DNA of 64,000 nucleotides, taken from contig NZ_LR134363.1 in NCBI RefSeq assembly GCF_900637295.1, positions 248,001 through 312,000 on the forward strand. The letters run 5' to 3'. Position 1 is the first letter of the stretch. Each line of letters starts with the position of its first letter. The notes under the pieces are model-generated. The model ran no database searches. It was given only the letters and a program-made list of their open reading frames with translations, and was not told the origin of the DNA. Positions 1 to 64,000 of the stretch are shown in pieces. A program made the position numbers and the translations under genes. This DNA is from Actinomyces slackii (lineage in GTDB: Bacteria > Actinomycetota > Actinomycetes > Actinomycetales > Actinomycetaceae).

Positions 1-897
1 GTCGTGGTCGACGGGACGGTGGTGGCCTCGACCACCGGGAACGGATCGGGGAGCCTGCAGTGGACCAGCATGGACGTCAGCGCCTACCAGGGCCGCACCG
101 CCACGCTCGTCATGCAGGACAACAACGCCACCGCCAACTGGGGCCATTTCATGGTCGACCAGATCATCGCCTCGCGGACCAAGGCCTTCTCCGGGGCCGA
201 CGTCGTCCCCCGGCTGGATTACGGGCGCGACTACTACGCGGCCGTGACCTGGAACGACGCGCCCGATGGCCAGCGCTACCAGATCGGCTGGATGTCCAAC
301 TGGGACTACGTGCGCTCACTGCCCACCACCACCTGGCGCTCGGCCATGTCCGTGGTGCGCCGCCTGTCCCTGAGCACGATCGACGGCAGGGCCCAGCTGG
401 TCGCCGAGCCCGTCGAGGCCCTGGAGAAGCTGCGCACCGGCAAGGAGGTCTCGCTCTCGGAGGTCACCATCCCCGAGGGCACCACGCCCCTGAAGCAGGC
501 CAAGGGCAGGGCGCTGGACATCACCGTCGCCCTGGACCCCGGTGATGCCGAGGTCAGCGGGCTCAAGGTCCTCCAGGGCAAGGACGACTACACCCTCATC
601 GGCTACGACACCGCCGGCCAGCAGGTCGTGGTCGACCGCTCCCACTCGGGGATCACCGACTTCTCGCCCTCCTTCCCCGGGCGCAGCGCCGTGCGGGTCC
701 CCCTGGACGATGAGGGCCTGGTTCGACTGCGGATCATCGTCGACGCCCACTCAGTGGAGGTCTTCGCCGCCGACGGCTCGCGCGTCATCACCGACACGGT
801 CTACCCCGACCAGGACTCCCTCGGCGTGGGCTTCTACGCCGAGGGCGGCGAGGCGAGGGTCGAGTCGCTGAGCCTCTGGCACCTGCGGGCCCCCTAA
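1..897 (+). CDS. GH32 fructan hydrolase (levanase/fructosidase-like), C-terminal part
   Basis: The gene is open at the left edge of the window, so only the last 298 codons are seen. The motif RLDYGRDYYAAVTWND and the following IGWMSNWDY with LPTTTWRSAMSVVR are typical of the last propeller blades of glycoside hydrolase family 32 (levanase, fructan beta-fructosidase, sucrase). The C-terminal beta-sandwich carries SVEVFAADG, the usual GH32 signature. A glycine/asparagine-rich segment before it (WGHFMVDQI) resembles the domain inserted in some exported levanases. The catalytic Asp, RDP and EC motifs would lie upstream and are not visible. There is no LPXTG anchor at the C-terminus. It is convergent with a LacI-type regulator that may control it. 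Confidence 0.88.
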   Translation, partial: VVVDGTVVASTTGNGSGSLQWTSMDVSAYQGRTATLVMQDNNATANWGHFMVDQIIASRTKAFSGADVVPRLDYGRDYYAAVTWNDAPDGQRYQIGWMSNWDYVRSLPTTTWRSAMSVVRRLSLSTIDGRAQLVAEPVEALEKLRTGKEVSLSEVTIPEGTTPLKQAKGRALDITVALDPGDAEVSGLKVLQGKDDYTLIGYDTAGQQVVVDRSHSGITDFSPSFPGRSAVRVPLDDEGLVRLRIIVDAHSVEVFAADGSRVITDTVYPDQDSLGVGFYAEGGEARVESLSLWHLRAP

Positions 898-900
898 CCC

Positions 901-976
901 TGAGTCCGCCAATTTGCGTGAGTTCGTACTTTTCCGGGCCCGGAAAAGTACGAACTCACGCAAATTGGCGGAGTCA
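901..976. repeat. Long palindrome, copy 1 (likely bidirectional terminator or mobile palindromic repeat)
   Basis: A 76-bp inverted repeat centred on GGGCCC at 938/939, with a single mismatch (904/973). It includes CCGCCAATTTGCGTGAGTT and its complement. It fills the gap between two convergent genes. A near-identical copy lies at 50663-50738, also between convergent genes. The stem would fold into a strong hairpin on either strand. Terminator function is inferred. Confidence 0.85.
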
Positions 977-984
977 GGGGTGGA

Positions 985-1995
985 TCAGGCCGAGTTGCGG
1001 CGCACGAGACGGCCGGGCAGGAACGTGGTGGCCGGAACCTCCCCGCCCGCGATGAGCGTCAGGAGATGATCCACGCCCACGCGCCCCATCTCCTCGAAGG
1101 GCAGGGCCACCGTGGTCAGGGCGGGATGGAGCTGGTCGGCGATGAGCTCCTGGTCATCGATCCCGATCACGGCGACGTCGTCGCGCACCCGCAGCCCCCG
1201 CTCGCGCAGGGCGTCGTAGGCGCCCATGGCCATACGGTCGTTGCCGCACAGCAGCGCGGTCATCCAGGGGTCGGCATCCATGAGGGCGCAGGCGGCCGCG
1301 TACCCGCCGCGGGTCGTACCGTGGCCGACGGCCGAGCGCACCGTCTCCCACGCGATCCCCGCCTGGGCCAGGTACTCCTCGCAGCCGGCCCGCCGCCCGG
1401 GGGCGGCCTCGCCGTCGTCGGCCAACTCGATGACGCCGATATCGCGGTGATGCCCCTCCAGCAGCGCCTGCGCCTCCAGGCGCCCCAGGGAGTACTCATC
1501 GGGGCGGACCTCGGGCAGGCCCGAGCCGGGATCGGTGCAGTGGACCAGGACCGTGGGGATCTCACGGGCCTGGGGCGGCATGCTCACCTGGCAGTGCCAG
1601 CCAGTGGCGTAGATGATGCCCTCCACCCTGGCCTTGAGGAGGGTCTCGAAGGCCTCCGGGTCCTCCTCGCCGCTGGGGGTGGTGGGCACGATGAACAGGG
1701 AGTACCCCGCCTGACGGGCCGCGTCCTGAACCCCCCGGATCGTAGCCGAGCCCAGCGGGCTGGTGACGATCTCGGAGACCAGGCCGATCTGGCCGGTGCG
1801 CCGTGAGGCCAGGGCGCGGGCGGCGTCGTGGGGCCGGTATCCGAGCTCCCGCGCGGCCTGGCGGATCTTCTCCCGGGTGCTGGCGGGGATGCGGACATCC
1901 GAGCGCTCGTTGAGCACGAAGGACACCGTGGTCCGCGAGACGCCGACGGCGCGGGCCACATCCTCCATGGTGGTCTTACGGGGGGTTCTCACCAC
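985..1995 (-). CDS. LacI-family transcriptional regulator
   Basis: A 336-residue protein of normal LacI length. The N-terminal helix-turn-helix (about residues 9-60, [21 protein letters not shown]) is followed by the hinge motif [16 protein letters not shown] and a periplasmic-binding-protein-like sugar domain ending in [11 protein letters not shown]. Two adjacent GTG codons (1995 and 1992) follow the Shine-Dalgarno AAGGAGA; the inner one has the better spacing. The gene faces the GH32 hydrolase, and LacI regulators beside GH32 genes commonly respond to fructans or sucrose. That ligand is inferred from the neighbour only. It is divergent from the HAD phosphatase. Confidence 0.93.
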
Positions 1996-2153
1996 TCTCC
2001 TTGCGCATCATTGCCTGTCCCATGGCCGGTAGGGGCCGGTGGAGAAGATCGCGGGCTTCCGCGGGACGGAGTGAACCATACAGGCACCGCGTGATGACGC
2101 ATACGTCTCCGATGCGCCCACCGGCCGATCCCGGATGGAATACCCTGCCCCAT

Positions 2154-2840
2154 GTGACAACTTCCACTCCCCTGCCCCAGGATTTCACCATCCACGCCGT
2201 TCTATGGGACATGGATGGCACCCTCATGGACTCCCAGCCGCTGTGGGACGAGTCCTTCATCCGCCGCTGCACGGCGCTTGGCGGGAGCACGCCCCCCGAG
2301 CTGGTGGCCGAGCTGACCGGGGCATCGATCCGCCGGGCGCGCGAGATCATCGCCGCCACAGGCATCGCCGCCTCCTGGGAGGACCCCCTCACCCAGGAGG
2401 TCTTCGAGACCATGGCCCGCGATGTCCGGGAGGCGGTCGCCGCCCGCCCTCCCCTGCTGCCCGGCGCGCGCGAGATCACCTCCGCCCTGGCGGAGATCGG
2501 CCTGGCCCAGGCCATCGTCTCGGCCTCGCCGCGGCCCATCGTCGAGCGGGTGGCGGCCGAGCTCGGCGATGTCTTCTACACCCTGGTCACCGGGGACGAC
2601 GGCGCGGGATCGAAGCCCGACCCTCTCCCCTACGCCACTGCCGTTGAGCGCCTGGGCATGGATCCCGGGGAGTGTGTGGTGGTGGAGGACTCGGCCACCG
2701 GGGCGGCCTCGGCGCGGGGCGTGGGCATCCATGTGGTGCAGATCGGCCCGCGCAAGCACTTTCCCGCCGACCCCGGGCTCGTGGTGGTGCCCGATCTGGC
2801 ATCCATCACCCCGCATCTGCTCCTGTGGGCCGCGCGCTGA
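2154..2840 (+). CDS. HAD-superfamily phosphatase (beta-phosphoglucomutase-like subfamily)
   Basis: About 228 residues. HAD motif I is LWDMDGTLMDSQPLWDES, with the nucleophile Asp and DGT. Motif II is IVSASPRPIV, the lysine lies in GSKPDPLPY, and motif IV is VVVEDSATGAASARG. The pattern is that of small sugar- or metabolite-phosphate phosphatases and phosphoglucomutases. The GTG at 2154 was chosen because the family starts shortly before motif I. In-frame ATGs at 2094 and 2112 would add an unlikely Arg/Pro-rich leader. Substrate is not deducible. Confidence 0.87.
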   Translation: MTTSTPLPQDFTIHAVLWDMDGTLMDSQPLWDESFIRRCTALGGSTPPELVAELTGASIRRAREIIAATGIAASWEDPLTQEVFETMARDVREAVAARPPLLPGAREITSALAEIGLAQAIVSASPRPIVERVAAELGDVFYTLVTGDDGAGSKPDPLPYATAVERLGMDPGECVVVEDSATGAASARGVGIHVVQIGPRKHFPADPGLVVVPDLASITPHLLLWAAR

Positions 2841-2922
2841 CGCCCGGGCCCCTGGGAGGCGGGCGGGCCGACCACTGGGCCGGCCCGCCGGTCGGGGAGG
2901 CCGAGCGGGCGGGTCAGGCAGG

Positions 2923-3624
2923 TCAGGCCGCGGCGGGAACCTCGTCGCGGCCCCACTGGGCCTTGAGGGAGTCCACGTAGAGGCGGATCTCCTCGATCAG
3001 GCCCGTGGCCAGGGAGTCGGCGGCGCTGGAGCCAGGGGTGGTGGTGCACAACCACTGCAGCTGCAGGCCGTCGGACAGGGCGACCAGCGTGCGGGCCACC
3101 AGGCGCGAGGGCATCTCCGGATCGACTACACCGGCCTCCTTGCCCATCTCGAAGCACGACTCGAAGCGGTCCACCGCCTGGGCCAGGTGGCCGGCCATCC
3201 ACTCATGGGCGGGGTGGGCGGCGTCCAGGACCGACACGGAGGTGGCGGTGTAGATGGCCACGAGCTCGCGGCGCTCGACGTTCTTGGCCAGCAGCTCGAC
3301 GTAGCGCTCCAACTGGTCCCAGGGGTCGGTCACCTCGCCCTCCTGGCCCATGACGTCGATGGTGTCCTGCTGGTCGCGGCGCTCGAGCACCTTGGCGAAG
3401 AGTGCGTCCTTGGAAGAGTAGTGGTGGAGCAATCCCGCCTTGGAGATATCGGCGGCAGCGGCGATATCCGCCAGCGAGGTGCCCGCGTAGCCGCGCGCGC
3501 CGAACAGCGCGACCGCCTCGTTGAGGATCCGTTCGCGCTTGTCCTCGCTGCCCGCTCGGGGGCGGCCCGGACCACGACGCCGGGCAGGGCTCTCGGGTGC
3601 GCTGGGACTGCCGCTGCTGCTCAT
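2923..3624 (-). CDS. TetR/AcrR-family transcriptional regulator
   Basis: A 233-residue protein. A basic, Pro-rich leader (ARRRGPGRPRAGS) precedes a TetR helix-turn-helix (about residues 28-75: ILNEAVALFGARGYAGTSL, ADIAAAADISKAGLLHHYSS). An alpha-helical ligand-binding region follows, with a conserved tryptophan near the C-terminus (LQLQWLC). It is divergent from the large carboxylesterase, so it may repress that gene. The 216-bp divergent region contains the short dyad TTTCTGAGAAA at 3677-3687 as a possible operator. The effector is unknown. Confidence 0.9.
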   Translation of the reverse strand: MSSSGSPSAPESPARRRGPGRPRAGSEDKRERILNEAVALFGARGYAGTSLADIAAAADISKAGLLHHYSSKDALFAKVLERRDQQDTIDVMGQEGEVTDPWDQLERYVELLAKNVERRELVAIYTATSVSVLDAAHPAHEWMAGHLAQAVDRFESCFEMGKEAGVVDPEMPSRLVARTLVALSDGLQLQWLCTTTPGSSAADSLATGLIEEIRLYVDSLKAQWGRDEVPAAA

Positions 3625-3840
3625 GCCTGCATCATGTCACCATCATGCAAACTCAATGCAACACTGAGCAGGCAATTTTCTGAGAAATCGACCGGCAGGA
3701 CGGATGCGGCGCGGGACTGTGACAATCGTGTGGCATGGTTGTGACCAAGACAACTTATCTGACTCGCCGAGTATCCCGCTCCCAGATGCTGTCGGCCTCG
3801 ACGTCATCGCCCCCTGCGCCCACCTCTTCCCGGAGGAATC

Positions 3841-5694
3841 ATGACCGACCCGAGCTCCGCCGTCGCCACACCCATCGCCCTGCCCGCCGGGGAGCCCGGA
3901 CCACGGGTGGATGCTCCCTGCGGATCGGTCAGGGGACTGTGGCGCGATGTCTCCCACGCAGGCCGTCGGGCGCGCTTCACACGCTCTGCCGCCTTCTACG
4001 GGATCCCCTACGCCCAGGCGCCTGTCGGACGCCGTCGGCTCATGGCCCCGGTGCGCGCCGAGACCTGGAGTGGGGAGCTGGACGCCACCGTGCCGGGCCC
4101 CACACCTCAGAGGGAGTCAGCCTTCGAGGATCCGGCCATTCCCGAGCCGACCATGCTCGGCCAGGGCATCCTCAACCTCAATGTCTTCACCCCGGCGCCG
4201 GGGCGGGAGGCGGGCCTGCCGGTCTACGTGTGGATTCATGGGGGCGGCTGGATCTCGGGGAGCCACAACAGCCCCTGGTACGACGGCGCCGCCTTCAACC
4301 GCGATGGCGTGGTGACCGTCTCGGTGGCCTACCGTCTGGGATTCGAGGGATACGGCTGGGTGGAGGGGTCGGACGCCCCCGACAACCGGGGCGTCCTGGA
4401 TCAGGTGATGGCCCTGGAGTGGGTGCGGGAGAACATCGCGAGCTTCGGGGGCGATCCGAGCCGCGTGACCGTGGGCGGGCAGAGCGCCGGGGGAGGCAAT
4501 GCCATGATCCTGCTGGGGGTGCCGCGCGCCGCCGGCCTGCTCCACGGGGTGATCAGCGAGTCGGGGGCGGTGCCGCGGCGGGATGCGGCCACCGCCCAGC
4601 GCCACTCCCGGGATCTGGCGGCCGCCATCGGGGTGGAGGCGAGTCTGGAGGGCTTCTGCTCGGTGCCCTATGAGGAGGTCTTCACCGCCACCTTCCGCCT
4701 GGACGAGCAGGGCTCCCTGCCCGACGACGACGGGGCCGGAGCCGCTGGTCCCGACCCGGTGGCGGCGGCCCGCCGGGCGATCATGGGGGTGCCGACGGCG
4801 CCGGCCTTCGTGCCGGTGGTGGACGGGGAGGTGATACCCGAGCCGATCGAGCAGGCGCTGGCGGCTGGGGCGGGAGCGGAGGCCCCGGTGCTGGTGGGCT
4901 CGACCACGCATGAGTTCACCGTCGCGGGCCTGGCCTATGAGGAGGTCATGGCCGGCCGGGATGCGCACCAGGTGCTGGTGGAGGCGGGGATGGGGCCGGA
5001 GCTGGCGGAGCGCTACGCGGCGGCGCATCCCGAGCACGCCGATGCGCCTCACCTGCTGCTGGGGGACCTCATCTCCGATTCGACCTTCCACATGCCGCTG
5101 GTGGACTGGCTGGAGCGGCGGGAGCGAACCGCTGCGGCGGGTGAGCCGGGCACGGCAGGCGGAGTGGACGCGGCAGACGAGCCGGACGGGCCGAGCGGGG
5201 CGGGCGAGCCGGGCGGAGCGGGCGCGGCAGGCAGGGCCGCCCGGTCCTGGGCCTATGAGTTCGCCCGCCCCGGACCACTGGGGATGGCCACGCACTGCAT
5301 GGAGCTGCCCTTCGCCTTCGACTGCCTGGCCCACCCCTACTGCGAGCGCACGCTGGGAGACAGACGTCCGGGCGACGAGGCGCTGGCCGAGGCGATGCAC
5401 GCCGACTGGGTCCGATTCATCACCACCGGGGACCCCGGCTGGGAGGACTGGGGACAGCGGGGCCTGGGCCGCCGCTACGGGGATGCCCGAGGCGCCGCTC
5501 CCGAGGGGAGCACGAGAGCCGCGGCCGCGGGCTCCGGGGCCAACACCGAGGCCGACACCGCGGCTGACACCACCGGGGCGGGGGCCGGGGAGCCGGAGGA
5601 GGCCGTGATCGAGGACCTGCCCGTCTTCGCCGTCGAGCGCGAGATCCTCTACCTGAGGGCAGGGCAAGGACGTGATGAACGTGCCTATGCGTAG
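3841..5694 (+). CDS. Type-B carboxylesterase (para-nitrobenzyl-esterase-like)
   Basis: A 617-residue alpha/beta hydrolase of the carboxylesterase type-B family. Seen: the N-terminal family motif AAFYGIPYAQAPVG, oxyanion-hole GGGW in WIHGGGWISGS, nucleophile elbow GGQSAGGGNA, acidic residue region GSTTHEFTVAG, and a probable catalytic His in MATHCMELPFAFD. Two low-complexity Ala/Gly/Glu-rich insertions (about residues 425-465 and 555-585) are unusual for the family and may be flexible surface loops. There is no signal peptide, so it is likely cytoplasmic. A Shine-Dalgarno GGAGGA is well placed before the ATG. The last six codons and stop lie within the left direct repeat that borders the island. 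Confidence 0.92.
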   Translation: MTDPSSAVATPIALPAGEPGPRVDAPCGSVRGLWRDVSHAGRRARFTRSAAFYGIPYAQAPVGRRRLMAPVRAETWSGELDATVPGPTPQRESAFEDPAIPEPTMLGQGILNLNVFTPAPGREAGLPVYVWIHGGGWISGSHNSPWYDGAAFNRDGVVTVSVAYRLGFEGYGWVEGSDAPDNRGVLDQVMALEWVRENIASFGGDPSRVTVGGQSAGGGNAMILLGVPRAAGLLHGVISESGAVPRRDAATAQRHSRDLAAAIGVEASLEGFCSVPYEEVFTATFRLDEQGSLPDDDGAGAAGPDPVAAARRAIMGVPTAPAFVPVVDGEVIPEPIEQALAAGAGAEAPVLVGSTTHEFTVAGLAYEEVMAGRDAHQVLVEAGMGPELAERYAAAHPEHADAPHLLLGDLISDSTFHMPLVDWLERRERTAAAGEPGTAGGVDAADEPDGPSGAGEPGGAGAAGRAARSWAYEFARPGPLGMATHCMELPFAFDCLAHPYCERTLGDRRPGDEALAEAMHADWVRFITTGDPGWEDWGQRGLGRRYGDARGAAPEGSTRAAAAGSGANTEADTAADTTGAGAGEPEEAVIEDLPVFAVEREILYLRAGQGRDERAYA

Positions 5695-5766
5695 CGGACG
5701 TGGGTTTGCGTCATCCGACTGGGGTTAGCACAGGGGTGATTGACGCAAAGGCTCGTCCGGTACGCA
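5688..5766. repeat. 79-nt nested stem-loop element, copy 1
   Basis: TGCGTA (5688) pairs with TACGCA (5766), GGACG with CGTCC, and TTTGCGTCA (5705-5713) with TGACGCAAA (5741-5749). Symmetric internal loops of 2+2 and 4+4 nt separate the stems and a 27-nt apical loop closes them. Other copies are at 11228-11306 and 15724-15802. The left arm includes the TAG stop of the carboxylesterase. Function is unknown: a terminator, a structured RNA or a palindromic repeat are all possible. Confidence 0.75.
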
Positions 5767-5916
5767 GACCCTCGTCGTCGGCGCGGAGGCACGCCGCCGG
5801 CGCGAAGGCACGCCGTCAGCACGAAGCGGTGCCGGCCCGCTTACCGCGGACCGGAACCGCCCGAACTCGCACCGCCTGGCCTTGCGCCGAGTGGACTCGG
5901 CCTGGACCTCACAGAC

Positions 5917-5996
5917 TCACAGGGCGGAGGCCGCCGACGGCGCTGAGCGGACCGGCTCGCCCTCGGCGCGCAGGCTCAAGCCCGCCTCGCCCGCCG
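5917..5996 (-). pseudogene. Duplicated 3' fragment of clpB
   Basis: On the minus strand this reads the last 26 codons or so of ClpB (ending LRAEGEPVRSAPSAASAL and stop), identical to the intact clpB end at 11476-11555 except for one silent change. Sequence identity stops abruptly at 5996, where island-specific DNA begins. It has no start and no promoter and is a by-product of the repeat duplication. Confidence 0.9.
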
Positions 5997-6096
5997 TCAT
6001 CCCATCCTGCATCCCCAGGGAGCAAGCCTGGGAGCGCGGCACTCCAGCCGTGAGCCGCTCCAGCTAGCCAGTCGCCTAGATCTTACGAACTGACCC

Positions 6097-6140
6097 TTGA
6101 CAACATACATCGATACTCGTTAGTCTAATAACCATCGATA
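6097..6140 (+). promoter_or_regulatory. Putative island promoter and ArsR-type operator
   Basis: TTGACA at 6097-6102 is a consensus -35. A -10 candidate TAGTCT lies 18 bp downstream (6121-6126). The octamer CATCGATA occurs twice, at 6108-6115 and 6133-6140, 25 bp apart and flanking the -10. These repeats are a reasonable binding site for the ArsR-type repressor encoded at the end of the operon. Operator assignment is inference. Confidence 0.5.
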
Positions 6141-6172
6141 TATTGACTCGTTCGACTTCAAAGGAGATGACG

Positions 6173-7267
6173 ATGACGACACTGATCCCTCTCTCTGGAT
6201 TCCTCGGTGCAGGGAAGACCACCTTGATGCTCGCCGCCGCCCGACACCTCGAGAGCCAAGGCTCCCGAGTCAGCGTCATCACCAACGACCAGGGCGAAGA
6301 ACTAGTAGACACTCACCTGGCCCAGCAGGTGGACGGGATACAGTCCGTCTCCGAGATCACCGGAGGCTGCTTCTGCTGCCGCTTCGATGACCTTGTGAAC
6401 ACCCTCATGACGGTCATCGAGAACAAGCACCCTGACATCATCCTGGCTGAGGCCGTCGGCAGTTGCACGGACCTTCAGTCGACCGTCGTGCGCCCGCTGC
6501 GGCAACTTCACAGCGCACAGCTCAGCATCGCCCCTCTAACCGCCGTCGTCGATCCAGTCCGATACCGAGCCCTGTGGCGGTCCGAGGATGAGCGCGACGC
6601 CGAGTCCGATCTGGCATACCTATTCCGGCATCAGCTCGACGACGCCGACATCATCGTGATAAACAAGACCGACCTCGTTGCCGACCAGGGAACAACACTA
6701 ACCTCCGAACTGCAGAAGAACTTTCCTCACGCACAGGTCGTGGCGACCTCGGCAGCAACAGGACAGGGCGTCGAGTCCCTGGTGGCGCTGTGGAGCGCCT
6801 TCCGCCCCCAGGAGGAGCACCGCTCCTTCGAGATTGATTACGATCGTTACGGCGGCGCTGAGGCTGAACTCGCGTGGGCGAACCAGACCTTCACCACGGA
6901 CGCCAAAAATTCTGACTCGTTCCAGCCCGCGCAGTGGGCCCACACCTTCCTGACCGCCTTGGGAGAGGAGACAAGGGCTCAGGACGCCGTAGTCGGCCAT
7001 GTGAAGCTTCGCTCCCAGAACCGCGAGGGCGCCGTCAAGGCGAGTTTGACCGCTGATGAACTGGTGACCTTTGACGAGAAGCACACGCTGCCTTCAACGA
7101 GCGCCTCATGGACGCTCAACGCCCGGGTCGCCGTGCCTCCGGCGGAGATGGACAAGGCCATCTCTATCGCAGTTCTCCATGCCGATCGCCGACACGGCAC
7201 CCTCACCGGCCAACCGACTGGTGCCACCTTCCAGCCCTCCTACCCCACTCCTACTTACAGGCTGTAG
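6173..7267 (+). CDS. CobW/COG0523-type G3E GTPase (putative metallochaperone)
   Basis: A 364-residue protein. P-loop GFLGAGKTT (residues 9-17), the COG0523 metal-binding motif GGCFCC (Cys66, Cys68, Cys69), and NKTD specificity motif from Asn164. A C-terminal CobW domain begins near residue 260, where HVKLRS is seen. Family members use GTP hydrolysis to insert or traffic metals, often zinc. The ATG at 6173 is preferred over 6167 because AAGGAG (6161-6166) then has normal spacing. It is first of six co-directional genes with ArsM-, ArsI- and ArsR-like products. A role in metallating a cluster enzyme, for example the ArsI-like dioxygenase, is inferred. Its base composition is less GC-rich than the flanking core genes. 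Confidence 0.88.
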   Translation: MTTLIPLSGFLGAGKTTLMLAAARHLESQGSRVSVITNDQGEELVDTHLAQQVDGIQSVSEITGGCFCCRFDDLVNTLMTVIENKHPDIILAEAVGSCTDLQSTVVRPLRQLHSAQLSIAPLTAVVDPVRYRALWRSEDERDAESDLAYLFRHQLDDADIIVINKTDLVADQGTTLTSELQKNFPHAQVVATSAATGQGVESLVALWSAFRPQEEHRSFEIDYDRYGGAEAELAWANQTFTTDAKNSDSFQPAQWAHTFLTALGEETRAQDAVVGHVKLRSQNREGAVKASLTADELVTFDEKHTLPSTSASWTLNARVAVPPAEMDKAISIAVLHADRRHGTLTGQPTGATFQPSYPTPTYRL

Positions 7268-7336
7268 AAATTGGCGCAACCGCGTCATGATCCCGCCAGG
7301 AAACAAGTCAGGCCACCCCAACACCAAAGGAAACTC

Positions 7337-8614
7337 ATGGACACTACTTCCAATCACGGACACCTCTCCTCCCTAGAACAGTTGAGGCACGACTTTCCGA
7401 CCATCACCGCCGACAGTGACATCTATCTCGACTCCGTCGCCTCGTCGCTGACCCCCATGCCGGTTGTCGATGCGATGACCGAGTACTACACGCGATACCG
7501 AGCGAATATTCACAGGGGGACCTACGACCTCTCCATGAGAGCGTCGGAGCGTTACGAGGACGCCGTTGCCGCCGTCGCCCGGTTCATCAACGCCAGCCCT
7601 TCCGAGATCGCCTTCACCCAGAACACCACTCACGCCATCAACATCATCGCCCATACGCTCGACTTTACCCCCGGGGATGAGATCGTTCTCACGAGCATCG
7701 AGCACACCTCGAACATGGCGCCCTGGGTATCACTGGCCTCCGCCAAGGGGCTCGAGCTCAAGTGGTACAACGCTGGCCGCGACGGCATCGTCGACGCCGA
7801 GGAGCTCGCCGCCCTCATCGGCCCCCGCACCAAGCTCGTCACGATGACCGCGCTGTCGAACGTCCTTGGCACCGTCACGCCCATCGAGGCCGTCGGCAAG
7901 GCCTGTCGAGCGAACGGGACGATGTTCATGGTGGACGCAGCACAGGCCGCACCGCATGTGCCACTGGACGTCCGCCGCATCGACTGCGACTTCCTGGCCT
8001 TTTCCGGCCACAAGATGCTCGGCCCCACGGGAATCGGCGTGCTGTACATCCGTGAGGCGCTAGCCCTGGAGATGATGCCTGGCATGCTTGGCGGAGGCAC
8101 CCTCGACACCGCCAAGTGCGACTGCCCATCTCTGGAGGAGTGCAGTCTCGACTACTGCTCTTACAGCGAGTTGCCGGACAAGTGGCAGCCCGGCACTCCT
8201 CCGATCGCTGAGGCCTTCGGCCTGCATGCGGCTATCAGATACATCGAGGAAGTCGGCATGGATGTCATTGAGCGGCACGACCGCGCTCTGACATCACGAT
8301 TCATGCGATCCCTGGAGCAGATCCCCGGAATCGACATCTACGGGCCGAGCAACCCGGAGCAGCGAATGGCCGTTGTTTCCTTTAACGTCGGCGACATCGA
8401 CCCGAACGAGATCGGGCGAATCCTCAACGAGCGCTACCACATCGCTGTACGGACTGGTCAGCATTGCGCGGTCAACTACTTCAATGACGTTGCCGGGCAC
8501 CCAGGATCGTCCGGGAACGTCCGAGCGAGTTTCTACCTCTACAACACCGAGGACGAGGTCGATGCCGCGGCGTCGGCCATCTCTGAGATCAGCGCCAAAC
8601 TGATCCGTTCATGA
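7337..8614 (+). CDS. Class-V aminotransferase, SufS/CsdA-like cysteine desulfurase with Cys-rich insert
   Basis: A 425-residue PLP enzyme. N-terminal YLDSVASSLTPMPVVDAM, cofactor contacts TQNTTHAINIIAH, and Schiff-base lysine in SGHKMLGPTG (Lys226). The candidate persulfide cysteine lies in RTGQHCA (Cys377), as in group II desulfurases. Between the PLP lysine and the C-terminal domain sits an extra segment near residues 259-280 with four cysteines (KCDCPSLEECSLDYC) that ordinary SufS proteins lack. The start is the ATG at 7337, with AAAGGA before it. In this operon it could deliver sulfane sulfur to a metalloid or organoarsenical, or act in protein persulfidation. This is inference, and a different class-V activity cannot be excluded. 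Confidence 0.8.
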   Translation: MDTTSNHGHLSSLEQLRHDFPTITADSDIYLDSVASSLTPMPVVDAMTEYYTRYRANIHRGTYDLSMRASERYEDAVAAVARFINASPSEIAFTQNTTHAINIIAHTLDFTPGDEIVLTSIEHTSNMAPWVSLASAKGLELKWYNAGRDGIVDAEELAALIGPRTKLVTMTALSNVLGTVTPIEAVGKACRANGTMFMVDAAQAAPHVPLDVRRIDCDFLAFSGHKMLGPTGIGVLYIREALALEMMPGMLGGGTLDTAKCDCPSLEECSLDYCSYSELPDKWQPGTPPIAEAFGLHAAIRYIEEVGMDVIERHDRALTSRFMRSLEQIPGIDIYGPSNPEQRMAVVSFNVGDIDPNEIGRILNERYHIAVRTGQHCAVNYFNDVAGHPGSSGNVRASFYLYNTEDEVDAAASAISEISAKLIRS

Positions 8615-8627
8615 CGGGAGTGAATCC

Positions 8628-8969
8628 ATGACACGAATTCAGATCCTTGAGCGTCCCTGCTGCGGTCCGGGTCAGGGTCACAAGCTCGCTGAGTTCCTCC
8701 GCGAGCACGCATGCTGCGGCGACACCATCGAGTACATCAACCTCGAAGAGGACGGAGCGCCCACCACAGCCCTGTCTGGGGCCGTTATGTCCCACATCCT
8801 TAATGGGGCTGCACTGCCCCTTCTCGTGCGCGACGGCATCGTGGTCAGCGCAGGCTCACTGCCTAATCTTCTCGACGCAGTGGACCTGCTCGATCCGACA
8901 TCGCCTGCGACTCCGCGCACCCCGCTCCCTCTTCACCAGACCACTTCCTCCGGCTCCGGCTGCTGTTAA
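8628..8969 (+). CDS. Small CC-rich thioredoxin-fold protein, ArsD-like
   Basis: A 113-residue protein with three vicinal cysteine pairs: Cys11-Cys12 (ERPCCGPG), Cys29-Cys30 (HACCGD) and the last two residues Cys112-Cys113. The region LPLLVRDGIVVSAGSLPN matches the distal part of the ArsD arsenic metallochaperone fold (LPLLLLDG-type strand then loop). Paired cysteines suit binding of As(III) or another thiophilic metal(loid). No arsA ATPase, the usual ArsD partner, is present. It starts 13 bp after the desulfurase, with GGGAG upstream, so it is probably co-transcribed. Assignment to ArsD is by resemblance only. Confidence 0.6.
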   Translation: MTRIQILERPCCGPGQGHKLAEFLREHACCGDTIEYINLEEDGAPTTALSGAVMSHILNGAALPLLVRDGIVVSAGSLPNLLDAVDLLDPTSPATPRTPLPLHQTTSSGSGCC

Positions 8970-8983
8970 GAAAGGACCCTGCC

Positions 8984-9745
8984 ATGAACATCGATGTCTA
9001 CATTCTCAACTTCATGTCTCGGGAGGCTATCCTGGGCATCAACCACCCGGACCTGACAGAGGCGACAGTTCATAGCCTCGACCTCAATGCCGACTCGGAC
9101 CTTCCTACCGCCGTCATCCGTGCCATGTCACTACGAGGCGCTGACACCTTCCCACTGACTCTCGTCAACGGTCATGTCGTCAAGAGCGGCGTTGCGCCGA
9201 CGCGAGAGGAGATTGACTCCTGGAAGGCCCTGGGCGTCACTGAGTCCATCGCACTCGTGACCGAGGCACGATCCGCCGTAGAGTTCAACGGTGCGGCGCG
9301 CGTGCACATCAGCCTCGATGTCGCTGACGTCGCAGCCTCCATCCCGTTCTACTCGGTATTGCTTGACTGCCCCCCAACCAAGGTCAAGGACGATTATGCC
9401 AAGTTCGAGCCCGCTGAGCCCAGCCTCAATCTCAGCATCAACCAGCACGAGAAAGTCACCTCTTCGTCTGGCCACTACGGCATCCAGGTCAAGTCCACCA
9501 CGGAGGTCAGCAAGGCTCGCGAGCGTTTGGCGGCCGCTGGGTTCGCCATCACCGAGGAATCCGAGACCGCCTGCTGCTACGCCGTGCAGACCAAGGTCTG
9601 GGTGGTCGACCCGGACGGGAACATGTGGGAGGTCTTCGTGGTCACCGAGGCTGAGGCTGACGAAGGCTGCGGCCCTGACTGCATCTGCTTCCAGGAGCTC
9701 GAGCGCAGCTACGTGCAGGCATCAGAAGCACTCACCGCACACTGA
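8984..9745 (+). CDS. Fusion: ArsD-like domain + ArsI/CadI-type VOC dioxygenase
   Basis: 253 residues. Residues 1-90 resemble the ArsD fold (FPLTLVNGHVVKSGVAPTRE) but lack its cysteines. Residues from about 104 form a vicinal-oxygen-chelate domain like ArsI/CadI: metal ligand candidates are His in RVHISLDV, His in GHYGIQV and Glu in MWEVFVV. The vicinal pair Cys197-Cys198 (TACCYAVQTKVWVVDPDG) is the arsenical-binding signature of ArsI C-As lyases. A further C-terminal cluster DEGCGPDCICF follows. ArsI cleaves methyl groups from trivalent organoarsenicals using Fe(II) and O2. The start follows AAAGGA by 7 bp. The fused architecture is unusual. Confidence 0.75.
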   Translation: MNIDVYILNFMSREAILGINHPDLTEATVHSLDLNADSDLPTAVIRAMSLRGADTFPLTLVNGHVVKSGVAPTREEIDSWKALGVTESIALVTEARSAVEFNGAARVHISLDVADVAASIPFYSVLLDCPPTKVKDDYAKFEPAEPSLNLSINQHEKVTSSSGHYGIQVKSTTEVSKARERLAAAGFAITEESETACCYAVQTKVWVVDPDGNMWEVFVVTEAEADEGCGPDCICFQELERSYVQASEALTAH

Positions 9746-9769
9746 TCGGTCAGAAGGGACAGCCCAGGT

Positions 9770-10753
9770 ATGACAGCCACTGACCGCTCCACTGATCCGG
9801 CGCACCTCATCATCGACACCTACGACCGTCTCGCTGCCGGCGGCAGCAGCAACCTGTGCTGCTCGGCGGAAACAATATATTCGTCCGAGCAACTGGAGTT
9901 CCTCCCTGACGAGGTGCTGAGACTGTCCTCCGGATGCGGACATCCCATCGACGAGGCCTATATCGATGCAGGTATGACCGTCGTGGACATCGGGTCGGGG
10001 GCCGGAGCCGACTGTCTGCTTGCTGGCCTGCGGGTCGGGCCCACGGGTCATGTCATCGGCGTCGATCCGAGTCCTGCCATGCGTGAGGTCGCCGAGCGCA
10101 ACCGCGACGCGAAGAATATGCCGTGGGTCGAGTTTCGCGCGGGCACCAGCACCGCGCTCCCCATCGAAGACGGGCAGGCCGACCTCGTGGTCAGTAATTG
10201 TGTCCTGTCACTGTCGCAGGACCACGCGGGCACATGGAGGGAGATCGCTCGAGTTCTCAAACCAGGGGGCCGGGCACTCGTCTCCGACATCATCGGAGGC
10301 GGCGAGGAGAGCCTCGAGAGCAAGACGCGCTGCGAGACCGGCATCTCCTGGCCGCGTTACCGCACCCTCCTTCACGACGCGGGTCTGGACGGCCTGAGAG
10401 TCATCAACGCGAGCACCGTCCGTTTCAAGGACACCGCACTGGCAACCAGCCTCACGCTGAGCGCCAGACGAGCCACCGATAGGCCGCACTGCGCTGTCGA
10501 CGTCATCCACGACGACGCACACACTCGGGAGGCACGCGAGCTCGTGGGAAGGTTGGGTGCGAGTTCCCGGGATGCCTCAGCGCCCACCGTCGAGGTCCGA
10601 CTCCTGAGTATGACCGCTCGGGGAGACCGCGACATCATCGCACTGATCGCGGACGGGCAGCCCCAGGCTCCGTTGACCATCTTCACGGACGGTGCGAGAT
10701 CAGCACGGTTGAGCCTCATCGCCCCAGCACCGCCGCCAGGTCGTGATGTCTAG
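9770..10753 (+). CDS. arsM: ArsM-like SAM-dependent arsenite methyltransferase
   Basis: 327 residues. SAM motif VVDIGSGAGADCLLA near residue 71, then GVDPSPAMREVAERN. Features of ArsM are an N-terminal vicinal pair Cys30-Cys31 (SSNLCCSAE), SSGCGHPID, the strand VVSNCVLSLS with an in-motif cysteine, and RCETGISWPRYRTLL. ArsM methylates As(III) using these conserved thiols. Beyond the methyltransferase core (after about residue 235) is an extension of roughly 90 residues with one further cysteine and no recognised domain. The substrate might be another metalloid such as selenium or antimony, but the cysteine layout favours arsenic. The start follows AGAAGGGACAG. Its end overlaps the long form of arsR. 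Confidence 0.78.
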   Translation: MTATDRSTDPAHLIIDTYDRLAAGGSSNLCCSAETIYSSEQLEFLPDEVLRLSSGCGHPIDEAYIDAGMTVVDIGSGAGADCLLAGLRVGPTGHVIGVDPSPAMREVAERNRDAKNMPWVEFRAGTSTALPIEDGQADLVVSNCVLSLSQDHAGTWREIARVLKPGGRALVSDIIGGGEESLESKTRCETGISWPRYRTLLHDAGLDGLRVINASTVRFKDTALATSLTLSARRATDRPHCAVDVIHDDAHTREARELVGRLGASSRDASAPTVEVRLLSMTARGDRDIIALIADGQPQAPLTIFTDGARSARLSLIAPAPPPGRDV

Positions 10754-11174
10754 TGAGGAATCATCACGCCATGATCAGTCGGATCCCTGCATACTTGACT
10801 GTATGACGCTCTCACCGCCAACTGAGCTCGAGACGGACTCGGCGGAGGCCTCCGAGGACAGATTCGCGACCCTCGCCACCACAGCGCGGGCGCTCGGCGA
10901 CCCTGTCCGTCTCGCAGTGTTCACCTGCATCGCCTCAGCCTCAACAGAGATCTGCGTGTGCGACATCATCAACTCCTGCGGTCGCAGTCAGGCAACGATC
11001 AGTTATCACCTCAAGAAACTGCGAGAAGCCGGCCTCGTCGTTCCCCGCAGAGAGGGCACGTGGATCTGGTATCGGCTCAACGAGCCCGTCTTCAAGCAGT
11101 TCAGGGACGCAGTGGCATCTCTGACCTCCCGGTCCGCCACAACGACACAGGATCCCACATGCTGCACTTCCTGA
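10746..11174 (+). CDS. arsR: ArsR/SmtB-family metalloid-responsive repressor
   Basis: Winged-helix ArsR protein: ALGDPVRLAVFTCIA, the metal-site motif EICVCDI (CxC at the start of the DNA-binding helix region, as in type-1 arsenite sensors), and recognition helix CGRSQATISYHLKKLREAGL. It ends in DPTCCTS, adding a vicinal pair. Two starts are possible. The ATG at 10746 (142 residues) overlaps arsM and adds a CILDC segment. The ATG at 10803 gives 123 residues and lies in a small dyad CATAC-N6-GTATG (10790-10805). It is last in the cluster and probably regulates the promoter near 6100. Confidence 0.85.
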   Translation: MSSEESSRHDQSDPCILDCMTLSPPTELETDSAEASEDRFATLATTARALGDPVRLAVFTCIASASTEICVCDIINSCGRSQATISYHLKKLREAGLVVPRREGTWIWYRLNEPVFKQFRDAVASLTSRSATTTQDPTCCTS

Positions 11175-11227
11175 CGCAGGGGTTGGGCCGAGGGGTACGC
11201 CCGGCGGCTGGCGAATGAACGTGCCTA

Positions 11228-11306
11228 TGCGTAGCGGACGTGGGTTTGCGTCATCCGACTGGGGTTAGCACAGGGGTGATTGACGCAAAGGCTCGTTCGG
11301 TACGCA
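11228..11306. repeat. 79-nt nested stem-loop element, copy 2
   Basis: Same structure as 5688-5766. The one change in the stem region (C to T in CGTCC, giving CGTTC) leaves a G-T (G-U in RNA) wobble pair, so the fold is kept. It sits between arsR and the convergent clpB, where a terminator would be expected. Confidence 0.75.
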
Positions 11307-11475
11307 GACCCTCGTCGTCGGCGCGGAGGCACGCCGCCGGCGCGAAGGCACGCCGCCGGCGCGAAGGCACGCCGTCAGCACGAAGCGGTGCCGGCCCGCT
11401 TACCGCGGACCGGCACCGCCCGAACTCGCACCGCCTGGCCTTGCGCCGAGTGGACTCGGCCTGGACCTCACAGAC

Positions 11476-14145
<2,670 letters not shown>

Positions 14146-14198
14146 GGTTGTCTCCCTTGGTGGTGACGGCTGGTATCTGGACACTCCAACCTACGCAG

Positions 14199-14221
14199 GG
14201 TTGAGTCTATTCCGCTCAACC
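14199..14221. promoter_or_regulatory. HAIR-type HspR operator of clpB
   Basis: GGTTGAG and CTCAACC form a 7-bp inverted repeat with a 9-bp gap, close to the actinobacterial HAIR consensus CTTGAGT-N7-ACTCAAG. It is 54-76 bp upstream of the clpB start. hspR is encoded at 23975-24484 in this window. Confidence 0.8.
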
Positions 14222-14479
14222 TTGATCGCGACGCTGGCGAAGGCGGTGACCCCTCTCACGACGGCGTCCGGGCGACCTCAGGGGTGGAGGTCCGGCCCAG
14301 CAGCCCGGCCCAGCAGCCCGGGCAGGATGCTCGACCAGGTCGCCGAGGCGGGCGCCATGGGGGCCAGAGGAATAAACCACATATCAAACTGCCCGCAGGA
14401 GCGCACAGACAGTGATCATTCCGTTACGCTCTGGACCGAACGGCGCACTGCGCAACGCCTACCTCTTGCAGGAGCAACG

Positions 14480-15289
14480 ATGTCCACCAGTCACCGCCCA
14501 CGCTCGACGTTCGCCAACCGAGCACTGACCCCCGCCCTCCTCGCCTTCTCCGCACTGGCGCTGGCCGGCTGCGGGATGGTCCCTCTACCCGGTCTCTCAC
14601 AGGACGAGTCCCCCAGTGCCGAGTCCTCGTCCAGTGCGGCCTCCAAAGACAAGGAAGACTCCGGGGAGAGCGAGAACGTCCGCAAGAAGGACTCGACGCC
14701 GTCCGCCGAGCCCAGTGAATCAGCCTCCGCATCCGCCAGCGCTGACGCCAGCGCCTCGGCCAGCAAGGCCCCGGCCACAGCGGCTGAGCCGGCCGAGCCG
14801 CCTGCCGGCAGCCAGACGATGAAGGGCGACACGGCACTGATCAGCTTCGCCGTGCCCGACAACTGGACCATCTACGACACAGTGGACCAGGCCGCGATGG
14901 AGTCCATCGCGGCAGAGCTGAACACTGACCTCGCGAGCATTCAGCGCAATCTACTCCTCAAGGACGCCGTCGCCACGTACCTCCCCGGCAACGAGACCAA
15001 CGAGATGCTCCTCATGACCATGGTCCCGTTCCCCACGGGGCTCAAGGATGAGGCGACCCTGACCTCGGAGCTCAACGAGTTGGGCTACTCGCCGGAGTTC
15101 TACGCCGAGGTGGACACTGCCAACGGCAAGGGCTCATACATGACCGCCACTGATGCTAGTTCGAACCGCAGGTACGCACTCATCTACCTGCCCGATCCGC
15201 AGGGCAGGATGGTGCACTTGCAGCTTTACACCTACAGCACTGAGCGCGCCCAGGACCTGGTCAACACCATGGCCTCCACCCTGCGCTGA
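14480..15289 (+). CDS. Putative lipoprotein of unknown function
   Basis: 269 residues. A type-II signal peptide ends with LALAGC, so Cys32 is probably lipidated and the protein held on the outer face of the membrane. A long Ser/Ala/Glu-rich linker (about residues 40-110) is followed by a globular domain starting at TALISFAVPDNWTIYD, with several hydrophobic strands up to the C-terminus. The domain loosely recalls the fold of secreted DUF1795/PsbP-like proteins, but no firm family is claimed. The ATG at 14480 follows AGGAG by a few bases. The 334-bp gap to clpB also holds a 13-bp tandem duplication GGCCCAGCAGCCC. Confidence 0.8.
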   Translation: MSTSHRPRSTFANRALTPALLAFSALALAGCGMVPLPGLSQDESPSAESSSSAASKDKEDSGESENVRKKDSTPSAEPSESASASASADASASASKAPATAAEPAEPPAGSQTMKGDTALISFAVPDNWTIYDTVDQAAMESIAAELNTDLASIQRNLLLKDAVATYLPGNETNEMLLMTMVPFPTGLKDEATLTSELNELGYSPEFYAEVDTANGKGSYMTATDASSNRRYALIYLPDPQGRMVHLQLYTYSTERAQDLVNTMASTLR

Positions 15290-15433
15290 GCGGACCGAGC
15301 CGGCGGCCGCACCATCCATCACCGGAGGACCGCCGCGAGGCGCCCAACTTCCCCCGCGGCGCTCAACCTGGCAGCATTCGGCGTGAGGCCGACGTCGACC
15401 GACGCCGTGCCACCCGACGGAAGGAGAAACAGC

Positions 15434-15616
15434 ATGGGACTTGATGACCTGTCGAAGAAGGCCAGCGAGGCACTCGGCTCCGACAAGACCGAGGAGCTCA
15501 GCGACAAGGCTCTTGACACCGCTGCAGACGCCGCGAAGAAGGCGACCGGCGGCAAGTTCGATGACAAGATCGACTCCGCGCGCGACGCCATCGACGGCAA
15601 GCTCGGCAACGCCTGA
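15434..15616 (+). CDS. Small Rv0909/MT0933-type putative antitoxin-like protein
   Basis: 60 residues, highly charged and alpha-helical: MGLDDLSKKASEALGS at the start and GGKFDDKIDSARDAIDGKL at the end. This matches the short actinobacterial family annotated as Rv0909-family or MT0933-like antitoxins, in which GGK-D-KID is typical. The ATG follows AAGGAG by 8 bp. No toxin gene is adjacent, so the antitoxin label is family-based only and a stress-related role is equally possible. A strong hairpin follows the stop. Confidence 0.7.
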   Translation: MGLDDLSKKASEALGSDKTEELSDKALDTAADAAKKATGGKFDDKIDSARDAIDGKLGNA

Positions 15617-15653
15617 GCACTGAGCTGACACCCGCGGCCCTCTGACCGCAGGC

Positions 15654-15682
15654 GGGGCCCCGCACCCTTGGTGCGGGGCCCC
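15654..15682. terminator. GC-rich hairpin after the small putative antitoxin
   Basis: GGGGCCCCGCAC and GTGCGGGGCCCC pair perfectly (12 bp) around the loop CCTTG. It starts 37 bp after the stop codon. There is no T-tract, as is common for terminators in high-GC actinobacteria. Confidence 0.75.
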
Positions 15683-15723
15683 TGCGCGTCCCACCGCCGC
15701 TCAGCGCGCCGATGACGAGCCTT

Positions 15724-15802
15724 TGCGTCGACGACGACGGTTCGCGTCATCCGACTGACCTCTGCACAGGGGTGATTGAGGCGAACTCTCGTCGTCTACG
15801 CA
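15724..15802. repeat. 79-nt nested stem-loop element, copy 3 (diverged)
   Basis: TGCGTCGACGACG pairs with CGTCGTCTACGCA (one mismatch), then TTCGCGTCA with TGAGGCGAA (one mismatch), around a 27-nt loop. Total length and symmetric 4+4 internal loop equal the other copies. Compared with copy 1, two pairs change on both sides (inner T-A to C-G, outer G-C to C-G). Loop ends TCCGACTG and GCACAGGGGTGAT are conserved while the middle 6 nt differ. Confidence 0.75.
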
Positions 15803-15886
15803 TTCCCTCGTCGTCGACGCACGGGTCCGCGGAACGGACGGGCTCAGCGATATCGGCTCCGGCGCATGCAGGGCATACTCCTGACC

Positions 15887-16357
15887 ATGACCACCATCGG
15901 CGAAGACCGGCACCAGGGACCCGTGGTGCCCGAGGAGATCATCGAGGCGCGCCGCGATGATCTGCTCGCCCGAGCAGCGGGCCTGCCCGCGGCCTGGGTG
16001 GGGCTCAAGCCCGAGTGGGACACCACCGTGGCCTCCGTGGGCACGCGCCTGTTCCTCCTCATGCTCACCCACCCCGACGGCCGAGCCCTGGCCAATGTCA
16101 AGCTCGAGCCCGAGGATGGCGTGGCCGTGCGCGCCTCCATGAGCTGGGTGGGACCCGGATACCACCAGTCCAAGAGGCACTGGGTCAGCATCGATCTGAC
16201 CAGCCCTGACTATGAGGCGACCACCGCGGGCGAGCTCGTGGAGGACTCCTACCGGCTGGTCCTCAGCCTGCTGACGCGCCGGGTGCGCGAGGCGGTGCTG
16301 CTGGCCGACTCCGCCGGCAGGCCGGCCCGCCCCACATGGCAGTGGCGCACGCAGTGA
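15887..16357 (+). CDS. YjbR/MmcQ-like DNA-binding-fold protein
   Basis: 156 residues. The pattern (AAGLPAAWVGLKPEWDTTVASVGTRLFLLML then ANVKLEPEDGVAVRA and HQSKRHWVSIDLTSP) fits the YjbR/MmcQ family, a CyaY-like fold of uncertain function in which a conserved KHW near the middle is typical. It has no signal peptide or membrane segment. The start is uncertain: an ATG at 15866 would add seven residues. No operon partner is evident, since the S9 peptidase starts 100 bp downstream. Confidence 0.7.
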   Translation: MTTIGEDRHQGPVVPEEIIEARRDDLLARAAGLPAAWVGLKPEWDTTVASVGTRLFLLMLTHPDGRALANVKLEPEDGVAVRASMSWVGPGYHQSKRHWVSIDLTSPDYEATTAGELVEDSYRLVLSLLTRRVREAVLLADSAGRPARPTWQWRTQ

Positions 16358-16457
16358 TGGCGATGCCGCGTGATGATGCCGCGCGCTCCTCGCACTTCCC
16401 CGCCCTCGTCGCGCGGACGGTCCGGAGCCGCCATGCGGGTCGTGATCCAATGGGCCC

Positions 16458-18788
16458 ATGCATGACGACGACGCACCCATCGCCCGTGTCGCCCCGGTCG
16501 GCGCCGTCGCCCCGGGGACGACGCCGCGGGCGGCGAGGACGGGGCCCGATCTGCCGCCCGTCCCCGAGTGGCTCGACGAGATCGAGGGCCCCCAGGCGCT
16601 GGAGTGGGTGACTCGCCGCAACCAGGAGACCGAGGCGGCCTATGCCGCCGACGCGGGCTTCATCGAGCTGGCCGGCGACATCGAGACGATCCTGGACGCC
16701 CCTGACCGCATCCCGGCCGTCACCGAGCGCGCCGGCCTGCTCTACAACGTCTGGACCGACGCCGATCACCCCCGGGGCCTGTGGCGCCGCACCACCTGGC
16801 TCGACTACGCCGCCACCGCCCCGTCATCCTCCGGCGCGCTGCCTCCCGCCGAGCCGGATTGGGAGATCCTCCTCGATCTCGACGAACTGGGACGCCAGGA
16901 GGGCCGCGCCTGGGTGTGGCACGGCGCCCAGGTCCTGGCCACCGGGCCCGATCGGGGCAGGCGCGCCCTCATCACCCTGTCCGAGGGCGGATCGGATGCG
17001 GATGTCACGCGCGAGTTCGACCTGTCCGAGCGCCGCTTCATCCCTGCTGAGGAGGGCGGCTTCTACCGCGAGGCCTCCAAGGGCTCCATGGTCTGGGCCG
17101 ACGAGGAGGGCCAGTCCGTCCTCATCACCACCGACCTGGGCCGGGGCTCGACGACGCGCTCGGGCTACCCCCGCCAGGCGCTGCGGCTGCACCGGGGCCA
17201 GAGCCTGGCCGAGGCCGAGGTCCTGGGCACGGCCGCCGAGGAGGCCGTGGCGGTGTCCGCCGCCTATGACATCCACGGCCGCACCTGGCTGAGCACCCTG
17301 ATCGACTTCCACACCCGGCGGACCTGGCTCCTGCCCAGCGGGATCCGATTCCCCGAGCGCACCTGTGCCGGGCCGCTGCCCGAGGGCGAGTCCATCGCCC
17401 CTGGGGCCCAACGGATCGATGTGCCCCCGTCAGCGCATATCAGCGCCTCGAGGGACTGGCTGATCATCGAGCTGCGCGAGGCCTGGGAGCCGGAGGACCA
17501 GCAGGATCAGAAGGACCAGAAGGGTCGGGCCTTCCCGGCCGGCTCGCTCCTGGCCGCTCCCCTGGCGGAGTTCCTGGAGGGCCGGCGCAGGCTGACGGCG
17601 CTGTTCACCCCCACCGGGTCCACCAGCCTGGAGTCCGTCGTGTGGACCCGCAACCACCTGGTCATTACGGTGCTTGACGACGTCGTCACTCGACTGGAGG
17701 TCCTCACCCCTCCCGCACGACCCGGCCATGAGGAGTGGACCCGCCATGACCTGGACCTGTCCGCGGCCGGCGACGTGCCGGTCTCCCCGGCGATCGACCA
17801 CACGGATCTGCGAGCGGGGCGGCCCCTGGTGACGGTCTCGGCCCGGCAGGTCGATGCCCGCAGCGGAGACGACCTGTGGCTGAGCGTCTCGGGGTGGACG
17901 ACTCCCTCCACGCTGCGGGTGGCCCGCCTGACCGCCGAGGGGTCGCTTCAGGGGATGTGCGTGCTGCGCCAGGCCCCCGCCCGCTTCGATGCCAGTGGCG
18001 TCACGGTCTCCCAGCATGTGGCCATCAGCACCGATGGCACGCGCGTCCCCTATTTCCAGGTGGGCCGGGCGGGCGGTGACGGGGCGAGCGGCCCCGCGCC
18101 CACGATCCTCTACGGCTACGGGGGCTTTGAGCACTCGCTCCTGCCCGGCTATCAGCCGGTCATGGGCCGGGCCTGGTTGGAGCGCGGCGGGGTCTATGTG
18201 GTGGCCAATATCCGTGGCGGCGGGGAGTACGGGCCGGCCTGGCACCGGGCGGCCCTGACCGGCAACCGCCTGCGGGCCTGCGAGGACTTCGCCGCGGTGG
18301 CCGCCGGCCTGGTGGAGCGAGGAGTCACCGCGCCCCAGCAGCTGGCCGTGCACGGCGGGTCCAATGGTGGGCTGCTGACCGGGATGATGCTCACGCGCCA
18401 CCCCGAGTTGGTGGGGGCCGTGGTCTGCGAGGTCCCGCTGCTGGACATGCGCCGCTACACCCACCTGCTGGCCGGCCACTCCTGGATGGCCGAGTACGGG
18501 GATCCCGACGACGAGGCCCAGTGGGAGTTCATCAAGGAGTTCTCCCCCTTCCACCTGCTGCGGCCCGGGCTCCGCTACCCACCGGTGCTGCTGGTGACCT
18601 CCACCCGGGATGACCGGGTCCATCCCGCCCATGCCCGCACCATGGCGCACCGGCTGCGGGCCCTGGGCCAGTCGGTCACCTATTTCGAGAACTCCGAGGG
18701 CGGGCATGGGCGCGCCTCGACCAATGCGCAGCGCGCCTTCATGAGCGCCCTGGTCTACGAGTTCTGCTGGCGCAGTCTCGCCTCCTGA
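16458..18788 (+). CDS. S9-family serine peptidase (prolyl oligopeptidase type)
   Basis: 776 residues. An N-terminal seven-bladed propeller region (about 60-500) contains GRAWVWHGAQVLATGPDRGR and FREAS-type motifs. The C-terminal alpha/beta-hydrolase domain has ILYGYGGFEHSLLPGY, NIRGGGEYG, the nucleophile elbow HGGSNGGLL, Asp in TSTRDDRVHPAHA and His in SEGGHGRAS. This order is that of prolyl oligopeptidases, which cut short peptides after proline or related residues in the cytoplasm. No export signal is seen. The ATG at 16458 opens MHDDDAP. Several enzymes of the subfamily are poorly characterised, so the exact specificity is open. Confidence 0.93.
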   Translation: MHDDDAPIARVAPVGAVAPGTTPRAARTGPDLPPVPEWLDEIEGPQALEWVTRRNQETEAAYAADAGFIELAGDIETILDAPDRIPAVTERAGLLYNVWTDADHPRGLWRRTTWLDYAATAPSSSGALPPAEPDWEILLDLDELGRQEGRAWVWHGAQVLATGPDRGRRALITLSEGGSDADVTREFDLSERRFIPAEEGGFYREASKGSMVWADEEGQSVLITTDLGRGSTTRSGYPRQALRLHRGQSLAEAEVLGTAAEEAVAVSAAYDIHGRTWLSTLIDFHTRRTWLLPSGIRFPERTCAGPLPEGESIAPGAQRIDVPPSAHISASRDWLIIELREAWEPEDQQDQKDQKGRAFPAGSLLAAPLAEFLEGRRRLTALFTPTGSTSLESVVWTRNHLVITVLDDVVTRLEVLTPPARPGHEEWTRHDLDLSAAGDVPVSPAIDHTDLRAGRPLVTVSARQVDARSGDDLWLSVSGWTTPSTLRVARLTAEGSLQGMCVLRQAPARFDASGVTVSQHVAISTDGTRVPYFQVGRAGGDGASGPAPTILYGYGGFEHSLLPGYQPVMGRAWLERGGVYVVANIRGGGEYGPAWHRAALTGNRLRACEDFAAVAAGLVERGVTAPQQLAVHGGSNGGLLTGMMLTRHPELVGAVVCEVPLLDMRRYTHLLAGHSWMAEYGDPDDEAQWEFIKEFSPFHLLRPGLRYPPVLLVTSTRDDRVHPAHARTMAHRLRALGQSVTYFENSEGGHGRASTNAQRAFMSALVYEFCWRSLAS

Positions 18789-18881
18789 GGAGCCCCGGCC
18801 GCGGGGCCGGTGCCGTGTCTCCGGCGGCCGACCCCGCGGAGCCCGAGCGGATCGGTGCCGATCGGTGCGGGTCGGTGCGAG

Positions 18882-19577
18882 TCAGCGCTGGCCGCGGCGC
18901 AGGCGCGAGATCCCCACCACGGTGACCGCCAGTCCGGTGAAGCCGCACAGGAGGGCGCCCATGATCATCACATTGGCGACGGCGATCCGCTCGGCGCGGA
19001 TCGGGGGGCCCACCATCATGCCCTCGGTGCCCGCACTGCAGGTCACGGTGTAGGCCCCTGCCTGCGAGGCGGTGAAGGAGGCCAGAGGGACCAGACCGCT
19101 CTCCTCCTTGACCACCGCCGCGCCCTGCGGATTGGTGATGGTGCAATCCGCGGTGCTGTCCGTGGGGCCGGCGTAGACCATGGCCCGGGTGCCCTTGTTG
19201 AGCTGCACCGTGCCCGACTCGCCCAGCGCCGTCGGCGGTGCCCCTGACCAGTCCACGGCCGTGCGCAGAGCGCCGACGAGAAGCAGGACGGGCACGACGA
19301 GCATGAGGACCAGGCCGACGGCCAGGACGCGCCAGCCGCGCCGGGGCGCCGGGGCGCCGTCGGACTGGGCTCGCGACCAGGCGTCGAGCCTCACGCCGCC
19401 CTTGGGGGCCTTCCAGCCACTGACGGGGCCCGCATCGTCAGGATCGGGGTCCGCATGCTCCGGCAGGGGGTCCAGCCCCTGCTCGGCACGCAGGATGGCG
19501 AGCTCCTCAGGGCTCACGCGCTGTCCGTAGGCGGGCGGCGCCTCGGGCTCCTCGGAGCCCGGCATCCTCGGCATCAC
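18882..19577 (-). CDS. Two-TM membrane protein of unknown function
   Basis: 231 residues. An acidic, Pro-rich cytoplasmic N-terminus contains the motif YGQRVSPEELAILRAEQGLDPLPE. A TM segment near residues 85-105 (VLAVGLVLMLVVPVLLLVGA) is followed by an extracytoplasmic domain with two cysteines (DCTITNPQG and TVTCSAG), which may form a disulfide. A second TM segment and a basic tail (SRLRRGQR) end the protein. No family was recognised. It lies 30 bp downstream of the first DUF4282-like gene, on the same strand, so co-transcription is likely. Confidence 0.75.
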   Translation of the reverse strand: MMPRMPGSEEPEAPPAYGQRVSPEELAILRAEQGLDPLPEHADPDPDDAGPVSGWKAPKGGVRLDAWSRAQSDGAPAPRRGWRVLAVGLVLMLVVPVLLLVGALRTAVDWSGAPPTALGESGTVQLNKGTRAMVYAGPTDSTADCTITNPQGAAVVKEESGLVPLASFTASQAGAYTVTCSAGTEGMMVGPPIRAERIAVANVMIMGALLCGFTGLAVTVVGISRLRRGQR

Positions 19578-19607
19578 GGGATTCTCATATGCGGCAGTGG
19601 GCGGGGC

Positions 19608-20066
19608 TCAGGACTGAGCGCGCTTGGAGGCGTTGACCACCAGCTCGATGAACAGGCGGACCAGGAAGATCTGCATCACTGCCCACGGTGCGTAGATGAA
19701 CAGAGAGATGAGGAACTCGCCGAAGTCGTAGCCGTCATAATTATCCCCATGCGAGAAAGCGGCGTAGAGCCAGTTCAGGGTGAAGGCGATGACGGCCACG
19801 ATGAAGGCGACCTTGCCGAAGCGCTCGGCGAAGCCCTTGCTCGTGTCGAAGAGGTTGCCGAACAGCGAGTCGCCCGCCGGGCCCTGGGGCGGGTAGGGCT
19901 GACCAGGGGGCACCGGCCCACCGGGCATGGCGGCGCTGGGCGCGCTGGGGATCGGGCCGGTCTGCGGCACGCCCTGGGGCGGGTAGGGCTGGCCGGGAAT
20001 CGGGGCCGACGGCGCAGAGGAGGCCGGCGGGAAGTACGGCTGACCGGGATTCTGGGGCTGTGTCAT
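19608..20066 (-). CDS. DUF4282-like membrane protein, copy A
   Basis: 152 residues. A Pro/Gln/Gly-rich cytoplasmic N-terminus (about 60 residues, repeated PGQPYPPQG) leads into LFDTSKGFAERFGKVAFIVAVIAF and two hydrophobic segments ending RLFIELVVNASK. The pattern fits DUF4282 small membrane proteins. The start is the ATG at 20066 opening MTQPQNPGQP. A related copy is at 21766-22293, and each copy follows a DUF418 gene on the minus strand, which suggests a duplicated two-gene unit. Confidence 0.8.
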   Translation of the reverse strand: MTQPQNPGQPYFPPASSAPSAPIPGQPYPPQGVPQTGPIPSAPSAAMPGGPVPPGQPYPPQGPAGDSLFGNLFDTSKGFAERFGKVAFIVAVIAFTLNWLYAAFSHGDNYDGYDFGEFLISLFIYAPWAVMQIFLVRLFIELVVNASKRAQS

Positions 20067-20203
20067 AAGGGCTTCTCTTCCTTGTCTGATCACGGGACTC
20101 CGGCAGACTACCGCGTGCGATCCGCCCATGTCACAGCCCGGGGACGTGAGCGACAAGTCCCACACACCGCCCCGACGGACCTCGCCCTCGCCCGACTCGC
20201 CAA

Positions 20204-20293
20204 CGGCGTGCTCCCGGCCGGTCTGAGCGGCGGGAGCACGCCGCCCAGGCGCCGTCGGGCAGGGCCTCAGGAGGCCTGACCCGACGGCGCCTG
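20204..20293. terminator. Two tandem hairpins after DUF418 copy A
   Basis: CGGCGTGCTCCCG pairs with CGGGAGCACGCCG (20204-20243). CAGGCGCCGTCGGG pairs with CCCGACGGCGCCTG (20246-20293). They lie between the DUF418 stop (20331) and the DUF4282 start (20066) on the minus strand and may terminate or attenuate read-through. Confidence 0.7.
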
Positions 20294-20330
20294 GGGCATC
20301 GGTTCCGGATCATCCCCGCGGGCGCGGGGT

Positions 20331-21659
20331 TTACGCCTGCCCCGAGGGTGCCTGGGGCATCGGCATCGCCGGGGCCACGGGACGGGGGCTCGCCGAGCGG
20401 GCCACGGCCGTGCGCAGCAGGGTCTCGAAGGGGCCGGGCCGGCCCTGCCTCTCCAGGACGGCGCACAGGACGACTGTGGCTCCCCACGTGGCCACCGCGA
20501 TCAGTCCAGCGACGAACGGACTGATCGACACCTCGACGCCCAGTGCCCAGGGGATCACTCCCAGGACGGCGCCGAAGACGAAGGTCTGGCACAGGTAGGC
20601 GGTCATGGAGCGCCGCCCCACGGCGGAGGCCAGCCACCGCAGCCCCGTCAGGCGCCCGTCGGGCCTGGGTCCACCGGCGTAGAGCGACAGCAGCGCCAAC
20701 CACCCGCAGGCCCCGAGCAGACCGGTGATCTGGGCGAGCATCGGCCCGACGACAACCGCCGGGGCGTGCCCGATGACGTACCTGGCATGCGGGTAGGCCC
20801 CCAGGGCCGCCAGGCCAAGGCCCACCAGGCCAACGGCGATGAGCAGCCCCCGGTGGCGCTCGGGGTGAACCAGGAGGTCGGTGTCGGCCAGGCGGGCCCC
20901 GATGAACATGGCCGGGACCACGACGGACACGACCGAGGAGAGCATGGTGCCGATGGGCCACATGATGATGTTGATCAGCGGCCAGGACAGGCGGAAGCCC
21001 GTCCCCGTCGAGAACTCACTGACGTCCCTGCCCGTCTGGGCCGCGTACTGCTCCATGCCTACCGCGATCCACCAGCCCTGTGCCAGCATCACGACGCAGA
21101 TGATGACAATGATGCCGATGCACACGGCCAGGGCGCGCCCCCAGTGCTTGCGGGCCAGCCAGCCGGCGAAGACCACCGCCGCCAGGCCGTAGGCACCGAT
21201 GATGTCACCGAAGAACAGCAGCCCGTGGACCGCCCCGAACAGGATCATCCACCAGCCCCGACGGCGCACCAGCCGCCGGGCGTCGACCGTGGCCTGCTCG
21301 CGCGCCCATGCCTCCTGGACGGGGTGCGGGACGGCGCCCTGGTCGGCTCCGGGCAGGGCCTTGAGGTACTCCTGGGTCCCGGACTCGATGCGGCGGTTGA
21401 TCATGGTCATCAGGCCGAAGCCGAAGAGCATGGCGAACAGCGGGATGCTGCGCTGATCGACCAGGAGGGTGCGCACGAGCACCCAGACGGCGTCGGCGCC
21501 GTGGAGCAGGGGCGGCGAGATCACCACGTTGCTGTAGTCGGATGCTGCGATGAGCCAGACAGGCACATTGGCGATGGCGATGAGCAGGAGCATGAAGCCG
21601 CGCGCGACGTCGGGCGCGGGATAACGGGGGCCACGGGTGAAGGAGGTCGTCATCTTCAT
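20331..21659 (-). CDS. DUF418 membrane protein, copy A
   Basis: 442 residues with about ten hydrophobic helices. The N-terminal RYPAPDVARGFMLLLIAIANVP and LFAMLFGFGLMTMINRR are the DUF418/YeiB hallmarks, as is the later GRRSMTAYLCQTFVFG. An internal basic loop VDARRLVRRRGWWMILFGAVHG is also conserved. The start was placed at the ATG at 21659 (MKMTTSFTRGPRYPAPD) because the longer frame has no family similarity. Members are poorly understood; some relate to acyltransferase-like membrane folds. The paralogue at 22388-23695 is colinear. Confidence 0.85.
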   Translation of the reverse strand: MKMTTSFTRGPRYPAPDVARGFMLLLIAIANVPVWLIAASDYSNVVISPPLLHGADAVWVLVRTLLVDQRSIPLFAMLFGFGLMTMINRRIESGTQEYLKALPGADQGAVPHPVQEAWAREQATVDARRLVRRRGWWMILFGAVHGLLFFGDIIGAYGLAAVVFAGWLARKHWGRALAVCIGIIVIICVVMLAQGWWIAVGMEQYAAQTGRDVSEFSTGTGFRLSWPLINIIMWPIGTMLSSVVSVVVPAMFIGARLADTDLLVHPERHRGLLIAVGLVGLGLAALGAYPHARYVIGHAPAVVVGPMLAQITGLLGACGWLALLSLYAGGPRPDGRLTGLRWLASAVGRRSMTAYLCQTFVFGAVLGVIPWALGVEVSISPFVAGLIAVATWGATVVLCAVLERQGRPGPFETLLRTAVARSASPRPVAPAMPMPQAPSGQA

Positions 21660-21713
21660 GGCAGCGATGGTATGCCCGGGAGCGGCCCTCAGGTCGGCCG
21701 CGCGAAGGGGAAA

Positions 21714-21740
21714 GCGGGGAGGAGGGATCCTCCTCCCCGC
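21714..21740. terminator. Hairpin terminator after DUF4282 copy B
   Basis: GCGGGGAGGAGG and CCTCCTCCCCGC form a perfect 12-bp stem with loop GAT, starting 26 bp beyond the stop of the minus-strand gene at 21766. Confidence 0.8.
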
Positions 21741-21765
21741 CGATGCGTGGGTGCTGCGTCGGTGC

Positions 21766-22293
21766 TCAGGCCATCGGCCGCTGAGCCAGGGCCCGCGTGT
21801 TCTGCTCGGTGCGGATGATCGCGACGATGAACTCCAGGAGCAGGCGGATGCCGATGACATGGAGGAAGGCCGGGATGAGCCCGAAGATCAGGGCGAAGAA
21901 GAAGGCGCCCGGATCAAACTCTGAGGAGCCATAACTACCACCACCGATACCAGCCACCGTGCCCATCATGAAGGCGCCGAAGAACCATCCGATGGCAATG
22001 GCGATGAGGCACAGGATGTAGACCACCTTGACCCAGGTGATGGTGATGTACTGGCTGAAGGACATGTCGAACAGGGCGGAGAAGAAGCCGCGCTGCTGGA
22101 CCGGGGCGTAGCCGGGGTAGCCGGCGGCCTGGACCGGATAGCCGCCCATGGGGTCAGGAGCCGAGGCGGGCTGGGGAGGGTAGGGGGCCGGAGGCGGGTA
22201 GCTGCCAGTGGGGGCCGAGCCCGCGCTGTAGGAGTCGGCCTGCGGAGCCGGCGGAGGCGTGTGGGACTGATCGGGGTTGATCGGCTGGGTCAT
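21766..22293 (-). CDS. DUF4282-like membrane protein, copy B
   Basis: 175 residues. A long Pro/Tyr/Ala-rich N-terminus (PPPAPYPPQPASAPDPMGGYP) is followed by FFSALFDMSFSQYITITWVKVVY and two TM segments with a Gly/Ser loop between them. RLLLEFIVAIIRTEQNTR at the end corresponds to RLFIELVVNAS in copy A. It is encoded 94 bp downstream of DUF418 copy B. Function is unknown. The disordered N-terminus may mediate protein contacts. Confidence 0.8.
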   Translation of the reverse strand: MTQPINPDQSHTPPPAPQADSYSAGSAPTGSYPPPAPYPPQPASAPDPMGGYPVQAAGYPGYAPVQQRGFFSALFDMSFSQYITITWVKVVYILCLIAIAIGWFFGAFMMGTVAGIGGGSYGSSEFDPGAFFFALIFGLIPAFLHVIGIRLLLEFIVAIIRTEQNTRALAQRPMA

Positions 22294-22387
22294 CGTGCGA
22301 TTCTCCTCGCGCTGGGGGACCCTTCCAGCCTACCCGCGCTCGGCTCGCCCCCTCAATCTCCAGGCCTCCGCAGCAGACGGGGGACGA

Positions 22388-23695
22388 TCACCCCGCAGGC
22401 TGGTTCACAGGGCTCGCTGCCGCGGACGCCTCCTGCGGCGGGGATGGCGGGAGCGGGATCGACCGCTGCCGCTGGCTGCGGGCCACGGCGGTGCGCAGGG
22501 CGGTCTCGAAGGGACCGGCGTGCCCGGCGCGCTCCAGCGCCGCGCACAGCACCACCGTGGCCGCCCAGACCCCCACCGCGATCAGTCCGGCACCGGCCTC
22601 CCCCACCCGCGGCGTGGAACCGACCAGCCACGGGATGATGACGAAGACGAGGCCGAACAGGAGCGTCTGGGACAGGTACGCCGTCATCGAGCGCCGCCCC
22701 ACAGCCGAGGCCAGCCACCGCAGCCCTCGCAGCTCGCCATCGGGCCGCGGCCCGCCGGCGTAGAGCGCGAGCAGCGCCAACCAACCGCATGCTCCCGCCA
22801 ACCCGGTCAGCTCGTAGGCCGACTGATCGAATGACGCGGGCTCTCCGAGGCCCAGATCCCCCAGAGCCAGGCGGAGCGCCCCCAGCGCTCCCAGGCCCAG
22901 CCCTCCCAGGCCCACGCCCACCAGCAGGCGCCGGTGCCGCTCAGGGTGAGCGAGAAGATCAGTGTCCGCCAGGCGCGCCCCGATGAACATCGAGGGAACA
23001 ACCAGGGTGACAAGCCCCCCGACGACGGTGAAGGACATCCAGAACAGCAGATTGGACACCACCCATGGAACACCCATGTCGGGCGCCTGCCCGGACTCCG
23101 TGGACGTGGACATCTGGCTCGCAAAAAATGGCACCACCGCGACCAGCAAGGCAATGGCGGAGCTGAGGACGATGGCGCGCTTGCGGTGCTTGTGGGCGAG
23201 CCAGCCGGCGAAGATCACCGCGGCCAGCCCGTAGGCGCCGATGATGTCCCCGGTGAAGAACACGCCGTGCACCGCCCCGAACAGGATCATCCACCACCCG
23301 CGACGGCGCACCAGGCGACGCGCATCGATCGTGGCCTGCTCACGCGCCCAGGCCACCTGAGCCGGGCTGGCCTCCTGCTCCTGGCCGCCCGTGGCCTGCT
23401 CCAGATACGTCCGCGTACCACTGGCGACGCGCCGGTTGATCATCACCATCAGACCGAACCCGAACAGCATGGCGAACAGCGGAAAAGATCGGCGATCCAC
23501 GAGCATCGTTCGCAGGACGAGCCACACAGAGTCAACGGAGTCAGCCGTGGAGTAGTCCACCGTCTCCTCGGAGGATGCCAACGAGGATGCCCAGATCGGG
23601 ACATTGGCCACCGCGATGAGCAGGAGCATGAAACCCCTCGCCACATCAGGAGCCGGATACCGCACACCACGGGTGAAAGAGGTCAGCACACGCAT
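22388..23695 (-). CDS. DUF418 membrane protein, copy B
   Basis: 435 residues and clearly paralogous to 20331-21659 along its whole length: RYPAPDVARGFMLLLIAVANVP, LFAMLFGFGLMVMINRR, RRLVRRRGWWMILFGAVHGVFFTGDIIGAYGLAAVIFAGWLA and GRRSMTAYLSQTLLFG. The main differences are in the loop after the first helix and the C-terminal tail. The start is an ATG at 23695. The upstream region contains an imperfect long inverted repeat (23827-23951). Confidence 0.85.
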   Translation of the reverse strand: MRVLTSFTRGVRYPAPDVARGFMLLLIAVANVPIWASSLASSEETVDYSTADSVDSVWLVLRTMLVDRRSFPLFAMLFGFGLMVMINRRVASGTRTYLEQATGGQEQEASPAQVAWAREQATIDARRLVRRRGWWMILFGAVHGVFFTGDIIGAYGLAAVIFAGWLAHKHRKRAIVLSSAIALLVAVVPFFASQMSTSTESGQAPDMGVPWVVSNLLFWMSFTVVGGLVTLVVPSMFIGARLADTDLLAHPERHRRLLVGVGLGGLGLGALGALRLALGDLGLGEPASFDQSAYELTGLAGACGWLALLALYAGGPRPDGELRGLRWLASAVGRRSMTAYLSQTLLFGLVFVIIPWLVGSTPRVGEAGAGLIAVGVWAATVVLCAALERAGHAGPFETALRTAVARSQRQRSIPLPPSPPQEASAAASPVNQPAG

Positions 23696-23758
23696 GGATT
23701 CACCCTATGGCCGCGCCCCGCCAGCCCGCCCCTTCCATCAGGGGAGCCGGGCCCGCCC

Positions 23759-23785
23759 CCTACCTCCTCCCGAAGGAGGGGTAGG
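23759..23785. terminator. Imperfect hairpin between hspR and DUF418 copy B
   Basis: CCTACCTCCTCC and GGAGGGGTAGG can pair around CGAA with one bulge. It is located after the hspR stop (23975) on the minus strand and before the DUF418 gene, as expected for an operon end. Confidence 0.5.
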
Positions 23786-23974
23786 TCCCACCTTGAGGAG
23801 GAGAGTCCTCGATGCGCCCGTCCAGTTTGTCCACGACGAACAGCTTTCACGCCCGCCGCCACTCACCACGATAACAAACGCGCAGGTCATAACACACTTC
23901 CCATAGCATACCCATGCGCGAGAGCGGGAAAAGCTGTTCACCATGGACAAGCCCCTGTTCAGCCCCGTCCGACG

Positions 23975-24484
23975 TCAGCCCCCGCGCGGGGGCCGCACGA
24001 TGAGGGCGCGGCTCGGGCGGGTCTCCGCCGTCCGTTCGTCATCATCGCTGCCGCGGGCGGTCCGGCCGGTCCGGCTGCCGCGGCCCGTCCGGGGGCTGCG
24101 CGCCATCACCTGGACCTCGCCGTCGGCCGCGGCGGCGAAGATCCGCTGGACGGCGGCCTCGCGGGCGCGAAGCTCGGCGTTGGCCGCCTGGAGCTCCTCG
24201 ACGCGCTTCTCCAGTTCGATGATGCGCCGGATGCCCTCCAGATTGACCCCCTCCTGGCTCAGGGCCTGGATCCGGCGCAGCCGCTCCACGTCCCGGTGGG
24301 AGTAGCGCCTCCCCCGGGAGCGGGTGCGCGCCGGACTGACCAGGCCCAGGCGGTCGTACTGGCGCAGGGTCTGGGGGTGCATGCCGGCGAGCTCGGCCGC
24401 CACCGAGACCACGTAGACGGCCCGCTCCCCCGCGTCCTCGGCCAGGAAGCCCAGGCCCTGGCCGGCCCTGCGCCGCGGGCTCAC
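23975..24484 (-). CDS. hspR: HspR, MerR-family heat-shock repressor
   Basis: 169 residues. A MerR helix-turn-helix (VYVVSVAAELAGMHPQTLRQYDRLGLVSPARTRSRGRRYSHRDVERLRRIQALS) is followed by a coiled-coil (ELEKRVEELQAANAELRAREAAVQ) and a basic disordered tail. HspR represses the dnaK operon and clpB by binding HAIR sites, with DnaK as co-repressor. The GTG start overlaps the dnaJ stop (GTGA), so it is translationally coupled. HAIR sites are present before dnaK and clpB. Confidence 0.96.
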   Translation of the reverse strand: MSPRRRAGQGLGFLAEDAGERAVYVVSVAAELAGMHPQTLRQYDRLGLVSPARTRSRGRRYSHRDVERLRRIQALSQEGVNLEGIRRIIELEKRVEELQAANAELRAREAAVQRIFAAAADGEVQVMARSPRTGRGSRTGRTARGSDDDERTAETRPSRALIVRPPRGG

Positions 24485-25512
24485 TGCCGGGCCTCCTCCA
24501 TGAGGGAGGCCCGCGGGTCGGTCCCCGCCATGGCCTCATCGAAGGCGTTCAGCGCCTCCTTGGCGGCCTTGGACAGCTTCTTGGGCACGGCGACCTGCAC
24601 GGTGACCAGGAGGTCGCCCGTTCGCTTGGCCGTGGTCACGCCCTTGCCGCGCAGGCGCAGCACGGTTCCCGAGGAGGTTCCCGGCTTGATGCGCACCCGG
24701 CTGGTCGTCCCGTCGAGGAGCGGAACCTCCACGGTGGCGCCCAGGGCGGCCTCCGCCAGGGTGACGGGCAGGTCCATGCGCAGGTTGGCGCCGTCGGCCG
24801 GGTCGATGGAGTAGACGGGGTGCTTGGCCACGGTGATGGTCACCACCATGTCCCCGTTCTCCCCGCCATTCATCCCGGGCCGGCCCTTGCCGCGCAGGCG
24901 GATCTTCTTGCCCGACTGGACCCCGGCGGGGATGCGCACGGTCATGGTGCGCCCGTCGGCGGTCAGCTCCACGGTGGTCCCGGCCACGGCGTCGCGCAGG
25001 TCCAGGGTCGCCGAGGTGACGACGTCGGGCCCCTTGGCCGGGGCCTGGGCGCCGAAGCTGCCGAAGCCGAAGGGCCCGGGCCTGCCGCCGGCGCGGGTGG
25101 GGCTGGGGGTGCCTCCGAACATGCGCAGCAGGTCGTCGAGATCGGGCTGATCGGCCCCGCTGGTCTCGAAGCGGACGTTCCCGCCCCCGGCCTGGGCGCC
25201 GAACATGGAGGAGAAGATGTCCTCGAATCCTCCCGCGCTCCCGCCCGGGCCGCCCGCGGTGAAGCGCGCCCCTCCCCCGGCCATGGAGCGGATGGCGTCG
25301 TACTGCTGGCGCTCCTTGGGATCGGACAGGACCGCGTAGGCCTCGCCGATGTCCTTGAAGCGCTCGGCCGCCGCGGCGTCGTCGGGGTTGCGGTCGGGGT
25401 GGTACTTCTTGGCCTGAGTGCGGTAGGCCTTCTTGATGGTGGCGGCGTCGGCGCTCTTGTCGACGCCGAGGACCGCGTAGAAGTCCTTGGTCATCCAGTC
25501 CTGGCTGGCCAT
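24481..25512 (-). CDS. dnaJ: DnaJ-family co-chaperone lacking the zinc-finger domain
   Basis: 343 residues. A J-domain at residues 5-75 (DFYAVLGVDKSADAATIKKAYR with the HPD motif in KKYHPDRNPDD) is followed by a Gly/Phe-rich linker and two beta-sandwich substrate domains (DVVTSATLDLRDAVAGTTVEL onward). The four CxxCxGxG repeats of type-I DnaJ are missing, so this is a type-II/CbpA-like protein. It stimulates DnaK ATPase. It is the third gene of dnaK-grpE-dnaJ-hspR. A 13-bp perfect hairpin lies in the gap between it and grpE. Confidence 0.95.
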   Translation of the reverse strand: MASQDWMTKDFYAVLGVDKSADAATIKKAYRTQAKKYHPDRNPDDAAAAERFKDIGEAYAVLSDPKERQQYDAIRSMAGGGARFTAGGPGGSAGGFEDIFSSMFGAQAGGGNVRFETSGADQPDLDDLLRMFGGTPSPTRAGGRPGPFGFGSFGAQAPAKGPDVVTSATLDLRDAVAGTTVELTADGRTMTVRIPAGVQSGKKIRLRGKGRPGMNGGENGDMVVTITVAKHPVYSIDPADGANLRMDLPVTLAEAALGATVEVPLLDGTTSRVRIKPGTSSGTVLRLRGKGVTTAKRTGDLLVTVQVAVPKKLSKAAKEALNAFDEAMAGTDPRASLMEEARQ

Positions 25513-25569
25513 GTCTCACCGCCTCCTTCTGAGTGCTGGGTAATGGATGGTTGTGTGCCGGTGGGCCCT

Positions 25570-25600
25570 GGTGGTGGGGCGCGGGATGCGCCCCACCACC
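25570..25600. other. Intra-operon hairpin between grpE and dnaJ
   Basis: GGTGGTGGGGCGC and GCGCCCCACCACC make a perfect 13-bp stem with loop GGGAT in the 104-bp gap. This could be a partial terminator or mRNA-processing site that lowers dnaJ-hspR relative to dnaK-grpE. The regulatory role is inferred. Confidence 0.6.
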
Positions 25601-25616
25601 GCATGCGCGCGGGGCC

Positions 25617-26264
25617 TCACGCGGGATTGGCGACCTGGACGCGGGCGGCGCGCACCACCCGCTCGCCCAGGCGGTAGCCGGGCTGGAGGACCAGGGAGAT
25701 GGTGGGCTCCTCGACCTCATCGGACTCACTGGCCATGAGGGCCTCGTGGAGGGTGGGGTCGAAGGCCTCCCCGACCTGGCCGAAGCGCTCCAGGGAGAAC
25801 TTCTCCTCCAGGAGGGTCTCGAGCTTGCCGGCCGTGGTGGCGAAGGTGCCGGTCAGGTCCCCGTGCTGACGGGCCAGCTCGATCTCATCGAGGATCGGGA
25901 TGAGGGCCTCGACGACGCCGGCTGCGCCGTCGGCCCGGTGCCCGGCCGCCGCCTCACGGGAGCGGCGCACGAACCCCTGGTACTCCTGCTGGAGGTTGTA
26001 GAGGTCCGCCCGCGCCCTGGCCAGGTCCTCGCCGGCCTGGGCGGCCTGCGCCTGGGCCTGGGCCAGCGGGTCGGGCTCGGCGGCCTCCTGGTCCGCGCCC
26101 TGGTCCTCGCCCGGGGCCTGCCCGGCCGCCTCCTGGGCGGCCTGGGCGGCGTCGGCCTGGGCGAGCTCCTCACGGACCTGGGGGTCAGCCTCCTCGAAGG
26201 CGGAGTCGACGGCGGCCGCGAGCTCGGGGTCGATGCCCTCGTGGTCGGCTCCGGCGGCACTCAC
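25617..26264 (-). CDS. grpE: GrpE nucleotide exchange factor
   Basis: 215 residues. An acidic Gln/Ala-rich N-terminal segment leads to a long coiled-coil ([27 protein letters not shown]), the GrpE core [21 protein letters not shown] and the C-terminal beta-domain [21 protein letters not shown] with [12 protein letters not shown]. It exchanges ADP on DnaK. The GTG start overlaps the dnaK stop codon (GTGA), indicating coupled translation. Confidence 0.96.
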
Positions 26265-28129
26265 TTGGCGTCCTCGTCGTCAACGATCTCGGCATCGACG
26301 ATGTCCTCGTCCTGGCCGGGGGCCTGGGCGCTGTCCCCACCGGCGGCCTGGGCGCCGGCCTCGGAGGCGGCGGCCTGGTCAGCGGCGTAGAGGGCCTCGC
26401 CCACCTTCTGGGCCACGGAGTTCAGCTTCTCCTGGGCGGCCTTGACCGGCTCGATGTCCTCGCCCTCCAGGGCCTTCTTGAGCTCGTCGACGGCGGTGGA
26501 GACCTCGGAGTGGACGTCCTCGGGCAGCTTGTCCTTGTTGTCCTTGAGGAGCTTCTCGATGGAGTAGGCCTGCTGCTCGGCGGAGTTGCGCGTCTCGGCG
26601 TTCTCGCGGCGCTTCTTGTCCTCCTCGGCGTGGGCCTCGGCGTCCTTGACCATGCGGTCGATGTCCTCCTTGGGCAGGGCCGAGCCACCGGAGATCGTCA
26701 TGGACTGCTCCTTGCCGGTGCCGCGGTCCTTGGCCGAGACGTGGACGATGCCGTTGGCGTCGATGTCGAAGGAGACCTCGATCTGGGGGATGCCACGGGG
26801 GGCCGGGGCGATGCCGGTCAGCTCGAAGGTGCCCAGCGGCTTGTTGTCCCGGGCGAACTCGCGCTCGCCCTGGTAGACCTGGATGAGCACGGAGGGCTGG
26901 TTGTCCTCAGCGGTGGAGAAGACCTCGCTCTTCTTGGTGGGGATCGCGGTGTTGCGGTCGATGAGCTTGGTCATCACCCCGCCCTTGGTCTCGATGCCCA
27001 GGCTCAGGGGGGTGACGTCGATGAGCAGGACATCCTTGCGGTCGCCCTGGATGACGCCGGCCTGCAGGGAGGCGCCGATGGCGACGACCTCATCGGGGTT
27101 GACGCCCTTGTTGGGCTCCTTGCCCCCGGTCAGCTCGCGCACGACCTCGGTGACGGCGGGCATGCGGGTGGAGCCGCCGACCAGGACCACGTGGTCGATC
27201 TCGGACAGGGCGACGCCGGCGTCCTTGATGACGTTGTGGAAGGGGACCTTGGTGCGCTCGATGAGGTCGGCGGTCATCTCCTCGAAGCGGGAGCGGGTCA
27301 GCCTCTCGTCGAGGTGGACCGGGCCGGCCTCGCTCATGGACAGGTACTGCAGGTTGATGTCGGTGGAGGTCGCCGAGGACAGCTCCTTCTTGGCCTGCTC
27401 GGCGGCGTCCTTGAGGCGCTGCATGGCGATCTTGTCCTTGGACAGGTCCACGCCGTCCTTGGACTTGACCTGGCTGACGAGCCAGTCGACGATCCGGGCG
27501 TCCCAGTCGTCCCCGCCCAGGCGGTTGTCGCCGTTGGTGGCGCGCACCTGGATGGTGGAGAAGCCGTCCTCGTCCTTGCCGACCTCCAGCAGGGAGACGT
27601 CGAAGGTGCCGCCGCCCAGGTCGAAGACGAGGATGAGCTCATCCTCCTTGCCCTTGTCCAGGCCGTAGGCCAGGGCCGCGGCGGTGGGCTCGTTGACGAT
27701 GCGGTCCACGGTCAGGCCCGCGATGGTGCCGGCCTCCTTGGTGGCCTGGCGCTCGGCGTCGTTGAAGTAGGCCGGGACGGTGATGACGGCGTTGGTGACG
27801 GTCTCACCCAGGTAGGACTCGGCGTCGGCCTTGAGCTTGGCCAGGATGCGGGCGCTGATCTCCTGGGCGGTGTACTTCTTGTCGTCGATCTCGACGGACC
27901 AGTCAGTGCCCATGTGGCGCTTGACCGAGGAGATGGTGCGGTCGACGTTGGTGACGGCCTGGCGCTTGGCGATCTCGCCGACCAGGACCTCTCCGGACTT
28001 GGAGAAGGCGACGACGGAGGGCGTGGTGCGGCCTCCCTCGGCGTTGGGGATGATGGTGGGCTCGCCGCCCTCGAGGACGGCGATGGCGGAGTTGGTGGTT
28101 CCGAGGTCAATACCGACGGCGCGTGCCAT
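26261..28129 (-). CDS. dnaK: DnaK chaperone (Hsp70)
   Basis: 622 residues from the ATG at 28129, with AAGGAG upstream. N-terminal [76 protein letters not shown] and [13 protein letters not shown] show the Hsp70 ATPase domain. The substrate domain ([20 protein letters not shown]) and an alpha-helical lid with an acidic C-terminus ([15 protein letters not shown]) follow. It is the head of the chaperone operon and, by analogy with Streptomyces, a partner of HspR in repression. Two HAIR-type sites precede it. Confidence 0.98.
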
Positions 28130-28170
28130 GCGATGTGCTCCTTGTGGTTGGCGACCGGATGCCCGGCCGG

Positions 28171-28245
28171 GTTGAGTCGAATGCACTCAGGATTGTGGTT
28201 GAGCCTAGCGTTGTCAACTTCAACCTTGAGTCTGCTCCAATCAAC
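28171..28245. promoter_or_regulatory. dnaK promoter region with two HAIR-type HspR sites
   Basis: GTTGAGT-N7-ACTCAGG occurs at 28171-28191 and CTTGAGT-N7-AATCAAC at 28225-28245. They follow the HAIR consensus CTTGAGT-N7-ACTCAAG with one or two deviations per arm. Two operators 54 bp apart suggest tight HspR repression of the chaperone operon. Confidence 0.85.
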
Positions 28246-28360
28246 CTTGCGGCGGTGGCGTTCATTCCGAGGGGATACGTGAGCACCCTCACTGCCGCAC
28301 CGCAGCCTCGCCGCGAGGTCGAGAGACGCCGGGGGTGCCGAGAAGCCGGATGCCGGGCGC

Positions 28361-28711
28361 GTGCTGGGCTACTACTCGCTGGCCTCCACCTCGATCCACA
28401 CCGAGGGCCTGCCTCGCCGTCTCAACCGGGGGCAGCCAGCACTCCTGCCCGCATTCCTCCTGGCGCGGCTGGCCCTGGACCGAAGCCTTCAGGGGCAGGG
28501 CCTCGGAAGCGTCCTGCTCTCCCATGCCGTCCGCTCAGCGGACCATGCCAGTCGCATCGTCGCCGCCAGGCTGCTCGTCGTCGACGCCATCGATGAGCGC
28601 GCCGCCTCCTTCTACCGGCACTACGGGTTCACGCCGTTGGCCGCCGATCACCGCCGCCAGCGGCTCGTCGCCGTCATCAAGCACCTCACCCCGGCGGAGA
28701 CCCGTCCCTGA
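28361..28711 (+). pseudogene. N-terminally truncated GNAT acetyltransferase (TacT-like)
   Basis: The frame GYYSLAS, LARLALDRSLQGQGLGSVLL (acetyl-CoA motif A) and DAIDERAASFYRHYGFTPL is characteristic of TacT/AtaT-type GNAT toxins, of about 160-170 residues. Here only about 116 residues follow the first usable start (GTG 28361). The in-frame stop TGA near 28279 removes the expected N-terminal region, and no RHH antitoxin gene precedes it. In-frame codons (DAGRVLGYYS) continue a little upstream, so this is a decayed remnant rather than a complete gene. Confidence 0.65.
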
Positions 28712-28783
28712 TTCCGAGCCCGCGCCCCGAGGCTCCCCCTGAGCCCGACCGCATGATGGGGGCGAGAGATGCCAGCTCCTTCT

Positions 28784-28801
28784 TTGGGACTGCAGTCCCA
28801 A
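28784..28801. repeat. Perfect 18-bp palindrome
   Basis: TTGGGACTGCAGTCCCAA lies in the 254-bp gap between the GNAT remnant and the next gene. It may be a terminator stem for the remnant or a regulator-binding site. No protein partner is identified. Confidence 0.6.
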
Positions 28802-28965
28802 GGAGGACTCGACGGCTGTGATGATTCGCCGTCGTGCACGTCTTGCCGCCTGGGGGTGGCGCGGCGATCATGAGGTCTGACCCGCACGTAGATGCGCAAT
28901 GCGTTGGTCACTCCTCACGCAGACTCTTAGCATGGCTTAGTCAGCACTCCCCGAAAGGACTTCCC

Positions 28966-29733
28966 ATGACCGGTTCAGCCATGGCCTCTGATCCGTCTCC
29001 CCATCCCATCCACCCCGGGATCCACAACGCGACGAACTTCCAGCTCGCCCCCGGCGAGACCATGGTGTATGGCGACACCTTCAGCCCAACGCTCCTGACG
29101 CCCTACCTCAAGACGCAGCTCATGTGCTCCTCAACCCGCTTCGCCTTTGAATCGCCCAACACCATTCTCGGATTTATTCCCGTTGGCGGGTCTAAATCGA
29201 GTTTCCCAATCAATGGGATCTCGTCGGTGTCCACATCCACTCAGTTCCGGCTCGGGCAGTTCCTCCTGTCGGTCATCCTCGTCGTCCTCGGCATCGCGCT
29301 CATGGGGGGCAACAGCCTGCCCGGCGTCCTGTTCTGCGTCTTCCTCGTGCTACTCGGCGCCGTGGGCATCAGCGGCTCCTTCCCTGCCGGACTGATCGTT
29401 CAGAACCACGCCGGCGCGACAACGGTCATCGTCGTCTCCCCGTTCGAGCGCGCCAAGCTCGCCCGGTTCACTGCGGAGATGCAGCAGCTGCTCTTCGCCA
29501 ACCAGTCGCAGATCCACCACCAGGAGGCCCAGCAGCTGCACACCCAACAGCTCATGATGCAGCAGCTCGCCCTCCAGCAGCAGATGAGCACCGCCCAGCA
29601 GCAGGCCTTCTACCAGATGCAGGTCGCGCAACAGCAGCCCGGGCAGGCCCTGCCACAGCCCCCCGCAGCGCCACAGGCGCCCCTGCCACCCGTCGACGGC
29701 GAGGGGACCCAGCAGTTGCCCACCACTGAGTGA
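28966..29733 (+). CDS. Membrane protein with Gln-rich C-terminal tail
   Basis: 255 residues. The N-terminal half (FQLAPGETMVYGDTFSPTLLT, SSTRFAFESPNTILGFIPVG) resembles PH-like (bPH_2-type) domains, followed by two hydrophobic helices (FLLSVILVVLGIALMGG and VLFCVFLVLLGAVGISG). The cytoplasmic part after VVSPFERAKLARFTAEMQQ becomes a Gln-rich helix with many QQ pairs and ends with a Pro-rich tail. The ATG follows AAAGGA. No function is assigned. The polyglutamine-like helix suggests coiled-coil self-association. Confidence 0.75.
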   Translation: MTGSAMASDPSPHPIHPGIHNATNFQLAPGETMVYGDTFSPTLLTPYLKTQLMCSSTRFAFESPNTILGFIPVGGSKSSFPINGISSVSTSTQFRLGQFLLSVILVVLGIALMGGNSLPGVLFCVFLVLLGAVGISGSFPAGLIVQNHAGATTVIVVSPFERAKLARFTAEMQQLLFANQSQIHHQEAQQLHTQQLMMQQLALQQQMSTAQQQAFYQMQVAQQQPGQALPQPPAAPQAPLPPVDGEGTQQLPTTE

Positions 29734-29779
29734 GCCTTTCTCATCGGGGTCGAGCACTGAGTCAAGGCCCCCAACAGGC

Positions 29780-29798
29780 CGTGGGCGTTGCGCCCACG
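29780..29798. terminator. Short hairpin after the Gln-rich membrane gene
   Basis: CGTGGGCG and CGCCCACG pair around TTG, 47 bp after the stop codon. It is a plausible intrinsic terminator, though there is no T-tract. Confidence 0.55.
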
Positions 29799-29991
29799 TC
29801 GAGGCAGTCCCGAGCCCGCCTCCGTGGGCGCCCTGGTGCGCCGGGGGGCGTGAGGGCCGGCGCCCTCCGCTTGAGCGCCGTCGGCCCCCAAGCCCCTGGC
29901 CATGACCGGGGAGCCGGGGCACGACGGGCCGTATTCGTCGAGCAGGATCGGGCACGGCGTGCCCGAGTGCTGCGCCTCCTATTCTCGGCTT

Positions 29992-31824
29992 GTGCCCCCG
30001 TCCGCCCTCGCCACCGGCCGCCGACGCCTGCAGCGCCTCCTGCGCAGCCTCGTCACCTTCGCCCCGGCCCCGGGGCGCTCGCGTCGCGCCCTGCGGTGGG
30101 TGGCGGCCACGGCCGCGAGCCTCATCGTCATCTCGGTCATCCTCGGCCCGGACAAGGGCGGGATGGGGCTGCTCGGCGCGATGTCGGCCGGAGGGGGACG
30201 GGACTTCCCCACGCGGCGCCGGGTACTGGTCGGGATCCGGGTCGGCGCCACAGTGCTGGCCTGCCAGGCCATCGGCCTGCTCATCTCGCCGTGGCCGCTG
30301 CTCGTGCCGCCGGTGATGACGGCGATGACCTTCGTCGTCGTGTGGTTCTGGCACGCCCTCCTGACCGGACCGCCCGGACCCATCAACACGGTTTTCGCCG
30401 GCGCCCTGGGGGTGTACATGGGCTCGCTGGGCTGGACCTGCGCCACCCTGCTGCCGATCACCGCGCTCGCCTGGGCCCTCGCCCTGGCCGCCTCCCTGAT
30501 CCTCCTGGCGCTGTGGCCCCACACGGCCGAGAGGCGGGCTGTGGAGGCGGCCGAGCAGGCCGTCGAGGCCTACTGCCAGCAGCCGCGGCCCGACCCGTGG
30601 GATGCCAGAGCCGCGAGCCTGTCCAATCGGCTGCGCTCCCAGGCGTGGATCGCCGTCGACGACGCCTGGCACGTACTGCGCACCGGGCGCACTCCCGGGA
30701 CGGTGCCCCTGACCGCTGAGGGGCGCGCCCTGGACGGGCGGCTGCGCACCAGCCATCTGCGGCTGCTCGAGCGCCTTCAGGCCGAGTCCTTCCCCAGTGA
30801 GCATCCCGAGATCTCCCGGCACTTCAACCTCGTGCCGCTGGGATTGCCCTCGGTGCGCTACCTGCTGCGCACCGCCGCCCAGAGCGGCTCCCAACCCAGG
30901 CTGGTGGCCGGGCGCGCCGCGGGCGCTGTGGCCCTGGCCGCCTCAGTGGCCTTCCTCCTGTCCCCCATCGGGCACCCGTACTGGGCGATCCAATCGGCGC
31001 TCATCGTCCTGCACATGGGGGCCTCACGCGCCGACCTGACGATCCGCGCCGCGCACCGGGTCATCGGCACGGCGGCCGGGCTGGTGGTCTACGTCGGGAT
31101 CGTCTCCCTGGGGCCGGGGCCCTGGACGCGCCTGGGGATCGCGATCGTGGCGATCTACGGGCTGGAGGCGCTGGCCGTGCGCAACTACGCGTCCAGCGTC
31201 GTCTTCGTCACGGTCTTCGGGCTCATGCTCACCCCTGCACCCTCCGCCGCGCACACCCACCTCCTCATCACCGACCGCCTCGGGGAGACCGCCATCGGCG
31301 TGGGGGCCTCGGTGCTCATGATCTGGGTGATGGGTCGGCGCGCGCCGATCCTCCTGGTCCGCCGCCAGTTCCGCCAGACCCTCACCCGCCTCCTGCTCGT
31401 CCTCGACGACCTGGCCAAGGGCCTGGAGGACCCCGCCGGGCTCCCGCCATCCCGCCGTCCACTGCCACTGCTGACCGCAGGGGAGCACGACGGCTCCCCC
31501 ACGGACCTCGTGCGCGCCCATCGGCGGGACCTCGTGTTCGAGCTGGGTCGCGCAGGCGCGATCCTGTCCTCCCAGCGCCCCGACGATCCGGAGTCGCTGG
31601 AGCCGTGGATGCGCGTGCAGGAGGAGGTCTCGCGCCTGAGCTACGACGTCGTCGCTGCGACATGGCGCCAACCCGGCACGGGTCGAGCGGCTGCCCGGAT
31701 CGCGCACCGCGCCATCGCGGAGATGATCGACGCGCTCCCGCCCATCTCCCAGCGCCGCATCGATCCGACGGCGGTGGCCGGGACCGTGGCGGTCATCCGC
31801 GCCGAGTTCCTCGCCAGCGCGTGA
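29992..31824 (+). CDS. FUSC-type (aromatic acid exporter-like) membrane protein
   Basis: About 610 residues. Two membrane blocks (about residues 35-165 and 300-455), each with five to six hydrophobic helices, are separated and followed by cytoplasmic segments. The second block contains PYWAIQSALIVLHMGASRADLTIRAAHRVIGTAAGLVVY, the typical FUSC signature, with the transport helices AIVAIYGLEALAVRNYASSVVFVTVFGLML. FUSC proteins are linked to efflux of aromatic carboxylic acids or polyamines. The start is uncertain: GTG 29992 gives a basic N-terminus (TGRRRLQRLLRSL), and an in-frame ATG lies at 29902. Confidence 0.8.
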   Translation: MPPSALATGRRRLQRLLRSLVTFAPAPGRSRRALRWVAATAASLIVISVILGPDKGGMGLLGAMSAGGGRDFPTRRRVLVGIRVGATVLACQAIGLLISPWPLLVPPVMTAMTFVVVWFWHALLTGPPGPINTVFAGALGVYMGSLGWTCATLLPITALAWALALAASLILLALWPHTAERRAVEAAEQAVEAYCQQPRPDPWDARAASLSNRLRSQAWIAVDDAWHVLRTGRTPGTVPLTAEGRALDGRLRTSHLRLLERLQAESFPSEHPEISRHFNLVPLGLPSVRYLLRTAAQSGSQPRLVAGRAAGAVALAASVAFLLSPIGHPYWAIQSALIVLHMGASRADLTIRAAHRVIGTAAGLVVYVGIVSLGPGPWTRLGIAIVAIYGLEALAVRNYASSVVFVTVFGLMLTPAPSAAHTHLLITDRLGETAIGVGASVLMIWVMGRRAPILLVRRQFRQTLTRLLLVLDDLAKGLEDPAGLPPSRRPLPLLTAGEHDGSPTDLVRAHRRDLVFELGRAGAILSSQRPDDPESLEPWMRVQEEVSRLSYDVVAATWRQPGTGRAAARIAHRAIAEMIDALPPISQRRIDPTAVAGTVAVIRAEFLASA

Positions 31825-31930
31825 GCCCCGGGGCGCCCCGGCACCGTCGCGCACCGGAACCGCCCGGCTTCACAGGAAACCCACAAGGTGAACCTACGGC
31901 GGGCACACGCCCGCCCGCCACGGTTAAGGC

Positions 31931-32923
31931 ATGCACCGAACCGATGCCCCCGAGGCCCCCGAGGCGCCGAGCGCCCCCTCCTCCAAGCACACCCGACGCC
32001 GCTTCCTCCTGGGAGGAGCCGCCGTCCTGGGCCTGGCCGCCACCGGCACCAGCGCCTGGGCCCTCAACCGCTTCGTCGTCGACCACACCGAGATCAGCGA
32101 CGTCGCCGCCTACGAGGCGGCCAACTCCTCCGTGCAGGCCGCCACCCAGGCCGCCGCCACGAGCGTCGAGGTCACGGACTCCTCCTACTCCTCCTCCAAC
32201 ACCTCGATCACCATCGACCAGGTCACCACCGGGTCGGGCTCGGACACGGTCACCTACTACGTCGCCGACGTCACCGTCGCCGATGCCACCACCATCCGAT
32301 CGGCCTTCGCCAACAACGAGTACGGCACCAATATCACCGCTAAGCCCACCCAGATCGCCTCCGAGCACGACGCGATCCTGGCCATCAACGGCGACTACTA
32401 CGGATTCCGCTCCGACGGCATCCTCATCCGCAACGGCGTGGTCTACCGGGACGCAGGGGTGCGCGAGGGCATCGCCTTCTACCTCGATGGGCACGCGGAG
32501 GTCTACGACGAGACCTCCACCGATGCACAGACGCTGCTCGATTCCGGGGTGTGGAACACCTGCTCCTTCGGCCCGGCCCTGATCAAGGACGGACAGGTCC
32601 TGTCGGGCATCGACAGCGTGGAGGTGGACACCAACGTCGGGAACCACTCCATCCAGGGCGAGCAGCCCCGCACCGCCTTCGGCCTCATCGGGGACAACCA
32701 CTACGCCTTCGTCGTCGTCGACGGCCGCAATGAGGGCTACTCGCGCGGCGTGACCATGACCGAGCTCGCCCAGATCATGGCCGGCCTGGGATGCCAGGTG
32801 GCCTACAACCTCGACGGCGGCGGCTCGTCCGCCCTGTACTTCAACGGCGCGATCATCAATCAGCCCTCCAATGGTGGGGAGCGCGCCACCTCCGACATCT
32901 TCTACATCGCGAAGGGCTCCTGA
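31931..32923 (+). CDS. Tat-exported phosphodiester glycosidase-like protein (NAGPA domain)
   Basis: 330 residues. A twin-arginine signal (HTRRRFLLGGAAVLGLAATGTSA) is followed by a linker. From about residue 120 comes a phosphodiester-glycosidase domain (NAGPA, DUF2233): EHDAILAINGDYYGFRSDGILIRNGVV, RTAFGLIGDNHYAFVVVDGR, YNLDGGGSSALYFNG. The family removes blocking sugars from phosphodiester-linked glycans, or remodels exopolysaccharides. It precedes a GT2-GtrA glycosyltransferase by one base, suggesting an operon for surface glycan modification. A partial copy is seen downstream at 37240-37389. Confidence 0.88.
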   Translation: MHRTDAPEAPEAPSAPSSKHTRRRFLLGGAAVLGLAATGTSAWALNRFVVDHTEISDVAAYEAANSSVQAATQAAATSVEVTDSSYSSSNTSITIDQVTTGSGSDTVTYYVADVTVADATTIRSAFANNEYGTNITAKPTQIASEHDAILAINGDYYGFRSDGILIRNGVVYRDAGVREGIAFYLDGHAEVYDETSTDAQTLLDSGVWNTCSFGPALIKDGQVLSGIDSVEVDTNVGNHSIQGEQPRTAFGLIGDNHYAFVVVDGRNEGYSRGVTMTELAQIMAGLGCQVAYNLDGGGSSALYFNGAIINQPSNGGERATSDIFYIAKGS

Positions 32924-32924
32924 C

Positions 32925-34130
32925 ATGACGACCAGCACCAGCCAGCAGACGACCCCCGTGCGCACGAGCAGGCCTCGCGCGACGCGCGGCACACTCACGG
33001 CGCACAGCCCCAGCGCCCGCCGCACCCACCCGGCCGCGTACCCCACCTCCCGCCCCCGCAGCAGGACGGCGCCGCGGGTCGGAGTCCGCACCCGCACCGA
33101 GGCGATCCCCACCACCCTGGTGGTCCTCATCCCGGCCTACCAGCCCGATGCGCGCTTGCCCCGGCTCATCACCCGCATGCAGGGCCAGTGCCCAGGATGC
33201 GCGGTGCTCGTCGTCGACGACGGATCCGGGCCCGAGTACGCCGAGGTCTTCGCCTCAGCACGCTCACGGGGCGCCGAGGTCCTCACCTACGCGGTCAACC
33301 AGGGCAAGGGCGAGGCGCTGAGGCGCGGCCTGGCCCGGGCGGCGGTCAACTGGCCCCAGGCGGATGTCGTGTGCGCCGACGCCGACGGGCAGCACACGCC
33401 CTCGGACATCGCCGCCGTGGCGGCGCGCGTGCGCAGCACCGGGCGCATGACCCTGGGAGTGCGCCGGTTCACCGGTCCGGTCCCCCTGCGCAGCCGCCTG
33501 GGCAACGACATCACCGCCCTGCTGTTCCGGGGCGCCACGGGCTGGGCGCTGAGGGACACCCAGACCGGTCTGCGCGGCTACCCGGCCGGAGGCTTCGGCT
33601 GGCTCCAGGAGGTGCCGGGCGACCGCTACGAGTACGAGCTCTCCGCACTGCTGAAGGCTCACGACCTGGGTCTGGCCGTCGAGGAGGTGGAGATCGCCAC
33701 CGTCTACGAGCCGGGCAACACCTCCTCGCACTTCCGCCCCTTGAGGGACTCGGCCCGCATCTACGCCCCACTGTTGGTCTTCACGGGGGCCTCCCTGGCG
33801 AGCTTCGCCATCGACTGGCTGGGGGTCATGATCATCTTCGCCATGACCGGGAGCCTCCTGACCGCGGCCGTGGGGGCGAGGATCATCTCGGGGACGGCGA
33901 ACTTCTTCATGAACCGCCGGGTCTTCCGGGCCGCCCCCGGGACTGTGGTGCGCACAGCGGTGCGCTACACGACCCTGGCCCTGAGCATCGTCGCCGCCAG
34001 CTACCTGGCCCTGTGGGCCCTTACGGGCCTGGGCGTGCCGCTGGGACTGGCCAAGATCGTCGGCGACGGGACCATCTACATCGCCAGCTACCTGATCCAG
34101 CGCCGCGTGGTCTTCCGCGAGAAGGCCTGA
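32925..34130 (+). CDS. GT2 glycosyltransferase fused to a GtrA membrane domain
   Basis: 401 residues from the ATG at 32925. After a basic, Pro/Thr-rich N-terminus comes a GT-A domain: LVVLIPAYQPDARL, VLVVDDGSGPE, NQGKGEALRRGLARA, CADADGQHTPSDIAAVA and DTQTGLRGYP. The C-terminal part (about residue 285 on) is four TM helices of the GtrA type: SLASFAIDWLGVMIIFAM, GTANFFMNRRVFR, YLIQRRVVFREKA at the end. Such fusions add sugars to polyprenyl phosphate and flip them for decoration of surface glycans. It is partner of the phosphodiester glycosidase. Confidence 0.9.
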   Translation: MTTSTSQQTTPVRTSRPRATRGTLTAHSPSARRTHPAAYPTSRPRSRTAPRVGVRTRTEAIPTTLVVLIPAYQPDARLPRLITRMQGQCPGCAVLVVDDGSGPEYAEVFASARSRGAEVLTYAVNQGKGEALRRGLARAAVNWPQADVVCADADGQHTPSDIAAVAARVRSTGRMTLGVRRFTGPVPLRSRLGNDITALLFRGATGWALRDTQTGLRGYPAGGFGWLQEVPGDRYEYELSALLKAHDLGLAVEEVEIATVYEPGNTSSHFRPLRDSARIYAPLLVFTGASLASFAIDWLGVMIIFAMTGSLLTAAVGARIISGTANFFMNRRVFRAAPGTVVRTAVRYTTLALSIVAASYLALWALTGLGVPLGLAKIVGDGTIYIASYLIQRRVVFREKA

Positions 34131-34208
34131 CGGTGAGAGCGGCGCCAGGCGGGGCGCCTCGCCACCGTGGCGGCCGAAGTCGCTGAGCACAGCACTAGGC
34201 TCTTACCC

Positions 34209-34700
34209 ATGGACACCGTCAGTCCCACCGAATCAGAGTCACGGCAGGCCTCACAGCACAGTGCGGGCAGCAGTCTGCGCATCGTCGACCTGCCCGCGGG
34301 TGACCCGCGCTGGCCTGCCGCCCTGGCCGTGCTCCAGGAGCTGCGCCCGCATCTGACCTCCGAACTGCTCAACCAGGTGCTGACCCGCGGCACGCCGCAG
34401 GGCCTGCGCTTCACCGCGGTGGTCGACGGCGAGGAGGTCCTCGCCGTCGCCGGCTGGCGGGTCATGGACACGACCTCGGTCATCCGCAAGATCTATGTGG
34501 ATGACCTGGTCACCACGCAGGCCGCCCGCTCACGCGGCTGCGGCCGCCTCCTGCTCCAGCACCTGGCCGACCTGGCCCGGCAGTGGGGCATCACGCGCAT
34601 CGAGCTCGATTCCGGGGTGCAGCGCCATGCCGCCCACCGCTTCTACCTGCGCGAGCGCTTCGACATCGTCTCCCACCACTTCGGCCTCAACCTCGACTGA
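34209..34700 (+). CDS. GNAT-family N-acetyltransferase
   Basis: 163 residues. The fold shows FTAVVDGEEVLAVAGWRVM (beta4), KIYVDDLVTTQAARSRGCGRLLLQHLADLA (acetyl-CoA motif with RSRGCGRLL) and HRFYLRERFDIVSHHF near the C-terminus. Substrate is not deducible. The ATG at 34209 is the first with family similarity; a longer frame adds 14 residues. It is the last intact gene before the ISL3 insertion. Confidence 0.87.
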   Translation: MDTVSPTESESRQASQHSAGSSLRIVDLPAGDPRWPAALAVLQELRPHLTSELLNQVLTRGTPQGLRFTAVVDGEEVLAVAGWRVMDTTSVIRKIYVDDLVTTQAARSRGCGRLLLQHLADLARQWGITRIELDSGVQRHAAHRFYLRERFDIVSHHFGLNLD

Positions 34701-34793
34701 GCAGGTCTCTCAAGAAACGGCCCTCCACGACTTAGGCGAGGCGCTCGCCAGCCTCATCAACCGGGAACGCCTCCCCGCCAGAATCACTGCCCC

Positions 34794-34801
34794 ACTAAAA
34801 C
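34794..34801. repeat. Left 8-bp target-site duplication of the ISL3 element
   Basis: ACTAAAAC directly abuts the left inverted repeat. An identical ACTAAAAC follows the right inverted repeat at 36265-36272. Eight-base duplications are the family norm. Confidence 0.92.
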
Positions 34802-36264
34802 GGCTCTTCGTGTTTAGGGGTGTAGGAGTTTTTTCCTGAATCCTCCGGCGTGGATGAGGCTGCGGGTGGTGTAGTGGGTCAGGTTGCGAAAGCCCAGGGC
34901 GATGCCGCGCAGGTGCTCGAGCCTGCCGTTGATAGCCTCGGTGGGGCCGTTGGAGGCGTGGGGGTGGTCGAAGTAGGCCAGGATGTCGTGGCGGCGCTTG
35001 CGCAGGGTCCGACCGAGCTCGGCCAGTTCGCCCAGGGCCTGGGGGACACCGGTGCCAAGGGTGTCGATGATCTTGGTCATCAGGGCCTTGCCGGCGGCGG
35101 GGGTCTTGGCGCGGTAGGCGGCGATGATCCGCTGATAGGCGCTCCAGGTGGCTTCCACCGCGGCGTGACGCTCATCGGCGAACACGCCCTCGAGGCGATC
35201 CCAGGCCTTGTCGGTCAGCAGTCCCGCCCCGGTGCGCAGCAGTCTGCGGGCCTTGTACAGGGGGTCGTTCTTGCGGCCTCGGCGCCCGGTGGTCTGGCGC
35301 TGGAGGCGCTGACGCGTGCGATCGAGCTTATCGCCGGCCAGGGCCACCACGTGGAAGGGATCCATGACCTCGGTGGCGTCGGGCAGGGCCTGAGCGGCGG
35401 CGCTCTTGAACCCGGTGAAGGCGTCCATGGCCACCACCTCGATTCTGTGGCGGAAGGCCTCGTCCTGTCCTTCGAGCCAGTCCTTGAGGGCCCGCTTGGA
35501 CCTGCCAGGGACCATGTCCAGCAGCCGAGCGGGACCGGTGCCCGTGCGCACGGGGGTCAGGTCGATAACGACGGTGACATACCTATCGCCCCTGGCGGTG
35601 TGGCGCCAGGCGTGCTCATCAACCCCGATGACCTCCACGCCCTCCAGGCGGCCGGGGTCCTCGAGCAGCACCTGCTGGGCCCTGGACAGGATCGAGCTGT
35701 TGGCGGTGTGCCAGGCCACCCCCAGAGCCTTGGCGATGCGCGACACGGACATGAACTCCGCCCCCAGGGCTCGCATCCCCCAGTCCACCGCCGACCACGT
35801 CAGCCTGGAGCGCTTGGCGGCGACCCGGGCGGCATCCTGCCTCCACACCCGGCGGCACGGCGCGCAGGAAAAGCGCCGCAGGCGCACCACCAGCTGTGTG
35901 GGGCGCCACCCCACCGGCAGATGGGCCAGACGACGCGAGACGGTGCCCACAGCCACCCCCTGAGCCCCGCAGACCCGGCAGAAGGGATCCTCCAGGCTGA
36001 CCGCCAGGCGGCACTCCACCACCGCCCCATCGTCCTGCAGGCGCTGGCCCACCGCCCGCAGGCCCAGGGCCTCCAGCCCCAGGAAAGTGGTCAGATCAGC
36101 AGCGGTGAAGGTAGTGTCAGCCATGTCGAGGTCCTCGCAGATGGGTTGTCTAAGCAGCTCCCATCATCAGAGGACCTCGACCCCTACCCCAGCAACGACG
36201 CACCCCCACCACACACAATCACACCAATAACCCCCACCTACCACACCCCTAAACACGAAGAGCC
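34802..36264. mobile_element. ISL3-family insertion sequence
   Basis: A 1,463-bp element with terminal inverted repeats of 24 bp (GGCTCTTCGTGTTTAGGGGT at the left and its complement at 36241-36264, one mismatch in 24). It holds a single transposase gene on the minus strand and is flanked by ACTAAAAC direct repeats. Ends and target duplication are intact and the transposase is full length, so it may be active and recently inserted. Confidence 0.93.
34814..36124 (-). CDS. ISL3-family transposase
   Basis: 436 residues. An N-terminal zinc-binding region (FCRVCGAQG and CAPCRRVWRQDAAR) is followed by a helix-turn-helix (SVSRIAKALGVAWHTAN). The DDE catalytic core has Asp in EVIGVDEHAW, Asp in VVAMDAFTGFK and Glu in NGPTEAINGRLEHLRGIALGFRN. 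These motifs and order are those of DDE_Tnp_ISL3 enzymes. Length is normal and no frameshift is visible. Confidence 0.95.
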   Translation of the reverse strand: MADTTFTAADLTTFLGLEALGLRAVGQRLQDDGAVVECRLAVSLEDPFCRVCGAQGVAVGTVSRRLAHLPVGWRPTQLVVRLRRFSCAPCRRVWRQDAARVAAKRSRLTWSAVDWGMRALGAEFMSVSRIAKALGVAWHTANSSILSRAQQVLLEDPGRLEGVEVIGVDEHAWRHTARGDRYVTVVIDLTPVRTGTGPARLLDMVPGRSKRALKDWLEGQDEAFRHRIEVVAMDAFTGFKSAAAQALPDATEVMDPFHVVALAGDKLDRTRQRLQRQTTGRRGRKNDPLYKARRLLRTGAGLLTDKAWDRLEGVFADERHAAVEATWSAYQRIIAAYRAKTPAAGKALMTKIIDTLGTGVPQALGELAELGRTLRKRRHDILAYFDHPHASNGPTEAINGRLEHLRGIALGFRNLTHYTTRSLIHAGGFRKKLLHP

Positions 36265-36272
36265 ACTAAAAC
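36265..36272. repeat. Right 8-bp target-site duplication
   Basis: ACTAAAAC, identical to 34794-34801. It contains the stop codon (TAG on the minus strand) of the next membrane gene. Confidence 0.92.
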
Positions 36273-37036
36273 GAAAAAGCTTGCAACCTATCCGGATTAC
36301 TCATAATATCCAAAAAACACTCCAACACTACTGGCGCCCACGACAGAACGATGAGCATCATCAGAAAAAGCATAATAACAGCCCCGAAGAAACCCGCCAT
36401 AATATTAGCCCTCCCCCTCAATGCACTCATCCAGTAATCGGCAAGTCGACGCCTCACCCTATCACAAACTACGCCACCCAGTGGTCGAAGAGCACGTTCA
36501 ACACACCCACGCCGCTCCACCTCCGATGCGCGGACAACATCAACAGCCAGCGCACCGACGACATAAAGCAATCCGAAGAAAAATGCTAACATCGCAGGCC
36601 AGTGAATTCCAGTCATCGCAAGCCCCGTAAGGCGCGGTCCGGGATCCTGCAAAATGGACGCTCTCTGCACATCAACACTAAGTAACGCCCCCCAATACGC
36701 ACCAATTCCCAGCATCAGCGCCCCAAAAACAATGCGACAAAGTTGATTCACCCGGAATACAAGCGCGCTTTGTAACGCCATTGACGGCCGCGGCGGCAGT
36801 AGGTACCCTAACATCAAAAATAAGATTGCCTTCAATAATAACCACAGGATCATGAGAATCATCGAGAATCCCGCAAAAAAGAGGCCAAACACCCCGCCGA
36901 AGCCCGCCGTCAATGCCGCAAATACGATGCCGCAGAAAATGTATGCCCACACCCAGAAGGATCGCCAAGAAAGAGTGCGCACACCACCCACAGCAGTCTT
37001 CCATGCACTTCTCAGAAAATCAGCGCAACTATCCAT
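36266..37036 (-). CDS. AT-rich multi-spanning membrane protein, unknown
   Basis: 256 residues. About six hydrophobic helices, including SFWVWAYIFCGIVFAALTAG, a Phe-rich segment GLFFAGFSMILMILWLLLKA and the C-terminal ANIMAGFFGAVIMLFLMMLIVLSWAPVVLE. A short cytoplasmic loop before it is basic (CVERALRPLGGVVCDRVRRRL). The ATG at 37036 follows [16 protein letters not shown] here is clearly richer in A and T than the rest of the window, with codons such as ATA, AAA and TTT, which suggests recent acquisition. The stop codon lies within the IS target duplication, so the insertion did not alter the protein. No family was recognised. Confidence 0.65.
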   Translation of the reverse strand: MDSCADFLRSAWKTAVGGVRTLSWRSFWVWAYIFCGIVFAALTAGFGGVFGLFFAGFSMILMILWLLLKAILFLMLGYLLPPRPSMALQSALVFRVNQLCRIVFGALMLGIGAYWGALLSVDVQRASILQDPGPRLTGLAMTGIHWPAMLAFFFGLLYVVGALAVDVVRASEVERRGCVERALRPLGGVVCDRVRRRLADYWMSALRGRANIMAGFFGAVIMLFLMMLIVLSWAPVVLECFLDIMSNPDRLQAFSF

Positions 37037-37239
37037 ATCTCCTTCTCCTTCCAATCCGATACGACGATCTTGAACAAGGTATCTCAAGGCTCCGACATGA
37101 ATGAGTTTCGCTTCATGGCTCGCAGCCCTTCGCATCCGGACATCAACGCTTGGCCGCGGCCGGAGCGATAGGCGGTCCTGCCAGGATCGATCCAGCCGAA
37201 GCCCCACATAGGCGATGCTGGCCCGCGCTGCAACGACGA

Positions 37240-37389
37240 GGAGGTGATCTCGCCGCCGCGCAGATCGTTGCCGTCACCGGTGAGCACGACGCCATCCCGG
37301 TCATCAAGGGCGACTACTACGACTTTCGCAGCGATCACATCCTCGGCTGCAGGATCCAGCGCCGTGTGGTCTTCCGCGAGCGGGCATGA
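37240..37389 (+). pseudogene. Remnant fusing pieces of a phosphodiester glycosidase and a GtrA gene
   Basis: The frame reads EHDAIPVIKGDYYDFRSDHIL, nearly the NAGPA core EHDAILAINGDYYGFRSDGIL of 32343-32430. It passes directly into CRIQRRVVFRERA and stop, nearly the C-terminus YLIQRRVVFREKA of the adjacent GT2-GtrA gene. Both pairs of genes lie next to each other upstream, so a duplicated pair that suffered a large internal deletion explains it best. Upstream sequence to 37037 shows no recognisable gene. Confidence 0.8.
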
Positions 37390-37444
37390 ACAGGACGAGG
37401 CGCCCGGGCAGGGAGTAACGGCCCGCAGCCCGCTCTGCTGGATC

Positions 37445-38716
37445 TCACGGACGCAGGGCTGACAAGGGACAGGTGATGACACCGTCATCACTGACGAGGG
37501 TCGGCCCCGTGCCTGTGACCACAAGGATGAAGGAAGGCTCTCCCTCAAGGTCGGTATCGATTCCGGCAACAGCCTGCGCAGCAGAGGCCATACCTGCTGG
37601 CACCTGGCCACCGCCGAGCTTGACCTCCACAGCAGCCCACCGTCCCCCGGGAAGAGTGATGACCGCGTCGAGCTCCCTGCCATTGGAGTCCCGATAATGA
37701 TGGACCTGGCCGCCCAGCGCAGAGGCGTAGACCAGCAGGTCATGGACTGCCGCGCTCTCGAAGAGGAACCCCGCAGTGCGGACATCGGCACGCAGGGCGC
37801 TGCGATCGGCGCCGAGCGCAGCGGACGCCAGCGCCGGATCAGCCAGGTGCAGCGTGGTGGAGGTGCGCAGCCGCGCACGCGACCTCAGGCCAGGTGCCCA
37901 GGCGCCGACTCGCTCCACCACAAAGAGACTCTCGAGCAATTCCAGGTATGAGGAGACCGTCTCCGGGCGGATGCGCGGGGCGATGCCCTCCAGGTCCGCT
38001 GCGAGTGCCGATACCTTGGCCTCGCTGGCACTGCGCCGTGCGAGCGAGCGGATCAGCCGGCTGACGACCCTGGGAGAGTGCCGGATCGATGCCAGGCGAG
38101 GAAGATCAGCTCGAGCGATATCGTCGAGATACCCACTCATGGCGAGAAGCGAGTCCGATGCCTCGAGGTTCCTCAGCGCGGGGAAGCCCGAGCGCAACAA
38201 CCGGTCAATCACCTCGTCGTAGTCCAGGGTGTCCCACGCCGGGCGCGGTCGATCTCCCTCGAATAGGCCCTCCAGACTCACCTCTCCCGTGGATTCGCCG
38301 CGTTCCCACCAGGACATGGTGCGCATCCTCAACCTCAGGAATCGCCCCGCGCCCGTGTGCCTAGTGACGTCATCGGCAGGCACGGAGGAGCCGGTCAGGA
38401 TGAAGCGACCGCGACGGGAGTCGCGATCCACTGCACGGCGCACGAGGTTCCACAACTCTGGCGCAAGCTGCCACTCGTCGAGCAACCGTGGGCTCTCCCC
38501 CTCCAGGAGCGCCGACGGCATGACACTGCCCAAGGAGGCGGTTTCCTCATCATCGAGGAAGGCGTAGGACTGCGCGGAGTGGAGACCTGTCATGGTCTTG
38601 CCGCAGCCACGCGGCCCCTCGATGAGGACCGCCCCGGCCACGCGCAGACGGCGTTGAAGGTCGCCATCGACGGCACGCGGCAGGTAGTCGTGCCCGAGCA
38701 CGGATCGCGTGTCCAC
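37445..38716 (-). CDS. AAA-type ATPase with C-terminal DUF4143 domain
   Basis: 423 residues. P-loop EGPRGCGKTMTGLH (about residues 33-47), Walker B LLDEWQLAP and sensor region RFILTGSSVP define the N-terminal AAA domain. The DUF4143 domain (about residue 205 on) has FPALRNLEASDS and near its C-terminus the nuclease-like strands GQVHHYRDSNGRELDAVI and WAAVEVKLGGG (D-x-V-I / E-V-K pattern as in PD-(D/E)xK folds). Function of the family is unclear, with roles in DNA or toxin systems suggested. The GTG start at 38716 has AGGAG at 38723-38727, which is part of the first repeat unit. Confidence 0.88.
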   Translation of the reverse strand: MDTRSVLGHDYLPRAVDGDLQRRLRVAGAVLIEGPRGCGKTMTGLHSAQSYAFLDDEETASLGSVMPSALLEGESPRLLDEWQLAPELWNLVRRAVDRDSRRGRFILTGSSVPADDVTRHTGAGRFLRLRMRTMSWWERGESTGEVSLEGLFEGDRPRPAWDTLDYDEVIDRLLRSGFPALRNLEASDSLLAMSGYLDDIARADLPRLASIRHSPRVVSRLIRSLARRSASEAKVSALAADLEGIAPRIRPETVSSYLELLESLFVVERVGAWAPGLRSRARLRTSTTLHLADPALASAALGADRSALRADVRTAGFLFESAAVHDLLVYASALGGQVHHYRDSNGRELDAVITLPGGRWAAVEVKLGGGQVPAGMASAAQAVAGIDTDLEGEPSFILVVTGTGPTLVSDDGVITCPLSALRP

Positions 38717-38722
38717 GTCAGA

Positions 38723-38814
38723 CTCCTATCCGGAGAGTTGCAGGGCTCCTAGGCGGAGGTTTGCAGACATTCTAGGCGGAGGTTTGCAGACGTTCTAGGC
38801 GGAGAGTTGCAGAC
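38723..38814. repeat. Four 23-bp tandem repeats upstream of the DUF4143 ATPase
   Basis: Units at 38723, 38746, 38769 and 38792, each 23 bp, share CTAGGCGGAG-type cores followed by TTGCAG. The middle two differ only at their first two bases. Each contains CTCC/GGAG or CTAGGCGG dyads. The array lies immediately before the GTG start and supplies its Shine-Dalgarno sequence, so the repeats probably bind a regulator or the protein itself. Confidence 0.88.
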
Positions 38815-38857
38815 TCGCAGGTCAGCGCCCCCGCTTCCGCGCCCTCCACTCCCCAGC

Positions 38858-39553
38858 TCACCGGGGCGCGACCAGCCCGGCCCCGTAGGCGGCGATGACG
38901 AGCTGGGCCCGATCCCGGGCGCCCAGGCGCGCCAGGAGCGCGGTGATATGGGTGCGGCAGGTGGCCCGGGTGATCCCCAGGGCCTCCTCGATCTCGGCGT
39001 TGGACAATCCGCGGGCGATGAGCACGAGGACCTCGCGCTGGCGGGGAGTCAGCGATGCGATCGCGCTGGCGCTCTGGCCCCGGGAGCCCTCCCGCCCCAG
39101 AGCGCCCCCGTCCGCCCCCGGCCGGTCGGCATGCGCCATGAGCCGCGCCAGCGCCGTCGGGCTCAGGAGCGCCTGGCCGGCGTGGACGGTTCGCACGGCG
39201 TCGATGAGGGCCTGCGGCTCGGCGTCCTTGAGGAGGAATCCCGAGGCGCCCGCGCGCATCGCCCCCAGCACGTAATCGTCGACCTCGAACATCGTCAGGA
39301 TGAGCACGCGCGTGCCCGCGAGCGCGGGGTCGGCGCACAGGCGCGCCGTGGCTCCGATCCCGTCCATGCCGGGCATCTGGATGTCCATGAGGACGACGTC
39401 GGGGCGCAGGCGGGAAGCGGCCTCCACCGCCTCGGCCCCCGAGCCGACGGCGCCAACCACCTCCATCCCGTGCTCGGCGCCCAGCAGAGTCTCCAAGGAG
39501 GCTCGAAGGAGGCGCTGGTCCTCGGCGATCAGCACACGAATCGGCCCGCTCAC
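38858..39553 (-). CDS. NarL/LuxR-type response regulator
   Basis: 231 residues. A receiver domain (residues 5-120) has the phospho-acceptor Asp in DVVLMDIQMPGMDG, the switch Thr in LILTMFEVDDYV and Lys in GFLLKDAEP. A linker leads to the LuxR helix-turn-helix SLTPRQREVLVLIARGLSNAEIEEALGITRATCRTHITALLARL. The GTG start overlaps the stop of the sensor kinase (GTGA), a typical two-component operon. The controlled genes are unknown; the CPBP gene is divergent. Confidence 0.95.
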   Translation of the reverse strand: MSGPIRVLIAEDQRLLRASLETLLGAEHGMEVVGAVGSGAEAVEAASRLRPDVVLMDIQMPGMDGIGATARLCADPALAGTRVLILTMFEVDDYVLGAMRAGASGFLLKDAEPQALIDAVRTVHAGQALLSPTALARLMAHADRPGADGGALGREGSRGQSASAIASLTPRQREVLVLIARGLSNAEIEEALGITRATCRTHITALLARLGARDRAQLVIAAYGAGLVAPR

Positions 39554-40569
39554 GCCCTACCCCCTCCGATCGACCCGCCTCCAGCGCTGCCGCTCCGCCC
39601 CGGCGCCCCTGCCGGTAGGAGCGCGACGACGCCGAATCCCGGATCGCCGTCGTCTCGCGGCCCGGCGCTCAGGCGGCCTCCCAGGGCCTCGATCCGCTCG
39701 CGCATGCCGCGCAGGCCCCGCCCGGTCCCGGGGCGAGGCGTCCAGCCCTGGGCGGGCCCATCGTCCAGGACGGCGATGCGCAGCCACCCGGGCTCCCATC
39801 GCAGGTCGAGATTCACGCGCACCGGGCCGGCGTGCCGTGCCGTGTTGGCCAGGGCCTCGCAGACCACCCCGACAGCTGCCTCCCGGAGCGCGGGCGGCGC
39901 GGGCGGCGCGGGCAGCGCGATGGGCCCAGGGCCCTGCTCCACCGCCCACGGCTCCCCCTGCCAGGAGACGTCGACCGTCAGGCCATTGCGCCGGGCCCGA
40001 CGGACGGCCACCTCCATCTCCGCCCACAGGCCGGCGGGGTCGGGCCCGGCTCCCGAATCCGGTGCCGGGTCCAGCGCCGTCGGGGCGGGGCTGGCCGCGA
40101 CGGGGGCCACGGGCACCGACCGGGCCGCGTCCTCATCGCGCAGGACGTCCAGCATGCGCCGCAGCCCGTCGGTGGCCTCCCGGGAGGCGGACTCCACGTC
40201 GGCCAGGGCGGTGCGAAGCCCCTCGGGCCCGGTCTCCAGGCGCTGGGCGACGGCGGCGCGCACCGTGATGGCGCCCAGGCCGCCGGAGACGACGTCGTGC
40301 AGCTCGCGCGCGATGGCCAGGCGGTCCTGGGCCACCGCCTGGGCGGCAGCGGCCTGGGCCAGTGCGCGCTCGTAGGCGAGCCGGTCGCGGCGACGCAGCC
40401 ACAGGGCGCCTCCCATGACGAGGATGAGGAGAGCCCACCAGGCCAGGCGAACCCACAGCGCGGGATCCGGCACGGCGACGAGAGTCATGCCGGCGATGAC
40501 GACGGCGCAGGCGGTCATGGCGCGGCGCGGGCCGGTGCGTCGTGGGACGCGGAGTACGGGTGCGGGCAC
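39550..40569 (-). CDS. Sensor histidine kinase (HisKA_3 type)
   Basis: 339 residues. Two or three N-terminal hydrophobic helices (AMTACAVVIAGMTLVAVP, LAWWALLILVMGGALWL) precede the dimerisation box IARELHDVVSGGLGAITVRAAVA with the phospho-accepting His. A HATPase_c domain has the N-box VCEALANTARHAG and the G-box DGPAQGWTPRPGTGRGLRGMRERIEALGG. It lacks a large extracytoplasmic sensor. It phosphorylates the response regulator encoded downstream. The start is GTG 40569. Confidence 0.94.
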   Translation of the reverse strand: MPAPVLRVPRRTGPRRAMTACAVVIAGMTLVAVPDPALWVRLAWWALLILVMGGALWLRRRDRLAYERALAQAAAAQAVAQDRLAIARELHDVVSGGLGAITVRAAVAQRLETGPEGLRTALADVESASREATDGLRRMLDVLRDEDAARSVPVAPVAASPAPTALDPAPDSGAGPDPAGLWAEMEVAVRRARRNGLTVDVSWQGEPWAVEQGPGPIALPAPPAPPALREAAVGVVCEALANTARHAGPVRVNLDLRWEPGWLRIAVLDDGPAQGWTPRPGTGRGLRGMRERIEALGGRLSAGPRDDGDPGFGVVALLPAGAPGRSGSAGGGSIGGGRA

Positions 40570-40741
40570 GCGGCCAGTCTAGGAAGAGGCGGGGCCCGCC
40601 TCATCGGACCAGGGTTCGAGGCCCTGGTCCGAGGCGCGCCCACCATCCTCGTTGGCCCGGCCGATGCCCGCCTCCCGCGCCTCGGCGCATGCTTGATGGC
40701 ACGCCGTAGGAATGCGGCAGGAATGAGAGAAGGAGCTTTCC

Positions 40742-41626
40742 ATGGCAGCAGCAGATGCACTCTCCGGGCGCGGACCGCTCAGCCCCGGGGCCACGGGCCC
40801 GACGGCGCCGTCCCCCCTCAAGCGGGGATGGCCCGGTGTCCGCACACAGGGCGGGATCGGATCCGCCCAGGAGGCAGGGGGTCCGGCGGGCGCGCCGTCG
40901 CGGGGGCCGGGCGCGGGGCTGGGGGAGGAACCGGCCACGGCCTGGCTGTGGGGCCCAGGCACCGGCTCGACCGGACTCCTCAAGGGGATCTTCATCGTGG
41001 CCTACACGGCGATCTTCCCGCTGGGGTTGGTTGGCCTATGGGTCCCGGCCGGGCATCGCCATCCGCTGATCATGACCGCCTACGTCGCGCTGTTCACCCT
41101 GGGAACATGGGCCTGGCGCCACGAGCTGGCCCGGATGGTCCGGCCCATCGCGGCCCGCCCGCTGCGCTCCGTGGGGATCCTGCTCCTGGGGCTGCTCGGC
41201 ATGATGGTCATCGAGGCCCTCGGCGGCCTGCTGCAGATGCTGCTGCAGGGGATCCTGCCCGCCGCCAATGAGCCTCTGGGCAATGACACCGCCATCTCCG
41301 CGCTCACCGGGCTCTACCCGCCGCTGGTCCTGGCAGTGGTGCTCGGGGTCCTCGGCCCGGTGGTCGAGGAGCTGGCCTTCCGCCAGGTCCTCATCCCCGT
41401 GATCTCGCACCGTGCTCCCGGGTGGGTGGCCGTGGTGGTCTCCAGTGTCCTGTTCGGCATGCTCCACATGGAGTCCTTCGCGATCTCCGAGTGGGTGGGC
41501 GTCATCCCGCACGCCTGCTTCGGGCTGGCCCTGGGGATCCTGTTCCTGCGGACCCGGGGGAACCTCCTGTACCCCGTGGTGCTGCATGTCCTGATGAATC
41601 TGAGCGCCTTCCTCACTCCCCGGTGA
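40742..41626 (+). CDS. CPBP-family intramembrane metalloprotease-like protein
   Basis: 294 residues. A disordered Gly/Pro-rich N-terminus (about 80 residues) leads to six to eight TM helices. The CPBP (Abi/Rce1-like) motifs are EELAFRQVLIPV, FGMLHMESF and HVLMNLSAF, together with HACFGLALGILFLRTRG, giving Glu, His and Asn positions of the family. Such proteins include putative prenyl-CAAX-like proteases and immunity proteins; the substrate is unknown. The Shine-Dalgarno sequence is AAGGAG. Confidence 0.88.
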   Translation: MAAADALSGRGPLSPGATGPTAPSPLKRGWPGVRTQGGIGSAQEAGGPAGAPSRGPGAGLGEEPATAWLWGPGTGSTGLLKGIFIVAYTAIFPLGLVGLWVPAGHRHPLIMTAYVALFTLGTWAWRHELARMVRPIAARPLRSVGILLLGLLGMMVIEALGGLLQMLLQGILPAANEPLGNDTAISALTGLYPPLVLAVVLGVLGPVVEELAFRQVLIPVISHRAPGWVAVVVSSVLFGMLHMESFAISEWVGVIPHACFGLALGILFLRTRGNLLYPVVLHVLMNLSAFLTPR

Positions 41627-41884
41627 GGTGGGACGAGCCCGGGGCGCAGCGGCGCTGATAGCAGGGTCATGTCAGCTCGGCGCCCGGATCATGGCGGGCA
41701 ACGACCATTTTGGAGGATATTAGCCTCGCCGACACTTCAGTAGGAGAAGGTAACTATGCGCTGACCTGCGAGTCCATAAAACGGTCGCGACGTGCCCACA
41801 CGCAATCCCCTCCAAAACGGTCGCCACTCGCGCTGTCCGAAGGCACCCCGGCGTTGCCATGCACGCCTCCGGCCATGGCCACGC
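41627..41884. other. Intergenic stretch with short repeated motif
   Basis: No gene was recognised. The motif CGACC(G/A)TTTTGGAGG occurs at 41704-41718 on the plus strand and twice on the minus strand (around 41808-41822 and, less exactly, 41775-41788). It could be a regulator site or remnant repeat. Confidence 0.4.
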
Positions 41885-42034
41885 CTATTCCGCGATGAAC
41901 TGCGCGCCCACGGCCTCCGACATCGACACATCCTCCGGGCTGAGGTGGCACGAGTCCGACGTGGTGGAGCCGCCCCCGGCCGCGACCCCTCGCGAGGCGG
42001 CCAGGACGGCGCCTGCCACCTCATCTGCCCGCAT
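41885..42034 (-). CDS. Small ORF coupled to vapC, unknown
   Basis: 49 residues, MRADEVAGAVLAASRGVAAG at the start and EDVSMSEAVGAQFIAE at the end. The ATG at 42034 overlaps the last 14 bp of vapC and is preceded by GAGGAG with 5-bp spacing, which is better than chance. Composition is Ala/Gly-rich with one Cys. No family is recognised, and it may be a third gene of the VapBC-like operon. Its reality is only moderately supported. Confidence 0.35.
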   Translation of the reverse strand: MRADEVAGAVLAASRGVAAGGGSTTSDSCHLSPEDVSMSEAVGAQFIAE

Positions 42035-42434
42035 CACTCTCCTCAGTCAGATCCACGACGCGCAGGCCGTGACTGCGAGCGACGGCGGCGAGTCGGGCGT
42101 CATGGGTGAGCAGGGTGACCGGATCGCTCTCGCAGTGGAGGATGAGGGCCGTGGCCAGGTGGATCGCATCGAGGGATTTCAGCTCGCCGGTCAGTGAGCA
42201 CGCTCTGTCCACCACCTCCTGGGACATACCGACAAGATCGACGCCGGCAAGGAGGTCATCGACAAGTGCCATATCCAAGGCCTCACGCCGTATGGCCCGG
42301 GCGGACTCAATCGCCAGCAGGGAGGATGCGACCATTCTCTCTTCTCGGAGTTCCCGCAGAGTCCTCTCCGCATGTTCCGCGCCCTCCTGGTCGAAGAGCA
42401 CGAGGAGCATGACGGAGGTGTCCAGGTAGATCAA
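42021..42434 (-). CDS. vapC: PIN-domain ribonuclease toxin (VapC-like)
   Basis: 137 residues. PIN-domain acidic residues are seen in MIYLDTSVMLLVLF (Asp5), ASSLLAIESARAIR (Glu43 region), LKSLDAIHLATAL (Asp) and LLTHDARLAAVARSHGLRV. These coordinate Mg2+ in VapC ribonucleases, which cleave tRNA or rRNA. The start overlaps the stop of the vapB-like gene by 4 bp. It is a type II toxin-antitoxin toxin by domain. Confidence 0.9.
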   Translation of the reverse strand: MIYLDTSVMLLVLFDQEGAEHAERTLRELREERMVASSLLAIESARAIRREALDMALVDDLLAGVDLVGMSQEVVDRACSLTGELKSLDAIHLATALILHCESDPVTLLTHDARLAAVARSHGLRVVDLTEESDAGR

Positions 42435-42742
42435 CGCTCCTCCTCGCGCTCACCCAGGATCAGGTCATGCACATCAACGCCCTCGGGCACTGCGATCCTG
42501 CGAGCCGGGATGCGGAATGCCCGCCTCGCCGGACGCACCTCCCCCTCTCGCACGAGGCGCTCGTAGGGAGTTTCGTCGGGCTTGATCGGCACGATCTGGG
42601 CGATCGGCTTGCCATGATCGGTCACGGTGACGGGCCGGCACGTCTCCTCTACATCACGGATGATCCGCCCGGAGCCCTGGTTCAGCTCGCGGAGGCTGAC
42701 GGTGCGCCCCGAATACGACGGCGAGGCTGTCTCTGCGCTCAT
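42431..42742 (-). CDS. vapB: Phd/YefM-type antitoxin paired with the PIN toxin
   Basis: 103 residues. The N-terminal fold SGRTVSLRELNQGSGRIIRDVEETCRPVTVTDHGKPIAQIVP is the Phd/YefM DNA-binding domain. The C-terminal half, with RRAFRIPARRIAVPEGVDVHDLILGEREEER, would neutralise the PIN protein. It precedes and overlaps the toxin gene, as usual for type II modules, and would bind its own promoter in the region 42743-42818. Confidence 0.88.
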   Translation of the reverse strand: MSAETASPSYSGRTVSLRELNQGSGRIIRDVEETCRPVTVTDHGKPIAQIVPIKPDETPYERLVREGEVRPARRAFRIPARRIAVPEGVDVHDLILGEREEER

Positions 42743-42818
42743 AGACCAACCCTACGCCTCGATATCCTACATGTTCTACATCCGAGGGACTGGGTCTCGC
42801 GCCGCCGTCACGCCCACC

Positions 42819-43583
42819 TCACGCCGGCCGGTAGGTGAAGCGCTCCCACCCCAGGGACTCGATGCGCTCGGCCATCCGCTCGCACTGGGCGTCCCACCCG
42901 GGGGCGACGACGTCGAACTCCCCGCTCGTCCCCTCACCGCGCGCCTGCTGAAGGGCGTAGACCCTCGCCCCGGCGGCGCGGGCACGGCGGGCGACCTCCA
43001 GGGCGTCGTCGGCCGCGACATCCCCCGGCACCACGGTGGTGCGCACCTCGAGGCCCGGGCCACCTCGGTCGGCCGCCTCCACCAGAAGCTCCAGGCACGC
43101 CCAGGCCCTCTCCCCCGCCCCAGCGCGCCCGACCACAGCCTCGTAGTGTTCGGGCAGCGCCTTGATATCCAGCCCCACCCAGTCCACGAGGCCGGCCGCC
43201 ACCAGGTCGGACAGCCGCCGGGGGTAGGCCCCCGCCGTGTGCAGCCCGACGGCGAAGCCCATCCCCCTGACCTCGGCGGCGGCGTCGGCCAGCGCATCCT
43301 GGCGCAGCGCCTCCCCGCCAGTGAAGACGACGCCGTCGAGCAGGCCGCGCCGCCGCTCCAGCAGGGCCAGGACCTCCGCCCAGGCCACCGCGCCGGGCCG
43401 GCGGGTGGGGATGAGGTCCAGGTTGTGGCAGTAGAAGCAGTTCCAGGGGCAGCCCTGGCAGAACACCGTGGCCACAAGATGATCGGGCCAGTCCACGGTG
43501 CTCATGGGCACCAGCCCCGCGATCCGCAAGGAGTCGGCGGGGCCGGTAGTGGGCCGGGCTCTCGTGCCCCCGGCTTCAGGCAT
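42819..43583 (-). CDS. nrdG: Anaerobic ribonucleotide reductase-activating enzyme (radical SAM)
   Basis: About 254 residues. The radical-SAM cluster motif CQGCPWNCFYCHN provides the [4Fe-4S] cysteines (CxxxCxxC), followed by GVVFTGGEAL and VDWVGLDIKALPEHYEAV. The N-terminal IAGLVPMSTVDWPDHLVATVFCQGC is typical of NrdG. It makes the glycyl radical on NrdD, whose gene lies 0.7 kb upstream on the same strand but is separated by two short genes. The ATG at 43583 overlaps the preceding RHH gene. The start is not certain. Confidence 0.9.
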   Translation of the reverse strand: MPEAGGTRARPTTGPADSLRIAGLVPMSTVDWPDHLVATVFCQGCPWNCFYCHNLDLIPTRRPGAVAWAEVLALLERRRGLLDGVVFTGGEALRQDALADAAAEVRGMGFAVGLHTAGAYPRRLSDLVAAGLVDWVGLDIKALPEHYEAVVGRAGAGERAWACLELLVEAADRGGPGLEVRTTVVPGDVAADDALEVARRARAAGARVYALQQARGEGTSGEFDVVAPGWDAQCERMAERIESLGWERFTYRPA

Positions 43584-43812
43584 CGAGGCCGAGTTCCGCG
43601 GCGATCTCATCGAGTCGGCGGGTCTTGAGCTCGCCGCGCCGCGCGGCCTCCGCCTCCGCCCTCAGCGCGTACGCGTACTCCAGGTCATCGATGTAGGACT
43701 CGACAGCCTCGCGCACATAGAACGTTGCCGAACGACCGGTCCGGCTCCCCAGGTCATCGAGCCGGCGCTTGAGCTCCTCGGGCAAACGGACACTCAGAAC
43801 TGCTGTAGACAT
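43576..43812 (-). CDS. Ribbon-helix-helix antitoxin-like protein
   Basis: 78 residues. MSTAVLSVRLPEELKRRLDDL and GRSATFYVREAVESYIDDLEYAY form a ribbon-helix-helix domain followed by an alpha-helix, as in RelB/ParD-type antitoxins. The start codon lies inside the perfect palindrome TGTAGACATGTCTACA (43804-43819), a likely autoregulatory operator. It follows a RelE-like gene, so order is toxin first. Start at 43812, rather than 43860, fits the fold. Confidence 0.85.
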   Translation of the reverse strand: MSTAVLSVRLPEELKRRLDDLGSRTGRSATFYVREAVESYIDDLEYAYALRAEAEAARRGELKTRRLDEIAAELGLDA

Positions 43813-43819
43813 GTCTACA
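43804..43819. promoter_or_regulatory. 16-bp palindromic operator over the RHH start codon
   Basis: TGTAGACATGTCTACA is a perfect palindrome overlapping the ATG of the ribbon-helix-helix gene. Two-fold RHH dimers bind such sites, so self-repression is likely. Confidence 0.7.
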
Positions 43820-43969
43820 TGGTAGGCACTGCCCCTTAGCACCACAACCCTCATCGCCAATTCTTACGACACAGAGCCCACACGCCTCTCCCATACCGAG
43901 CGCGGGGCCCACCGCGGACGCGGCGGACCCCCGTCGCCCTAGTTGACAGCGCGAACAAGTCCGGCAATG

Positions 43970-44239
43970 TCACCGGTCGTAGACCGTGGAACGATGACCG
44001 ACATCGATCGCGAGGATCACGCAGCGATCATCCTGGATGTCGACGATCACGCGATAATCCCCAGCCCGGAGGCGAAACATTCCCACGAGGCGGCCCGTCA
44101 TCGGTTTCAGGAAGTCCCGCGGATCAAGCGCACCCTGTATCTCCTGAAGCTTGCTGACCACGCGCCGCCGAACGCTGGGGTCAAGCTTTTTCAGCGCCTT
44201 CTCGGCGCGAGGAGTCAACTCGACGATCCAGGCCGTCAT
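43970..44239 (-). CDS. RelE/ParE-type toxin-like protein
   Basis: 89 residues. WIVELTPRAEKALKKLDPSVRRRVVSKLQ and RLVGMFRLRAGDYRVIVDIQDDRCVILAIDVGHRSTVYDR are the RelE/ParE fold, with the RAGDYRVI and GHRSTVY basic and Tyr positions that ribosome-dependent mRNA interferases use. The ATG at 44239 is preferred. It begins 26 bp beyond the nrdD stop and sits between nrdD and the RHH gene. The pair interrupts the nrdD-nrdG neighbourhood. Confidence 0.85.
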   Translation of the reverse strand: MTAWIVELTPRAEKALKKLDPSVRRRVVSKLQEIQGALDPRDFLKPMTGRLVGMFRLRAGDYRVIVDIQDDRCVILAIDVGHRSTVYDR

Positions 44240-44265
44240 CCGCCCGCCTTGTCCGTCGCTCACCC

Positions 44266-46218
44266 TCACGCGCTCACGGGGGCCAGACGGGAGACGACGG
44301 GGCCATGGCCGGCGGCGGCGTCCTCGGTGAACATCCGCCGCTCGGCGTACTCGCCCTTCTTGCCGATGTTGAAGGAGCGCACGGGGCGGAAGTAGCCCAT
44401 GACCCGGGTCCACACCTCGCACTCGGTGGGCTCGGCCTGGGGGTGGAGGGCCGCGCACTTCTCGCAGGTCTTGTGCTCCCCGGGCAGGTAGCCGTGGACG
44501 GGGCAGATGGAGAAGGTGGGGGTGATGGTGATGTAGGGGGTGCGGAAGGCCGTGAGCGAGCGGCGCACGAGCTCCTTGCAGGCGGCGGGCGAGGAGATGC
44601 GCTCATTCATGTACAGGTGCAGGACGGTACCGCCGGTGTACTTGGTCTGCAGCTCCTCCTGCATCTCCTGGGCGGCGAAGGGGTCATCGGTCCAGCCCAC
44701 GGGGAGCTGGGAGGAGTTGGTGTAGTACGGGTTGGCCTCGGTGCCGGCCTGGAGGATGTCGGGGAAGCGGCGCCGGTCCTCCTTGGCGAAGCGGTAGGTG
44801 GTGCCCTCGGCGGGGGTGGCCTCCAGGTTGTAGAGGTGCCCGGTGGTCTCCTGGAACTCCACCATGCGGCCGCGGACGTGGTCGAGGATGCGCACGCACA
44901 TGGCGTGGCCGCGCGGGTCGGTGAGGTCGTAGGCGTCATGCGTGAAGTTGCGGACCATCTCGTTCATGCCGTTGACGCCCAGGGTGGAGAAGTGGTTGTC
45001 CAGCGTCCCCAGGTAGCGCTTGGTGAAGGGGAACAGTCCGGCCTCGATGTGCTGGCCGATGACCTCGCGCTTGAGCTCCAGGGTGTCGCGCCCCAGGTCC
45101 AGGAGGCGGTCCAGGGCGGCGACGAGCCCCTTCTCATCGCCGGCGTGGAGGTGGCCCAGGCGGGCCATGTTGACGGTGACCACGCCGACGCTCCCGGTCT
45201 GCTCGGCCGACCCGAACAGCCCGTTGCCCCGCTTGAGCAGCTCGCGCAGGTCGAGCTGGAGGCGGCAGCACATGGAGCGGATCATGCCGGGGTCGAGCTC
45301 GGAGTTGATGAAGTTCTGGAAGTAGGGCAGGCCGTACTTGGCGGTCATGGTGAACAGGAGCTCGGTGTTGGGGGCCTCCCAGTCGAAGTCCTTGGTGATG
45401 TTGTAGGTGGGGATGGGGAAGGTGAAGACGCGGCCCTCGGCGTCGCCCTCGGTCATGACCTCCATGAAGGCCCGGTTGATGAGGTCCATCTCGGGCTGGA
45501 GGTCGCCGTAGGCGAAGTCGCAGACCTCCTCGCCGATGAGGGGGTGCTCGTCGGCCAGGTCGGTGGGGCAGGTCCAGTCGAAGGTGAGGTTGGTGAAGGG
45601 CGTCTGGGTTCCCCAGCGCGAGGGCACGTTGAGGTTGAAGATGAGCTCCTGCATGCACTGCTTGACCTGCTCGTAGGTCATGGAGTCCAGGCGGATGAAG
45701 GGCGCCATGTAGGTGTCGAAGGAGGAGAAGGCCTGGGCTCCGGCCCACTCGTTCTGCAGGGTGCCCAGGAAGTTGACGATCTGGCCGACGGCGCTGGAGA
45801 AGTGCTTGGCGGGTCCGGCCGCGATGGCCCCTGGCACGCCGTTGAAGCCCTGGACGAGGAGATCCTTGAGGGACCATCCGGCGCAGTACCCGGCGAACAT
45901 GTCCAGGTCATGGATGTGGAGGTCGGCCTCCCGGTGGGCCTGGCCGGCGGCGGCCGGGTAGACCTGGCTGAGCCAGTAGTTGGCCACGACCTTGCCGGAG
46001 GTGTTGAGCATCATCCCGCCCAGGGAGTAGCCCTGGTTGGCATTGGCGTTGACGCGCCAGTCGGAGCGGTCCAGGTACTCGGTGATGGTGGAGATCGGGT
46101 CGACGGCGGGGCACTGACCGGGAGCGGGGGCGGACGCGGGGGAGCCGGCCTCCCCGGTGGCCAGGGGCTCGGGGCGGTCGGCGAGATGGGCGGTTGCGGT
46201 CTGGTGCTGGGCGGACAC
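44266..46218 (-). CDS. nrdD: Class III anaerobic ribonucleoside-triphosphate reductase
   Basis: About 650 residues from the GTG at 46218, which has TTGGAGAG at good spacing. NrdD core motifs include ANANQGYSLGGMML, LHIHDLDMFAGYCAGWSL, WGTQTPFTNLTFDWTCP, FTFPIPTYNITKDFDWEA and VNMARLGHL. A zinc site with Cys pairs is in CPVHGYLPGEHKTCEKC. The glycyl-radical loop is YFRPVRSFNIGKKGEYAERR. It reduces NTPs to dNTPs without oxygen, needs NrdG and is expected to respond to NrdR. A longer frame to 46611 lacks family similarity. Confidence 0.95.
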   Translation of the reverse strand: MSAQHQTATAHLADRPEPLATGEAGSPASAPAPGQCPAVDPISTITEYLDRSDWRVNANANQGYSLGGMMLNTSGKVVANYWLSQVYPAAAGQAHREADLHIHDLDMFAGYCAGWSLKDLLVQGFNGVPGAIAAGPAKHFSSAVGQIVNFLGTLQNEWAGAQAFSSFDTYMAPFIRLDSMTYEQVKQCMQELIFNLNVPSRWGTQTPFTNLTFDWTCPTDLADEHPLIGEEVCDFAYGDLQPEMDLINRAFMEVMTEGDAEGRVFTFPIPTYNITKDFDWEAPNTELLFTMTAKYGLPYFQNFINSELDPGMIRSMCCRLQLDLRELLKRGNGLFGSAEQTGSVGVVTVNMARLGHLHAGDEKGLVAALDRLLDLGRDTLELKREVIGQHIEAGLFPFTKRYLGTLDNHFSTLGVNGMNEMVRNFTHDAYDLTDPRGHAMCVRILDHVRGRMVEFQETTGHLYNLEATPAEGTTYRFAKEDRRRFPDILQAGTEANPYYTNSSQLPVGWTDDPFAAQEMQEELQTKYTGGTVLHLYMNERISSPAACKELVRRSLTAFRTPYITITPTFSICPVHGYLPGEHKTCEKCAALHPQAEPTECEVWTRVMGYFRPVRSFNIGKKGEYAERRMFTEDAAAGHGPVVSRLAPVSA

Positions 46219-46440
46219 TGCGCTCTCCAAGGTGTGCGGTTGTGCGGGTCGTCGGTGCGAGTCGTCGTCGCCTGGCATCCAGCTGCGGCGAGCCGCGAGC
46301 GGGGCCGGCAGGGACCCCGCCCGATAGGAGGATCGGCAGCAGGATCGATGGCGACGACGCGACCGAGCGTACTCCCGAACGACACCCATGGAACACATCA
46401 TCTGGTAGTGAGTATTCCATGCGACCACAACATCTAGTGG
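46219..46440. promoter_or_regulatory. nrdD promoter region with two NrdR boxes
   Basis: Candidate NrdR boxes are CCACAACATCTAGTGG (46425-46440) and ACACATCATCTGGTAG (46393-46408), exactly 32 bp apart, which is three helical turns. Box 2 matches the consensus ACACWATATATWGTGT in about 12 of 16 positions. The rest of the divergent 496-bp region toward the acyltransferase gene (to 46714) shows no gene. Confidence 0.75.
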
Positions 46441-46714
46441 TTCACCTGGGGCCTTTGGTCCCAATAGGGGCGACCTTTCGCCGCCATAGCACGATCCGCT
46501 CCGGGCGCCCCGGCAGCAGTCGGCGGCCTGCGCGCGAGGCGCACCACACCCGCTCCGGCGTGTCGGCCAGGCCGACGGCGCCAGGGTGCCCACGGCGTCG
46601 GACGCGTCCACAGTGTCGGCCGCGGCACACCCAAGGCCCCGAGAGCGTCACGAACAGGTGCCTGTCCAATCACACCGTCGCACCTGGCCCGACAAAGCGG
46701 GCAGGATAAGCCGC

Positions 46715-47914
46715 ATGCCCACCGCCCAGCCCCCCACAGCGCCTGCGGCCGTGCGCCTGGTCGAGCTCGACGGGCTGCGCGGCCTGGCAGCCGGCGTCGT
46801 GCTCCTTCACCACATGCTGCTTCTCCTCCCAACCCTGGCGGAGGTCGGCGCCCACCCGGGCGTCGTGCCCAGCGGCACCCTGGAGCAGGTCCTCGTGCGC
46901 ACGCCCCTGCACCTGCTGTGGGCGGGCCACGAGGCCGTTCTCATCTTCTACGTGCTCTCCGGCGTCGCCCTGGTCTTCCCGGTGGCGCGCCGCCACGCCC
47001 AGGGTCGTCGATTCGACTGGGTGGACTACGCCCCCCGGCGCGTCATCCGCCTGTGGGTCCCCGCGGCAGCCTCCACGCTGCTGACGGTGGGCACCATCCT
47101 GCTGGTGCCGCGCTCCACGGACCCGGCGCTGGGCGCGTGGATCACCCAGGGCCACCCCCCGGGCCTGTCAGCGGCCGCCCTGGCCCGCCAGCTCCTGCTG
47201 CTGCCCAAGCACGCCTACCACAACACGGTGCTGTGGTCGCTGCACGCCGAGGCCGTCTTCTCCATCCTCCTGCCCCTGGTGATCCTGGTCGTCGCACTGG
47301 CCGCGCGCTGGCGGGCATGGTGGCTGCCGATCATCGTGGCCCTGGCGGTCCCGCCCATCACCGGCAGCCTGGCAACCGGCACCTACCTGCCCGTCTTCAT
47401 CATCGGCGCCTCCCTGGGATGGCACTGGGGCCACGCCCCCTCCCTCCTCCCACGGGCCCCCGCGCGCTGGGCCAATGCCGCGGCCGCGGCCTGCCTCATC
47501 ACCATGACCGCGGCCTGGTGGCCCGGCATGGAGGGCCAGGCCGCCCAGCGCCTGGCCGCATGCCTGACCCTGGTCTCGGCCACCGCTCTGGTGATCCTCG
47601 TGGTCAGGGCCGGCGCCATGCGGGGCCTGCTGCGCAATCGGGGCGTGCAGTACCTGGGGGGCATGTCCTTCTCCCTCTACCTGGTCCATGAGCCCGTGGT
47701 GGTCACTCTCCGGCTGGCCACCGCCTCGCTCTCGCCCTGGTGGGCACTGGTGGCAGCGCCCCTGGTGGCCGCGCCCCTGACCTGGATGTTCCAACGCTGG
47801 ATCGAGGCCCCCAGTCACCGGCTCTCGCGCCGCGCGGGCCGCTGGACATCCTCTCGCCTCCAGGCGCGTCTCCAGGCGCGCACCCACGCCCACTCCGCCG
47901 ATTCGAGAGCATGA
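46715..47914 (+). CDS. Acyltransferase-3 family membrane protein
   Basis: 399 residues. N-terminal RLVELDGLRGLAAGVVLLHHMLLLLP with the catalytic His/Arg pair of the Acyl_transf_3 family, then IFYVLSGVALVFPVARRH and ten or so TM segments ending in SLYLVHEPVVVTLRLA. The DGLRGLA motif and YLVHEP at the end define the family. Such enzymes O-acetylate surface glycans. The ATG at 46715 is the likely start. It is followed by a TetR gene after 4 bp. Confidence 0.9.
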   Translation: MPTAQPPTAPAAVRLVELDGLRGLAAGVVLLHHMLLLLPTLAEVGAHPGVVPSGTLEQVLVRTPLHLLWAGHEAVLIFYVLSGVALVFPVARRHAQGRRFDWVDYAPRRVIRLWVPAAASTLLTVGTILLVPRSTDPALGAWITQGHPPGLSAAALARQLLLLPKHAYHNTVLWSLHAEAVFSILLPLVILVVALAARWRAWWLPIIVALAVPPITGSLATGTYLPVFIIGASLGWHWGHAPSLLPRAPARWANAAAAACLITMTAAWWPGMEGQAAQRLAACLTLVSATALVILVVRAGAMRGLLRNRGVQYLGGMSFSLYLVHEPVVVTLRLATASLSPWWALVAAPLVAAPLTWMFQRWIEAPSHRLSRRAGRWTSSRLQARLQARTHAHSADSRA

Positions 47915-47918
47915 GATC

Positions 47919-48557
47919 ATGGCCAAGCGCACCCGCATGAGCGCCTCCCAGAGGCGCGAGCAGCTGATCGACGTCGCCCGGGGCCTGTTCGCCGAGAAGG
48001 GTTTCGACGCCACGAGCATCGAGGAGGTCTCCGCCCGGGCCAAGGTCTCCAAGCCCGTGGTCTACGAGCACTTCGGGGGCAAGGAGGGCCTGTACGCCGT
48101 CATCGTGGACCGGGAGCTGACGGCGATCTCCTCGACCATCACCGCGGCCCTGGGCTCCTCGGACTCCTCCTCGGTGATCGTTGAGCGGGCCGCCCTGGCG
48201 CTGCTGACCTATATCGAGGACTCCCCCGACGGCTTCCGCATTCTCTCGGCCGGCTCGGACCGGGCCGCCGGCACCTACTCCACACTGCTGGCCGACGTCG
48301 CCATCGAGGTCTCGGGGATTCTCGCCTCCCGCTTCGCCGAGCACAGCATCGACCCGCGCACGGCCCCCCTGTATGCCCAGATGCTTGTGGGCATCGTGGC
48401 GCTGCCCGCCCAGTGGTGGCTGGAGAATCGCACGATGACCAAGGAGGAGGTGGCGGCTCATATGGTCAACCTGGCCTGGAATGGGCTGCACGGACTGGAG
48501 GCCCGCCCCGCCCTGCGCTCCACAGCGCCACCCAGTCAGAAGGGTCGCCGAGAATAG
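47919..48557 (+). CDS. TetR/AcrR-family regulator
   Basis: 212 residues. Helix-turn-helix SQRREQLIDVARGLFAEKG, EEVSARAKVSKPVVYEHFGGKEGLY at the N-terminus. The ligand-binding part contains ILSAGSDRAAGTYSTLLADVA and PAQWWLENRTMTKEEVAAHMVNLAWNGLHGL. It begins four bases after the acyltransferase stop, so it is probably co-transcribed and may autoregulate the operon. Effector is unknown. Confidence 0.92.
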   Translation: MAKRTRMSASQRREQLIDVARGLFAEKGFDATSIEEVSARAKVSKPVVYEHFGGKEGLYAVIVDRELTAISSTITAALGSSDSSSVIVERAALALLTYIEDSPDGFRILSAGSDRAAGTYSTLLADVAIEVSGILASRFAEHSIDPRTAPLYAQMLVGIVALPAQWWLENRTMTKEEVAAHMVNLAWNGLHGLEARPALRSTAPPSQKGRRE

Positions 48558-48660
48558 CCTGAAGTCAGCCTGGGAACCCTTGAGTCGCGCCTCACGTCAT
48601 GACCGCATCCAGCCGCCTTCGCGCTAGTCTGGTTGCTCGCACAATCACCGAAACGGAACC

Positions 48661-49323
48661 ATGGACCCGGATACCATCATCACCGCGCTGCGCAAGAACG
48701 CCATTCTTGTCGTGCTCCACCTTGTGCTCGGCGCCATCCTCGGACTCGCCTACGGTCTGCTCACGCCGGCCGTCTACACCTCCACGGCCACGGCCAGAGT
48801 CGGGGTCGAGCAGTCCAGTGGCTCCCAGTCAGCGGCGAGTATCCAGACCTACATCAGCTCGATCATGCCGACCCTGGTGGAGATCGGCACCTCCGAGGCC
48901 ACACTGAACCAGGTCTCCGATGCCACGGGCCTGAGCCCGAATGAGCTGCGGAACTCCATCTCCCTGTCCACCAAGACCGAGACCATCATCATCGAGGTCA
49001 GCGCCACCCACACCGACCCCGCCCAGGCCCAGTCCATCGCCGAGGCCGAGATGGCGGCCCTGGACTCCGCGGCCCGGGATATCTCCAAGACCGGCCAGGA
49101 CTCGGATCTGACCCTGACCCTGGCCACCCTGAACTCCCCGACCCTGCCCACCGATCCCTCCAGCCTGTCCAGCCTCAAGACCTCCATGATCGGGGCCCTG
49201 GCCGGCCTGGCCGTGGGGACGGGCATGGCCCTGCTGCTGTACAAGCGCTCCGGCTCGGAGTCCCAGGACGAGGAGGCCGAGCCGCCCGTCATCCTCGGCC
49301 ATACGGCCGCCCGGGACTCGTGA
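48661..49323 (+). CDS. Wzz/YveK-type chain-length or capsule export protein
   Basis: 220 residues. Two TM helices (about residues 15-38 and 178-200) flank an extracytoplasmic region with YTSTATARVGVEQSSG (Wzz N-terminal motif) and coiled-coil-like IAEAEMAALDSAARDIS. The C-terminal cytoplasmic tail is acidic and lacks the tyrosine kinase domain. This is the pattern of polysaccharide co-polymerases or CapA/YveK modulators. It overlaps the ligase-like gene by the GTGA stop/start. Confidence 0.82.
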   Translation: MDPDTIITALRKNAILVVLHLVLGAILGLAYGLLTPAVYTSTATARVGVEQSSGSQSAASIQTYISSIMPTLVEIGTSEATLNQVSDATGLSPNELRNSISLSTKTETIIIEVSATHTDPAQAQSIAEAEMAALDSAARDISKTGQDSDLTLTLATLNSPTLPTDPSSLSSLKTSMIGALAGLAVGTGMALLLYKRSGSESQDEEAEPPVILGHTAARDS

Positions 49324-50657
49324 GCCCCGACTCCGGCGCCTCTCGCCCCTTGGCACCTGGCCTGTCCGCGCCCGGCCCGTCCACAGCAGGCCCGTCCGTC
49401 GCCGCCGCGCCGGGAGGCCGGACAATCCCATCGGCCGAGGCTCCGGAATCCTCGACCCGCCTGCGCGTGGAGCAGATCCTGGCCGTGATCCTGCTCCTGC
49501 TCATCGGCATGCGCCGCGAGCTGGCGGGATCGGTGGCCATCGCCGATGCGGCCGCCCTCATCAGCCTGCCGATCACGTGGAGCGCGGTGCGCCGTCTGCC
49601 CCGATTCGGCCCGATCCTGCTCCTGGCCCTGCTGGCTGGGGTCACCGGCGTCGTCCTGTCCTGGATCGCTGGGACGCAGTACGAGGTCTCGTCCTCCCTG
49701 CAGCGCGCCATGGTGGCGAGCCTGGTGGCGGTCCCCGCCACGACGGCCGCCTTCGTGTGGGGGGCGCAGCGCCTGGGCGCCCGAGCCGCCCTGGCCCTGG
49801 GCGCCGGCATGCTCATCGACGCCCTGCCCCTGCTGCGCACGCAGGACAACCCCTGGAAGTTCGGGATCGGCCTGGCGGTGACGCTCATGGTGCTGGCCCT
49901 GGTGGACGGCCGCAGACGGATCGTGCAACTGGTGGCCCTGGCTGCGCTGTCAGCGTCCTTCCTGGTCTCGGATGCCCGCTCCTCCTTGGGCTTCCTGGTC
50001 ATCATCGCGGGAACTGTCCTGTGGCAGGCCACGGCCGCGTGGTTCCGCTGGCGCCTGCCCCCTGCCCGCCAGCTGGCCACCGCCCAGGCGGCGGTGCTCG
50101 GCATCGTGGGCGCAGTGGCGATCAGCATCGTCCTGGCGGTCTCGGCCTCGGGGTCGCTGGGCGAGGACGCCCAGGCCCGCACGCTGGCCCAGTCCCAGGG
50201 CTCCTCGAACTTCCTGCTCACTGCCCGACCCGAGCTGGGGGCCTCCTGGGCCCTGTTCATGCACCGGCCGTGGGGCTATGGAGCCGGCGTCCTGCCGCGC
50301 TCCGAGGACGTGCAGGTGGCCAAGAACGGCATGGCGGCCCTGGGCTACGACCCCTCCAACGGGTACGTGGAGCGCTTCATGTTCGGCAATGGCTTCGAGC
50401 TGCACTCGGGGCTGGTCAATGTCTGGGTTGCGGCGTCCTTCCCCGGCGCGGCCCTCATGCTGCTCATCGTCGGGGTCACCCTGGCCACGATGATCCGGGA
50501 CCTGGGGGACCTGCGCGTGACGCCGTGGCTCTTCCTGGCCGGCCTGGTGGTGCTGCAGAACGTGGCCGTGGGGCCATGGAACGTGCTGCCGGCGTATCTG
50601 CCCTTCGTCCTGGGGGCAGGGGTGATGCAGGCCCCACTGCGCGCCCCCACCCCCTGA
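49320..50657 (+). CDS. O-antigen ligase/polymerase-like membrane protein
   Basis: 445 residues with about ten to twelve TM helices. An N-terminal Pro/Ala-rich cytoplasmic stretch is followed by hydrophobic segments, a large extracytoplasmic loop (LGEDAQARTLAQSQGSSN, RPELGASWALFMHRPWGYGAG, VERFMFGNGFELHSGLVNVW) and more helices. Conserved HSGL and WGYG loops fit the Wzy_C / O-antigen ligase family. It starts at the GTG overlapping the Wzz-like stop, so these are an operon for assembling a surface glycan. Confidence 0.85.
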   Translation: MSPDSGASRPLAPGLSAPGPSTAGPSVAAAPGGRTIPSAEAPESSTRLRVEQILAVILLLLIGMRRELAGSVAIADAAALISLPITWSAVRRLPRFGPILLLALLAGVTGVVLSWIAGTQYEVSSSLQRAMVASLVAVPATTAAFVWGAQRLGARAALALGAGMLIDALPLLRTQDNPWKFGIGLAVTLMVLALVDGRRRIVQLVALAALSASFLVSDARSSLGFLVIIAGTVLWQATAAWFRWRLPPARQLATAQAAVLGIVGAVAISIVLAVSASGSLGEDAQARTLAQSQGSSNFLLTARPELGASWALFMHRPWGYGAGVLPRSEDVQVAKNGMAALGYDPSNGYVERFMFGNGFELHSGLVNVWVAASFPGAALMLLIVGVTLATMIRDLGDLRVTPWLFLAGLVVLQNVAVGPWNVLPAYLPFVLGAGVMQAPLRAPTP

Positions 50658-50662
50658 CTCCG

Positions 50663-50738
50663 TGACTCCGCCAATTTGCGTGAGTTCGTACTTTTCCGGG
50701 CCCGGAAAAGTACGAACTCACGCAAATTGGCGGAGTCA
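50663..50738. repeat. Long palindrome, copy 2
   Basis: Perfect 76-bp palindrome centred at 50700/50701. It differs from 901-976 only at the outer ends and one base. It lies between the convergent ligase-like and GT2 genes, and its right end overlaps the last codon of the GT2 gene. Confidence 0.9.
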
Positions 50739-51710
50739 GGGTGAGCGGCCGTACTCCTCGTGGACGCCCCGGCCACCACTGGCGGCCAGCATGCCGCGCC
50801 CCCGGGCCACCAGGCGCGCGCCCTTGGCCCGATGCGCGGCGCTTCCCGTCAGCGCCCCCACAGCCTCCCGGGCCGCCCCGACGGCGATGCGCGCGGCTCC
50901 CCCCGCCGCGGCCCGCAGCCGGATCCCCGCCTGCACCCCCGGTCCCGCCAGAGCCAGGTCCACGCGCACGGCGGTGGCCGCGTGGGAGCGCTGACGGCGC
51001 AGGATCCAGGCGTGGTCGAGCCGGGAGGCCGGCACATGATCGCGCACCCTGGCCTCGGCGCACCAGCGGATCACGCCTCCGGCGGCCACCAGCCGACGAG
51101 TGAAGAGCGTGTCCTCCCCGCCTGTGGCCCCGAAGGCCTCGTCGAAGCGCAGGCCCGCGCGGCGCACAAAGCCCAGGTCCAGCAGCAGGCAGTTGGAGGC
51201 CGCCACGGGTCGCACGGTGCCCGTGGGCCAGCTGCGGCGCACGAAGAACTCCCCGGCGCGCACCCAGACATCCGGCTCGCGCTCATAGACGGGGATGACC
51301 GGTCCGGCGGCGGCCTGGCAGCCGGTCTCCCGCCACAGGCCCACCAGCGCGGCCAGCCACCCGGGCTCGGGCTCCTCATCGTCGTCGATGAAGATGAGCA
51401 GGTCGCTGCCGCCGGTCTCATCCAGGGCCCGGTTGCGCACAGCGGTCACGCCCGGGGATGGCTCGACGACGTAGCACACCCTCGCCCTGCCCGCTCCCCG
51501 CGCGGCCTGCTCGACGACGTCGCGCCCTGAGGCCTCAGGGTCATTGTCGATAACCAGGACCTCGGCCTCGCGGACCCCATCGGCCCGGAGCTCAACCTGG
51601 GCCTCGGCCTGCTCCAGCGCCCCCGCCAGGGCGCGCCCCACCGCCTCGGGGCGCCGGTAGGTGGGGATGGCGATGGTCAGGCGCACTCCGCCGGCCTCCT
51701 GCTCCCTCAT
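50736..51710 (-). CDS. GT2 glycosyltransferase A
   Basis: 324 residues. GT-A features: LTIAIPTYRRPEAVGRALAG, VLVIDNDPEASG, NRALDETGGSDLLIFIDDDEEPEPGWL (the DxD region), and GATGGEDTLFTRRLVAAGG with the catalytic ED. Its ATG overlaps the stop of the next GT2 (ATGA), an operon with translational coupling. It is probably cytoplasmic, making a glycan chain. The C-terminal extension is Ala/Arg-rich. Sugar specificity is unknown. Confidence 0.9.
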   Translation of the reverse strand: MREQEAGGVRLTIAIPTYRRPEAVGRALAGALEQAEAQVELRADGVREAEVLVIDNDPEASGRDVVEQAARGAGRARVCYVVEPSPGVTAVRNRALDETGGSDLLIFIDDDEEPEPGWLAALVGLWRETGCQAAAGPVIPVYEREPDVWVRAGEFFVRRSWPTGTVRPVAASNCLLLDLGFVRRAGLRFDEAFGATGGEDTLFTRRLVAAGGVIRWCAEARVRDHVPASRLDHAWILRRQRSHAATAVRVDLALAGPGVQAGIRLRAAAGGAARIAVGAAREAVGALTGSAAHRAKGARLVARGRGMLAASGGRGVHEEYGRSP

Positions 51711-52753
51711 GACCGCTCTGCCTTCTTCGAGCCCTTGGCGGGGCGACCGTACTCGCGCACCCGCATGCCGAAGGCCCCCACCACCATTCCCAGGCCGCCG
51801 CGGCTGGAGACCTCGTGGCGGGCCTGGGCCTCCACGCGCCCGCTCAGGCGGGCCGCTGCCCCGCGCAGACCGTCGCGGGCGGCCTTGGCCGTGCCCCGGG
51901 CCGCATAGGCCAGGCGCAGAGCACCGCGCGATCCGGAGGCGGTCTGGATGCGCACCCGCGCCCAGGAGGAGCCGGAGCGGTAGGCGCGCTGGAGGACCCA
52001 GGTGCGGGTGGCCCGCTCCCGGGGCACCCGCTTGGTGACCACCGCGGAGGCGGCGAAGCGGATGACGCCCCCGGCCAGGGTCAGCTGCCGGGTGAACAGC
52101 GAGTCCTCGCCACCGGTCAGGCCGTAGCGCGGGTCGAATCGCAGCCCCGCCCGTCGCACCACCGCCATGTCCAGCAGGAGGTTGCCGGTGTCGGCGCTGC
52201 GCACCTGGGCCCCGTCGGGCGCCTCCCAGGAGTCGAATGCGCCCGAGGCGCTCACCCAGGCGTTAGGCGGGGACTCGAAATCAGGCGGGGTGGGGCCGGT
52301 CACGGCAGCGCAGCCGCCATCGCTCCAGGCCGAGACCAGGGCCTCGAGCCATCCGGGGGCGGGAACCTCGTCGTCGTCGATGAAGACCAGCAGGGCGCTG
52401 TCCGCGGCCTCATCCAGGGCCCGGTTGCGGCCCGCGACGATCCCCGGCTCGGGCTCATGGACGTAGTCGAGCCGCGCGCCGGCCTCCTGCTGGTCGGCAG
52501 CCAGGGCCTCCTGGGCACGGGCGACGACGGGGCGCGCCCCGGCATGAGGGTCGTTGTCGACGATGAGGACCCGGGCCTCATGGTCCGGGGCCAGGGCGCG
52601 GGCCTGCGCGACGAGCTCGGGCAGCACCGCCTCCAGGTAGGCGTTGCGCCGGTAGGTGAGCATGGCCAGCGTCAGGCGCTGGGAGCCCCGGGGCTGGGGC
52701 TGGTCCGCCCCGCCCCCGGGGCGGGGGCGGCTGTGGCCGATCCTGGTGGGCAC
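51707..52753 (-). CDS. GT2 glycosyltransferase B
   Basis: 348 residues from the GTG at 52753. LTLAMLTYRRNAYLEAVLPELV, VLIVDNDPHAGA, AGRNRALDEAADSALLVFIDDDEVPAPGWL and YGLTGGEDSLFTRQLTLAGG place it in the same GT2 subgroup as the preceding gene. Similarity along the length suggests the two are duplicates. A longer frame to 53068 has no similarity. It is divergent from GT2 C (start 52959), with the 205-bp gap as common promoter region. Confidence 0.9.
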   Translation of the reverse strand: MPTRIGHSRPRPGGGADQPQPRGSQRLTLAMLTYRRNAYLEAVLPELVAQARALAPDHEARVLIVDNDPHAGARPVVARAQEALAADQQEAGARLDYVHEPEPGIVAGRNRALDEAADSALLVFIDDDEVPAPGWLEALVSAWSDGGCAAVTGPTPPDFESPPNAWVSASGAFDSWEAPDGAQVRSADTGNLLLDMAVVRRAGLRFDPRYGLTGGEDSLFTRQLTLAGGVIRFAASAVVTKRVPRERATRTWVLQRAYRSGSSWARVRIQTASGSRGALRLAYAARGTAKAARDGLRGAAARLSGRVEAQARHEVSSRGGLGMVVGAFGMRVREYGRPAKGSKKAERS

Positions 52754-52958
52754 GGTGGGCGCACCTCTCCTCGTGGTCTTGTCCCGGTACCGGCGATCCG
52801 CCTGTCCCGGCGGCCCAACGGTACTATTCCAGGGCGCCTGTCGCCCACATCCCGGGGTGCGGGCCCGGGTCGCCCGCCATGCTTTCCTCCGGTCCACTCG
52901 CGGGCCGGCTCGGCCCATGCCCCGACCCGGCCCCGCCCCACCCCCATCGAAGGACATC

Positions 52959-53981
52959 ATGAGCACCGAGTCATTCCATGGCATCTTCCATGGCATCGCC
53001 GATGCGCCGTCGGCGCCGACGGCGGATGAGGCGGCCCTGCTGGCCCGTACCGCGATCATCGTCGTCAACTACGACTCGGCCGATCTGCTGGCGCGCAACC
53101 TGGCCGCTGTGGGCGACGCGGCCCCGGAGGCGCGGGTCGTCGTGGTGGACAACTACTCGACCGCCGGAGCCCGAGGGCGGATCACCGAGCTGGCCGCCCG
53201 CCACGACTGGACCACGGTGCTGCCGGAGTCCAACACGGGATTCGGCGGAGGCATGAATCTGGGGGCGGCCCGGGCGGTGGCCGACGGCGCCGAGCTCCTG
53301 GTCCTGCTCAACCCCGACGCCGTCATCGAGCGCGCGAGCCTGCTCGCCCTGGTGGCGCGCGCGGCCGCCAGCCCCATGGCCCTGGTGGGGCCGGTGATCG
53401 CGGACTCCTCGGGGACGACCGTCTCCGATGGCCATGTGGTCTGCCTGGCGGACGGCTCCATGCGCTCGCGCCGCTCGCGCCGCCCGATCCCGCCGGGAGG
53501 CACGCGGCCCTGGCTGTCGGGGGCCTGCCTGGCGCTGTCCACCGCGCTCTTCGAGGCAGCCGGCGGATTCGATGCGCGCTACTTCCTGTACTGGGAGGAT
53601 GTGGACTTCTCAGCCCGGGTCATGGCGGCGGGCGGTCGCCTCATCCTGGCCCGCGACGCCCTGGCGGTCCATGACGAGGGCGCCACCCACGCCCAGGCCG
53701 ATCAGAGCCAGCGCGCCATGTCCCCGACCTACTACTACTACAACATCCGCAATCGCCTGCTCTTCGCGGGCCTCCACCTGGATGCGGCGGCCCAGCGCCG
53801 GTGGGTGGCCACGGCGATCCCCACGGCCACGGAGGTCATCCTGCGCGGGGGCAAGCGCCAACTGCTGAGCTCCTGGCGCCCGCTGGTCACCGCCGCGGCC
53901 GCCACTCGGGACGGCCTGGCCCTGCGGCGCGCGGCGCGCCGCGGCACCCTGCCCGCGGCGGATCAGCCCCTGCCCCGCTGA
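52959..53981 (+). CDS. GT2 glycosyltransferase C (rhamnosyltransferase-like)
   Basis: 340 residues from the ATG at 52959 with AAGGA upstream. TAIIVVNYDSADLLARNLAAV, VVVVDNYSTAGARGRI, ESNTGFGGGMNLGAAR, LLVLLNPDAVIERASL and FLYWEDVDFSARVMAAGG are the GT2 motifs of rhamnosyl- and other surface glycan transferases. Near the C-terminus is SPTYYYYNIRNRLLFA, common in this family. Likely peripheral to the membrane. Confidence 0.92.
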   Translation: MSTESFHGIFHGIADAPSAPTADEAALLARTAIIVVNYDSADLLARNLAAVGDAAPEARVVVVDNYSTAGARGRITELAARHDWTTVLPESNTGFGGGMNLGAARAVADGAELLVLLNPDAVIERASLLALVARAAASPMALVGPVIADSSGTTVSDGHVVCLADGSMRSRRSRRPIPPGGTRPWLSGACLALSTALFEAAGGFDARYFLYWEDVDFSARVMAAGGRLILARDALAVHDEGATHAQADQSQRAMSPTYYYYNIRNRLLFAGLHLDAAAQRRWVATAIPTATEVILRGGKRQLLSSWRPLVTAAAATRDGLALRRAARRGTLPAADQPLPR

Positions 53982-54237
53982 GAGCCCCATCCGCGCACTC
54001 CTGCGCACCACGGGGAGCGCCCCGAGCGCCCCGCGCGTCCCCGCAACGTCCCCGACCTCCCCGCGGTCCACCCGGGCCGCGCCAGTCCGCCCCAGTCCGC
54101 CCGGGCCCCGGGGGCAGCAATGCCAGTGTTTGTCATGAACGCTGGGTTCACCCCCGTCCGCCCGGGAGGCCCGGGCCCTCCCCGAGCACTCCTGGTGGGC
54201 AGCTCTCGACCGCACCTCAACCGCGCCTCTACCGCAC

Positions 54238-54279
54238 AGGCCGGGCCGGCCGCTCCCGTGGGAGTGGCCGGCCCGGCCT
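54238..54279. terminator. 20-bp hairpin after the beta-propeller gene A
   Basis: AGGCCGGGCCGGCCGCTCCC pairs with its complement through 19 Watson-Crick pairs and one G-T, with a 2-nt loop. It lies between convergent genes (stops at 53981 and 54295) and can end transcription from either side. The rest of 53982-54294 shows no gene. Confidence 0.85.
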
Positions 54280-54294
54280 GGCAGCACCACAGGG

Positions 54295-57200
54295 TCAGTG
54301 CTGCTTGATGGTGATGCCCTCGATGGCCAGGGTGACCGTGTCGGGGCCCGCCGATCCGGACATGTAGGTGTTCAGGCCCACGCGCCCGGCGTCCTTGAGG
54401 TTCTCGTCATTGTCGACGATGTCGGTCCCCCACTCCTCGGGCTCGGTGTCCCCGACCCAGAGCTTGGCCTGGACCGCCGTGGACTTCTCACCCGAGACGA
54501 CCATGCGCAGGTGCAGGGTCTGCCCCGGCTGGTAGGCATCGGTGAGCAGGATCGTGCCCAGCGCGGTCTCCCTGCCCTGGACCACCTTGGAGATGGTCGC
54601 CACCGGCGGACCGGCGGCGCCGACCCGGACCGTGGCCTGGTACTGACCGGCGTCATTGCCCCGAGCGACGTAGGAGACGAAGGCTCCGTTGCCGCCGGGA
54701 AGAGCGTCCAGGGAGAAGTCGACGACGGCGTCGGTGGAGGTCGACTCCAGCACCTCCGAGCCGATGGAGCTCGAGGACCGGGCGCCGGCCATGGCCACGC
54801 GCCCCGCCGAGTCACTGGTGGACAGGGAGTCGGCGTTCCAGATCGGGGTCCACGAGCCACCGGTGTCGGCCTTGCCCCAGCCGCGCGAGGTGGTGCGGTC
54901 GAAGCCGTCGGCCAGCAGGACGGATCCTGTCTCGGGGGTCTTGGGGTCCTCCTTGTCGGGCTCGACCTCCTTGCCGCTTCCCAGGGTGTAGTGCGTGGCG
55001 ACCTGGGAGGGGCCGAGCGGGGCGCCGTAGACGGCGACCTCGTCGATATCGGCCTGGATGTAGTAGTTGGAGGGCGCCCCGTTGACTCCCTGGAGGGAGT
55101 CGCCGCCCACGCGCCAGTAGCCGGAGTAGGACTGGCCGGAGGTGAAGGAGGCGTCCGAGGCGGCCACCTTGCCGTCCACGTAGAGCGTGGCACCGGAGGT
55201 GGGGCTGAGTGTGGCCACGATGTGGTGCCACTCGCCGTCGTTGACCGCCTTCTCCGTGGTGATCGTGTTGACCTGCCCCGGGTAGAGCATGAAGCTGACG
55301 GTGCCGTCATTGCGCATGTAGACGATGCGGTCGCGCTGGGAGGAGCTTCCCGTGCGCGAGGAGCCGAAGCCCATGATGGCGCCTCCGCGGGCGGTCTCGG
55401 TGCGCACCCAGGTCTCCATGGTGAAGCTGGAGGGGGCGGGAACGGCCGAGTTCGTGTACCCGTTGCTCAGGGACCGGCCCTGCGAGCTGAGATTGAGGGC
55501 CGATCCGGTGTCCAGGAAGGACTCAGCGCCCCAGGAGTAGTTGGAGCCGAAGAGCCGCAGGTTGCTGCCGGCCACGAAGTCGGCGGCGCTGGCTCCACTG
55601 GTCTCATCCATGGGCCAGTAGTGGGCGGCGCCGTCGGCCAGGACGCGCCCGCCGTAGGGGCTCAGTCCCTCGCCCTCGGCGGCCGTGACGGTCACCCAGT
55701 CCGAGTGGGTGAAGGCCCCCCAGGGATCGGTGACGACGACGCGGTAGCGGTGAGTGGCCCCGGGGGCGACGACGTCGGTGGCCGAGAGCATGGAGCTCTC
55801 CCAGAATCCGGCGGTGACCGTCTGGGTGGAGATCGGCTCGGAATTGCGGGTATCTCGGTAGACCGTGTAGGTCAGGGTCTTGTCATCCCGATCCCAGTTG
55901 GTGGGGAAGGACAGGGTGACCACGCCGGCGCGCTCAGAGGAGGCGGTGACCTTGTAGGCACCGCCCTTGACCATGGGGCCCTGCTCATTGGGGGCGATGT
56001 CGCGGCGGGCGAAGCGCACCAGGCCCTGCTGGGCCTTGCCGTTGACGCTGGGGAACTCCCCGCCGAAGACGACGTACTGGTCATTGCCCTCAACGGTCCA
56101 GGCGGCCTGGTCGGTCTTGGTGATCTTGCCGGCCTTGAACTCGGGGTAGAAGTTGAGGTTGGTGGTGGCGTTGGTGCCCTGGAAGTCGGTGTAGCCGCGC
56201 TTGGAGTTGGGCTTGACCACACCGGTGGCGCCGTTGACGAAGGCCACTGCGTTGTGGTAGCGGTGCGGGGCCGACTCGGGCAGGCCACCGATGTTGGAGC
56301 AGTCGTGGGTGTGGCTGGTGGAGTAGACGACGTCGCCAGCGGAGTGGACGTCGTAGGAGTCCCCGTGGCAGTCCGCCATGAAGTCCAGGTCGCCGGTGGC
56401 CCAGTTGGCGCGGAAGGTTCCCTCGAATGCGCCGGACTGGGAGTAGGAGACCCCGTAGAGCCCCTTGTCATCGGCGACCAGGCTCATGACCGAGCCCCAG
56501 ATGCCCGCGGTGCGCACGAGCTTGTTGATGTTGTTCTTCCGCAGGGAGCCGTCGTTCTCCAGGATGGCCAGGCCGTAGCCGGGGTTCTGCGAGCCCCCCA
56601 CGGAGGTGAAGGCGCCGCCGATGGCCACGGCGCTGCTGTCGGCGGCCACGGCGATGGTGCGCACGTAGAGGTCGTCGACCTTGGCGGAGAAGTCCGTCAG
56701 GCGCTGGGCGCCCAGGTCGACGGCGGCCACTCGCTGACGGTCGGCGCGATTGACCTGGGTGAAGGCGCCGCCGATGTAGAGGGTGGAGCCGTCCGGCGAG
56801 AGCTCCACGGCCTTGACCGAGCCGTTGGCGGCGGCCGCCAGGGGCACGCGCTGGCCGGAGGCGGCGCTGACCGCGCCGACCCTCCAGGTGGTCTCTCCGT
56901 TCAGGGAGGTGAAGTCTCCGCCGATGTAGAGGGTGGAGCCATCGGGGGAGGCCTCGATGGAGTTGATCCTGCCGTTGGTGGAGGGGGCCCAGTCCGTCAT
57001 CTCGCCGGTGGTGATGTCGTAGGCCACGGCGTTGGCTCGGGAGGTTTCGTTCTGTCCGGCCGCTGAGCCGGCGGGGCGGGCGCTGGAGAAGTCGCCCACC
57101 GCGTAGACCGTGTTGCCGACCACGGCCTGGTCCCAGACCACGCCGTTGATCTGCACGGTGGGCAGGGCGTCGGCGGAGACGGTGGCAGGGAGCCCTCCCC

Positions 57201-57327
57201 CACCGCCCGGTGAGGCGGGCTCAGCAGCGGCAGGTGTCACGGGAAGGGTCAGTGCGGCCAGGCCCAGTGGCAGGGCCACAGACACGGCCACGAGGCCGCG
57301 CAGTATGCGAGCGGTTCTCACGCGCAC
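54295..57327 (-). CDS. Exported beta-propeller protein A with LamG and C-terminal domains
   Basis: 1,010 residues. A signal peptide (RILRGLVAVSVALPLGLAALTLPVTPAAAE) is followed by a propeller domain with repeated SPDGSTLYIGG, PTVQINGVVWDQAVVGNTVYAVG, YDITTGEMTDW and the shared ADCHGDSYDVH, THDCSNIGG. A fibronectin-like segment (TYTVYRDTRN) precedes a LamG-type domain (about residues 560-760, FTMETWVRTET, GEWHHIVATLSPTSGATLYVDG). The last 200 residues form a beta-rich domain (SVLLADGFDRTTS), probably carbohydrate-binding. It is probably released or wall-associated. Two smaller paralogues follow at 58265 and 60031. Confidence 0.85.
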   Translation of the reverse strand: MRVRTARILRGLVAVSVALPLGLAALTLPVTPAAAEPASPGGGGGLPATVSADALPTVQINGVVWDQAVVGNTVYAVGDFSSARPAGSAAGQNETSRANAVAYDITTGEMTDWAPSTNGRINSIEASPDGSTLYIGGDFTSLNGETTWRVGAVSAASGQRVPLAAAANGSVKAVELSPDGSTLYIGGAFTQVNRADRQRVAAVDLGAQRLTDFSAKVDDLYVRTIAVAADSSAVAIGGAFTSVGGSQNPGYGLAILENDGSLRKNNINKLVRTAGIWGSVMSLVADDKGLYGVSYSQSGAFEGTFRANWATGDLDFMADCHGDSYDVHSAGDVVYSTSHTHDCSNIGGLPESAPHRYHNAVAFVNGATGVVKPNSKRGYTDFQGTNATTNLNFYPEFKAGKITKTDQAAWTVEGNDQYVVFGGEFPSVNGKAQQGLVRFARRDIAPNEQGPMVKGGAYKVTASSERAGVVTLSFPTNWDRDDKTLTYTVYRDTRNSEPISTQTVTAGFWESSMLSATDVVAPGATHRYRVVVTDPWGAFTHSDWVTVTAAEGEGLSPYGGRVLADGAAHYWPMDETSGASAADFVAGSNLRLFGSNYSWGAESFLDTGSALNLSSQGRSLSNGYTNSAVPAPSSFTMETWVRTETARGGAIMGFGSSRTGSSSQRDRIVYMRNDGTVSFMLYPGQVNTITTEKAVNDGEWHHIVATLSPTSGATLYVDGKVAASDASFTSGQSYSGYWRVGGDSLQGVNGAPSNYYIQADIDEVAVYGAPLGPSQVATHYTLGSGKEVEPDKEDPKTPETGSVLLADGFDRTTSRGWGKADTGGSWTPIWNADSLSTSDSAGRVAMAGARSSSSIGSEVLESTSTDAVVDFSLDALPGGNGAFVSYVARGNDAGQYQATVRVGAAGPPVATISKVVQGRETALGTILLTDAYQPGQTLHLRMVVSGEKSTAVQAKLWVGDTEPEEWGTDIVDNDENLKDAGRVGLNTYMSGSAGPDTVTLAIEGITIKQH

Positions 57328-57472
57328 TCCGTTTCATGATGATCATGGGACTAAGGGAAATACCGGAAAAATGGGAACCGGCAGTGGGCGCTGGCGACCA
57401 GGCCCGGACTGGCTCAGAGTACATCGACAACTCAGCCTCTGTCCTATTGTTGAGACTCACAAAAGAGTCACA

Positions 57473-57525
57473 ATCGTGACAGTGCGGGCGGGGCTGTCCA
57501 CCAGCCCCGCCCGCACTGTCACGAT
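57473..57525. terminator. 23-bp perfect hairpin after the lipoprotein gene
   Basis: The arms, 57473-57495 and 57503-57525, pair completely, with the core GTGACAGTGCGGGCGGGG and a 7-nt loop. A TTTT run follows it in the minus-strand direction, typical for an intrinsic terminator of the gene at 57534. Confidence 0.9.
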
Positions 57526-57533
57526 CAACACAA

Positions 57534-58178
57534 TCAGCTGGGAGCGGCCCCCTCGAAGACCGCCGCAGGATAGCCCGCCCCCATGTCGACGACGATGCGC
57601 ACCTTCCCACGACCTTCAGCAGGGACGGTGAAGGCGCGCTCGATCGCCAGCGACTGCCCTGCGGCAAGGGATGCCGGAATGACATCCGATGACGTGACGA
57701 TCTCCTGGGCGGGTGTGCCCTCATCGCCGTAAGAAACGGTGATCACCAGGCCGCTCAGTGCCAGATCCGCGCCGGAGGTGTTTGACACCGTGACCGGGAC
57801 CACGATTCCGGGACCGCCAATCTCACCCGGACCCGCAGCCAGGTCCTGGGATCGGATCTCCCCGATCTGCAGGGCGACGTCGTTGTTGACGGTGACGGCC
57901 TCATCGGTGCCCACCGAGTCGAGCTGATCGGCGCCCAGGTCCCCCGACTCGACGGCCTCGGTGTTGACGGCGGAGGCCCGAGGGGTGGTCAGCTGGGTGG
58001 GTGCTGTGGTGGCGTCCGGGGTCCCGACTGGGCGGGAGCTCGCGGCACTGGCGGCGGTAGCCGAAGAGCCGCTCGCGGAAGCGGATCCGGAGGCCCGTGT
58101 CTCATCACCGCCTCCGGAGCAGGCGGCGAGGGACAGGGCGAGCAGGGCGGGAAGGATGAGGAGGCGTGAGCGTGACAC
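57534..58178 (-). CDS. Putative lipoprotein
   Basis: About 214 residues. A type-II signal peptide ends with LSLAACSGG, so the lipobox cysteine is the first residue of the mature protein. A Ser/Ala-rich linker is followed by a folded domain (TNNDVALQIGEI-type strand, IVVPVTVSNTSGADLALSGLVITVSYG, FTVPAEGRGKVRIVVDMG) that looks like an immunoglobulin or DUF4352-type beta-sandwich. Its position between two propeller genes suggests a related surface role. Start is GTG 58178; an in-frame ATG is at 58211. Confidence 0.8.
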   Translation of the reverse strand: MSRSRLLILPALLALSLAACSGGGDETRASGSASASGSSATAASAASSRPVGTPDATTAPTQLTTPRASAVNTEAVESGDLGADQLDSVGTDEAVTVNNDVALQIGEIRSQDLAAGPGEIGGPGIVVPVTVSNTSGADLALSGLVITVSYGDEGTPAQEIVTSSDVIPASLAAGQSLAIERAFTVPAEGRGKVRIVVDMGAGYPAAVFEGAAPS

Positions 58179-58264
58179 GCCGCCCAGCCTACGGCCTCCA
58201 GCGCCCATCGGCACACCCCGACCCAGGCTCCCGGGCCGCCCCCTAGCGCGTAAGCGATGCACGA

Positions 58265-59812
58265 TCACCACCACCACCATCTATTGTTGCCGCCCCAGTC
58301 GTCATCGTCGTCATCATCGTCGTCATTGTCACCGCCATTGTTGTTCCCGTTGTTGTCGCCGCCGCCGTTGTCGCCGCCGTTATCGCCACCGCCGTTGTTG
58401 CCGCCGTTATCGCCACCGCCGTTGTCGCCGCCGTTGTTGTTACCGTTGTTGTCGCCGCCGTTATCGCCGCCGCCGTTGTTGCCGCCGTTGTCGCCACCGT
58501 TGTTGTTGCCGCCGGTGACGGAGAAGCGAACAAGACCCTGCTGAGCCATTCCCTCCACGGCCGGGAACTCCCCGCCATAGACGATGTACTGGTCGTTGCC
58601 CTCCACGGTCCAGGTGGCCTGGTTGGTATTGGTGATGGTGCCGATCTGGAAGACAGGGCGGAAGCCCTCCAGAACGGTGGGAGCGGGCTGCCCCGAGTGA
58701 TCCTTGTACCCCCACACCCGGTTGCGCTGGACCGTGCCGGTGGCCGCATTGGTGAAGGCGACCGCATGGTAGTAGTTCGTGGAGTCGGGGAAGCCGCCGA
58801 TGTTGCTGCAGTCGTGGGTGTGACCGGCGATGTAGACAATGCTCGCCGTCGGGTGGACGTCATAGGAGTCGCCGTGGCAGTCGGCCAGGAAGTCCAGGTT
58901 GCCCGTGCTCCAGTTGGCGCGGAACATCCCCTCGATGGTCCCCTCGGAGCGGCTGTGGGAGTAGGCCACGCCGTAGAGCCCACTGGCGTCGGACTTCAGG
59001 CTCATGATGCCGGCGTTCTCGTTGGCATTGCGCACCACGGAGGTGATGTTGTTGTGGCGCAGCGAGCCGTCCGGCTCCAGGATCGCCAGGCCGTAGCCCG
59101 GATCGGAGGAGCCGCCCACCGAGGTGAAGGATCCGCCGATGGCCACGGCGCTGCCGTCGGCCGCCACGGTGATGGAACGGACCTGGGAGTTGTCCACCTC
59201 GGGGGCGAAGTCGGTCAGCGCCTGGGTGCCCAGGTTGAGCGCCGCGGCCCGGGAACGGCCCGAGTTGTTGATCTGCGTGAAGGAACCGGCCATGTAGAGC
59301 GTGGAGCCATCGGGGGAGATCTCCAGGTCCCTGACCGCGGCATTGGCCGAGGCGCCCAGGGCCTGACGGGCACCCGCAGCATTGACCGCCCCCACGCGCC
59401 AGGTGTTCTCACCGTTGAGGGTGGAGAACTGCCCGCCCAGGTAGATGGTGGATCCGTCCTTGGAGGCCTCCACCGCATAGATGGCCCCATTGGTGGTGGG
59501 CGCCCAGTCCAGAAGGGTGCCGGTGGTGATGTCATAGGCCAGCGCATTGGCCCGGGGAGTCTCGTTCTGACCGGGTGCCGACCCGGCGGGACGCGCATTG
59601 TCGAACTTCCCGACGGCGTAGACAACATTTCCCACCACAGCCTGGTCCCACACGACGCCGTCGATCTGGACCGTCGGCAGGGGCGTGGGCGAGGCGGGAA
59701 CCGGGTCGGCGGCCTGGGCGGGCGCCGTTACTCCGGGCAGCAGGCCGATGAGGGCGAGGGGGAGGGCCGCCGCTGCGGCCAGTGCGGAGCGCGCACGGCG
59801 TGCAAAACTCAC
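58265..59812 (-). CDS. Exported beta-propeller protein B with Asn/Gly/Asp-rich tail
   Basis: 515 residues from GTG 59812 (GGAGTT upstream). The signal peptide is followed by the shared propeller family: PTVQIDGVVWDQAVVGNVVYAVGKF, SKDGSTIYLGG, YDITTGTLLDW, FLADCHGDSYDVH and HTHDCSNIGG. After QGLVRFSVTGG the protein becomes a low-complexity region with repeated GGDNGGNN units for about 65 residues, a run of nine Asp, and WGGNNRWWWW as the end. No LPXTG or TM helix follows. The tail may bind a surface ligand or metal. Confidence 0.85.
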   Translation of the reverse strand: MSFARRARSALAAAAALPLALIGLLPGVTAPAQAADPVPASPTPLPTVQIDGVVWDQAVVGNVVYAVGKFDNARPAGSAPGQNETPRANALAYDITTGTLLDWAPTTNGAIYAVEASKDGSTIYLGGQFSTLNGENTWRVGAVNAAGARQALGASANAAVRDLEISPDGSTLYMAGSFTQINNSGRSRAAALNLGTQALTDFAPEVDNSQVRSITVAADGSAVAIGGSFTSVGGSSDPGYGLAILEPDGSLRHNNITSVVRNANENAGIMSLKSDASGLYGVAYSHSRSEGTIEGMFRANWSTGNLDFLADCHGDSYDVHPTASIVYIAGHTHDCSNIGGFPDSTNYYHAVAFTNAATGTVQRNRVWGYKDHSGQPAPTVLEGFRPVFQIGTITNTNQATWTVEGNDQYIVYGGEFPAVEGMAQQGLVRFSVTGGNNNGGDNGGNNGGGDNGGDNNGNNNGGDNGGGDNGGNNGGGDNGGDNGGGDNNGNNNGGDNDDDDDDDDDWGGNNRWWWW

Positions 59813-60030
59813 GAGAACTCCGATCTTGAGCAAGGGGAACGGGCGAATCGGCGAGAGGGGAATCACGGCTCCAGGGAGCACGGCACCCGCCGGGCCCTCA
59901 GAGTAACCCACAGATAACACTTGGGTAACAGAATCCTGGGACGAACCTTCGAGATTGCCGTGAGCATGGTCACTCGGGGTGCTCGCCCGCGCTGATCCTC
60001 GCCGACACGCGCCGGTCCCGCCCGCCCTCG

Positions 60031-61989
60031 TCACCGCTGCGCCTCGGCCGGCTGGCGCTGAGCCCCCTCGGGAGCATCGCCCTGCGGGTCGACGGCTGGC
60101 TGCTGGCCCTCAGGGGCCCCCTCCGGGGGCTGCGCGCCGTCCGCGCCCCGAGCGGCCCCGGCCCCCTTGCCAGCATCGTCCTCGGCGTCGTCGTCCTGCT
60201 GATCGGCATCGTCGTCCTCGGGCGCCTCACCCGCCGTCAGGGTGATCGTCTCGGAGCGCGTCCACGCCCCCCACTGATCCCAGACCACCACCACGTAGGT
60301 GTGAGTGGACCCCGGCTCCACCGTGTCGCGGGCCACGACCTCTCCGGTCTCCCAGTAGGCGCGCCTCTGCTTGGAGTTCCACACGGCGGTCTTGGCCTGG
60401 TAGTCCTCCAGGGTCTTGCCCTCGGTGTCGTCACGATAGAGGGCGTAGGTCAGGGTGGCGTCATCACGGTCGCGCCTGTAGGGGATGCGCAGCTCCACCT
60501 CGCCCGAGTCGGTCACCGAGGCCTTGATGCCCGGCTCGCCGGGATCGGTGGGGCCCTCCTGATTGGGCGCCACATGCCTGCGGGCGAAGCGCACCAGTCC
60601 CTGCTGGGGCTTGCCATTGACGCTGGTGAACTCCCCTCCGTAGACCAGGTAGTCCCTACTGGCCTCCACCGTCCACGTCGCCTGGGTCATCCCGGTGTGA
60701 GTCCCGGGAGCGAACTCGGGGAAGAACTGCTGCACGGAGGCCGCGGGCTGACCGGTGTGGCTGGCGTAGTGAGGTTCGGGGCTGGGCTGGACCGTCCCCC
60801 TGGCCGTGGCCGAGAAGGCGGGGGCGTGCCAGTGCTGGCGGGGCTCGTTGGTCTCGGGGAACCCTCCGATCATCGAGCAGTCATGGGCATGGCTGGCCAC
60901 ATAGACGATGTCACCGGCGGGCTGGACGTCATAGGAGTCGCCATGGCAGTCGGCCATGAGGTCGATCTGGCCCCCCTGCCAGTCGGCGCGCAGCATGCCC
61001 TCGAAGTTCCCCTCCCCGGAGTAGAACACGGCGTAGAAGCCGCGATCGTCCCCCGACAGGTTCATCGCGCCGCTGAACTGCCCGCCCGAGGAGACGACGT
61101 CGGCCAGGCCCAGTTCGCGCAGCGTGCCATCCACCCCCATGAGCGCCAGGCCGGGAGTGGCCTGGCCATCGACCGAGGTGAAGGAGCCCCCCAGGGTCAC
61201 GGCCGAGTTGTCCGGGGCCACGGCGATGGAGCGCACGGAGAAGTCGGCGATCTTCGGGGCGAAGTCGGTCACCGAGCCGGATGCCAGATCGACGGCGGCC
61301 GCCCTCGCGCGGTCCTTGCCGTTGAGCTCGGTGAAGGCCCCGCCCAGGTAGAGCGTGGAGCCGTCAGGGGACACATCCATGGCCTCGACGACGCTGTTGG
61401 CCCCCAGCCCCAGCTCCTTGCGCTCACCGCTGGAGGCGTCAACGGCACCCACCCGCGCTGTGGCCTCGCCGCCCACCTGGGTGAACTCCCCGGCCAGATA
61501 GATGGTGGAGCCGTCCGGCGAGGCCTCGACCTCGAGGATCTGCGCATCGACCTGGGGACTCCAGTCCAGCATCTCCCCGGTGGTGATGTCATAGGCCAGC
61601 GCATTGGTCCGCGGCGTCTCGCTCTCACCCGGCGCAGCCCCGGCCGGACGGGCGGAGGTGAACTGGCCCACGGCGTAGACCGTGGTGCCCACAACCTCCT
61701 GATCCCAGACGACGCCGTCGATCTGGACCGTGGGCAGGGCGTCGGCGGCGACGGTTTGAAGGGGACGATCGGAGTCCTCCTTCTTCGCCTCCTCCCCCTG
61801 GGCGGGGCTGCCGGTCACCAGCGCCCCCAGGGGAAGGGCCAGGGCCAGGAGCAGGGCCGCGCCTCGGCCCCCGCCCGCTCGGGCCGCGCTGCCCACTCGT
61901 ATTGTTCGAGACCGGCTCGCCTCGGGTATCGGGCGCCGCTCACGCTCGCCCCGATTGGCCGCCCGGAGTATCGGGATAGTCCTCAACAC
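60031..61989 (-). CDS. Exported beta-propeller protein C with acidic Pro/Glu-rich tail
   Basis: 652 residues from GTG 61989, which has GGAGGA upstream. N-terminal hydrophobic segment (ALLLALALPLGALVTGSPAQG) is a signal peptide. The propeller has PTVQIDGVVWDQEVVGTTVYAVG, SPDGSTIYLAG, YDITTGEMLDW, LMADCHGDSYDV and SHAHDCSMIGG. A fibronectin-like domain (LTYALYRDDTEG) follows, then a disordered, acidic and Pro/Gln-rich C-terminus. No LPXTG. Paralogue of A and B; the order A-lipoprotein-B-C on one strand suggests an operon or a duplicated cluster. Confidence 0.87.
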   Translation of the reverse strand: MLRTIPILRAANRGERERRPIPEASRSRTIRVGSAARAGGGRGAALLLALALPLGALVTGSPAQGEEAKKEDSDRPLQTVAADALPTVQIDGVVWDQEVVGTTVYAVGQFTSARPAGAAPGESETPRTNALAYDITTGEMLDWSPQVDAQILEVEASPDGSTIYLAGEFTQVGGEATARVGAVDASSGERKELGLGANSVVEAMDVSPDGSTLYLGGAFTELNGKDRARAAAVDLASGSVTDFAPKIADFSVRSIAVAPDNSAVTLGGSFTSVDGQATPGLALMGVDGTLRELGLADVVSSGGQFSGAMNLSGDDRGFYAVFYSGEGNFEGMLRADWQGGQIDLMADCHGDSYDVQPAGDIVYVASHAHDCSMIGGFPETNEPRQHWHAPAFSATARGTVQPSPEPHYASHTGQPAASVQQFFPEFAPGTHTGMTQATWTVEASRDYLVYGGEFTSVNGKPQQGLVRFARRHVAPNQEGPTDPGEPGIKASVTDSGEVELRIPYRRDRDDATLTYALYRDDTEGKTLEDYQAKTAVWNSKQRRAYWETGEVVARDTVEPGSTHTYVVVVWDQWGAWTRSETITLTAGEAPEDDDADQQDDDAEDDAGKGAGAARGADGAQPPEGAPEGQQPAVDPQGDAPEGAQRQPAEAQR

Positions 61990-62061
61990 AGCTTCCTCCA
62001 TGGTGGATCGGCTCATCGCCGGGCCCGAGCCATGACGCACCACGGGAGCGAGATCACGGCA

Positions 62062-62098
62062 GAGTCGCTAGAGTCGCTAGAGTCTCGCTAGAGTCGCT
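62062..62098. repeat. Short tandem repeat upstream of propeller gene C
   Basis: GAGTCGCTA occurs twice head-to-tail (62062, 62071) and then as GAGTCTCGCTA and GAGTCGCT. The 362-bp divergent gap to the gene at 62352 also holds AGCGATCCAC twice near 62247. No gene was recognised in the gap. Confidence 0.65.
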
Positions 62099-62351
62099 GC
62101 GGAGCCATGGAGAGTCACAGCACGAGCCCGGCACTGACGGTCTGCGCATCATCCTGGCCCCCATGCCTCACATAGGTCTATGGTCCGTATTACCCATGGC
62201 ACGTTGTGGGATATCTCCCTAGCGCCGTGATCCACGGCGCTCTACAGCGATCCACAGCGATCCACGCCGCCCGCCCCCGCCACGCAGCCCGGCTCCCGGC
62301 GCGACCCTCCCCAGCCGATAGGCTGAGGGCCCTCCCAAGGAAAGGCCCACC

Positions 62352-63515
62352 GTGACTCCCTCCGACCGCCTGCGCATCGCGATGATCGGCACCCGCGGCG
62401 TCCCCGCGCGCTACGGGGGCTTCGAGACGGCGATCGAGGAGGTCGGACAGCGCCTGGCCGCGCGCGGCCATCAGGTCCTGGTCTACTGCCGCAACCCCGA
62501 GCCGGGCACCCCTCTGCCCCGCACCTACCTGGGCATGCGCCTGGTGGAGCTGCCGGCGGTCAAGAACAGGAGCCTGGAGACCCTGAGCCACACGGCCCTG
62601 TCCGTGGCCCACCTCCTGCGCCGGGTGCCCCCGGATGCCGCCTTCGTCTTCAATGCCGCCAACGCCCCCTTCCTGCCGGCGCTGCGAGCCGCGCGCATCC
62701 CCGTGGCCACCCATGTTGACGGCCTGGAGTGGCGGCGCGGCAAGTGGGGCCCCACGGGCCAGCGCTACTACCGGGCCGCCGAGGCCGCCGCGGTGCGCTT
62801 CTCCGACGCGCTCATCGCCGATGCCCAGGGCATCGCCGACTACTACGCCGAGGAGTTCACCGCCCCCACCGAGCTCATCGCCTACGGCGCCCCCCGGGTT
62901 CGGGCCGACGCCGCCCGCCTGGCCGAGCTGGGCCTGGAGTCCAAGGCCTTCCACCTGGTGGTGGCGCGCTTCGAGGTGGAGAACCACGTCGACGTCATCG
63001 TCGAGGGCTATGCGGGCTCCGGGGCGCGGATGCCGCTGGTCGTCGTCGGCTCAGCCCCCTACGCCGATGAGTACACCGCCCGGATCACCTCCCTGGCCGA
63101 CTCCCGGGTGCGCCTCCTGGGGGGCGTGTGGGACCAGGACCTGCTGGACGCGCTGTACTGCGGGGCGCTGACCTACCTGCACGGCCACTCGGTGGGCGGC
63201 ACCAATCCCTCCCTGCTGCGGGCCATCGGCGCGGCCACGGCGGTGGATGCCTTCGACGTCTCCTTCAACCGCGAGGTGCTGGGCCCGGCCGGCCGCTACT
63301 GGTCGACCCCCCAGGAGGTGGCCGGCCTCATCGAGTCCGCCGAGGCCGGCGCCCCCGCCCAGGTGGAGCGGGGCCGCCAGAGCCTGGAGCGCGCCGCCCT
63401 CTACGACTGGGATGACGTGGCCGCCCGCTACGAGGAGCTGGCCCGGCACCTGGCCACGACGGGCCCCGTGCGCCATCGCCCCTCGGGGCGCCGCACCGGG
63501 AAGGTGCCGCGATGA
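62352..63515 (+). CDS. DUF1972/GT4-type glycosyltransferase
   Basis: 387 residues. N-terminal IAMIGTRGVPARYGGFETAIEEVG is the DUF1972 signature, found at the start of a set of GT4 transferases. HVDGLEWRRGKWG and ADAQGIADYYAEEF follow. The C-terminal half has VVARFEVENHVDVIVEGY, VRLLGGVWDQDLLDALY and the donor-binding GGTNPSLLRAIGAA. It probably acts early in exopolysaccharide or wall-glycan synthesis. Its stop overlaps the next gene start (ATGA). The GTG start has AAGGAAAGG upstream. Confidence 0.92.
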   Translation: MTPSDRLRIAMIGTRGVPARYGGFETAIEEVGQRLAARGHQVLVYCRNPEPGTPLPRTYLGMRLVELPAVKNRSLETLSHTALSVAHLLRRVPPDAAFVFNAANAPFLPALRAARIPVATHVDGLEWRRGKWGPTGQRYYRAAEAAAVRFSDALIADAQGIADYYAEEFTAPTELIAYGAPRVRADAARLAELGLESKAFHLVVARFEVENHVDVIVEGYAGSGARMPLVVVGSAPYADEYTARITSLADSRVRLLGGVWDQDLLDALYCGALTYLHGHSVGGTNPSLLRAIGAATAVDAFDVSFNREVLGPAGRYWSTPQEVAGLIESAEAGAPAQVERGRQSLERAALYDWDDVAARYEELARHLATTGPVRHRPSGRRTGKVPR

Positions 63516-64000
63516 GCCGGATCCTGGTGGCCCACCCCTCCCCCGATCTCTACGGCTCGGACTGGCAACTGGTCGAGACCATCCATGGCCTCATCGAGGC
63601 GGGGCACCGGGTCAACGCGGCCCTGCCCCTGGACGGCCCCCTGGTCCCCGTGCTGCGCGAGGCCGGGGCGCATGTGGCCGTGCTGCCCTTCACCGTGCTG
63701 CGCAAGGCCCTCATGAGCCCGCGGGGCCTGGCCGGCCTGAGCCTGCGCTCCGGGCCGGAGATCGCCCGGCTGCGCGCCCTCATCCGCGCCTCGGGCGCCG
63801 ATCTGGTCCTGAGCAACACGGTGACCATCCCCTGGTGGCCGGTGGCGGCCCGTGCCGCAGGCGTGCCGGTCCTGGCCCATGTCCACGAGGCCGAGGACAC
63901 CCAGCACCGCATCATCCGCACCGGGCTCAACGCCCCGCTCCTGGCCGCCGACCGCATCGTGGCCAACTCGGGGGCGGCGCGCCGCGCCCTGCTGGGCGTC
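63512..64000 (+). CDS. GT4-family glycosyltransferase, N-terminal part
   Basis: The gene runs off the right edge, with 163 codons seen. MSRILVAHPSPDLYGSDWQLVETIHGLIEAGH has the usual N-terminal Rossmann strand and Gly-Ser of GT4 proteins; LVLSNTVTIPWWPVAARAAGVPVLAHVHE and ADRIVANSGAARRALLG continue the fold. Translational coupling to the preceding transferase is likely. Confidence 0.85.
   Translation, partial: MSRILVAHPSPDLYGSDWQLVETIHGLIEAGHRVNAALPLDGPLVPVLREAGAHVAVLPFTVLRKALMSPRGLAGLSLRSGPEIARLRALIRASGADLVLSNTVTIPWWPVAARAAGVPVLAHVHEAEDTQHRIIRTGLNAPLLAADRIVANSGAARRALLGV

Follow-up and report, generated by a model that had tools for sequence, protein, structure and literature searches.

A cysteine-rebuilt active-site lid in a SufS-like desulfurase suggests that some bacteria may attach sulfur to arsenic rather than pump it out

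How is arsenic handled by a bacterium whose arsenic operon carries no pump? This question is raised by a 64,000-nucleotide stretch of the Actinomyces slackii genome (contig NZ_LR134363.1, positions 248,001 to 312,000; hereafter the window, with positions counted from its first letter). The initial annotation had described six co-directional genes with small gaps, and all six are indeed found on the plus strand at that place. The intergenic gaps are 13-69 bp, and ArsR overlaps ArsM by 11 bp with the GTG start of ArsR. The locus contains the following features.

5675..5996, plus strand: left flanking direct repeat of 322 bp, made up of a dispersed hairpin element, a spacer and a second copy of the final ~80 bp of the clpB-like ORF
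6109..6140, plus strand: ATCGATA box pair upstream of cobW, boxes 25 bp apart, a putative ArsR operator
6167 (or 6173) to 7267, plus strand: cobW, a COG0523/CobW-type GTPase with GGCFCC, likely the arsenic hand-over GTPase
7337..8614, plus strand: SufSx, a SufS-like cysteine desulfurase whose beta-latch holds a Cys-rich insert; the catalytic Cys377 is followed by 4 extra residues
8628..8969, plus strand: P3, a small ArsD-like protein with RPCCG near the N-terminus and a terminal CC
8984..9745, plus strand: fusion of a Cys-less ArsD-like domain and an ArsI C-As lyase domain, with a CGxDCxC tail
9770..10753, plus strand: ArsM-like arsenite methyltransferase
10743 (GTG) or 10803 (ATG) to 11174, plus strand: ArsR repressor with a CVC motif and a C-terminal CC
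11215..11555, plus strand: right flanking direct repeat of 341 bp, which exceeds the left copy by 19 bp and runs into the clpB-like ORF at its 3' end
11476 to 14184, minus strand: clpB-like ORF

The six-gene arsenic operon was horizontally acquired. It forms an island of ~61% GC bounded by the two direct repeats (322 and 341 bp), and in a genome of the same genus the site is empty. The ATCGATA pair occurred in none of 100 shuffles, the motif having been picked after the sequence was read. In the sequence read upstream of the related gene sets of Saccharothrix and Actinomadura, described below, no such pair was present; the Saccharothrix stretch holds only a TCGATATCGA. A promoter-like site was not found by simple consensus, and no Rfam family reached its gathering score in the window.

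The ArsR protein matches HTH_5 (41.7 bits) and HTH_metalloreg NF033788 (83.9 bits, cut-off 55), and its top two PDB hits are repressors described as arsenic-responsive or as ArsR. With a CVCD motif in the sequence, in addition to the C-terminal CC, the earlier description as an ArsR with CxC is borne out. The same holds for the CxCC-type COG0523 GTPase, which matches cobW PF02492 (103.6 bits, cut-off 20.7) and carries GGCFCC. For ArsM the best NCBIfam match is the arsenite methyltransferase model NF008823, at 157.9 bits and thus under its cut-off of 263; the five best PDB matches are arsenic or arsenite methyltransferases. Its residues C30, C31, C56 and C188 are invariant in all three module copies. 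We take these conserved cysteines to lie near the arsenic site and to include those that bind arsenic.

The fourth gene had been read as an ArsD-like/ArsI-like fusion. Both domains are matched, by Glyoxalase PF00903 (49.4 bits) and ArsI/CadI NF041414 (138.5 bits, cut-off 116) on the one side and by ArsD PF06953 (27.3 bits, cut-off 27, residues 43-89) on the other. The ArsD-like half is, however, free of cysteine, and the Cys-bearing ArsD-like protein is the separate P3. H108, H164 and E216, which we take to be metal ligands, and C197-C198, presumably the vicinal CC pair of ArsI, are invariant in all five fusions. P3 itself matches no Pfam or NCBIfam family. Its predicted fold, newly considered here, best matches ArsD: the seven best Foldseek matches are ArsD, with a best E of only 5.8e-3 and none at or below 0.001, and a SelW-like chain ties in Z. 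A P3 profile also picks up annotated ArsD. All three P3 proteins have CC at 11-12 and a terminal CC, with no third N-terminal Cys nearby; the ArsD pattern consists of an N-terminal Cys pair, such a third Cys and a C-terminal CC.

The operon encodes neither ArsB nor Acr3, as had been stated from the start. In the A. slackii genome, ArsB was not found by PF02040 (control matched in 6 of 14 genomes), and for Acr3 TIGR00832 gave one match of 38 bits against a cut-off of 282.8 (control matched in 7 of 14). This genome-wide pump search covered ArsB and Acr3. The proposal of a chemistry-based arsenic module in place of classic export holds to the extent that the module is without a known arsenite pump (ArsB/Acr3).

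SufSx matches Aminotran_5 PF00266 with 404.8 bits and the SufS model TIGR01979 with 399.9 bits, which is under the cut-off of 475.1. Its PLP lysine (K226) and catalytic Cys (C377) align with those of nine ordinary SufS proteins. The beta-latch of SufSx is extended by an insert of 10 residues that includes three invariant Cys (four in the window copy: C261, C263, C269 and C274), and 4-6 extra residues follow the catalytic Cys across the copies. Both features are present in 4/4 SufSx copies and absent in 9/9 ordinary SufS. Identity to the host's own SufS is 35-36%, and a role as the host housekeeping SufS was rejected on this basis; that the desulfurase is distinct from the host enzyme is a new observation. 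According to excerpts of PMC10011822, the SufS beta-latch is part of the active site of the neighbouring subunit and guards the persulfide, and when the latch is perturbed an outside reductant can take the sulfur. The structure model of SufSx is poor (pLDDT 58.6, latch <50). An earlier idea was that the operon perhaps produces or breaks a thiolated or alkylated metalloid; the thiolated variant gains substance, since the sulfur-delivery site of the desulfurase is unlike that of ordinary SufS. The cysteine-rebuilt lid suggests that sulfur may be added to arsenic in these bacteria, in place of arsenic export by a pump.

A small number of distant actinobacteria have the operon in rearranged form. 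The three full sets seen come from the window, Saccharothrix obliqua and Actinomadura barringtoniae; in each, the genes for desulfurase, P3, fusion and ArsM are adjacent and in the same order, and CobW is located near this block. The expectation that the gene order would be found elsewhere is therefore correct for these four genes in two other genera, but the full six-gene order was not seen again: the positions of CobW and ArsR shift between sets, and no ArsR-like gene adjoins the Actinomadura set. Chance assembly was rejected because the two other genera likewise have SufSx, P3, fusion, ArsM and CobW together. SufSx is the most conserved member between sets (71/67%), and its place as a genuine part of the arsenic module is supported.

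Only four SufSx loci were found. At strict E-values SufSx was detected in 0/35, 1/341 and 0/397 genomes, the single match being the same genome as locus L049 (shared 31-mers). CobW at E 1e-40 was present in 1 of 296 genomes of the phylum and the fusion in 1 of 200 genomes of the family, in each case the A. slackii genome itself. Among 394 class genomes the fusion's own copy gave 8.7e-169 and the next-best E was 2.1e-28, the level of plain ArsI. The neighbour scan of CobW, for which query sequences started at 6170, one codon past the first ATG, covered the best 80 of 363 relatives; it therefore misses sets that have no such CobW or whose CobW ranks lower. Plasmid carriage was rejected, as none of the 120 plasmid records matching the fusion covers 80% of it. 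P3 had no plasmid match, no plasmid SufSx was found at E 1e-100, and the best plasmid SufS among the matches listed is 42% identical to SufSx. The viral contigs scanned with the fusion and with CobW yielded no relative. In the literature searched we found no description of the module and no account of a cysteine desulfurase together with arsM, arsI and arsD.

A further new observation is that the subfamily of the GTPase also occurs in arsinothricin-type clusters. Among the best 80 of 363 relatives, ArsL (Priestia ArsL, tblastn) lies near 28 GTPase loci. Another 42 have none of ArsL, ArsM, ArsI or SufSx nearby, and the subfamily is therefore not arsenic-only. Six of the 20 plasmid records covering 80% of CobW were examined, and the closest full-length plasmid GTPases among them sit in arsenic clusters. 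In Bacillota-type arsinothricin clusters the GTPase adjoins a small CC protein, which shows 14-21% identity to P3 in the alignment and is not picked up by the P3 profile. That the operon is itself an arsinothricin cluster was rejected because ArsL is lacking: none was found in the A. slackii genome at E 0.001 (Priestia ArsL query, no positive control in the same search) or near the Saccharothrix or Actinomadura set. In the literature searched, nothing linked arsinothricin with CobW, and nothing related to the module linked CobW with arsM. The excerpts of PMC8552651 do not contain "GTP", and those of PMC12159101 contain neither "CobW" nor "desulfurase".

As a tentative explanation, possible rather than probable, we prefer an acquired, ArsR-controlled module which carries and modifies arsenic inside the cell without a dedicated arsenite pump, and in which arsenic may be thiolated by SufSx. 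Sequence itself shows which genes are present, that they recur as a set, to which families they belong and that the desulfurase is changed. Arsenite would lift ArsR, and the ArsD-like P3 would take up As(III). The CobW-type GTPase may stand in for ArsA and, with P3, hand As(III) to ArsM, which would methylate it. SufSx would draw sulfur from cysteine, and As(III) or methyl-As(III) could be held by the three invariant latch Cys, next to the persulfide of the partner subunit. Arsenic held there might act as sulfur acceptor or as trigger of sulfur release, with thiolated arsenic as the product. Any MAs(III) not passed on would be cleaved by the ArsI domain, and ArsM and ArsI would therefore act as a balance. 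Against this, it may be that the latch cysteines hold a different metal or have a structural role.

The ArsI domain also allows a defensive role, which we regard as somewhat unlikely: ArsI would destroy MAs(III) or aromatic arsenicals of neighbours, ArsM would vent the freed As(III) as methylarsines, and SufSx would be an arsenic-tolerant desulfurase for Fe-S repair or thiol supply, with no arsenic-sulfur product. The domain scores above its curated cut-off, its H108, H164, E216 and CC pair are kept, SufSx retains the SufS catalytic residues, and excerpts of PMC6205960 describe ArsI as a known MAs(III) resistance enzyme. However, the operon has no SufU, SufE or SufBCD, ordinary Fe-S work needs no change of the latch, and ArsM would remake the toxin removed by ArsI. 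Biosynthesis of an unknown, antibiotic-like organoarsenical, related to yet distinct from arsinothricin, appears quite unlikely. It would fit the GTPase that the operon shares with arsinothricin-type clusters and the flanks of the Saccharothrix set, where genes for a phosphate-transporter-family protein, an LMWP arsenate-reductase-like protein and a fusion of ArsR with an ArsN1-like acetyltransferase are found. The missing ArsL speaks against it, as does the fact that ArsM is the sole C-As-forming enzyme of the set, and the Actinomadura set sits between unrelated genes. Finally, it is very improbable that arsenic is incidental and that the module deals with a different soft element (antimony, selenium, cadmium or lead). 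One family model covers ArsI and CadI, cysteine desulfurases and selenocysteine lyases have a common fold, and COG0523 proteins handle many metals, but an operon that combines ArsM, ArsR, ArsI and ArsD-like proteins argues for As(III)/Sb(III), and the closest full-length plasmid GTPases among the records examined lie in arsenic clusters, as described above.

Returning to the thiolation of arsenic by SufSx, a more specific version seems unlikely to us: SufSx as a dedicated arsenic sulfurtransferase, which would form thio-arsenicals from latch arsenic and partner persulfide, with P3 and the COG0523 GTPase as an ArsD/ArsA-like delivery pair of a kind also serving arsinothricin makers. If true, enzymatic transfer of sulfur to arsenic would add a new step to the arsenic cycle and give cysteine desulfurases a new use. 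The usual view is that thio-arsenicals arise by chemical reaction with sulfide. The occurrence of one GTPase subfamily both in the module and in arsinothricin-type clusters moreover offers a testable explanation of how toxic As(III) reaches the enzymes that use it, in this case within a cell that has no ArsB and no recognised Acr3.

Arsinothricin clusters are described as arsQML in excerpts of Galvan et al. (2021, PMC8552651). They have in common with the operon ArsM, a nearby ArsR and a related GTPase (36-39% identity to five arsenic-linked plasmid copies), and the Bacillota type also the small CC protein beside the GTPase. In contrast, ArsL and ArsQ are absent here, and the arsinothricin loci examined have neither SufSx nor the ArsD/ArsI fusion. 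Compared with SufS type II (5xt5 and others), SufSx has the same fold family, PLP lysine and catalytic Cys at ~40% identity, but differs by the latch insert with 3-4 Cys, the 4-6 residues after the catalytic Cys and an operon without a SufE/SufU partner. Compared with the ArsI C-As lyase (5c4p and relatives, which we take to be TcArsI), the fusion keeps the whole catalytic domain, the metal-ligand positions and the CC pair, and adds an N-terminal Cys-less ArsD-like domain and a C-terminal CGxDCxC tail. With arsRDABC operons the module has ArsR, an ArsD-like protein and a P-loop NTPase in common, CobW and ArsA being akin in this respect, whereas a COG0523 GTPase is found in place of ArsA, and genes for methylation and a desulfurase take the place of the pump.

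The cysteine desulfurase SufSx, the small ArsD-like CC protein P3, a fusion of a Cys-less ArsD-like domain with an ArsI C-As lyase domain, ArsM and a CobW-type GTPase together form a real, rare and conserved arsenic module, of which the desulfurase is the distinctive part. No description of it was found in the literature searched, which covers few subscription journals. Open reading frames and family searches bore out the positions, encoded products and short gaps given for the six genes in the initial annotation. The genes are located between direct repeats:

5675-5996, left copy of the direct repeat
5676-5780, hairpin element in the left copy
6167-7267, plus strand, CobW-type GTPase
7337-8614, plus strand, SufSx, SufS-like desulfurase
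8628-8969, plus strand, P3
8984-9745, plus strand, ArsD-like/ArsI fusion
9770-10753, plus strand, ArsM
10743-11174, plus strand, ArsR
11215-11555, right copy of the direct repeat
11216-11320, hairpin element in the right copy

A search of species genomes with an alignment of the window GTPase and five arsinothricin-type plasmid copies yielded 363 relatives; the neighbourhood analysis used the best 80. Two of these 80 loci contain the whole set, as arsR-sufSx-P3-fusion-arsM with divergent cobW in Saccharothrix obliqua and as sufSx-P3-fusion-arsM-cobW, with no ArsR-like gene alongside, in Actinomadura barringtoniae. Best-segment identities to the window (Saccharothrix/Actinomadura) are 71/67% for SufSx, 62/61% for the fusion, 52/48% for ArsM, 51/47% for CobW and 39/32% for P3. 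Plantactinospora and Allorhizocola have fusion, ArsM and CobW, with the P3-like domain joined to an uncharacterised domain; Allorhizocola encodes SufSx (55%) as well, 6-7 kb from these genes. In two loci a ~215-residue domain joined to a P3-like ArsD domain precedes the ArsD/ArsI fusion, and in one of them, L076, it also stands alone, adjoining SufSx (L076 5338-6315 and 15103-15804, L051 5099-6157). It gave no Pfam match and has cysteines close to a VDH.GIDL/IEFAFG pattern, VOC-like by eye.

The host's own SufS-like protein shares only 35-36% identity with SufSx. It was aligned with four module copies of SufSx and eight SufS-like proteins from plasmid records. All four SufSx carry a 10-residue insert directly past the glycine-rich loop (CDCPSLEECSLDYC in the window) and 4-6 extra residues shortly past the catalytic Cys. 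The insert cysteines C261, C269 and C274 occur in all four and C263 in three. None of the nine other SufS-like proteins aligned has the insert, the extra residues or a Cys in that hairpin. The SufS hairpin is known as the beta-latch in E. coli (residues 256-266) and as the beta-hook in B. subtilis (253-265). Two studies describe it as contributing to the neighbouring subunit's active site, shielding the persulfide and aiding acceptor docking, and ascribe the dependence of type II desulfurases on an acceptor to their short transfer loop (PMC10011822, PMC4934914). From sequence, a changed latch together with a changed region past the catalytic Cys would be expected if the acceptor of the sulfur were different. 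Trivalent arsenic binds three cysteines. Judged by the company of the gene, the sulfur acceptor of SufSx may be arsenic, or P3.

ArsM and the ArsI domain each retain their own family cysteines in alignments of the module copies. If ArsI cleaved what ArsM had just methylated, the cycle would be futile, unless one enzyme handles what escapes the next step. The ArsI domain might serve as the safety valve, acting on MAs(III).

The genome is a single contig of 3.22 Mb, which contains the window. The GC content of the island is ~61% (6-10 kb) compared with ~70% over most of the window. The repeat copies share 93-97% identity by segment, with a single 19-bp length difference. The right copy extends into the 3' end of an ORF whose translation looks clpB-like by eye, so the left copy carries a duplicated tail of this gene, ~80 bp long. 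Within the repeat, an imperfect palindrome of ~100 bp (fold z-score -2.3) has many partial copies genome-wide (66 matching rows for a query containing it) and thus belongs to a dispersed repeat family. In G156, a genome of the same genus, only ~430 bp separate the clpB-like gene (from 11478 in the window) from the sequence that lies to the left of the island (up to 3663 in the window). Two other comparison genomes (G149, G170) have 3-5 kb of different DNA at the corresponding site, and no left-flank match was found in the G191 stretch. A search of the four comparison regions for seven proteins of the window, those of the six genes plus that of an ORF at 3841-5694 (esterase-like by eye), gave no match. 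The empty site in G156 and the presence of the fusion in only one of 200 genomes of the family, this one, identify the island as a lineage-specific acquisition, which probably entered via recombination. Within 34814-38000, a second low-GC stretch (59.7% GC at 36-38 kb) adjoins an ORF at 34814-36124, transposase-like by eye.

The plasmid GTPases are 36-39% identical to the window GTPase over their full length. Five of the six plasmid regions examined are arsinothricin-type (Priestia twice, Enterobacter, Pantoea, Alicyclobacillus), and four of the five have an annotated radical SAM gene with RCCLKC tail (ArsL-type, the enzyme of arsinothricin clusters). The Enterobacter region has ArsM and an aquaporin, without ArsL in the stretch viewed, and no arsenic genes were found in the stretch viewed of the Leptolinea region (GTPase 27%). 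Among the best 80 of the 363 relatives, ArsL is nearby in 28 loci and an ArsM-like gene in 34; at least one of ArsL, ArsM, ArsI and SufSx occurs in 38 and none in 42. The window GTPase groups with that of Saccharothrix (SH-aLRT 95) in a quick phylogeny of 86 GTPases. The five loci with the fusion form no single clade there (3 changes), though they could still share one origin. Some members of this GTPase subfamily adjoin a molybdopterin oxidoreductase accompanied by ArsR and ArsC-like genes (L078 9152-11650), GH116 glycosidases (L068 9089-12772) or a gene of the URO-D methyltransferase type next to a small CxxC protein (L108 6338-7693); the subfamily therefore has other contexts. Two actinobacterial ArsL loci (L038 6702-7970, L040 6751-7992) encode, between ArsL and GTPase, a ~400-aa protein with VCCG and a C-terminal CC; that of L038 gave no Pfam match. 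ArsL-GTPase-ArsM occurs in an Actinomycetales MAG (L041 653-4912), whose isolate name suggests an animal oral sample. On a contig labelled Sphingomonas (L079), ArsL, aquaporin and a small CC gene match a Priestia plasmid at 95-97% identity, reflecting either recent transfer or a mislabelled contig.

An arsinothricin cluster was rejected as the identity of the module, since a Priestia ArsL query had no match in the genome at E 0.001. The module may represent an ArsD/ArsA-type delivery pair coupled to methylation and sulfur-transfer chemistry. Through its regulator and enzymes the module groups with the ars operons, but it is not one of the ars pump operons.
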